From positions 1 through 32,567 of the forward strand of contig JAJRWG010000055.1 of assembly GCA_024276895.1 (NCBI GenBank): DNA of 32,567 nt. Reading direction: 5' to 3'. The notes under the pieces are model-generated. The model saw only the letters and a list, made by a program, of their open reading frames with translations. It made no database searches and was not told where the DNA came from. The translations under genes and the position numbers were made by a program. The stretch's first letter is position 1, and each line of letters opens with the position of its first letter. Of the stretch, positions 1-32,567 are shown piece after piece. The DNA is from Bacteroidota bacterium (lineage in GTDB: Bacteria > Bacteroidota > Bacteroidia > Bacteroidales > F082).

Positions 1-765
1 AACAAAAAAGTGGCGGAATTCATTGGCAAAGCAAAGGAGGGGAAACAGCCCAAAACTTTTGTTTACCGCATCCACGACGAACCCAATCCCGAAAAACTGA
101 GCACCTTTGTGCAATTCCTGAAAAAGCTGGGTTACGGCCTCAACGTCAACTCGCGCCAGCAACTGGCCAGCTCGTACAACCGGCTTTTTGAAAAAATCAA
201 GGGCCGTGGCGAGGAACACATGATCGAGACCATCGCCATCCGCACCATGGCCAAGGCCATTTATTCGACCGATAACATCGGCCACTACGGACTGGCTTTT
301 CCTTACTACACTCATTTTACCTCGCCCATCCGCCGCTACCCCGACCTGATGGTGCACCGCCTGCTGGAACGCTACCTCGAAGGAGGCAAGTCGGGAAACA
401 AGGCAGCGCTGGAAGAAAAATGCGAACATTCGTCCGACATGGAAAAACTGGCTACCGAAGCCGAACGTGCCTCGGTAAAATACAAACAGGTTGAATATCT
501 TGAAGATAAAATCGGTAAGGTTTTCCCGGGGGTGATTTCGGGTGTGAGCAAGTGGGGCATTTTTGTGGAGATTACCGAAAGCAAGAGCGAGGGCCTCATC
601 CGTTTCGACAAACTGCGCGACGATTACTACTACCTCGACGAGGACAATTACCGCATCATCGGCAAACAGTACGGACAGGTTTACCGCCTGGGCGACAAAG
701 TGAATGTACTGGTGAAAAAAGTGGACCTGATCAAACGGCAGCTGGATTTTGAGATTGTGGAGTAA
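1..765 (+). CDS. rnr: Ribonuclease R, C-terminal part (5' end outside window)
   Basis: RNase R is a processive 3'-5' exoribonuclease that degrades structured RNA in the cytoplasm. The reading frame is open from base 1, so the gene continues upstream; the GTG at 10 is only an internal codon. About 254 codons are present of a protein normally over 700 residues. They hold the end of the RNB catalytic domain, with the family signature HYGLAFPYYTHFTSPIRRYP followed by DLMVHRLL around fragment residues 95-125, and then a C-terminal S1 RNA-binding domain at roughly residues 175-250 (GKVFPGVISGVSKWGIFVEI). The catalytic aspartates and cold-shock domains would lie upstream. It ends in TAA. I see no basic C-terminal tail after the S1 domain, unlike the E. 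coli enzyme. The RNB signature makes the family secure; RNase R rather than RNase II is inferred from the Bacteroidota context. Confidence 0.93.
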   Translation, partial: NKKVAEFIGKAKEGKQPKTFVYRIHDEPNPEKLSTFVQFLKKLGYGLNVNSRQQLASSYNRLFEKIKGRGEEHMIETIAIRTMAKAIYSTDNIGHYGLAFPYYTHFTSPIRRYPDLMVHRLLERYLEGGKSGNKAALEEKCEHSSDMEKLATEAERASVKYKQVEYLEDKIGKVFPGVISGVSKWGIFVEITESKSEGLIRFDKLRDDYYYLDEDNYRIIGKQYGQVYRLGDKVNVLVKKVDLIKRQLDFEIVE

Positions 766-904
766 AAACCCGCTGAGTAGTTTTATTCCCAGCTGATTGA
801 GAACTCAGACCTTAGCCGGTTGGCAACCACTGTTTAAACTGCCGGAACTTGATCATCTTTCTCAACAACACTTCCAGGTCCTGGCTGACGCTGTAAGATT
901 GTTT

Positions 905-1456
905 TCACTTCACCCTGCCGGGATTGTCTTTCAAAAAACTCTTCCAGCCGCTGTACTTTGTTCCCTGTGAAGCACTGTTTCCCTGAAAATAATGGCAAAC
1001 GGCGGCTGCCAGTCCGTCGGTGGCGTCAAGAAAATCTGGGGTGTCGCCCATTTCCACAAGGTTTGCCAGCATGCCCGCAACCTGTTCCTTGGAAGCGTTA
1101 CCGTTACCGGTGATGGATTGTTTGATTTTTTTGGGCGAGTACTCAAAAATCGGCAGGTCCTTATAAAGTGCTGCGGCCATGGCCACACCCTGGGCCCTGC
1201 CCAGCTTCAGCATCGATTGTACATTTTTCCCGAAGAAAGGCGCTTCGATGGAAAGCTCATCGGGTTTGTACTCCTCGATGATGGCCAGGGTGCGTTCAAA
1301 AATCTTTTTTAATTTTATCGCATGGTTGTTGTATTTTCCCAGTTTTAGAATACCCATGGTGATCAGGCGGATTTTATTTCCTTTTTGGTGGATCAGTCCG
1401 TAACCCATGATGTTTGTGCCGGGGTCAATACCCAGAATGATGCGGTCGGTGGTCAA
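905..1456 (-). CDS. ruvC: Crossover junction endodeoxyribonuclease RuvC
   Basis: RuvC resolves Holliday junctions with RuvAB during recombination repair. The 183-residue length is normal for the family. The RNase H-like active site is complete: D11 in [13 protein letters not shown]71 in [10 protein letters not shown], and D144 and D147 in [15 protein letters not shown]. The conserved [13 protein letters not shown] and [12 protein letters not shown] segments are also present. The only workable start is TTG at 1456: no ATG or GTG lies upstream in frame, and the next ATG (residue 17) would remove D11. The gene is divergent from the flippase-like gene, with only 24 bp between the two starts. No ruvA or ruvB is nearby. 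After the TGA stop the frame stays open for about 30 more codons; see findings. Confidence 0.95.
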
Positions 1457-1480
1457 TGTAACTAAGTTTATCTTTGAAGG

Positions 1481-2509
1481 ATGAAAGCAAAATTAAGCAA
1501 AACCTACAATATCCTGCTCCGGCTTACCATCGTTGCGCTGACCGTTGTTTTTTTGTACGACCAGATTTTTTACCGCAAAGATTTCCAGTCAACTGTGGAC
1601 TACTTTCCGGGGGTGGCGTCTGGCAGCGGTTTTTACCTGCTGATGGCCGTTGTGGTTTTGCTTATCCCCCTCAACCTGTTTCTTGAAATTGTCAAATGGC
1701 GCTATCTGGTAGGGAAACTGGAAGAGGTTTCGTTCTGGCCGGCGACCAAAGCCGTGCTGACAGGCTTTTCGGTCAGCATGTTTTTGCCCAATCGCGTGGG
1801 CGATTATCTCGGCAGGGTTTTTATCCTGCGGAAGGCCGACCGTTTACAGGCCGTGCTGGCTACCATCCTGGGAAGTATGGCTCAGTTGCTGACCACCATC
1901 CTTTTCGGACTGGCAGCCATTTTGTTCTTTTATCCGTTTTATGCCGACATGGGCGAAACCCTGAACATCTGGTTTTACACGGGCATTGTGGTGTTGGTGC
2001 TGATTGTTGGATTTACCCTGGTTTTTGCTTTCCTTAATTTTTCTGCCTTTTCTGATATTTTAAAGCGGATCAGCGGGCGGGCCTACAGGAAAATCAGCAA
2101 ATACGCGGAGGTGTTTTCGTGGTACAGCCCCGGCTTTTTGCTGCGCGTTTTAGTGATCAGCATGCTCAGGTACCTGATTTTTTCATTTCAGTTCTGGTTG
2201 CTGTTCCGGGCATTTCAGGTACCTGTTTCCTATCCCGCAGCCATGATGCTCATCGGGCTTGTTTACCTGCTGATGGCCGTCATTCCCACCATCGCCCTCA
2301 CCGAAATCGGGGTCCGGGGCTCCGTCAGCCTGTTCGTTTTTGGTTTATACTTTGCACCCGGCGGTACCTTGCCCGAAAATCTTGCCCTGGGTGTTGTTGC
2401 GGCCTCCACCATGCTTTGGCTGTTCAATCTGGCCTTCCCGGCTTTGCTGGGGACGGTGTTTGTGTACAGTTTGCGTTTCTTCAGAAAAAACAACGACCAT
2501 GCAGGCTGA
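1481..2509 (+). CDS. Flippase-like integral membrane protein (LPG synthase transmembrane / UPF0104 family)
   Basis: A 342-residue polytopic membrane protein of the lysylphosphatidylglycerol synthase transmembrane-region (UPF0104) type. Family members are inner-membrane proteins; some attach amino acids to lipids or move lipids, and for many the substrate is unknown. Roughly eight hydrophobic segments are visible, starting at about residues 10-27 and 43-65. The family-typical segment [16 protein letters not shown] lies near residues 100-115, and [19 protein letters not shown] appears in the last third. There is no soluble C-terminal GNAT-like domain, so this is the membrane part only. The last 11 bases overlap the next gene, a membrane glycosyltransferase, which suggests translational coupling and a shared envelope-lipid or glycan pathway. 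The specific substrate cannot be read from the sequence. Confidence 0.8.
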
Positions 2510-3635
2510 ATATTTACTCTGGGCGCTTGTGGCAGGAATACTTCTGTACCTGCTCATGCTTTTGGTTTTTACCTGGGGATGGTACAGACTGCCGGTTTTT
2601 TCGGCCGGGGCCGGTGAAAAAAGTGTCTTTGTCACTGTGGTGGTGGCGGTCAGAAACGAGGAAGAAAACATCGGGCAGTTGCTAGAGGCACTTTCCGCAC
2701 AGAATTATCCCCGGGAGCTTTACCATGTTGTTGTGGTTGACGATCATTCGACAGACGAAACAGGTGAATTGGTTGCTGCTTTTATCCGGGCGCACCCCGA
2801 ACTGAAGGTGCAACTTATCCGTACTTCGGGAGAAGGGAAAAAAGCAGCCCTCGCCGAAGGCATTGAAGCGGCAGTGGGTGAGCTGATCGTCACCACCGAT
2901 GGCGATTGCCTGATGGGGCCTGACTGGCTGGCGACACTGGCAGCTTTTTACGACCGGGAGCGGCCCGCCCTGATTATTGCACCCGTGGTTTACAGCAAGG
3001 AAAAGGGCGCTCTGCAAAAGTTGTTTTCGCTTGATTTTGCCGGACTGGTTGCAGCAGGGGCCGGGTCGGCGGGAGCCAAGCTGCCTTTGATGGGAAATGG
3101 TGCAAACCTTGCTTTCAGTAAACAGGCCTGGCAGCAGGCAGGCACTGTAGAAAACGGTGGACAGTTTGTTTCAGGCGATGATGTCTTTTTGATTCACCGG
3201 ATAGCAAAAAATCAGGGTCGCAAGGCCATTCAATTCTTAAAGAGCCCTTCGGCCCTTGTGCGAACCGTTCCACCCCTCAGTTTTCGCGATTTCATGCAGC
3301 AGCGCATTCGCTGGGCCTCCAAGGCCAAGGCTTACAAATTGCCCTGGGCCATGCTTGTTTCAATGGTGGTGCTTGCGGTAAATCTTTTACTTGCACTGAC
3401 CTTTTTCGCTGGTTTTTACCGGCCCTGGTATTTTATCATTTACGGACTCTTCATCATTCTAAAATTACTGATTGACCTGCCGCTGCTTCATGGTTTTACG
3501 AGCTTCTGCGGTAAACGGAAACTGTTGCGTTTTACCATTCCCCTGGCACTCGTTTATCCTTTGTACATTGTAATTGCTGCTGTCCCGGCCTTGTTCTTCC
3601 GCTTTGAATGGAGAGGACGAAAAGGGCTGAGGTAA
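2499..3635 (+). CDS. Membrane-bound family 2 glycosyltransferase
   Basis: A 378-residue glycosyltransferase with a GT-A catalytic domain between membrane segments. The ATG at 2499 is chosen because it gives an N-terminal membrane helix (residues 5-27) and an 11-bp overlap with the upstream gene; the longer open frame from 2340 is the other gene read in another frame. Nucleotide-sugar motifs are VVVVDDHSTDET (D81-D82), the TDGD motif (D134-D136), GDD near 226-228, and the Q-x-x-R-W acceptor motif (Q268 to W272) typical of processive or polyprenyl-sugar GT2 enzymes. About three further membrane helices follow between residues 280 and 370. It is probably cotranscribed with the preceding flippase-like protein and modifies an envelope lipid or polysaccharide at the inner membrane. 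The sugar and acceptor are unknown. Confidence 0.88.
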   Translation: MQAEYLLWALVAGILLYLLMLLVFTWGWYRLPVFSAGAGEKSVFVTVVVAVRNEEENIGQLLEALSAQNYPRELYHVVVVDDHSTDETGELVAAFIRAHPELKVQLIRTSGEGKKAALAEGIEAAVGELIVTTDGDCLMGPDWLATLAAFYDRERPALIIAPVVYSKEKGALQKLFSLDFAGLVAAGAGSAGAKLPLMGNGANLAFSKQAWQQAGTVENGGQFVSGDDVFLIHRIAKNQGRKAIQFLKSPSALVRTVPPLSFRDFMQQRIRWASKAKAYKLPWAMLVSMVVLAVNLLLALTFFAGFYRPWYFIIYGLFIILKLLIDLPLLHGFTSFCGKRKLLRFTIPLALVYPLYIVIAAVPALFFRFEWRGRKGLR

Positions 3636-3643
3636 GCTGATGT

Positions 3644-4321
3644 TTACAACCCTGTTTTTTGTGAGAACAGCGCATGGGCCAGCGTAAAATCAGCCGGACT
3701 TGTAATTTTAATGTTTTCGTGATTTCCTTCGACGAGATAAATTTGTCCGCCGGCGCATTCCAGCACGGTGGCGTCATCGGTAAAACTTTCGCTGAAGGGT
3801 TGTTGGTAGGCTTGTTTAATAGCCGAAGACAAAAAGACCTGCGGTGTTTGCACCAGCCTGAGTTTGTTCCGGTCTATGGACTTACTCAAGCTGCCGCTGA
3901 TTTCCCGTACCGACTCGATCAGCGGAATTACGGGAACGGCACTGCCCTTACGCATCGCCAGTAAAAAGCAGTTTTCGATGACCTGGGCCGAAACGAAAGG
4001 CCTTACCCCGTCGTGGATGGCAACCAAAACATTTTCAGGAACCCGGTTCAGTCCGCTTTTAACGGAGTGAAAACGTTTGGGGCCACTGCCGGAAATCTGG
4101 TGGGGGATTTGAAAATCGTAAGATTCGCATAACTGTTGCCACTGCTCCCGCAGGGCCCCGGGCAGGACAAGAACGAACGCAAAGTTTTGGTCAACTTTGT
4201 AAAAGGCATGAAAAGTATGCATAAGCAGGGGCAACCCGCCGACTTCCAGAAACTGTTTGGGCTGGTCCGTTCCCATGCGTTTACCCGTACCCCCGGCAAG
4301 GATGATGACATACTTTTTCAT
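3644..4321 (-). CDS. ispD: 2-C-methyl-D-erythritol 4-phosphate cytidylyltransferase
   Basis: IspD transfers CMP from CTP to methylerythritol phosphate, the third step of the non-mevalonate isoprenoid pathway. The N-terminal nucleotide-binding signature is clear: VIILAGGTGKRMGTDQPKQF (residues 5-24), with R15 and K22 as the usual CTP-contacting residues. AIHDGVRPFVS (D104, R107), LRLVQTPQVF (about 155-163) and FTDDATVLE (about 180-188) follow. The length, 225 residues, is normal. I chose the ATG at 4321, just before KKYVIILAGG; the open frame extends seven codons further without added homology. The gene is convergent with the glycosyltransferase, with 8 bp between the stops. It is about 260 bp from queA and beyond queA's terminator, so it is probably its own transcription unit. 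Confidence 0.94.
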   Translation of the reverse strand: MKKYVIILAGGTGKRMGTDQPKQFLEVGGLPLLMHTFHAFYKVDQNFAFVLVLPGALREQWQQLCESYDFQIPHQISGSGPKRFHSVKSGLNRVPENVLVAIHDGVRPFVSAQVIENCFLLAMRKGSAVPVIPLIESVREISGSLSKSIDRNKLRLVQTPQVFLSSAIKQAYQQPFSESFTDDATVLECAGGQIYLVEGNHENIKITSPADFTLAHALFSQKTGL

Positions 4322-4336
4322 GCATTTATGATTTTC

Positions 4337-4360
4337 ACGCAAAGACGCGAAGACGCAGAG
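4337..4360. repeat. Three-unit 8-bp tandem repeat (acgcaaag-like)
   Basis: Just upstream of ispD the octamers acgcaaag, acgcgaag and acgcagag follow one another with single-base differences. Runs of this kind (cacgcaaagacgc...) occur dispersed in intergenic DNA of many environmental bacteria; I recall this as general experience rather than from a specific source. No function is evident. The run lies in the likely 5' untranslated region of ispD. Confidence 0.5.
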
Positions 4361-4448
4361 AGAATGTTAATCATTTCCTTATGTGTCAATAATCTTTGTC
4401 GTGTTTGTTTCATCGGCTTATATTTTTGAAATAATAATTCTCGCTTGT

Positions 4449-4474
4449 GAACCAACAGGTTAACCCGTTGGTTC
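4449..4474. promoter_or_regulatory. 26-nt interrupted palindrome, possible operator
   Basis: GAACCAAC at 4449-4456 is complementary to GTTGGTTC at 4467-4474, and GGTTAACC in the centre is itself a perfect palindrome. Only one base pair of the 26-nt dyad (4457/4466) is mismatched. No T-run follows on either strand, so a terminator is unlikely. The dyad lies about 130 bp upstream of ispD and could be a binding site for a dimeric regulator. This is inference only. Confidence 0.3.
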
Positions 4475-4532
4475 TGTCTAATACATTTGATGTTTCGGAA
4501 CTTATGAAACGGTAAATTTAGCCAAAAAATGC

Positions 4533-4559
4533 ACAAAAAACCCGGAAATGAATTCCGGG
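4533..4559 (-). terminator. Rho-independent terminator of queA
   Basis: Read on the minus strand, a perfect 7-bp stem (CCCGGAA/TTCCGGG, 5-nt loop, 4541-4559) is followed by TTTTTTG and another T-rich run. It starts 25 bp after the queA stop codon and ends that transcript. Confidence 0.85.
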
Positions 4560-4583
4560 CTTAATCGTTGTTTGGCTGCATGC

Positions 4584-5633
4584 TTAAATGATCAGCATGG
4601 CGTCACCATAAGTAAAAAACTTGTATTTTTCCTTAATGGCCGTTTGGTACACATCATGCAGGAAGTCAAAATCCAGGTACGAAGCTACCATCATCATCAT
4701 GGGCGACATGGGCAGGTGGAAGTTAGTGATCATGGAATCGGCCGTTTTGAATACGTAAGGCGGGAAAATGAATTTGTTGGTCCAGCCTTTGTAAGGTTTG
4801 ATTTTTCCCGTGATGGAAACTGCCGTTTCCAGCGCCTTCATACTGGTTGTGCCCACTGCGCACACCCTGTGTTTGCTTTCTTTGGCCCTGTTGATCATGT
4901 CGGCACTCTCCTGGTCGATGAACATTTCTTCCGAATCCACCTTGTGCTTGGTCAGGTCTTCCACTTCGATGGTGCGGAAGTTCCCCATGCCGGTGTGCAG
5001 TGTAATTTCGGCAAAATGTACACCTTTGATTTCCAGTCGTTTCATCAGTTCCCTTGAGAAATGCATGCCGGCGGTTGGTGCGGCAATGGCGCCTTCGTGC
5101 TTGGCATAAATGGTCTGGTAGCGTGTCTCGTCTTCGGGTTCGATTTTGCGGTTGTGGATCTTGGGCAGGGGGGTTTCGCCCAGGCTCTGGATGGTTTTTT
5201 TGAATTCTTCGTAAGGTCCGTTGAACAAAAAGCGCAGGGTCCTGCCGCGCGAGGTGGTGTTGTCAATGACCTCGGCAACCAGTTCACCGTCTTCGCCGAA
5301 ATAAAGTTTGTTGCCAATTCTGATCTTCCGTGCAGGGTCAACCATCACATCCCACAGCCGGCTTTCGCGATTCAGTTCACGCAGTAAAAAGACTTCAATT
5401 TTTGCCCCTGTTTTTTCCTTCTCTCCGTAAAGCCTTGCCGGAAACACCTTGGTATTGTTGATGACCAACACGTCTTCTTCGTTAAAATAATCAAGAATAT
5501 CAACAAACGCCCTGTGCTCAATCGTTTGTTTTTTCCGGTCAACAACCATCAGTCGTGCATCATCCCGGTTTTCGGGCGGGTACTCAGCAATCAGCTCCGG
5601 AGGCAGATGAAATTTAAACTGAGAAAGTTTCAT
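4584..5633 (-). CDS. queA: S-adenosylmethionine:tRNA ribosyltransferase-isomerase
   Basis: QueA transfers and isomerises the ribosyl moiety of SAM onto preQ1 at position 34 of GUN-anticodon tRNAs, giving epoxyqueuosine. The 349-residue length is full. Conserved stretches run through the whole protein: [11 protein letters not shown] near the start, [19 protein letters not shown] around residues 55-73, [13 protein letters not shown] near 185-197, [20 protein letters not shown] and the following VDSE near 212-235, GTTSMKALE near 260, and [12 protein letters not shown] near 305-317. It is preceded by its own promoter-like boxes and followed by a strong terminator, so it appears monocistronic although it lies beside the truB-uppP-ftsX run. 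No other queuosine genes are in the window. Confidence 0.96.
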
Positions 5634-5729
5634 ATTTTGTAAGTTTTTATTTCAGGATTTTAAAACTATACCGAATGTATCCACATTCGTGCCAAAACGC
5701 CCGTTTTCGGGTTGCTTCAAAAAAACTTG

Positions 5730-5760
5730 CAAAGATACAATATCAACCCCACAAAGTCAA
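5730..5760 (-). promoter_or_regulatory. Bacteroidota-type promoter of queA
   Basis: On the minus strand TTG (5760-5758) is followed after 20 bases by TATCTTTG (5737-5730). This fits the TTG-N17..23-TAnnTTTG consensus described for Bacteroidota sigma factors. It lies about 100 bp upstream of the queA start. Confidence 0.6.
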
Positions 5761-5832
5761 GCCTCTCCGCCCGCAGCATCCGTCTTTTGGTGTTACCGGG
5801 AAAAAATTACAGAAAGCAAGGCAAACAAAGGC

Positions 5833-6552
5833 TTAGCATGAACCGATTTGTTCTTCGACTTTTTGTTTAAAGCCTTCGATTGTAAAAGCATCATTTACAG
5901 AGAACCCGCCAATTTTTGTCCTGCGAAGCCCTGACAAAAAGGCACCATTTCCCAATGCCTTTCCAAAATCATTGACCAGCGAACGGATATACGCACCCTT
6001 GCTGCACTCTACATAAAAATCAAGTTGAGGAGGTGCATAATTCAGCAATTCGAAACGGTGAATTCTTACCTTCCGCGCTTTTAGTTTTACTTCCTCGTCT
6101 TTCCGGGCATACTCGAAAGCGCGTTTTCCTTTCACCTTAACGGCAGAATACTGCGGGGGAAACTGTTCAATTTCGCCCGTAAAACCTTCAGCAGTTTCTT
6201 TCATGTCTTCAAACCGAAGATGACCGGTAGGGAAAAAACGATCGGGTTGGGTTTCCATGTCGAATGAAGGTGTTGTGGCCCCGAGGGTCATACTGCCAAC
6301 GTAAACTTTGTCCAGTCCCTGGAACTCGTCGATACGTCTGGTCATTTTCCCCGTACACAAAATGAGCAGGCCTGTTGCCAGCGGGTCGAGCGTCCCTGCA
6401 TGCCCGACCTTGATTTTTTTCAGCTTGTACAACCGCCTGATGAAGTGCCGGATGTGGTTCACCACGTCAAACGATGTCCAGTCAAGCGGTTTGTCGATGA
6501 GCAGCACTTCCCCCTGAACAAAGTCGAAAGTATGTTCATCCTGGGCTTTCAT
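5833..6552 (-). CDS. truB: tRNA pseudouridine(55) synthase TruB
   Basis: TruB converts U55 in the T-loop of tRNAs to pseudouridine. The 239-residue protein has the catalytic motif GHAGTLDPLATGLL with nucleophile D56, preceded by LLIDKPLDWTSFDVV (about residues 17-31). Later it has PPQYSAVKVKGKRAFEYAR and CSKGAYIRSLVNDFG, all family hallmarks. The start is set at the ATG at 6552, which overlaps the uppP stop as ATGA, a typical coupled arrangement. The open frame continues upstream to 6660, but that extension is only uppP sequence in another frame. It is the last gene of the ftsX - DUF3098 - uppP - truB run. Confidence 0.95.
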   Translation of the reverse strand: MKAQDEHTFDFVQGEVLLIDKPLDWTSFDVVNHIRHFIRRLYKLKKIKVGHAGTLDPLATGLLILCTGKMTRRIDEFQGLDKVYVGSMTLGATTPSFDMETQPDRFFPTGHLRFEDMKETAEGFTGEIEQFPPQYSAVKVKGKRAFEYARKDEEVKLKARKVRIHRFELLNYAPPQLDFYVECSKGAYIRSLVNDFGKALGNGAFLSGLRRTKIGGFSVNDAFTIEGFKQKVEEQIGSC

Positions 6553-7349
6553 GGTGAATAAAAGAGCGCGGTGCCGATAGCCAAAAGACCAACGATGAAG
6601 CAGTAAACGGCAAAATAGGTAAGCTTGCTGTTCTTCACCAGTTTTATCATCCAGCCGCAAGCTAAGATTCCGGTGATCAGGGCCGCTATAAATCCTACGG
6701 TCATCGGGATGAGTGAATGGCTTTCGTAACTGATTTCTCCCCCGATAAGGTCTTTTCCCATCTTGGCCAAAATCAGTGGAACAACCATCAGGAAAGAAAA
6801 ACGCGCAGCCTTAGTACGGTCAATGCCCAGCAAAACACTGGTGGAAATGGTGGCCCCCGACCGGGAAATACCCGGCAGGATGGCAATGGCCTGCGAAATT
6901 CCGATGATCAGCGAATTCAGATTGTTGACGCCTTTGTCGGTGGTTTTAGCTTTGTCGGCAAAGAAAAGCAACACCGCCGTGATGAGCAGCATGAAACCCA
7001 CCAGCAGAATTTGCCTGTCGAACAAGGCGTCCAACTGGTCGTTGAAGTAAACCCCGACAATTGCAGCAGGGACCATCGAAATAACAATCTTTAAGGAGAA
7101 TTTGGTTTCTTCGTTCCACTTGAATTGCAGCAGCCCGCGGAAAATCTCCAAAATATCTTTCCTGAAAACAATCAGGGTTGCCAGTGCGGTGGCAGCGTGC
7201 AGCACTACGGTCATCAGCATACTTTCGTGCGCCAGTGAAGTGTCGCCCAAAAGGGCTTTTGCAATTTCCAGGTGGCCGCTGCTGCTCACGGGCAAAAACT
7301 CGGTAAGTCCCTGGACTATCCCGAGTATCAAAGCTTCAATCCAATTCAT
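6549..7349 (-). CDS. uppP: Undecaprenyl-diphosphatase UppP (BacA family)
   Basis: UppP dephosphorylates undecaprenyl pyrophosphate at the inner membrane to recycle the carrier lipid for peptidoglycan and other envelope polymers. The 266-residue length is typical. Both active-site signatures are present: GLTEFLPVSSSGHLEIA (about residues 14-30, with E17 and H26) and ILPGISRSGATIS (about 157-169, with R163). Seven or eight hydrophobic helices fill the rest. It starts 18 bp after the DUF3098 gene and overlaps truB by 4 bp, so it sits inside one operon with cell-division and tRNA-modification genes, an order common in Bacteroidota. Confidence 0.96.
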   Translation of the reverse strand: MNWIEALILGIVQGLTEFLPVSSSGHLEIAKALLGDTSLAHESMLMTVVLHAATALATLIVFRKDILEIFRGLLQFKWNEETKFSLKIVISMVPAAIVGVYFNDQLDALFDRQILLVGFMLLITAVLLFFADKAKTTDKGVNNLNSLIIGISQAIAILPGISRSGATISTSVLLGIDRTKAARFSFLMVVPLILAKMGKDLIGGEISYESHSLIPMTVGFIAALITGILACGWMIKLVKNSKLTYFAVYCFIVGLLAIGTALFYSP

Positions 7350-7366
7350 ATTTTAAGGAAAACAGA

Positions 7367-7633
7367 TTAGTTGGCTGACTTTGGCCGTTTCATAATGGCG
7401 TAAATCTCAACAATGTAACCGGCCAATATAAGGATGGGTGCGAGGGTCAGCCGCCGGAAGGAAAAAAGGCCTTCGCTGAAAACTTTCGGGTCGTCGGACC
7501 CGCCACCTAACATTAGCAAAAACCCTGCGGCAATCAATGCAAGTCCGACAATGAGCAGCGTGTAGTTTTCTTTGTTGAAGGCAAATCCCAAATCTGCTTC
7601 GTTCGGTTTCGTTTTCTGATTTTTCACGGCCAT
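7367..7633 (-). CDS. Small two-helix membrane protein, DUF3098 family
   Basis: An 88-residue protein with two membrane helices at about residues 24-43 and 62-80, joined by a short Gly/Asp-rich loop (MLGGGSDDPKVFSEGLFSFRR). This matches the DUF3098 family, which has no established function and is found almost only in Bacteroidota, between ftsX and uppP. I chose the ATG at 7633 (AVKNQKTKP follows) because the 15 extra upstream residues are not membrane-like or conserved-looking. Its fixed place between a division permease and a lipid-carrier phosphatase hints at an envelope-assembly role. That is inference. Confidence 0.85.
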   Translation of the reverse strand: MAVKNQKTKPNEADLGFAFNKENYTLLIVGLALIAAGFLLMLGGGSDDPKVFSEGLFSFRRLTLAPILILAGYIVEIYAIMKRPKSAN

Positions 7634-7693
7634 GGCTTTTATTTTGGGACAAAAGTAAGTGAAAAAGTTTGAAGTCAAAAATTCATTGTGCTT

Positions 7694-8578
7694 TCAGCCA
7701 AAAAGTCTGTCGGGGTTCATGTGCAGGTATTTCCGGACGGAAAAAAAGGTGGAAAATCCCGACATAAGCATCCCCAGTAAAAAAATGGCAGCGTAAAGCA
7801 ATCCAATGGATTTCAAATCGATAAGTAACGAAAGTTCGGGAATTTGCTTTTGAAGGGTAGTGATGATAAGCGAAAGCAACACCAGTGCCGCCAATGCACT
7901 GATGATTCCCTGGGTGACACCTTTGATGACAAACGGTCGCCGGATAAAACTTTCGGTGGCCCCCACTAACTGCATGGTACGGATGATGAAACGCCGGGAG
8001 TACACGGCAAGGCGAATGGTGTTGTTGACCAGTGCGATGGCAATAAAAAGCAGCAGCAAACTAAAGCCAAGCAGCGCGAGGGTGATCTTCCTCAGGTTGT
8101 TGTTGATCAGGTGAACCAGCGATTTTTGGTAGTACACCTCTTTGACTGCTTTGTTCTGCATCAATTCCTGCTCAATGACAGCCAGGCTGTCGTTGTTGGC
8201 CCAGGGGGCATTGAATCGCAGGTCGATGGAAGGCAGCAGGGGATTGTTTTCATTGCCCAGAAAATCGATAAAATCTTCACCCAAAACCTCCGAAAGCCGG
8301 CGTGTGGCTTCTTCAGTGGTAATGTACTCGGCCGATTTAACGTAGTCTCGTGTGTCCAGAATCTTTTTCAGGTGCAGGACGTCGGCTTCTTTGACACCGG
8401 GTTTTATGATTATTTCAAAGCCGATGTTTTCTTTGATGTAAGTGGTGAGACTGTTGGCCTGGATGACGACCAGCCCGAGAAAGCCCAGCGTGAACAACAC
8501 CAGCGTAATGCTGATAACGGAAGTGAAATAAGCGCTGTTGACGCGCCTTCTGAAATGTCTGTCCTCACTCTTTGCCAT
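7694..8578 (-). CDS. ftsX: Cell division protein FtsX (permease-like)
   Basis: FtsX is the membrane partner of the ATPase FtsE; together they control peptidoglycan hydrolases at the septum. The 294-residue protein has the expected layout: a short basic N-terminus, a first helix at about residues 19-40, an extracytoplasmic domain to about 165, and three C-terminal helices within about 170-285 (including ITLALLGFSLLLLFIAIALV). The FtsX signature NTIRLAVYSRRFIIRTMQLVG, written here as NTIRLAVYSRR followed by FIIRTMQLVGAT, lies between the second and third helices. FtsE is not in the window, which is usual in Bacteroidota, where the two genes are often apart. It is the first gene of the minus-strand operon and diverges from the VanX-like gene. 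Confidence 0.94.
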   Translation of the reverse strand: MAKSEDRHFRRRVNSAYFTSVISITLVLFTLGFLGLVVIQANSLTTYIKENIGFEIIIKPGVKEADVLHLKKILDTRDYVKSAEYITTEEATRRLSEVLGEDFIDFLGNENNPLLPSIDLRFNAPWANNDSLAVIEQELMQNKAVKEVYYQKSLVHLINNNLRKITLALLGFSLLLLFIAIALVNNTIRLAVYSRRFIIRTMQLVGATESFIRRPFVIKGVTQGIISALAALVLLSLIITTLQKQIPELSLLIDLKSIGLLYAAIFLLGMLMSGFSTFFSVRKYLHMNPDRLFG

Positions 8579-8674
8579 GGCGTTGCGAAATTAAAAAAAT
8601 ATCGGATGCTGACCGGCGGCCATATCGCAGCTTACCGACAAATGCTTAATTTCGCGCCGATTATTGAAAGACTC

Positions 8675-9337
8675 ATGTTCAGGATTACTTGCATGGCATT
8701 TTTATTGATTTCTTACGCCCTCAGCGCCCAGGAAAACCGCGTGACCGGAGTTGTTGCCGATACGCTTGTTTACCTGGAGCAGGTCAGGAACAATCCGGAT
8801 GCCGAGCTGGTTGACCTGGAAGATTATGTTTATGGCTTGCAAAAAGACATTCGTTTGGCCACTAAAAACAATCCCGCGAACAAGAGTTTGTATTGCAGTG
8901 AAGCTGTTTTTGTCAGACGCCCGGTGGCCGTGTCGCTGGGTTTTGTTCAGGAAGCACTGAACCGAAGGGGTTACGGCTTGATCATTCTTGACGCGTACCG
9001 CCCTTTTGGGGTTGCAGAAGAACTATCCGAATTTGAAGCTTCCGACAACCTGAAACACTGCCGTGGCGCCTCGGTGGACGTGAGCCTGGCCAGTCTGGAA
9101 ACGGGCGAAGAAATTCAGATGCCCGGCGGCTACGGCCTGGCGTCGGAAAGTGCGGGGATTGATTTTAACCAATTGCCCCGGGATGTGCTGCAAAACCGTG
9201 ATATCCTTATCCGCACCATGCACCAACATGGTTTCAGGGTAAGTCCAGAGCACTGGTGGCATTTCGATTTTATGGGATGGCAGGCTTTTCCGTTGACGGG
9301 CTTCACATTTGAAGAATTAAAAAGCATAAAAAAATAA
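8675..9337 (+). CDS. Secreted M15 D-Ala-D-Ala dipeptidase-like protein (VanX/DdpX type)
   Basis: A 220-residue zinc peptidase of the VanX/DdpX (M15D) type, predicted to cleave D-Ala-D-Ala or similar cell-wall dipeptides in the periplasm. The ATG at 8675 gives a signal peptide, MFRITCMAFLLISYALSAQ, cut near residue 19; upstream in-frame codons overlap ftsX on the other strand. Visible motifs are ILDAYRP (R109, the transition-state arginine), KHCRGASVDVSL (zinc ligands H128 and D135) and PEHWWHFDF (zinc ligand H196). In VanX the general base is E three residues before the last histidine; here that place is H193 and E192 lies one residue earlier. Nothing nearby suggests vancomycin resistance, so a peptidoglycan-recycling role is more likely. 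Confidence 0.85.
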   Translation: MFRITCMAFLLISYALSAQENRVTGVVADTLVYLEQVRNNPDAELVDLEDYVYGLQKDIRLATKNNPANKSLYCSEAVFVRRPVAVSLGFVQEALNRRGYGLIILDAYRPFGVAEELSEFEASDNLKHCRGASVDVSLASLETGEEIQMPGGYGLASESAGIDFNQLPRDVLQNRDILIRTMHQHGFRVSPEHWWHFDFMGWQAFPLTGFTFEELKSIKK

Positions 9338-9385
9338 GAATTCAGACAGCTGTTGAACAATGACAGCTTAAAAACAACAAACCTC

Positions 9386-12300
9386 ATGGGATACGATTTC
9401 GGAAGAATAGAAAAACATTGGCAGAAATACTGGGCCGAAAACAAGACCTTCAAGGTGGAAATTGATCACAGAAAACCCAAATATTACGTGCTGGATATGT
9501 TTCCCTACCCCTCGGGTGCCGGCTTGCATGTGGGCCATCCGCTGGGTTACATCGCCTCGGATATTTACGCCCGCTACAAAAGGCACAGGGGTTTCAACGT
9601 ACTGCATCCCATGGGTTTCGATGCTTACGGGCTTCCTGCCGAGCAGTACGCCATCCAAACCGGGACGCATCCGGAAATTACCACCGAAAAAAACATCCGG
9701 CGCTACCGCGAGCAACTGGATAAAATCGGTTTTTCATTCGACTGGGACCGCGAAGTGCGTACCAGCGATCCCGATTACTACAAATGGACGCAGTGGACGT
9801 TTATTCAACTATTCAAATCGTGGTACAACAAAAAAACCGACAAGGCCGAACCCATCGACGTCCTTGTTTCCCGTTTTGAAACAGAAGGCAATGCCGGCAT
9901 TGAAGCCGCATGCGATCCTGTTGAACCTTTCACAGCAGAAGATTGGAATAGCTTCAGCGAAAAACAACAACAGGAGATATTGTTACACTACCGCCTGGCC
10001 TACCTTTCCGATACCATGGTGAACTGGTGTCCCGCGCTGGGAACCGTGCTGGCCAACGATGAAGTGAAGGACGGGCTGTCGGAGCGTGGCGGCTACCCGG
10101 TTGAAAAAAAGCTGATGAAGCAGTGGTCGCTTCGGATAACGGCTTACGCCCAGCGTCTGCTCGACGGCCTTGATAAGGTCGATTTTTCGGATTCACTGAA
10201 AGAAATACAGCGTAACTGGATTGGCCGCAGCGAGGGAGCAAGTTTGGTGTTCCGGCTTAAGACCCCACCCCAGCCCTTCCGTCAGCTGACGGAGCGAGAG
10301 CCGGACACTCCCCAAAATCTTGGAGAAACCCCAAAAGTCCTTCCGTTAGCCGGCAGAGAGGATTCAGGAGGGCTAGAAAAGGACACACCTCGTTTCTACA
10401 ATACCGATGCGAAAACATGGAATGCTTTAAAAGAAAACGTTAAAGAATTGCGAAGAAGTCCTACCGAAGCCGAGAAGTTGCTTTGGGAAAGATTAAGAAA
10501 CAATAAAATCGGCTACCACATTCGAAGGCAGCATATTATTGATTCTTTTATTGTTGACTTTGTTTGCATCAGGAAAATGACAGTCATAGAAATTGACGGT
10601 AAAATACATGATTTTCGAAAGGAAGATGATAAAAACAGAACTCAGGTACTTGAAGAAAATGGATTCACAGTAATTCGGTTTAAAAATGAAGAGGTTTTAG
10701 AAAAAATCGACAATGTCGTAAGAAGGATTAAAGATTATTTGGATAAAAAGGTTTTGGAGGAGACTTCACCTCAGCCCTCAGTTGAAACCCCACCCCACCC
10801 CTCCCCCAAGGGGAGGGAGCCGGACGCTCTCAGGGATTCAGGAGAAACCCAAGTCCTCCCCCTTGGGGAGGATTTAGGAGGGGTAGAAAAAAGAACCTCC
10901 CGCCACACATGCAATGATTCAGAAGGCATCGAAGTCTTCACCACCCGCCCTGACACTTTGTTTGGCGCTACTTTCATGGTTTTGGCGCCTGAGCACGAAC
11001 TGGTTGAGAGAATCGTTACTCCTGATCGCAAAGCGAAAGTGACGGAGTACGTGGACCGGGCCAAAAACCGGTCGGAACGTGAAAGAATGACGGAGGTCAA
11101 AAAGGTAAGCGGTGAGTTTACAGGTGCTTACGCGATCAATCCGCTTACCAATACAGAAATTCCTGTCTGGGTTGCCGATTACGTGCTTTCAGGCTACGGT
11201 ACCGGTGCTATCATGGCTGTTCCGGCTCACGACAGCCGCGACTTTGCTTTTGCCCGCCATTTTAATCTCCCCATTGTCCAGGTAGTCAGTCGTGTAGGTG
11301 AAACCCCTTCGGACCCTTCTGCCTGGGAGACTTCATACGATTCAAAGGAAGGTGTCATGATCAACTCGGGTTTCATTACGGGTCTTTCGGTCAAAGACGC
11401 TGTCAGGGCGACCATCCGGAAAATTGAAGAAATGGGCATCGGCTACGGCACGGTCAATTATCGTTTGCGCGATGCGATCTTCAGCCGCCAGCGATACTGG
11501 GGCGAGCCTTTCCCCATTTATTACAAAGACGGCATGCCCTATCCGCTGGATGAAAATGAGTTGCCGCTCAAACTGCCCAGGGTTGACAAATACCTGCCTA
11601 CCGAAACCGGTGATCCGCCATTGGCGCGCGCCAAAAACTGGGTTACCAGTGAAGGATATCCTTTGGAAATCAACACAATGCCTGGGTTTGCGGGTTCCAG
11701 TGGCTACTACCTCAGGTATATGGATCCACACAACAACGATGCTTATTTTTCCAAAGAAGCTAATGAATACTGGCGTAGTGTGGACCTCTACCTTGGCGGT
11801 GACGAACATGCTGCCGGCCACCTGATTTATGCGAGGTTCTGGAATAAATTCCTGTTTGACCTGGGTTTGGTTTGCGAAGACGAGCCGTTTTTGAAACTGA
11901 TCAACCAGGGGAAAATCCAGGGACGTTCAAGTTTGGTGTACCGTGTTCAGGGTACCGACAGATTTGTTTCGTACAACCTGCGGAAGAAGTACAAAACCCA
12001 GGCCCTGCACGTGGACATTGGCCTGGTGGACAATGATGTGCTGGATGTGGAAGGATTTAAAAACTGGATGCCGGAGTTTAAAAACGCGGAATTCATTCTG
12101 GAAGAAGGGAAATATATTTGCGGCTACGAGATTGAAAAAATGTCCAAATCCAAACACAATGTGCAAAATCCGGACGAACTGATTGAAAAGTACGGTGCCG
12201 ATACCCTCCGGCTGTACGAAATGTTCCTTGGGCCGCTGGAGCAGGACAAACCCTGGGACACCAACGGCATCGAAGGCGTTTTCAGATTCCTGAAAAAGGT

Positions 12301-12823
12301 CTGGCGGTTGTATTTTAATGAAAATGACGATTTGATCGTCACCGGTGAAAAACCGGGCAACGACGAGCTGAAAGTGCTGCACAAAACCATCAAAAAGATC
12401 ACCGGCGACATCGAACGCTTTTCGTTCAACACGGGTGTGAGTGCGTTTATGATCTGCGCCAACGAGCTGACCAACCTCAATTGCCACAAACGCGGGATAC
12501 TCGAACCGCTGGCCGTCCTGCTTTCCCCTTACACACCGCATTTTGCCGAAGAGTTGTGGAAGGCGCTCGGTAACCCGCCCAGTGTCAGCACGGTATCCTT
12601 TCCGGATTACGATGAAAAATATTTGAAAGAAGACACCTTCGAATACCCGGTTTCCTTTAACGGAAAAATGCGGTTCAAGCTGAGCCTGCCCGTTGACATG
12701 CCCAAAGAAGAAATTGAGAAGGCTGCCGTAGAGGCCAGCGAGGCTCAAAAGTGGATTGAAGGGAAAACCATCCGTAAGATAATTGTTGTCCCGAAAAGGA
12801 TTATTAATGTGGTGGTGGGATAA
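9386..12823 (+). CDS. leuS: Leucyl-tRNA synthetase with an in-frame DUF559 insertion in the editing domain
   Basis: LeuRS charges tRNA-Leu. The ATG at 9386 starts the standard [16 protein letters not shown]; the open frame runs 33 bases further up from a TTG. The class I signatures are intact: HVGH (residues 48-51) and KMSKS (918-922). In the CP1 editing domain the threonine-rich TTRPDT (519-524) and the essential aspartate of AHDSRDF (D619) are also intact. At 1145 residues it is about 215 longer than usual for the phylum. The excess lies between SLVFRLK (ending residue 292) and [11 protein letters not shown], a loop between early strands of the editing domain. The extra segment carries a DUF559 nuclease-like domain between two translated repeats (see separate entries). 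No stop or frameshift occurs, so a functional, enlarged enzyme is expected. The phosphatase gene is convergent 4 bp downstream. Confidence 0.96.
10262..10388. repeat. Left copy of the element repeat, translated
   Basis: About 127 bp beginning ACCCCACCCC. It contains the perfect 14-bp palindrome CCGTCAGCTGACGG (10279-10292) and a looser hairpin near 10340-10365. It aligns along its whole length with the right copy: shared blocks are GAGCCGGAC, GGAGAAAC, GTCCT, AGGATT, AGGAGGG and TAGAAAA. It is read as a peptide of the form TPP.P...REPD...GET..VLPL...ED.GG.EK.T.R. Confidence 0.8.
10787..10899. repeat. Right copy of the element repeat, translated
   Basis: About 113 bp beginning ACCCCACCCC. It contains two perfect 8-bp hairpins with 3-nt loops: CCCTCCCC/GGGGAGGG (10799-10817) and TCCTCCCC/GGGGAGGA (10854-10872). 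The two halves are roughly inverted relative to each other. The direct copy at 10262-10388 is more diverged in its stems. Translation gives [13 protein letters not shown], then [10 protein letters not shown] and [12 protein letters not shown], in the same repeat frame as the left copy. The 24 bases before it (10763-10786) resemble the start of the repeat again, perhaps a partial extra unit. Confidence 0.8.
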
Positions 12824-12827
12824 GTAA

Positions 12828-13316
12828 CTAGCTGTTTTGTGAAGATTTCGTCAGGTAACCGAAAAGTCCCTCACCCGCATCTTCCAGCAAATCCAGCACA
12901 AGTTCAAATCCATGTTCACCGCCGTAGTAGGGATCGGGTACATGGTCGTAAGCAAAGCGGCTGGAAAAATCCGTCATCAGGTACAGTTTCTTCAGGTCAT
13001 TCTTGTTTCGTGCAAATTGACGCAAATTGCGCAGGTTGTCCTGATCCATGGCGACAATCATGTCAAAATAATCAAAGTCGTTATGCGGATCGAACGGTCT
13101 CGAAATGGAGGTAAGCTTGTAATTCCGCCTGGCAGCATGCTGTTTCATTCGTGCATCGGCGGGTTCGCCGGCATGGTATGCGTGTGTTCCTGCCGAATCA
13201 ATTTCAAATAACTTTGTGTGCCCTTTGTCGCTGACTATCTTCTTAAAAACCGCTTCGGCACTTGGTGACCGACAAATGTTCCCTAAACACACAAACAGTA
13301 TTTTTGTTTTCGTCAT
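12828..13316 (-). CDS. Low-molecular-weight protein-tyrosine-phosphatase family protein
   Basis: A 162-residue cytoplasmic phosphatase of the LMW-PTP family. The active-site loop CLGNICRSP (C10 to P18, with nucleophile C10 and phosphate-binding R16) directly follows the first strand. The general-acid loop VPDPYYGG (D128) is in its normal place. The ATG at 13316 is chosen over a TTG six codons upstream because it matches the usual short N-terminus before strand 1. Such enzymes dephosphorylate tyrosine kinases of capsule synthesis or arginine phosphate in other bacteria; no such partner is nearby, so the substrate is open. It is convergent with leuS (4 bp between stops) and divergent from the ptb gene. 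Confidence 0.93.
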   Translation of the reverse strand: MTKTKILFVCLGNICRSPSAEAVFKKIVSDKGHTKLFEIDSAGTHAYHAGEPADARMKQHAARRNYKLTSISRPFDPHNDFDYFDMIVAMDQDNLRNLRQFARNKNDLKKLYLMTDFSSRFAYDHVPDPYYGGEHGFELVLDLLEDAGEGLFGYLTKSSQNS

Positions 13317-13415
13317 TGGTAAGATTTTTTTCAAACTTACATAAAATCAGAAACAACAAAACCGGCATCTTTAAAATGCTCACCGTAAAACATATTTCAC
13401 ACGCCACAAAATCTC

Positions 13416-13444
13416 GTTAGTCCCCCTTAAATTACGTAGTTTTG
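13416..13444 (+). promoter_or_regulatory. Candidate promoter of ptb-buk
   Basis: TAGTTTTG at 13437-13444 (followed by C) fits the TAnnTTTG -7 box. A weak TTAG lies 17 bases upstream at 13416-13419. The boxes lie about 50 bp before the ptb start. The -33 part is poor, so confidence is limited. Confidence 0.45.
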
Positions 13445-13493
13445 CACACACAGAACATCAGCTTTTCTATTGTATCACTAAAGGCTTAAAACC

Positions 13494-14390
13494 ATGATAA
13501 AAAAGCTTTCCGCTTTGGTTGACTTGGTTAAAACCAATCACAAAAGAAAAATTGCAGTGGCCTCTGCGGGTGATTTTCATGTCCTGAAAGCCATCTCCGA
13601 TGCTGTTTCGCAAAAAATTGTTGACCCTATTTTAGTAGGCAACGAAATCCGGATAAAAGAAATTGCTGAAAGAATCGGCTTTGACCTGAAGCAAGCTAAG
13701 ATCATCAATGTGCCTGACAAGCAAAAAGCCTCTGTCAAAGCGGTTGAACTTATCAGAGAAGGGAAAGCGGAAATACTGATGAAAGGGCTGGTGAGTACAG
13801 GCATTCTTCTGAGAGCTGTTCTGGATAAGGAGAAGGGCTTGCGCAAAGGTGCGCTGTTGAGCCACGTTGCTATTTTCGAAACGCCATACTACCATAAGTT
13901 GCTCGGCGTAACTGATGCCGCCATGAATGTCAAGCCCGACCTGATGGAAAAAATCGGGATCATTCAAAATGCCGTGGAAGTGTTTCACCGTCTCGACAAT
14001 CCGAACCCCAAAGTAGCCATCGTAGGCTCTGTTGAAACCATCAATCCCAAAATGGAAGCAACCATGCATGCCGCTACCATTTCGATGATGAATTACCGGA
14101 AGCAAATAACCGGTTGCATCATTGACGGACCGCTGGCCATTGACGGTGCAGTTTCTAAAGCTGCATCCGAGGTGAAAAACATCACCAGCGACGTGGCCGG
14201 CGATGTGGACCTGATCCTGGCACCCAATATTGACGGGGCGAACATTTTGTACAAATCCATGAACTTTCTGGGCGGGGCAGTGGCAGCCGCGGTTATCATG
14301 GGTGCCAAAGCACCCATTGTGCTGACCTCCAGGGGAGACACTGACAAAAGTAAGTTTTTATCCATCGCCCTGGCTGCTGCCATCGCTTAA
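13494..14390 (+). CDS. ptb: Phosphate butyryltransferase (phosphate acetyl/butyryl transferase family)
   Basis: Converts butyryl-CoA and phosphate to butyryl phosphate and CoA in the cytoplasm. The 298-residue protein is a single catalytic domain of normal length for Ptb, without the extra enoyl-CoA-hydratase or PduL/PTA regulatory modules. Family segments include AEILMKGLVSTG (about residues 85-96), RKGALLSHVAIFETPYY (about 116-132), VAIVGSVETINPKMEAT (about 179-195), GCIIDGPLAIDGAVS (about 208-222), and DLILAPNIDGANILYKSMNF. The butyrate kinase gene follows 28 bp later on the same strand, which strongly supports butyrate rather than acetate as the main product. The specificity could also include branched-chain acyl-CoA, as in some Ptb enzymes. 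Confidence 0.9.
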   Translation: MIKKLSALVDLVKTNHKRKIAVASAGDFHVLKAISDAVSQKIVDPILVGNEIRIKEIAERIGFDLKQAKIINVPDKQKASVKAVELIREGKAEILMKGLVSTGILLRAVLDKEKGLRKGALLSHVAIFETPYYHKLLGVTDAAMNVKPDLMEKIGIIQNAVEVFHRLDNPNPKVAIVGSVETINPKMEATMHAATISMMNYRKQITGCIIDGPLAIDGAVSKAASEVKNITSDVAGDVDLILAPNIDGANILYKSMNFLGGAVAAAVIMGAKAPIVLTSRGDTDKSKFLSIALAAAIA

Positions 14391-14418
14391 ACTCCAACTC
14401 ACCTCTCTGTTTCTTACC

Positions 14419-15495
14419 ATGGATAACGCACAGATTTTAGCCATAAACCCGGGCTCCACATCCACCAAGATTGCTGTTTTCAAAGGCAGCACTCCTGTAT
14501 TTATCCAAACGATTCGCCATTCTGCCGGGGAGTTGGCTCCTTTTAAAGTGATTACAGGGCAGTTCAGTTTCCGCAAAGACCTCGTGTTGCATAAACTTCA
14601 GGAAGCACACATCCCTCCAGAATCCATCCGTATTATTATGGGTCGCGGCGGTTTGCTGAAGCCTGTTGAATCGGGCGTCATTTCCGTCAACGAGAAAATG
14701 CTTGAAGACCTGCGCAATTGCACTTACGGTGAACATGCCAGCAACCTCGGCGGATTAATCGCATACGATATCGCACAGTCGTTACCCAATGCAAAGGCTT
14801 ATATCGCCAACCCGGTTGTGGTTGACGAGTTCAACGACCTAGCACGTTTTTCGGGACATCCCCGCTTTCCGAGACGTTCTGTTTTTCATGCATTGAATCA
14901 AAAAGCGGTAGCGCGCCACCATGCCAGGTCTATCCTTCGCAAGTACGAAGACCTGAACCTCATTGTGGTCCACCTGGGTGGCGGCATCACCGTCGGGGCA
15001 CACCAGAAAGGGAGGGTTGTGGATGTGAACCAGGGCCTTGACGGTGACGGGCCTTTTTCTCCCGAACGAAGCGGGACCCTGCCTGTAGGCGACCTTGTCA
15101 GGGCCTGTTTCAGCGGAGAATACACCGAAAAGGAATTGCTGAAAATGATTACGGGAAAAGGCGGGCTGGTGGCTTACCTGGGTACGAACAGCGCTTACCA
15201 GGTAGAGAAAAGAGCTGCCGGTGGCGATACCAATGCCAAAATAATTTACGATGCCATGGCCTATCAGGTGGCCAAAGAGGTAGGTGCCATGGGCGCCGTT
15301 CTGGCTTACCGGATTGACGGCATACTGATCACGGGTGGCATTGCCCACGATAAGTATTTTGTAAATCAGATCACTTCCTACATCCACCGTCTTGCGCCCG
15401 TTCACATTTACCCCGGCGAGGACGAGATGGAAGCCCTGGCCATGAACGGCCTCAGGATTCTGAAAGGCGAAACGAAGGCCCGGGTTTACAGTTAA
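14419..15495 (+). CDS. buk: Butyrate kinase
   Basis: Transfers phosphate from butyryl phosphate to ADP, giving butyrate and ATP, the last substrate-level phosphorylation step of butyrate fermentation. It is a 358-residue ASKHA-fold kinase. The N-terminal phosphate loop ILAINPGSTSTKIAVFKG (about residues 6-23), VVHLGGGITVGAHQKGRVVD (about 183-202), DGDGPFSPERSGTLP (about 208-222) and ILITGGIAHDKYF near residue 312 are all present and match butyrate rather than acetate kinase. It forms an operon with ptb. Butyryl-CoA synthesis genes (thl, crt, bcd, etf) are not in the window and must lie elsewhere. A flavodoxin follows 81 bp downstream. Confidence 0.95.
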   Translation: MDNAQILAINPGSTSTKIAVFKGSTPVFIQTIRHSAGELAPFKVITGQFSFRKDLVLHKLQEAHIPPESIRIIMGRGGLLKPVESGVISVNEKMLEDLRNCTYGEHASNLGGLIAYDIAQSLPNAKAYIANPVVVDEFNDLARFSGHPRFPRRSVFHALNQKAVARHHARSILRKYEDLNLIVVHLGGGITVGAHQKGRVVDVNQGLDGDGPFSPERSGTLPVGDLVRACFSGEYTEKELLKMITGKGGLVAYLGTNSAYQVEKRAAGGDTNAKIIYDAMAYQVAKEVGAMGAVLAYRIDGILITGGIAHDKYFVNQITSYIHRLAPVHIYPGEDEMEALAMNGLRILKGETKARVYS

Positions 15496-15576
15496 TTTTT
15501 TCTCGCTAAAATTTGTTCCTCCATCCACGGGCTTCGTTAAATAGTTTTACCTTTACCACGCAAAAATTTCGACCAG

Positions 15577-16104
15577 ATGAAAAAGATTGTCATACTGTTT
15601 TGGGTAAAAGGCGGCAACGTGGAACGCGCTGCACAAAAGGTTTATGCAATGTTTGACCCGGAAATCACCGACATTTTTGATGTGGCTTCTTTTGATGTAA
15701 GTACCATCGAAAACTATGATTTGATTATCCTGGGTGGATCAACCGTAGGTGCCGAGCGGTGGCTTGACACTAAAGCCGACAACGATTGGAACCGTTTTTT
15801 CAGGAAACTGGAAAGTCACGACCTCAACAGCAAAAACGTTGCCTGTTTCGGGCTGGGTGACCAGGTCCTCTACCCTGATCATTTTGTTGACGGGCTGGGT
15901 GTTTTTAAAGAAGAAATTGAAAAAGCCAAAGGAAAACTTATCGGGCAATGGCCTGTTACAGACGACTACACCTTTACCGATTCGGACGGAATGGAAGACG
16001 GAATGTTTTTCGGCCTTGCACTGGATCTCGACAATCAGGACGAACTGACGGACGAACGGGTAAAGAAATGGACAGATCAACTGAAAGCCGAAACGGGGCT
16101 GTAA
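15577..16104 (+). CDS. Flavodoxin with an atypical phosphate-binding loop
   Basis: A 175-residue long-chain flavodoxin, a soluble FMN electron carrier. The overall pattern fits: beta-1 KKIVILFWV, then YDLIILGGSTVGAERW around residues 47-62, the tryptophan-containing loop, and CFGLGDQVLYPDHFVDGLGVF around 89-109, typical of long-chain flavodoxins. The first FMN-phosphate loop, usually T/S-x-T-G-N-T, reads WVKGGNVE (residues 9-16), without the threonines or serines that normally hold the phosphate. It follows ptb-buk on the same strand (81 bp gap) and has its own terminator. It may serve the reductive side of the same fermentation, but that link is only by position. Confidence 0.85.
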   Translation: MKKIVILFWVKGGNVERAAQKVYAMFDPEITDIFDVASFDVSTIENYDLIILGGSTVGAERWLDTKADNDWNRFFRKLESHDLNSKNVACFGLGDQVLYPDHFVDGLGVFKEEIEKAKGKLIGQWPVTDDYTFTDSDGMEDGMFFGLALDLDNQDELTDERVKKWTDQLKAETGL

Positions 16105-16127
16105 GTGATTTTCTCGAGTAGATTTTT

Positions 16128-16159
16128 AAAACCTGTTCTTTTTTAAGGCAGGTTTTTTT
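16128..16159 (+). terminator. Rho-independent terminator after flavodoxin
   Basis: AAAACCTG (16128-16135) pairs with CAGGTTTT (16149-16156) around a 13-nt loop, and the stem runs into a T tract. It begins 24 bp after the flavodoxin stop. Confidence 0.75.
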
Positions 16160-16273
16160 CAATTTTGTCGTTTTCAATTCATTAGTGATGCCTTCTGTCA
16201 CTCTGCTTTTTTAACTAACTTTCAGTTGTTGGCTTTTATGGCTGTTGTGAAATTTTTCTGATCCCAAAATGTA

Positions 16274-16281
16274 TATTTTTG
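16274..16281 (+). promoter_or_regulatory. Possible -7 box for the lytic transglycosylase
   Basis: TATTTTTG followed by C matches TAnnTTTG. The nearest upstream TTG (16245-16247) is 26 bases away, slightly too far for the consensus. The implied leader of about 350 nt would carry both palindromic elements. Confidence 0.35.
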
Positions 16282-16341
16282 CAGCTGGTTTGCGTTAAAA
16301 AAAGTTAACTAATCAGTATGATAAAGGAACTGTGTCAGAGT

Positions 16342-16438
16342 AGGAAATATCAGCAAATAAATACCTTAAAGTCCCCTTTTGGAAGGGGTGCAGGGGTAGG
16401 TTATAAAAAACAATATCATTTATTTGCTGATATTTCCT
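16342..16438. repeat. Palindromic (MITE-like) element 1: GC hairpin core inside 21-bp inverted arms
   Basis: A perfect 21-bp inverted repeat joins 16342-16362 (beginning AGGAAATATCAG) to 16418-16438 (ending CTGATATTTCCT). Inside it is a GC-rich core: TTAAAGTCCCC, a second hairpin CCCCTT/AAGGGG (16373-16388), then GTGCAGGGGTAGG and an A-rich run. The core aligns with the reverse complement of element 2 and with the right half of the repeats in leuS. The arms do not resemble those of element 2. Confidence 0.85.
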
Positions 16439-16489
16439 TTTCAAAACTAAAGTTGTGTTTTATAAATTAAGTAGTTAGTCTATACTCAG

Positions 16490-16578
16490 AAATTCAAAAA
16501 ATGAATGAACTTTTTAATTTGACCCACCCCTTCGCCCCTCCAGCGGAGGGGATTTAATGGAATTCATTTTTTGAATTT
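16490..16578. repeat. Palindromic (MITE-like) element 2: inverted core inside 17-bp arms
   Basis: AAATTCAAAAAATGAAT at 16490-16506 is perfectly inverted at 16562-16578. Inside is the same type of core as element 1 but in the opposite orientation, with the hairpin CCCCTCC/GGAGGGG (16535-16551), GACCCACCCC on its left and GATTTAATGG on its right. The arm sequence is unrelated to that of element 1. Confidence 0.85.
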
Positions 16579-16636
16579 TCAATATATCCCAAGTTTACTA
16601 GTAGCACTGATTATTTACAATAAAAGAAATCCACCC

Positions 16637-18442
16637 ATGAGAAACAAAATCACTTTCGTTGTTGCTTTTTTCCTGTTGTTTTCAGCAAACAACCAACTGT
16701 TTGCGCAAAGCAAAAATGACACTGCAACGGCAGTAAGCGAAAGTGACACCCTGCTCGACGCTTTGCTGTTGCCGGCTGACAGCCTGACGCTAAGCAAGAT
16801 CGACACCAACGTTCGGGCCGGGAAAGACGGGGCTAAAGAACAGGTAAAGATCCTGGCCGAAAGTCTTGACCAAAGAGACCTCCTGATCAAAGATTCACCC
16901 GTTGTGCGGATGCTCGACAGCATGGCCTACCTGAAGTTTTACCAAAGGCGTTACTTTACCGAGACTGACACCGGCCGTACCACCGGAAGCAGGTTTGCGC
17001 ACGGCGAAATTCCCGTTTACCCCGACTCTGTTTACGAGCAACGCATCCGGGCTTTGAATATTGAAACGCCCATCGAACTGACCTACAATAAGGTTGTAAA
17101 GAATTACATCGATCTGTATGCCGTTAAAAAGCGTGAGTTGACGGCAAAAATGCTGGGACTTTCCGGGTTGTACTTTCCGATGTTTGAAGAACTCCTCGAC
17201 AAATATGATATTCCACTGGAAATCAAATATCTCGCCATCGTTGAATCGGCACTAAATCCCGCGGCCGGATCAAGGATGGGTGCAAAAGGCCTGTGGCAAT
17301 TCATGTACGGAACCGGGAAAGTTTATGGCCTGAAAGTCACCTCGCTGGTAGACGACCGCTATGACCCCTACAAGGCTACGGTTGCTGCCTGCGAACACCT
17401 GACCGACCTTTATGCAATTTACGGGGACTGGTCGCTCAGCCTGGCGGCTTACAATTCGGGGGCCGGCAACGTCAACCGTGCCATCAGACGGGCAGGAGGC
17501 ACCAAAAACTACTGGGCGGTCTGGCCCTTTCTTCCTCGTGAAACCAGGGGTTACGTACCGGCTTTCATTGCTGTAAACTACGTGATGAATTATGCAGCCG
17601 AGCACAACATCTACCCCATGCGTCCCAGCACTTTGTTTTACGATATCGACACGGTGACCGTGAACGATATTCTCGCCTTCGACCAACTGAACGAAATGCT
17701 GGGTATCCCGATTGACAAATTGAAATTCCTGAATCCGCAATTCAAAAAAGGAATCATTCCGGCTACCGGAGGCAAGACCTACACCATTCGTATCCCAAGA
17801 AGTTTCGTGGCCGACTTTCTCAACAACGAGCAGGCCCTTTATGCTTACAAAACCAAAAAAGGGATTGAAAGGGAAAAACTCCTTGCCGAGGTTAAAAAGG
17901 CAAAAGACCGGACCATCCACTACGTGCGGAGTGGCGAAAACCTGGGACTCATCGCCAAACGCTACCACGTTTACGTGAGCCAGATCAAACGCTGGAACAA
18001 TTTACGAAGCAACACCATTTACCCTGGTCAAAAACTTGTTCTGTTTGGAAGCAACTCAAGCCGGTACTACCAAAGTTCAAAAGTGCCGGTACAGCGCTCG
18101 GCCTCCAAATCTTACCACAAAGTAAGATCGGGCGAAAACCTTGGGCTGATTGCCAAAAAGTACAAATGTTCAACAACCGACCTGAAGGAATGGAACAACC
18201 TGAAAAGTTCGCGTATTTATCCCAATCAGAAACTCATCGTTTACAAACCTGCCGAAAAGTCATCGTCATCGGTTAAAGACGGGAAATACCTCTACCACAT
18301 TGTCAGAAAGGGAGATACGCTTTGGGATATTGCTCAGGAATACGACGGTGTAACCGTTGACCAAATCAAACGGCTGAACAATATCAGAAACTCCCGCCGG
18401 CTGCAACCCGGCCAAAAAATCAAAATCGCCATGGTGGGTTAA
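16637..18442 (+). CDS. Secreted lytic transglycosylase with three LysM domains (MltD-like)
   Basis: A 601-residue peptidoglycan-cleaving enzyme. The ATG at 16637 gives a signal peptide ending near FAQ (residue 24) with no lipobox, unlike E. coli MltD. The SLT catalytic domain spans about residues 180-330: [13 protein letters not shown] carries the catalytic glutamate E203, followed by [13 protein letters not shown], then [21 protein letters not shown] and [16 protein letters not shown]. Three LysM peptidoglycan-binding domains follow at about 428-471, 492-536 and 552-601, the first two close copies of each other (both contain [12 protein letters not shown]). It acts in the periplasm in wall turnover. 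Two palindromic elements lie in its upstream region. Confidence 0.93.
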
Positions 18443-18553
18443 CCGTCGGATTAGCTTTTGGATAGCGAATTTGTGTACGGGCTTAATTCATGCAATTTTA
18501 TTTTAACATTTACGTTCTTTTAACGGGTTCCTGCGCATAAAAACCTAAAAACC

Positions 18554-19561
18554 ATGATGCGAAAGAATATTTCAGGTTTGCTAATTGTACTTTCTTTTGT
18601 TTTTCTGATAACCTCCTGTGGGCAAAAGCGAAAAAACACAAAAGTCAGGTCTATCGGGAATACCTCGGAAATTCTTGTCGTACTTGACAGTGAACAGCAA
18701 TGGGACAACATCGTAGGCAAAACCATCCGCAGTTATTTTGGTCAGGAACAGTACGGACTCCCCCAGCCGGAACCCGTTTTCAAACTGGCACACCTCACCA
18801 AAAGAAGTTTTTCCGAGTTGTTTAAAAAACACAGGAATATTCTCATCATCCAGATTGACCCGAAAAAATACGCAATTCCGAAAGTGGAGACTTTTGAAGA
18901 TTTGTGGGCCAGCCCGCAACGGGTAATCCACGTTCAGGCTCCCGACAACCAAAGCTTTGTAAAGTTACTCAACAGTCGTGCGGAGGCCATTGCCGAAAAG
19001 TACAATCAGGCTGAACGACAACGGATACTGTCGGTTTACAGGCCCTCTTCGCGCAATAAAGTTACCGATAAGCTGGTCAAAACATTTGGGCTTAAAATGA
19101 CCATTCCTTCCGGCTTTTTTACTGCCAAAACAGAACCGGGATTCATGTGGGTCAGAAAAGAAGCCAACGATTACAGCCAGGGCATTATGGTGATCAGTGA
19201 GACCTACAAAGACACGGCACAATTTTCAACGGCAAGCATTGTTGCACGCACCAACCGTTTTCTCATGCAATACGTCCCCGGCGAAGCGGACAGCTCCTTC
19301 ATGCAAATCGACCAGGAGTTTGTGGTTCCCCGTACAAAAGCCGTTACCGGTTTCGTCAGTGATTACACCATCGAGATGAGGGGCCTGTGGAAAGTTGAGG
19401 GCGATTTTATGGGTGGCCCTTTTTTGAGTTATACTTTTCTCGATCCCCGGACCAACCACATTGTAACCCTTTACGGCTACGTGTACCGTCCAAGCAAGAA
19501 AAAATGCAACCTGCTCCGGCAGGTTGAGGCCATTTTGTACTCTACCCGATTCGTCGATTAG
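18554..19561 (+). CDS. DUF4837 family lipoprotein
   Basis: A 335-residue predicted lipoprotein. The N-terminus is a hydrophobic signal ending in the lipobox LITSC, with lipidated Cys22, so it should be anchored to the inner or outer membrane. The mature part begins with a Lys-rich linker and then EILVVLDSEQQWDN..VGKTIRSYFG, which I recognise as the start of DUF4837, a Bacteroidota family without an assigned function. Two ATG codons are adjacent at 18554 and 18557; either could start. The gene lies between a wall hydrolase and a stress protein, all on one strand but with gaps of about 110 bp, so cotranscription is uncertain. Confidence 0.8.
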   Translation: MMRKNISGLLIVLSFVFLITSCGQKRKNTKVRSIGNTSEILVVLDSEQQWDNIVGKTIRSYFGQEQYGLPQPEPVFKLAHLTKRSFSELFKKHRNILIIQIDPKKYAIPKVETFEDLWASPQRVIHVQAPDNQSFVKLLNSRAEAIAEKYNQAERQRILSVYRPSSRNKVTDKLVKTFGLKMTIPSGFFTAKTEPGFMWVRKEANDYSQGIMVISETYKDTAQFSTASIVARTNRFLMQYVPGEADSSFMQIDQEFVVPRTKAVTGFVSDYTIEMRGLWKVEGDFMGGPFLSYTFLDPRTNHIVTLYGYVYRPSKKKCNLLRQVEAILYSTRFVD

Positions 19562-19595
19562 CCTTTTCCTTCCGTGTTAACTTTTTTCCTAAAAC

Positions 19596-19626
19596 TTGCT
19601 TTTTGGGCAGGAATTGTCTATTTTTA
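19596..19626 (+). promoter_or_regulatory. Candidate promoter of the universal stress protein gene
   Basis: TTG at 19596-19598 and TATTTTTA at 19619-19626 are 20 bases apart, near the Bacteroidota consensus (the last base differs). They lie about 45 bp before the ATG at 19671. Confidence 0.35.
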
Positions 19627-19670
19627 TCAAACCAAATAACAACACTATCCTTTTGAAAAGTTCTTTACAA

Positions 19671-20501
19671 ATGAAGGAGCGCCTGAAAACAATATTGATG
19701 CTGACCAACTTTTCGGAGGCATCCCGCAAAGCCATTATCAGTTACCTGAAAGTACACACTGAACTGAAGTGCGAATGTAAATTCGGTTTGCTGTACGTGT
19801 ACGGCATGCCCAAAACAGGGCAGGCACAACTCGCTAACGTTGATGATGTACTGGAGCAATTTGCACAGCAGGACCTGAAAAAGGAGAAAAAGATCATTGA
19901 CGGAACACAGGGGCTTGACAAACTGGACATGGATTTGATTGCCGGACAGGGCGACTTGATCCGGGTGATCAAACAACTGGATGAAAAACGTCCCATCGAC
20001 CTCATTGTTCTGGGAACAAAAGGGTCGAATGTACTCAAACAGTTGATTTTGGGGAGTACCACCAGCAAAATAGTTCGGAAGGCCACAACCCCGGTGCTGG
20101 TCATTCCCGAAAATATTGACTTTAAAAAGCCGGAAAAGGTGGTCTTTGCCACCGACCTCAAGGAGTGCCGCTTCGGTCAGCACTTTGAAAGAATGGCAAA
20201 AATCATCCGGTTTTTCGGTGCAGAATTACTGATCCTGAACGTTTATGCCGATACCAGACCCGATACCCGGATTTTCGAAGAAATGATGGATATTTACTTA
20301 AGGGACATTCCCCATTCGTACCACTATGTTCAGAATGGTGATCCTGCCAACGAAATCAGCAAATTTGTAAATAACAGGCAAGCCGACATGCTCGCGTTGA
20401 TCGAAAGGCCGGGGAATTTGCTGGTGAAACTTTTCAGGCACAGCGTAACCAATCAGATGGCTTTGAATGCCGAAATCCCGCTGCTTGTTTTTCACAGTTA
20501 A
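19671..20501 (+). CDS. Tandem universal stress protein (two Usp domains)
   Basis: A 276-residue cytoplasmic protein made of two Usp domains, residues about 5-145 and 150-275. Domain 1 has the ATP-binding pattern G-2x-G-9x-G-S in LGTKGSNVLKQLILGSTTSK, followed by ATTPVLVIPE. Domain 2 begins KVVFATDLKECRFGQ, but its C-terminal part (ALIERPGNLLVKLFRHSVTN) lacks the glycines, so it probably does not bind ATP. The ATG at 19671 is chosen because ERLKTILMLTNFSEAS is the normal Usp start; the open frame reaches back to 19596 without homology. It is convergent with a lipoprotein gene 12 bp downstream. The role is presumably in stress or stasis physiology; the ligand is not proven. Confidence 0.9.
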   Translation: MKERLKTILMLTNFSEASRKAIISYLKVHTELKCECKFGLLYVYGMPKTGQAQLANVDDVLEQFAQQDLKKEKKIIDGTQGLDKLDMDLIAGQGDLIRVIKQLDEKRPIDLIVLGTKGSNVLKQLILGSTTSKIVRKATTPVLVIPENIDFKKPEKVVFATDLKECRFGQHFERMAKIIRFFGAELLILNVYADTRPDTRIFEEMMDIYLRDIPHSYHYVQNGDPANEISKFVNNRQADMLALIERPGNLLVKLFRHSVTNQMALNAEIPLLVFHS

Positions 20502-20513
20502 GCACGGCCCGGC

Positions 20514-20918
20514 TTATTCTTTTTCAAAGTGAACCACCATCTTCCCCATGTACATGTCCGATTCGGCAACAATCTGGTTGTCAACCAATACCCCCAGCTC
20601 GTTGGGAAGTGCCGTCATGTCAGAGCCCTTAAAAGTGTAGGTGATCCGTTGGTCTTCCGGGTTTAGCTTCCACCTGGCTTCGTAAGTGTTTCCGGTAGAA
20701 ATAATGACCATGACTGAGTCATTCAGTATTCTGAAAAAGGTTTGTTTCTGGAGTTCAACCACCTGCTTCAGTGTCTGCGGGTTGACGCGTGTTTCGTCAA
20801 AATCGGTTTCCACGTCCACTACTTTCCACGTCCCAATCAATTTGCTTTCAGGTGTGTTTTGGCAGGAAAACAGGGTCGCAGCTACTAAAAATGTAATTGC
20901 AATTATTCCTTTGTTCAT
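20514..20918 (-). CDS. Small lipocalin-like lipoprotein
   Basis: A 134-residue predicted lipoprotein. The signal peptide ends in the lipobox TLFSC (Cys19). The mature domain starts SKLIGTWKVVDVETDFDE, the G-x-W opening of the small lipocalin-like beta-barrels common in Bacteroidota, and continues as alternating beta-strands to the end (MVVHFEKE). No enzymatic residues are recognisable; binding of a small hydrophobic ligand is only a family-level guess. It has its own promoter-like boxes and is divergent from the glycosyltransferase gene. Confidence 0.75.
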   Translation of the reverse strand: MNKGIIAITFLVAATLFSCQNTPESKLIGTWKVVDVETDFDETRVNPQTLKQVVELQKQTFFRILNDSVMVIISTGNTYEARWKLNPEDQRITYTFKGSDMTALPNELGVLVDNQIVAESDMYMGKMVVHFEKE

Positions 20919-20940
20919 TTCTTGTCATTTTTTGTGGAGA

Positions 20941-20969
20941 CAAAGATACTTCAATATTGATTTGACAAA
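20941..20969 (-). promoter_or_regulatory. Bacteroidota-type promoter of the lipocalin-like gene
   Basis: On the minus strand TTTG (20969-20966) is followed after 17 bases by TATCTTTG (20948-20941), a good match to TTG-N17..23-TAnnTTTG. It lies about 23 bp upstream of the ATG. Confidence 0.6.
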
Positions 20970-21016
20970 AAAACTATATTTGACTAATTATTGCCGGGAT
21001 TTTCCCCGGAGTTACC

Positions 21017-21775
21017 ATGCAAAAACTCTCGGTCGTCATTATCACCCTCAACGAGGAACGCAACATCGAAAGGTGTTTGGCATCGGTTGAGGGCGTTGCC
21101 GACGAAATTGTCGTGGTGGACTCATTTTCAACCGACAAGACCGAAGAGATTTGCCTCAGGTACGGCGCAAGATTCATTCGCCACCCTTTCGGGGGATACA
21201 TCGAACAAAAAAACCATGCACTAAAGCAATGTTCATTCGACTACGTTTTGTCGCTGGATGCCGACGAAGCACTCTCCGCAGAGCTTAAAGCTTCGGTACT
21301 GAAAGCCAAAGAAACCCTCGCGGCAGACGGCTACACCATGAACAGGCTCACCAGTTACCTGGGAAAATGGATCCGTCACTGCGGATGGTACCCCGACGTC
21401 AAACTGCGGTTGTTCAACAGGCAAAAAGGGCAGTGGGGAGGCATTAACCCTCACGACAAGTTTCTTTTTACTGAAAAAGCAACGACGGTACACCTTCAGG
21501 GCGACCTTTTACATTACTCCTTTCACACATCCGGGGATTATCACAAACAACTTGAACACTTTACCGACATTGCTGCACAGGCTTATTTTGAGAAAGGGAA
21601 AAAAGCATCCTGGCTGAAAATGGTCTTAAGCCCGCTGGTCAGGTTTATACGCGATTACATTTTTCTTTTGGGTTTTCTGGACGGCAGCACCGGACTGGAA
21701 ATCTGCTATCTTTCGGCAGGCGCTACTTTTAAGAAGTACAAAAAACTGAGGGCTGTCCGTAAGCAAAATCAATAA
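21017..21775 (+). CDS. Family 2 glycosyltransferase, LPS core type (WaaE/KdtX-like)
   Basis: A 252-residue soluble GT-A enzyme. The start MQKLSVVIITLNEERNIERC with VVVDSFSTDKTEEI (D35), and then SLDADEAL (D81-D83 metal-binding triad), match the glycosyltransferases that add a sugar to the lipopolysaccharide inner core. WIRHCGWYPDVKLRLFNR and the later HYSFHTSGDYHKQLEHF are also typical of this subgroup. The C-terminal part has a hydrophobic stretch (YIFLLGFLDGSTGLEICYL), which suggests membrane association. A short GC hairpin (CCGGG/CCCGG, about 20994-21009) sits just before the start codon. The lipid kinase gene follows 25 bp downstream, so both probably act on envelope lipids. The sugar donor is unknown. 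Confidence 0.87.
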   Translation: MQKLSVVIITLNEERNIERCLASVEGVADEIVVVDSFSTDKTEEICLRYGARFIRHPFGGYIEQKNHALKQCSFDYVLSLDADEALSAELKASVLKAKETLAADGYTMNRLTSYLGKWIRHCGWYPDVKLRLFNRQKGQWGGINPHDKFLFTEKATTVHLQGDLLHYSFHTSGDYHKQLEHFTDIAAQAYFEKGKKASWLKMVLSPLVRFIRDYIFLLGFLDGSTGLEICYLSAGATFKKYKKLRAVRKQNQ

Positions 21776-21800
21776 ATCCTTGCGTCGAAAAAAGCATTGA

Positions 21801-22769
21801 ATGAAAGAAAGTACACAAACCGTTTTGAAAACCGATAACGACAAATGGCTGGTATTGGTCAACCTTCACGCCGGTACCAACAAGGGAAAGCGCGACTGGC
21901 CCCAGATCAGTCAATTGCTACAGAAGGCGGGCCTGAAAATGGAAACCGTTTTCACGGAACGTATGGGCCACGCCATCCGGATCGTCAGCAAATCCATTGA
22001 AGAAAAAGGATTCAAACGCATTCTTGTGGTTGGCGGGGACGGCACCCTGAATGAAGCTGTGAACGGCATTTTCCGGCAAGAACGGTTCAAATCCACCGAC
22101 ATCACCCTGGGAATGGTAACCGTGGGAACAGGCAACGACTGGGGAAGGATGTACGGGCTGCCGGCTGCTTACAGCGAGCAGGTTGACATCATCAAAAGAG
22201 GAAAAACCTTCGTGCAGGATGTGGGTGTGGTCAAGTACCGGCGTCACCAAAACCGGGCCGACCGTTACTTTGTGAACATCGCGGGCATGGGTTACGATGC
22301 CCTGGTGACGCACAAAACAAACCTGATGAAACGAAAGGGAAGAGGCGGGGCACTGGTTTACCTGTTCAACCTGTTGAACGCCCTGTTTCAGTACAAGGTA
22401 GCCTACCTCGAAATTGATTCCGGCGGCAAGACTATTTTTTCGGGCAAAGTCTTCACCATGAGTATCGGCATTTGCAAGTACAACGGTGCAGGCATGATGC
22501 AACTGCCCTTTGCCGTTCCCGACGACGGCCTGCTGGACGTAACCGTCATCCGCAAAACCGGCAAGCTGCGCATTATCCGTAACATTAAAAACCTTTACGA
22601 CGGTTCTTTCATCGAATTGCCTGAGGTTGAAACTTTCCGCGGCGAACAGTTCACTGTCCGCTCGGTGCCTGAAAATGCCCTCTACCTTGAAACCGACGGC
22701 GAGTCGCTGGGCAACTCGCCGCTGGATTTTCAGATCATTTCAAAGGCTGTAAAGCTGATCGTCAAATAA
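21801..22769 (+). CDS. Diacylglycerol/lipid kinase family protein (YegS-like)
   Basis: A 322-residue kinase of the DAGK catalytic / YegS / sphingosine-kinase family, expected to phosphorylate a lipid at the inner membrane face. The nucleotide-binding motif VVGGDGTLNEAVNGIF is at about residues 76-91 (GGDGT 78-82), and the substrate-side motif VGTGNDWGRMYGLP at about 108-121. The C-terminal beta-sandwich carries DGLLDVTVIRKTG and ALYLETDGESLG, also typical. Bacteroidota genomes make sphingolipids, so a sphingoid or ceramide substrate is possible, but sequence alone does not separate this from diacylglycerol. It is convergent with the alpha-2-macroglobulin gene, with 6 bp between the stops. Confidence 0.9.
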   Translation: MKESTQTVLKTDNDKWLVLVNLHAGTNKGKRDWPQISQLLQKAGLKMETVFTERMGHAIRIVSKSIEEKGFKRILVVGGDGTLNEAVNGIFRQERFKSTDITLGMVTVGTGNDWGRMYGLPAAYSEQVDIIKRGKTFVQDVGVVKYRRHQNRADRYFVNIAGMGYDALVTHKTNLMKRKGRGGALVYLFNLLNALFQYKVAYLEIDSGGKTIFSGKVFTMSIGICKYNGAGMMQLPFAVPDDGLLDVTVIRKTGKLRIIRNIKNLYDGSFIELPEVETFRGEQFTVRSVPENALYLETDGESLGNSPLDFQIISKAVKLIVK

Positions 22770-22775
22770 AATCCG

Positions 22776-25700
22776 TCACTTTTTGAGGTCTTTAACCTCA
22801 ATCCGTAAGCCCGATGAGTGGGCACCAAACTCAGGTGCGTACATGCTTTGGATGGTGGCAATTCCGTTGCTGAACACCCCGCTTTGGCTCACGTGCAGGG
22901 GGTACTCCAAAACGTAGGTTCCCTTGTTCAGGTATCGCATAAAAAAATCGGTGGACACATCGGTGATGTTTTGGTAGTAGCCGAGTCCCCCTGTGTAAGT
23001 GTAGCCCGACAAGGGTTTCAGGGGTTCAAAAGCCGTGGCGCGCATGTCTTTCAGGTGGACGAATTCCATGTTCCTGTCCGTTCGGATGTTCAGCCTGACA
23101 ATCACTTTGTCGCCGGGTTTCAGCTTTTGGCCTTCTTCCAGCGGTTTGATCACCGGGCCGGCATCCGTCAGCACCTCCACAAACAGTTTTTTCTCCAGCG
23201 AGAGCGGGGACTGCTGCGCGGTAATCCTGTCAAGGTTCTCGAAATACTGCCAGTAGGCAGCCCCCCAGGCAATGGATTTGTTGGGGTTGGTTACTTCGAT
23301 CCTGCCCATTCCTGCCTTGATCTCTTCCCCCTTCCAGGCTGTTTTAAAGTAGCCCGTCCCGGCTTCAACACCCAAATCGGGATTGTCCGTGTCGATGGTT
23401 TGGGAACCCACCTTGATTTTAACCGTCTGGTCGCCGGCCAGCAGGTCTTCGCCGTACATCAGCAGGGAAAAAACGGCTTCCGCTGTCGCGGATGAAGTTT
23501 TCCATTTTTGGGTTTGTTTTTGCTTCAACAGCCAGATTTTCATTTGGTACACCTCCTTTGGGTAATTGCCGACCTCGCTGAAAACTTCGATCATCAAAGC
23601 CTGTGTTTCCACAGGTACCCGGAACCAGTTCCATCCGTTTTGCTGCCGCCAGTACATGCCCATTTCCTCGCTGTGCAGGGCACGTTCCCTTAGCGAACGG
23701 ACGATGGCTTCGGCCTGGTTGCGGTACGACAGGCGATTCATCGCCAGCGCAATCATCCCCTGCAGTAATTTTGTCTGCTTCAACCAGTACCTTTTCGCCT
23801 GGCCGGTGTAGTAATCGAAAGCCTCCCCGCTTTGTGCGGGGACGGGGAGCAAAGTTGTTAACAGCGAGCGGGCATACAGGTACTGGATGACCATGCTGTT
23901 TAAATGATTCTTGTCCATCCCCTTTGGATTCTTCTTTTTCAGCTTTTCGTAGTCTGCCTTCAGACGGTTGTCGAGGTAACGCACGGCTTTTCGCAGCATT
24001 TGCTGCAACTGCTTGTCTTTGGTCAGATCAATCACACCTTTGCTGTTCAGTTTGGCAAAACCGGTAACAATCCGCTGGGTGGTGTAGCGGTCGTCCTGCA
24101 TCCCCCTGAACCATGGCCATGCCCCCGATGAAAGCTGTGATTCCCTCAGCCTTTCCAGGGCGATTCGCTGTTCTGCGGCCAGGCGGTTCAGATCAAACAA
24201 AATCCCGATCCGTCGTTTTTGCTCGCTTTCGTCTTCGGCTTCCAGTACCCAGGGTGTGGCATTGAGGACGGCATATTTCAGCTCTTCATTTTGTTGAAGT
24301 TTTGATAAAAAGGCATCGGGTGAAAGACGCTTCCAGCTTTCGAAAACCCTTTGGATCTTCGGATTGCTGTTGGCAACGAAGGCCGAAAGGCTGTTGGCGA
24401 AGTAACGGTTGAACAGCACGGAGATACTTTCCCTGTTGCCCTCCGCCATGTAGGGAAGGGCCTGAACGGCGTACCATGCCGGGTTGGAAGTGAACTCTAC
24501 CGTGAATCGAAAATCTTTCCTTGTGACCGGGCCGGCAATTTTGTCCGAGTTAAGCAATTTGTCGAATTTGAAAATCCGGGTTTTTCCGCCATTCACAGGC
24601 ATGGGCATGGTTTCGGTTACCAGCATGCGGTTGGTCAGCACGGGAAACATTCTTTCCTCCCCGTCGCTGAAAGTGCCTGCAGTGGCTCTGATCCGGTAGG
24701 CCAGCATGCTCAGGTTGGCGGGAATTTCGACAGCCCAGCTCAGCCTGGCGTTTTGTTTGGGCGGAATGCGGACGGTAGCCGATTTTTGTTGGCCGCTGGC
24801 AAAAATGGTCACGGCTTTCATGCTGATCGCATCAAAAAACTCAATGCGGACATCGGCTTCCATTTCCCTGTCTGTGAAGTTAACGACTTTGGCTGAAAAA
24901 ACAAGCTTGTCGCCCTGACGTACAAAGCGGGGCACGTTGGGCAATACCATCAGCTCTTTTTGCGCCTTGATTTTCTTCACCAGCATTCCCGTTTTCAGAT
25001 CTTTGGTAGTGGCCAGCATCAGCAGTTTCCACTCGGTCAGTGCATCGGGAGTGGTAAAGCCGAACAGAAGGTTCCCACTGCTGTCGGTTGTGAGTTGCGG
25101 GTAAAAGAAAGCCGTTTCGTTGAAATTGGTTCGCAGGGGCGGGGCAGTTTCTTTTTCCTTCTGTGTTCCTGCCAGGATTTGCTGACCGTTTTCAGGAACT
25201 TCGGTTTCAGTAACATCGCTGTCTTCCACCACTTCTTCGGCACTTTTCTCCGTTGCCGGTGTTTCGGTTGCCATGGCTTGCATGCCGAAGTCCATCATTC
25301 TTACACCACGGTTCAGAAAGTAGTAACCGAACCAGTTGACGGTGGGGTACTGCTGCGGCTCGGGGCTGAACACCGGTGGTTGTACCTTGTGCAGGTAGCT
25401 GTTGGACAGCACCCTGAACTGCGCAGCCTTCCAGTTTTTCGACTGGGTTTTGGGATAGTACAGTTTCAGCTTCCAGGCATTTTCGCTGAACCGGTCCAGG
25501 GAAGCATCGTACATTCCTGCCAGCAATTCGGCTGCGGCAGCTTCCCCACCGGGCCCGCTGATCTTCACCCGCCACTCTTCTTTTTTTCCGGGAGTCAGAA
25601 AATCGCGGTGTGTTTCAAGGGCGATGTCCAGTTTTTTGTTGGTGAAAGGAACTTCCACCACAAATCTTTTGTTGTAAAAACGGTTGAGCCTGACGGTGGT

Positions 25701-28700
25701 GAGGTTGATGGAAAAGTTACCACGATAGGCTTCCTTCACCGGTATTTCCACAACTTTTTGTCCTTTGTTCAGCACGAGCCAGTTGCTGCTGAGCGTCTGC
25801 CTGCCGTTGATTATTTCGACAAGCACCTTTGTTTTTTTTGCTGCCGAGCCCACCACCAGTTTGAGTGTTTCGCCGGGTTCAGCCTTTTCCCGTGAAAGGG
25901 TGGTCCAGAAAATTTCATTTCCGGGTATCTTTTTTCCAGCCGTGGAGTAAAGCTTGAAAAAGCGTAATGTTTCCACCGTGTCGCCGTGCTTGTCAACGCT
26001 TTGGGCTACCACCAGGTATTCGCCGGGTGACCAGCGGTTCAGCTCATCTTTAAGCAGTTGTTTTTCCCCGTCAACCCTAACGGTCGTTTCAAGCACCGTG
26101 GTTTTCGGCCATTTGTTTTTCCGGTTTTCGTCTTTGTAAATATCGTGCGGGAACTCTTTTTTAAAGCCGGCCTCCGGGATGGTGTAAAGGTCAGGTTGTG
26201 GCCAGAGCCGTTTGTTCAGCAGCCGTGAGGGAGGTTTCAATTTAAAAACGCTCACCCTTGCGGCTACGGCAAGGGGCGCTCCCGCCAGATTAGCCGCAAG
26301 AAGGGTCAGGGCTTCCGGGTTTTCGCGGTCGATGGTTTCAGGGCCGCTAATCTCCAGCACAATTGAAGAAGCACCCACTCTTACAAAAGTTTCGCCCGTT
26401 TGCACCTCACCGGTTATGTCGGTTACATCGGCGTAAATGCGGTAGTTAAAGGTGGGGTCCAGCTTGCGTGGAATGCGCAGGTCGGGCTGGGCTTCAAAGC
26501 TCACCGTAAAAGTACCGTCGGTTTTTGTACTTATAAATCCGTGAGCGATTTCGGTTTCCAATGGAAACGAGGGCCACGGAATGCCGAAATCGCGGTAACC
26601 GTACAAGGGACGCGGTAAAACAGCCTGCCGTACAACCCTGTATTTTACGCCGGCCCGCGACAGCACGCTGCCACTGAAATCTTCAGCCCGTCCGGTAACG
26701 GTGATTGTTTCGTTGAGTTTGTACTGTCCTTCCAGAGTGTCGAACAGCACCCGGAATCCGGGACGCTTGTATTCTTCAACCCGGAAAGAGGTGTAGCCGC
26801 TTTTGGTTTTAAGGGTCATCCGGCCGTTAAGCCCGCCCGTGGGAATCACAAACGACCCGTGAAAGGAACCGAAGTCGTTGCTGACAAAATTAGCACTGCT
26901 CACTTTTTTGCGGCTGGCATTTAAAAACTCTACTTCAACCGGGGTCTCCGCTTTGATGGTCACCTCGCTGCCTTTGCTTTCGACAACGATGCCTTTAAAA
27001 TAAACCGTCTGTCCGGGCCGGTAAATGGCGCGGTCGGTGAAAAAGTAAGTGTGTAGCCGGGGCTTTCTGTTTTCTTGCCATTTGTAAAAATCCAGGTAAG
27101 CGTCCGAAAACAAGCGATCGCCGTCTTTTGCAAGGTCAAGAATGTAAGAGCCGTAGTTTTCACCGGCAAAACTTTCAATGCTGACGAAGCCATCCTCACC
27201 GGAAACCAGGTTCCCCACCACCCAGGTGTGGTAAACCCGTTGCCTGCTGTCGTAAACCTTCTGGTAAACAGTGATCCGGACGCCGGGAAGTCTGTTTCCG
27301 GATTCCCTGTCGAGGACAAACATTTCGTTGTTTCCCTCCGGGTCGTCCGACCTGACAATGTAGCTGAGGCTGCTTACCCAAACAGACTGGTAAGTGAGAT
27401 TGCCCCCGGACGAAAAAGACGGGTCGTCGGAAGCAAAAACAACGTAGTAGCCATTTTCCAGCGCAGGCATCCGGATTTCCGTGGCATGCTGCTGGTGGTC
27501 TTTGGTATCGGGCAGGTCAATTGACCAGCTTTCAACGGCCTCGTTTTTCAGGTAGCCCGCCATTATTTCCTGCTGCCTTTGCTTTTCGCGAAGCTTTAGA
27601 TCTTCGTCGGGATCTACTTTCACAATGCGGAAGTAGAGTTTTGTGATGTTCCTGAAATTCAGCAAGGCCGGAAAAGGTTTGCCGGGCAAGGTCGCCGACG
27701 CTGTTTTTAAACCGAATGACTTTTTCCTGATCCGGTTGAGCATGGACTTGCAGTATTCCGAAGCATTTTCATCGGGGTACAGTTCGATCACTTCTTCGCA
27801 GACTTTTTCAGCTTCGTTTTTTTCACGGCGATGCTCGTCGCCCAACAGCGGAACGTACTTCGCCGACTCTGCCAGGTAGAGCCCTGCCAGTTGTTTTCCA
27901 ATCTTCGCGAAGGCCGGATGATTTTTGTAGCGCTGACCAAGATCTTTGAGAATTTTGATGTAATCCTGAGTTTCAGTTGTCTGGTCGGTTAGGTGGTCGT
28001 AAACAAAAGCAAGACGTCTTAATTCAAGATCGATCAGGGCTTCGGTGTTTTCATTTTTCATGTGAAAGCCCAGGAGGTGGCGGTAAAGATTCAGCGCGAT
28101 GGTGATGTTTGAACTGTCGGTGTTGTCTGACTTTTCCTTCAGGAACTGTTCCAGCGGAAGCATTCTCACTTCCGGGGAAACAATGCCCGACAGCTCGGTC
28201 AGTTCAACGTCCTCACCGGAAAAATACTCCAGTGCGCGGTTGGCCAGTAAATCGTACAGGCTGGGCCAGAGTTCGAAATTGGAACCGTCTTCCTGTTTCA
28301 GGATCAGGTTGTAATCCTCAAGCGGGGTTGTTTTCAGCGTCCCGGCTGCGTCAAGGGAACGGAGGTAGTAGCCTCTGATCTTCCTGTTCAGCTTTACCGC
28401 ATCCCAGGTACGGATGTCCTTGTCATCCAGCCCCTCAACCGTTTTCCGGTTGTTGATGGTCCATCGGTTCTGTTGGTAAAAGCCACGGTACAGCTCTGCC
28501 AGCAGCGACCGGATCACTTGTTTTTCAGGGGATTTCGCCTGTTTAAGCTCCTCTTCAAAAACAAGGATGGCCTGCATCAAATGCTCTTCCTCAAAACGGC
28601 TTTGCAGGCTCACTTTGTAAATCAGGGCTTTGATGAATTGAGGACGGTTGTCCTCCGATTTGGCTTTGCGGAAAATTTCATCAACAATGGCCAGTGCCGA

Positions 28701-28838
28701 CCTTGGCAAACCTTCGTCAACATATTTCTCAACCTGTTTCCAGCTTTTGTCGTAATCCTCAACCGTGGGATTCACCAGAAACCCGCTGATAAAAACAAAA
28801 AGAAAAAGTAGAAGGGTTGTGAACAAGGCTTTTTTCAT
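22776..28838 (-). CDS. Large alpha-2-macroglobulin-like protein lacking the thioester motif
   Basis: A 2020-residue exported protein of the bacterial alpha-2-macroglobulin family, thought to act in the periplasm as a protease trap or envelope protector. After a signal or anchor sequence (MKKALFTTLLLFLFVFISGF) comes an alpha-helical, TPR-like region to about residue 400, as is usual in Bacteroidota members. Macroglobulin domains follow, including TDRAIYRPGQTVYFKGIV near residue 612-630, the typical MG1-MG2 link, and a bait-like Glu/Thr-rich stretch near 1180-1230. The A2M domain TDSSGNLLFGFTTPDALTEWKLL and the TED region (SSGAWPWFRGMQDDRYTTQ) come next. Where thioester homologues carry C-x-E-Q, this protein reads S-I-S-V (residues 1471-1474), inside an otherwise conserved block LFNRYFANSL. 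No penicillin-binding protein 1C gene is adjacent. Confidence 0.92.
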   Translation of the reverse strand: MKKALFTTLLLFLFVFISGFLVNPTVEDYDKSWKQVEKYVDEGLPRSALAIVDEIFRKAKSEDNRPQFIKALIYKVSLQSRFEEEHLMQAILVFEEELKQAKSPEKQVIRSLLAELYRGFYQQNRWTINNRKTVEGLDDKDIRTWDAVKLNRKIRGYYLRSLDAAGTLKTTPLEDYNLILKQEDGSNFELWPSLYDLLANRALEYFSGEDVELTELSGIVSPEVRMLPLEQFLKEKSDNTDSSNITIALNLYRHLLGFHMKNENTEALIDLELRRLAFVYDHLTDQTTETQDYIKILKDLGQRYKNHPAFAKIGKQLAGLYLAESAKYVPLLGDEHRREKNEAEKVCEEVIELYPDENASEYCKSMLNRIRKKSFGLKTASATLPGKPFPALLNFRNITKLYFRIVKVDPDEDLKLREKQRQQEIMAGYLKNEAVESWSIDLPDTKDHQQHATEIRMPALENGYYVVFASDDPSFSSGGNLTYQSVWVSSLSYIVRSDDPEGNNEMFVLDRESGNRLPGVRITVYQKVYDSRQRVYHTWVVGNLVSGEDGFVSIESFAGENYGSYILDLAKDGDRLFSDAYLDFYKWQENRKPRLHTYFFTDRAIYRPGQTVYFKGIVVESKGSEVTIKAETPVEVEFLNASRKKVSSANFVSNDFGSFHGSFVIPTGGLNGRMTLKTKSGYTSFRVEEYKRPGFRVLFDTLEGQYKLNETITVTGRAEDFSGSVLSRAGVKYRVVRQAVLPRPLYGYRDFGIPWPSFPLETEIAHGFISTKTDGTFTVSFEAQPDLRIPRKLDPTFNYRIYADVTDITGEVQTGETFVRVGASSIVLEISGPETIDRENPEALTLLAANLAGAPLAVAARVSVFKLKPPSRLLNKRLWPQPDLYTIPEAGFKKEFPHDIYKDENRKNKWPKTTVLETTVRVDGEKQLLKDELNRWSPGEYLVVAQSVDKHGDTVETLRFFKLYSTAGKKIPGNEIFWTTLSREKAEPGETLKLVVGSAAKKTKVLVEIINGRQTLSSNWLVLNKGQKVVEIPVKEAYRGNFSINLTTVRLNRFYNKRFVVEVPFTNKKLDIALETHRDFLTPGKKEEWRVKISGPGGEAAAAELLAGMYDASLDRFSENAWKLKLYYPKTQSKNWKAAQFRVLSNSYLHKVQPPVFSPEPQQYPTVNWFGYYFLNRGVRMMDFGMQAMATETPATEKSAEEVVEDSDVTETEVPENGQQILAGTQKEKETAPPLRTNFNETAFFYPQLTTDSSGNLLFGFTTPDALTEWKLLMLATTKDLKTGMLVKKIKAQKELMVLPNVPRFVRQGDKLVFSAKVVNFTDREMEADVRIEFFDAISMKAVTIFASGQQKSATVRIPPKQNARLSWAVEIPANLSMLAYRIRATAGTFSDGEERMFPVLTNRMLVTETMPMPVNGGKTRIFKFDKLLNSDKIAGPVTRKDFRFTVEFTSNPAWYAVQALPYMAEGNRESISVLFNRYFANSLSAFVANSNPKIQRVFESWKRLSPDAFLSKLQQNEELKYAVLNATPWVLEAEDESEQKRRIGILFDLNRLAAEQRIALERLRESQLSSGAWPWFRGMQDDRYTTQRIVTGFAKLNSKGVIDLTKDKQLQQMLRKAVRYLDNRLKADYEKLKKKNPKGMDKNHLNSMVIQYLYARSLLTTLLPVPAQSGEAFDYYTGQAKRYWLKQTKLLQGMIALAMNRLSYRNQAEAIVRSLRERALHSEEMGMYWRQQNGWNWFRVPVETQALMIEVFSEVGNYPKEVYQMKIWLLKQKQTQKWKTSSATAEAVFSLLMYGEDLLAGDQTVKIKVGSQTIDTDNPDLGVEAGTGYFKTAWKGEEIKAGMGRIEVTNPNKSIAWGAAYWQYFENLDRITAQQSPLSLEKKLFVEVLTDAGPVIKPLEEGQKLKPGDKVIVRLNIRTDRNMEFVHLKDMRATAFEPLKPLSGYTYTGGLGYYQNITDVSTDFFMRYLNKGTYVLEYPLHVSQSGVFSNGIATIQSMYAPEFGAHSSGLRIEVKDLKK

Positions 28839-28875
28839 GGCGTGTTTTTTTTTTGAAGTGACTTTTGAAGTGTTG

Positions 28876-28883
28876 CAAAGATA
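28876..28883 (-). promoter_or_regulatory. Possible -7 box upstream of the macroglobulin gene
   Basis: TATCTTTG followed by C on the minus strand, about 38 bp upstream of the ATG at 28838. No clear TTG lies at the right distance, so only half of the promoter is supported. Confidence 0.35.
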
Positions 28884-29030
28884 GTGCCTAAATGGAAAGG
28901 AGAAATGCCGTGGTCACTTCGAACCACGCGAGACGGTGGTTTGACCTGCTTTCCGGCAGGCAAGGATCTCCCGGAAAAAATACTCGTTTCGGAAAAGTGA
29001 TCAGGAATTACCGGGTGGTTTTAGCTGCGA

Positions 29031-29073
29031 CAAAATAAAAGAGCCCTGCCTGTGTGCTGAACACAAAGGCAGG
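29031..29073 (-). terminator. Rho-independent terminator of the surface-protein cluster
   Basis: On the minus strand CCTGCC...GGCAGG, with an inner GTGT/ACAC extension (29045-29073), is followed by GCTCTTTTATTTTG. It lies about 35 bp after the stop of the 80-residue protein and ends the minus-strand transcript coming from the surface-protein genes. Confidence 0.8.
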
Positions 29074-29106
29074 ACCCCCCTAAAATATATTTAATCGTCC
29101 TTACTG

Positions 29107-29349
29107 CTATTCTTCAAGCTTTTGCCTGGCGTCGTAAACTTTTTTCCCGCCATAAGCCAGCCCGAGGGTGGTTAAAATAACCAGACCCGTTCCAATGGGG
29201 GCGTTTCCGCCGATCGGTGTGTCACCACCGCCCACATCACCCGGAGGTGGCGGGGGCGATCCTTGTGCCATAACTTGCGTCAACGGGGCAAAGAATAAAA
29301 TGAGAATTGCAAGTCCGATTATTTTCTTAATTGTTTTCATCTTTATCAT
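29107..29349 (-). CDS. Small exported protein with Pro/Gly linker and C-terminal sorting-like tail
   Basis: Eighty residues with three parts: a signal peptide cut near MAQ (residue 29); a disordered linker of proline and glycine (SPPPPPGDVGGGDTPIGG); and a tail NAPIGTGLVILTTLGLAYGG (residues 49-68) followed by KKVYDARQKLEE. A short motif, a single hydrophobic helix and a basic end is the architecture of C-terminal sorting signals. The PIG-x-GL form recalls the P-I-D-G-G motif that I associate with Bacteroidota PID-CTERM tails; the D is replaced by G here. Almost nothing else is left of the protein, so it may be a short surface or outer-membrane-associated component. It is downstream of a T9SS cargo gene and likely cotranscribed. 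No function is assigned. Confidence 0.75.
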   Translation of the reverse strand: MIKMKTIKKIIGLAILILFFAPLTQVMAQGSPPPPPGDVGGGDTPIGGNAPIGTGLVILTTLGLAYGGKKVYDARQKLEE

Positions 29350-29397
29350 TTTTGAAATATTTTTTACTTGTTATTATTACCTGTTCTTAGAAAATTA

Positions 29398-31692
29398 TCA
29401 GTGTACAAAAACTTTCTCGGTGTAAATGTTCTTGTCAGTTACAACTCGTACGATGTAATAACCGTCGTGGTTTGAAACAAAGAAGCGGTACCTGTTCTGT
29501 GCAGGAACTTGCTTGTGCATCACCATGGTACCGGACATGCTGTAAATAAAGACTTCTTCAATATTCTCATTTTTTGTCAGGTTGGTTACATGAGCATACT
29601 CGTTAATCGCGTAAATTTTTACGTTATGCGATTCCAGGTCATTAACCGAAGTTGGCCCGAAGAAGTGGACGATAAACCGGTCGGGAGCATCATCGGGGCT
29701 GGCAGTAAAGGTGTAGGTGTCGTGGCCGGGTGAGAAGTGGTGCCACTGGTAATTGTCCAGTTTGTCTTCAATCCAGATTTCAGTACCGGGTTCGAAGCTT
29801 TCCAGGTCACTGGCCGTGAAAACGTATTCGCCTTCGTGTCCGCAGCTGAAGTTCACCGGAACACTGACCATCTCGCCCTGGAGGTCCAGTTGCGGAAGCA
29901 CATTGACCGAAAGTGTGGTTCCGTCTTCGGCAACGCTGCTGATCTCGGTGGAGTTTTCGTACATGCTACCCCATTTGATGGCCTCGATGGCTTCGTCGTA
30001 ACCGTTGGTGCCTGCTTCGTCAAAGCGGATAACCAACTGGTCGGCAAAGGTGGTTTCGTTATCGTTGATGTCCAGTGTCAGGATATTGATTATCTCATCC
30101 CTGAAAGGATCTGTGCTGTGTACCCGGTTGGAGTTTTCAAATGATACCGTTCCTCCGGCAATGGTTTCCACAAAGAAAGCCTGGCCTACCTGGATATTCT
30201 GTACCCCGCCGGTTCCACCTGCCCGTGCAAGGTAGTTACCTATAGTCGCATCCCAGATCCAGTTTTTATTGTTGATAACCGTTGCATTGCCGGTGTTGGC
30301 AAAAAACAAATCAAAATCGATTGCTGAAGGGTAGGGGTTGGAGATCATTTCGTAGCTGGCACCGCCTGTTGTCAGTGCCGGGCTGCTGACCGAACCGGTC
30401 AGCAGTTGGCCGACCAGCGAATCAATGGTATGAGTTTCCACATTGCTTGTGGAGATCATCATGCCTGAGCCGGTATGGATTTCCGTGGCGTAGGCGTAAA
30501 TATTTACCCATGAACCGCTGGGCTCATCAAAAATATAAGCGTAATCCGTTCCGCCGCCGGCACCGTCATTCAGATTGAAATCATCCAGGTAAACACCCGA
30601 GAAAGATGTCGCGTTATCCACGGTGGGGCCTACCTGGTGGAAAAAGAAACTCCCTGTAGGCGGTGTTCCGTGTCCCAGGAAAATCTGCACCTTGGCTGTT
30701 CCGTTGGTACCGTAAGTGATAGTTCCGTTGTCTTTGAATGATCCTATACCGGTGGTATCGGCCAAAACGACAAGACTCGTGTCCCCTTCAAGATGTGTGC
30801 TTCCTGCAACTGTAACCGCACCATTAGGCCTTATGTTAAAATTACCATAAACCTTTAGGTCACCGGAAAAATCTAACAATTCACCTGTGTTTGTAGGAAT
30901 TCCAAAATTAATTAAACCCCCACTTTGAATGGTTACATTATTAGCTGGCCCTGTGCCGGCAACAAATGCAAAATTCACATTTTCAGGATAATTGGTGCGC
31001 CCTGAAGGAATATAACAATTGCTTGCGGCTACAGGTGCAGCAGAACGGGGTGTTCCACACTCATCTTCCCAGTTTGCTCCTTGAGCCCAACTGTGCGGAT
31101 CCTGAAATCCAGTATTTGTCCCATTGCCAGTCCATACATAATCATAAATAAGTGTCGGGTAAGAGTAGGTAACACTGCCGTTAACTGACGGGGTAAAATC
31201 CTGCCCACCAACTGGCGGATCCTGCCTCCAGTTGTGCGATCTACCTTCCCATCCATCAGGAGCAACCTCGAATAACCCGCTACCTGTAGCGCCAAATGCT
31301 TTAAAAACAGCAATGTCTTCCCATTGATTCACCACCCAGTTTGTTGGAGAATTGAAAGGTGTATTCATTGCATTCCAGTAATGATAATCATACACTCCGT
31401 CACCTGAAGTTTGTTCTACTGCTAAGCCGTCTACAAGATTGTAAGGATTGGATGTACAAAGCAAATCTATATCAACTGCGCCGGCGGGATATCTGATGAC
31501 AAAAGTAATGTCAATAATAGTGGTTGAAGTCGTTGGCGTATTGGTTCCGGATGTTTCCCGCATTTGGTAAACCAGGTAACCCATGTCATTTTCCACAACC
31601 CTGCTCTCAAATACCTGGGCGTTTACATTACTAATCGCTAATACCAATAAACTTACTACGAGAAATGTAATGAGGTGTTTAATATTTTTCAT
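29398..31692 (-). CDS. T9SS cargo protein with C-terminal type A sorting domain
   Basis: A 764-residue extracellular or surface protein. The signal peptide MKNIKHLITFLVVSLLVLAI.. ends near NVNAQ (residue 26). The central part is beta-rich with Asn/Gly/Thr repeats (for example VYGNFNIRPNGAVTVAGSTH), like other Bacteroidota adhesin-type proteins. The last 80 or so residues (VKIYAINEYAHVTNLTKNEN, then VFIYSMSGTMVMHKQ..., ending YIVRVVTDKNIYTEKVFVH) form a type A C-terminal domain recognised by the type IX secretion system. No catalytic domain is recognisable. The gene starts 38 bp after the upstream surface protein and is followed by the 80-residue protein, so the three probably form one operon. 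The N-terminal third is visibly more AT-rich than the rest. Confidence 0.85.
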   Translation of the reverse strand: MKNIKHLITFLVVSLLVLAISNVNAQVFESRVVENDMGYLVYQMRETSGTNTPTTSTTIIDITFVIRYPAGAVDIDLLCTSNPYNLVDGLAVEQTSGDGVYDYHYWNAMNTPFNSPTNWVVNQWEDIAVFKAFGATGSGLFEVAPDGWEGRSHNWRQDPPVGGQDFTPSVNGSVTYSYPTLIYDYVWTGNGTNTGFQDPHSWAQGANWEDECGTPRSAAPVAASNCYIPSGRTNYPENVNFAFVAGTGPANNVTIQSGGLINFGIPTNTGELLDFSGDLKVYGNFNIRPNGAVTVAGSTHLEGDTSLVVLADTTGIGSFKDNGTITYGTNGTAKVQIFLGHGTPPTGSFFFHQVGPTVDNATSFSGVYLDDFNLNDGAGGGTDYAYIFDEPSGSWVNIYAYATEIHTGSGMMISTSNVETHTIDSLVGQLLTGSVSSPALTTGGASYEMISNPYPSAIDFDLFFANTGNATVINNKNWIWDATIGNYLARAGGTGGVQNIQVGQAFFVETIAGGTVSFENSNRVHSTDPFRDEIINILTLDINDNETTFADQLVIRFDEAGTNGYDEAIEAIKWGSMYENSTEISSVAEDGTTLSVNVLPQLDLQGEMVSVPVNFSCGHEGEYVFTASDLESFEPGTEIWIEDKLDNYQWHHFSPGHDTYTFTASPDDAPDRFIVHFFGPTSVNDLESHNVKIYAINEYAHVTNLTKNENIEEVFIYSMSGTMVMHKQVPAQNRYRFFVSNHDGYYIVRVVTDKNIYTEKVFVH

Positions 31693-31730
31693 TTTCTTGT
31701 TCTTTTCGTTGATTAATAATTAGTGATTTG

Positions 31731-32567
31731 TTATGGTAAGTGTCTTTTGTAAACAACACCAGGTGTAGTATTACCTACAACGGCTAATACAACTGCGCGG
31801 TCACTACCTGCTCCGTTGTAAATTACATCGCTATCCATGTTAACATCGTTATCTGAATAAACAGTAAGCACGTTATTTCCTGGAGTTGTGTTGCCAACCT
31901 CCCCCAGTATTGCAGAACGATCATTTCCACCACCGTTATAAGCAACTTCACCATTATCAGTAGCATCACCTTCCCACAAACCAAACACGCCGGTTGTCAC
32001 CTCTTTCATGGCAGCATTGGTTGAGATGCCGACATCCTGCCAGGCCTGGCTTTGTGCGGTGGTGTAATCCCATGAAGGGGAGGCCACACTCAGGTCGATC
32101 GTTGAGGAACTCATTATACCAAAGTGGTTTCGATGCGTAACGACTACATAATAAGGTGTAGCATTGCTCACGCCTGTAATTTTTCCTCCAATGTTTCCAT
32201 CCCTGTCGAGCAGGTTCCCGTTAATGTCCACGAAAAATGCGAAGGAATCAATTAAAGTGGAAGGTGTTGTCTGGTCTCTCAGCACCACTTTTACCCAGTC
32301 AACGGCATCAGCAGGAACAGTTGTTGTTTCCGCAGAAATGCCGTAGGGGTCGGTGGTGGGGATGAGGCCCGCGGTGTTCAGGTCTTTGTTCATGTTGGTG
32401 CCGTTGAAAGCGCCGGCCAGCCACAGGTTGAGGTTCAGGCGTTTACCCGCGTTGAAGTAGTCGCCAACGGTGAAAGTACCCGTTCCCGTAAAGGTTGAAC
32501 CTGCCAGGGTGTAGGGATCGGCACCCGATGCTGCACCGGTTTCTGACCAGGTGTAGGTTGTTCCGCC
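31731..32567 (-). CDS. Surface protein C-terminal part with two dockerin-like repeats (5' end outside window)
   Basis: The frame is open to the window edge, so at least 278 C-terminal residues of a larger protein are seen; the ATG at 32393 is not needed as a start. It carries a module common at the end of Bacteroidota surface proteins: LNLWLAGAFNGTNMNKDLN..GLIPTTDPYG, then VDWVKVVLRD, YYVVVTHRNHFGIMSS and WDYTTAQSQAWQD. Two similar calcium-site-like repeats follow: GDATDNGEVAYNGGGNDRSA and, about 32 residues later, VNMDSDVIYNGAGSDRAV, each continuing to VGNTTPG. It stops at KRHLP without the usual T9SS tail. How it is secreted is therefore unclear. It is probably upstream in the same operon as the T9SS cargo gene. 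Confidence 0.8.
   Translation of the reverse strand, partial: GGTTYTWSETGAASGADPYTLAGSTFTGTGTFTVGDYFNAGKRLNLNLWLAGAFNGTNMNKDLNTAGLIPTTDPYGISAETTTVPADAVDWVKVVLRDQTTPSTLIDSFAFFVDINGNLLDRDGNIGGKITGVSNATPYYVVVTHRNHFGIMSSSTIDLSVASPSWDYTTAQSQAWQDVGISTNAAMKEVTTGVFGLWEGDATDNGEVAYNGGGNDRSAILGEVGNTTPGNNVLTVYSDNDVNMDSDVIYNGAGSDRAVVLAVVGNTTPGVVYKRHLP

Follow-up and report, generated by a model that had tools for sequence, protein, structure and literature searches.

The stretch of DNA analyzed here (the window, 32,567 nucleotides) contains two perfect inverted repeats in the region between a flavodoxin gene and a gene for a putative lytic transglycosylase with LysM repeats (Table 1). The first, hairpin A, has arms of 21 bp and the second, hairpin B, arms of 17 bp; both match at 100%, both enclose a spacer of 55 nt, and a gap of 51 bp lies between the two. 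No other perfect inverted repeat of at least 12 bp with a spacer of up to 300 nt was found anywhere in the 32.6-kb window. Ten overlapping inverted 15-mer pairs were observed against none in Markov-resampled windows, and resampling of the local AT-rich intergenic region alone gave any 12-bp inverted pair in 1.5% of cases. The two inverted-arm structures proposed by a sequence-only reading are thus present in their proposed positions and are not expected by chance.

Hairpins A and B are stem-loops of ~95 nt in a head-to-head arrangement, and both loops contain a G-rich core. Comparison of the cores, CCCCTTTTGGAAGGGGTGCAGGGGTAGGT in A and CCCCTCCGCTGGAGGGGCGAAGGGGTGGGT in B, bore out the proposal that they are homologous and mutually inverted. 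The arms had been held to be dissimilar, whereas in a common orientation (GGAAATATCAGCAAATAAAT and TGAAAATTCAAAAAATGAAT) they align without gaps and are identical at 14 of 20 positions. Covariance model scores of the window hairpins (Table 1) are non-independent evidence because both hairpins were in the training set.

Table 1. Genes and element features around the two hairpins (window coordinates)
Feature	Position	Strand	Basis or remark
Upstream neighbour gene, flavodoxin	15577..16104	+	PF00258, E 7.9e-15
Left 8-bp target duplication, AAAAAAAG	16297..16304	.	7/8 identical to 16619-16626
Whole non-autonomous element (MITE), 314 bp	16305..16618	.	Near-full-length copies elsewhere; ends and direct repeats; absent from G001 syntenic site
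Left terminal inverted repeat, TTAACTAATCAGT (consensus GTAACTAATCAGT)	16305..16317	+	13 bp
Hairpin A, left arm, 21 bp	16342..16362	+	Perfect inverted repeat; covarying stem
Covariance model match to hairpin A	16343-16437	+	96.9 bits; window hairpins in training set
Hairpin A, C-run/G-run core in loop	16373..16401	+	Homology to hairpin B core
Hairpin A, right arm	16418..16438	+	Perfect inverted repeat
Covariance model match to hairpin B	16487-16581	-	92.9 bits; window hairpins in training set
Hairpin B, first arm, 17 bp	16490..16506	-	Same arm in L002, L003, L007, L008, L011, L013
Hairpin B, core in loop, orientation opposite to A	16522..16551	-	Homology to hairpin A core
Hairpin B, second arm	16562..16578	-	Perfect inverted repeat
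Right terminal inverted repeat, ACTGATTATTTAC	16606..16618	-	Consensus in other copies ACTGATTAGTTAC
Right 8-bp target duplication, AATAAAAG	16619..16626	.	7/8 identical to left copy
Downstream neighbour gene, putative lytic transglycosylase with LysM repeats	16637..18442	+	ORF list; authors' reading

The 314-bp unit and its IS66-type ends

A search of the genome with the whole region revealed copies of 93-97% identity on four contigs. Those on C336 and C322 are near-complete, those on C287 and C28 cover 224-246 of 341 bases, and many further partial copies share both hairpins or portions of them. The 17-bp arm of hairpin B is repeated on six other contigs and the 21-bp arm of hairpin A in other full copies. 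Sequence similarity among the copies stops at a common GTAACTAATCAGT on one side and at the same sequence, inverted, on the other; because the flanks diverge at these points, the element in the window extends from 16305 to 16618. What had been described as two separate neighbouring elements are therefore both parts of one unit repeated in the genome. The suggestion that the hairpin arms are not the transposase ends was correct, since the true ends lie outside the hairpins.

Both ends of the window copy are slightly off consensus and its target duplication is identical at 7/8 positions; in the sister copies L011 and L013 the duplication is 8/8. Direct 8-bp repeats were found at 30 of 54 distinct candidate end pairs in the retrieved loci (17 at 8/8 and 13 at 7/8), compared with 2/360 reaching 7/8 and 0/360 reaching 8/8 in control comparisons of flanks further out. 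As some of the 54 candidate pairs are clearly spurious, the true fraction with a duplication is higher than 30/54.

The criteria applied for a MITE were a length of ~50-600 bp, no gene of its own, terminal inverted repeats, a direct target duplication and multiple dispersed copies. The unit is 314 bp long with no listed ORF contained in it (the ORF list has the downstream gene begin at an early TTG, so that it overlaps the unit on the right). It is bounded by TTAACTAATCAGT and ACTGATTATTTAC, has a 7/8 direct duplication and an empty site in another genome, and is represented by four near-complete or long copies besides that in the window, plus the partial ones.

The empty site was found in a genome of the same genus (G001), where the same gene pair occurs with a flavodoxin 77% identical, a short intergenic region and no element. 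This intergenic region can be aligned on both sides of the insertion point. Neither arm has a word of 10 bases in common with the syntenic site, where the longest match is TTCAAAAAA (9 nt, A-rich). The comparison with an empty site, which the sequence-only reading had called for, accordingly shows that neither arm pre-exists. Taken together, an empty site devoid of arms and arms common to other copies rule out both an inverted target duplication and a pre-existing hairpin as the origin of the arms, which are part of the transposon and are passed on with it.

The start of the downstream gene in G001 agrees with the likely ATG at 16637, and the MITE ends ~20 bp upstream of this codon. A block upstream of the insertion, AAAATGTATATTTTTGC, is conserved in G001 and, from its likeness to the Bacteroidota -7 motif, we infer a putative promoter there; if it is one, the MITE would be transcribed as a long structured leader.

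L019 (C269) and L021 (C146) have common flanks and hairpin A is missing from L021, apparently by deletion between short GGAAAxATCAG matches, which would represent strain variation or an assembly artefact. In L026 (C243) a further small palindrome (CCTGCCTG..CAGGCAGG) interrupts the copy of hairpin B, and an IS66-type end follows immediately. G018 and G001 lack, at the equivalent site, a single hairpin that lies between two genes in G002 (L059).

Complete elements with the same ends were found elsewhere. One, in a Bacteroidales MAG (L247), was detected when named genomes were scanned. It is 1572 bp long, matches the MITE consensus at 14/14 end positions, is flanked by a perfect 8-bp duplication (GATTTCTG/GATTTCTG), and encodes a transposase that shares 70% identity with that of L194. 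In the latter element (G018, 1624 bp) MITE-type ends enclose an IS66-family transposase (PF03050, E 9.7e-35); the contig breaks off where the element ends on the right, and only the ends and the ORF are readable there. Both L194 and L247 have a single transposase ORF, and more distant relatives have GTAACTACTCAGGT and similar ends. ISDge4, a member of the ISBst12 group of IS66 that was observed transposing, has the ends GTAACTGCTCAGCA / GTGACTACTCAGCA, a single ORF and a direct repeat of 8 bp (PMC12898284). The ends common to L247 and L194, the 8-bp duplication and the parallel with ISDge4 make the assignment of the MITE to the IS66 family, ISBst12-like and of the single-ORF type, well supported. 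Overall, we consider hairpins A and B to be parts of one 314-bp non-coding MITE of this family, with a probability of about 0.88.

No PF03050 match was found in the assembly containing the window (G000; ~93% complete, 346 contigs, with breaks at repeats), and a transposase was not recognised in the ORF lists of the unpaired ends L068, L071 and L076. Its lack in G000 weakens the case for current mobility there, not the family assignment. An IS66-type transposase, now missing from the assembly, would have bound the MITE ends and presumably moved the element in trans. Several MITEs (L072, L075, L082, L067 and L093) have the same ends and quite different interiors, indicating that the hairpins travel as passengers between these ends and are not needed by the transposase. 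A group of 189-222 bp (L072, L075, L082, L111, L119, L128 and L133) combines IS66-type ends and perfect 8-bp duplications with interiors of CTTTGTG-type repeats, unrelated to the hairpin MITE. In a literature search conducted mostly outside subscription journals no description of IS66 MITEs in Bacteroidetes was found.

Paired changes in the hairpin arms

Covariation was analyzed in a fixed alignment of 22 hairpins from several genomes, in which 92% of cells are paired. Both sides had changed in 17 of 27 pairs as opposed to 8.8 in shuffles, and double-changed cells numbered 77 against 26.7, with 0/500 shuffles as high; cells in this count are sequences and not independent events. The signal was lost once partners were slid by at least one column. 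The outer stem alone has double changes in 15 of 20 pairs, and the 17 inner stem pairs comprise 55 double-changed, 5 single-changed and 15 unpaired cells. An earlier count of 30 unique arm pairs gave 95% complementarity compared with 51% after shuffling, but the boundaries in that count were freely chosen and our conclusions rest on the fixed alignment. Single-hairpin versions of 150-174 bp in G022 and two-hairpin versions of 269-325 bp in G073 have arms that differ between the genomes yet pair with each other. The palindrome is thus retained while the sequence of its arms drifts.

The covariance model identified 14 hairpins in G000 and one with different arms (L232) in a genome of another family; in a class-wide search these two were the only genomes with matches among 295. 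The hairpin is either narrowly distributed or too divergent elsewhere for the model. Four hairpins in G002 (L053, L057, L059 and L065) are without recognisable IS66-type ends and represent either decayed MITEs or independently dispersed hairpins.

Many of the double changes are from A-T to T-A or from A-T to C-G, for which no G-U intermediate is possible. Such changes, together with the small number of one-sided cells, fit the replacement of an arm by a copy of its partner in replication. Template switching has been described as a source of paired changes of this kind (PMC8794818): a nascent strand at the replication fork would copy one arm from the other and so change both arms at once. We see an even chance that the paired changes in the arms arise mainly in this way. 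Selection may in addition favour the stem-loops for their fold, as DNA or as RNA, and the intermediates that do occur (C-A in L007 and T-G in L061) leave room for ordinary mutation combined with selection.

That selection and not template switching keeps the stem-loops, as a cruciform in the DNA that serves transposition or as a structured leader or antisense RNA, is a serious if less likely explanation. It would account for the strong covariation with a conserved loop sequence, and for folding z-scores of -5.6 and -6.2 (RNA, two strands) and -5.9 (DNA). It is harder to reconcile with the scarcity of G-U or one-sided intermediates and with L072, L075 and L082, which have the same ends and good duplications and no hairpins, so that hairpins are not required for transposition. 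As regards an RNA, a search with Rfam 15 at the gathering score gave no match in the window; sub-threshold matches alone were seen in related loci. Whichever process operates, the related palindromes with paired arm changes form a data set useful to test template-switch correction against structural selection.

The G-rich core and the insertion of the hairpins

Copies of the C-run/G-run core also occur without arms. In the seven genomes searched for DUF559 (PF04480), nearly all loci with this domain have core-like repeats on both sides (L219-L229), using a core pattern that allowed four substitutions and matched once in 41 kb of control loci. In four of them (L219, which is in the window, L222, L224 and L226) direct repeats of 110-220 bp with 68-89% identity enclose the DUF559 gene, and the arrangement supports a probable link between the core and DUF559 genes. 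In the window the domain (10247-10928, E 6.2e-33) is in frame inside the leuS ORF (9353-12823), just before the match to the editing domain of leucyl-tRNA synthetase, and its direct repeats are of ~110-124 bp with 68% identity. DUF559 was also seen inside long ORFs in G018 and G002. A literature search mostly outside subscription journals found no report of DUF559 with repeats. The loci examined nevertheless provide a lead on DUF559 nuclease genes, which in them are nearly always located between G-rich repeats.

In G022, MITE loops at L066/L127 and L131 contain a second, different core of ~28 bp, and the sisters L054 and L060 have only an AT-rich spacer there. A mobile core with a preference for hairpin loops might have entered the loop of an ancestral MITE hairpin before the duplication that gave A and B. 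This would agree with the armless cores, the core variants flanking DUF559 genes and the second core in two of the G022 copies. We regard it as unlikely, as a core-less hairpin representing the empty state was not found, no target duplication is visible around the core, and a single insertion before the A/B duplication would account for everything. It is likewise improbable that the core is a small mobile unit which the DUF559 (Vsr-like) nucleases whose genes it flanks would move preferentially into hairpin loops, its autonomous form being a repeat-DUF559-repeat with direct repeats of 110-220 bp. If this were so, a second type of mobile element, unrelated to the MITE, would have adopted the MITE hairpins as its landing site.

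The sequence-only reading had offered two explanations of the arms. Insertion into a pre-existing hairpin is contradicted at this locus by the syntenic site in G001, which has neither element nor arm. The other explanation, in which insertion of the core itself generates an inverted copy of flanking target DNA, was suggested by perfect arms that differ between the two neighbouring hairpins, and we consider it practically eliminated: identical arms are found at many unrelated sites and not arms specific to each site, there is no arm at the empty site, the actual target duplication is direct and 8 bp long, and cores without inverted flanks, which that reading itself had named as telling against it, are numerous. 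An inverted target duplication is thus ruled out at this locus by the empty site and by arms conserved among copies, and in place of a new insertion signature there is a defined transposon with a family, ends, a target duplication and a complete partner. An accidental adjacency of two unrelated elements, conceivable for hairpins 51 bp apart with different arms, has a negligible probability and is ruled out by common copies of the whole two-hairpin unit, which recurs as such at several sites in G000 and elsewhere (L044 in G002, L107-L109 in G073).

Comparison with known systems

The hairpins resemble template-switched hairpins (PMC8794818) in the double changes affecting both arms and in the few intermediates. 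The cases described there are RNA genes, whereas here the process would act on a transposon. With DUF559 (PF04480) genes and their flanking repeats the MITE shares the same C-run/G-run core, but in the MITE the cores are located in hairpin loops, with no DUF559 gene in between.

ISBst12-like IS66 elements such as ISDge4 (PMC12898284) have the same GTAACT..TCAG form of ends and the 8-bp direct repeat; unlike them, the element in the window lacks a gene for a transposase and could be mobile in trans at most. The text of a MITE review has no mention of IS66 or Bacteroidetes. The element is similar to bacterial MITEs in general, being short, without a coding gene of its own, and having matching ends, a direct target duplication, an AT-rich intergenic site and strong predicted stem-loops. 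On loss of their ends, degraded copies come to resemble REP-like palindromes, as reported for QMITE2. What distinguishes the window MITE from other bacterial MITEs is that its interior has two separate palindromes, in which the arms covary and the G-rich loop is conserved.
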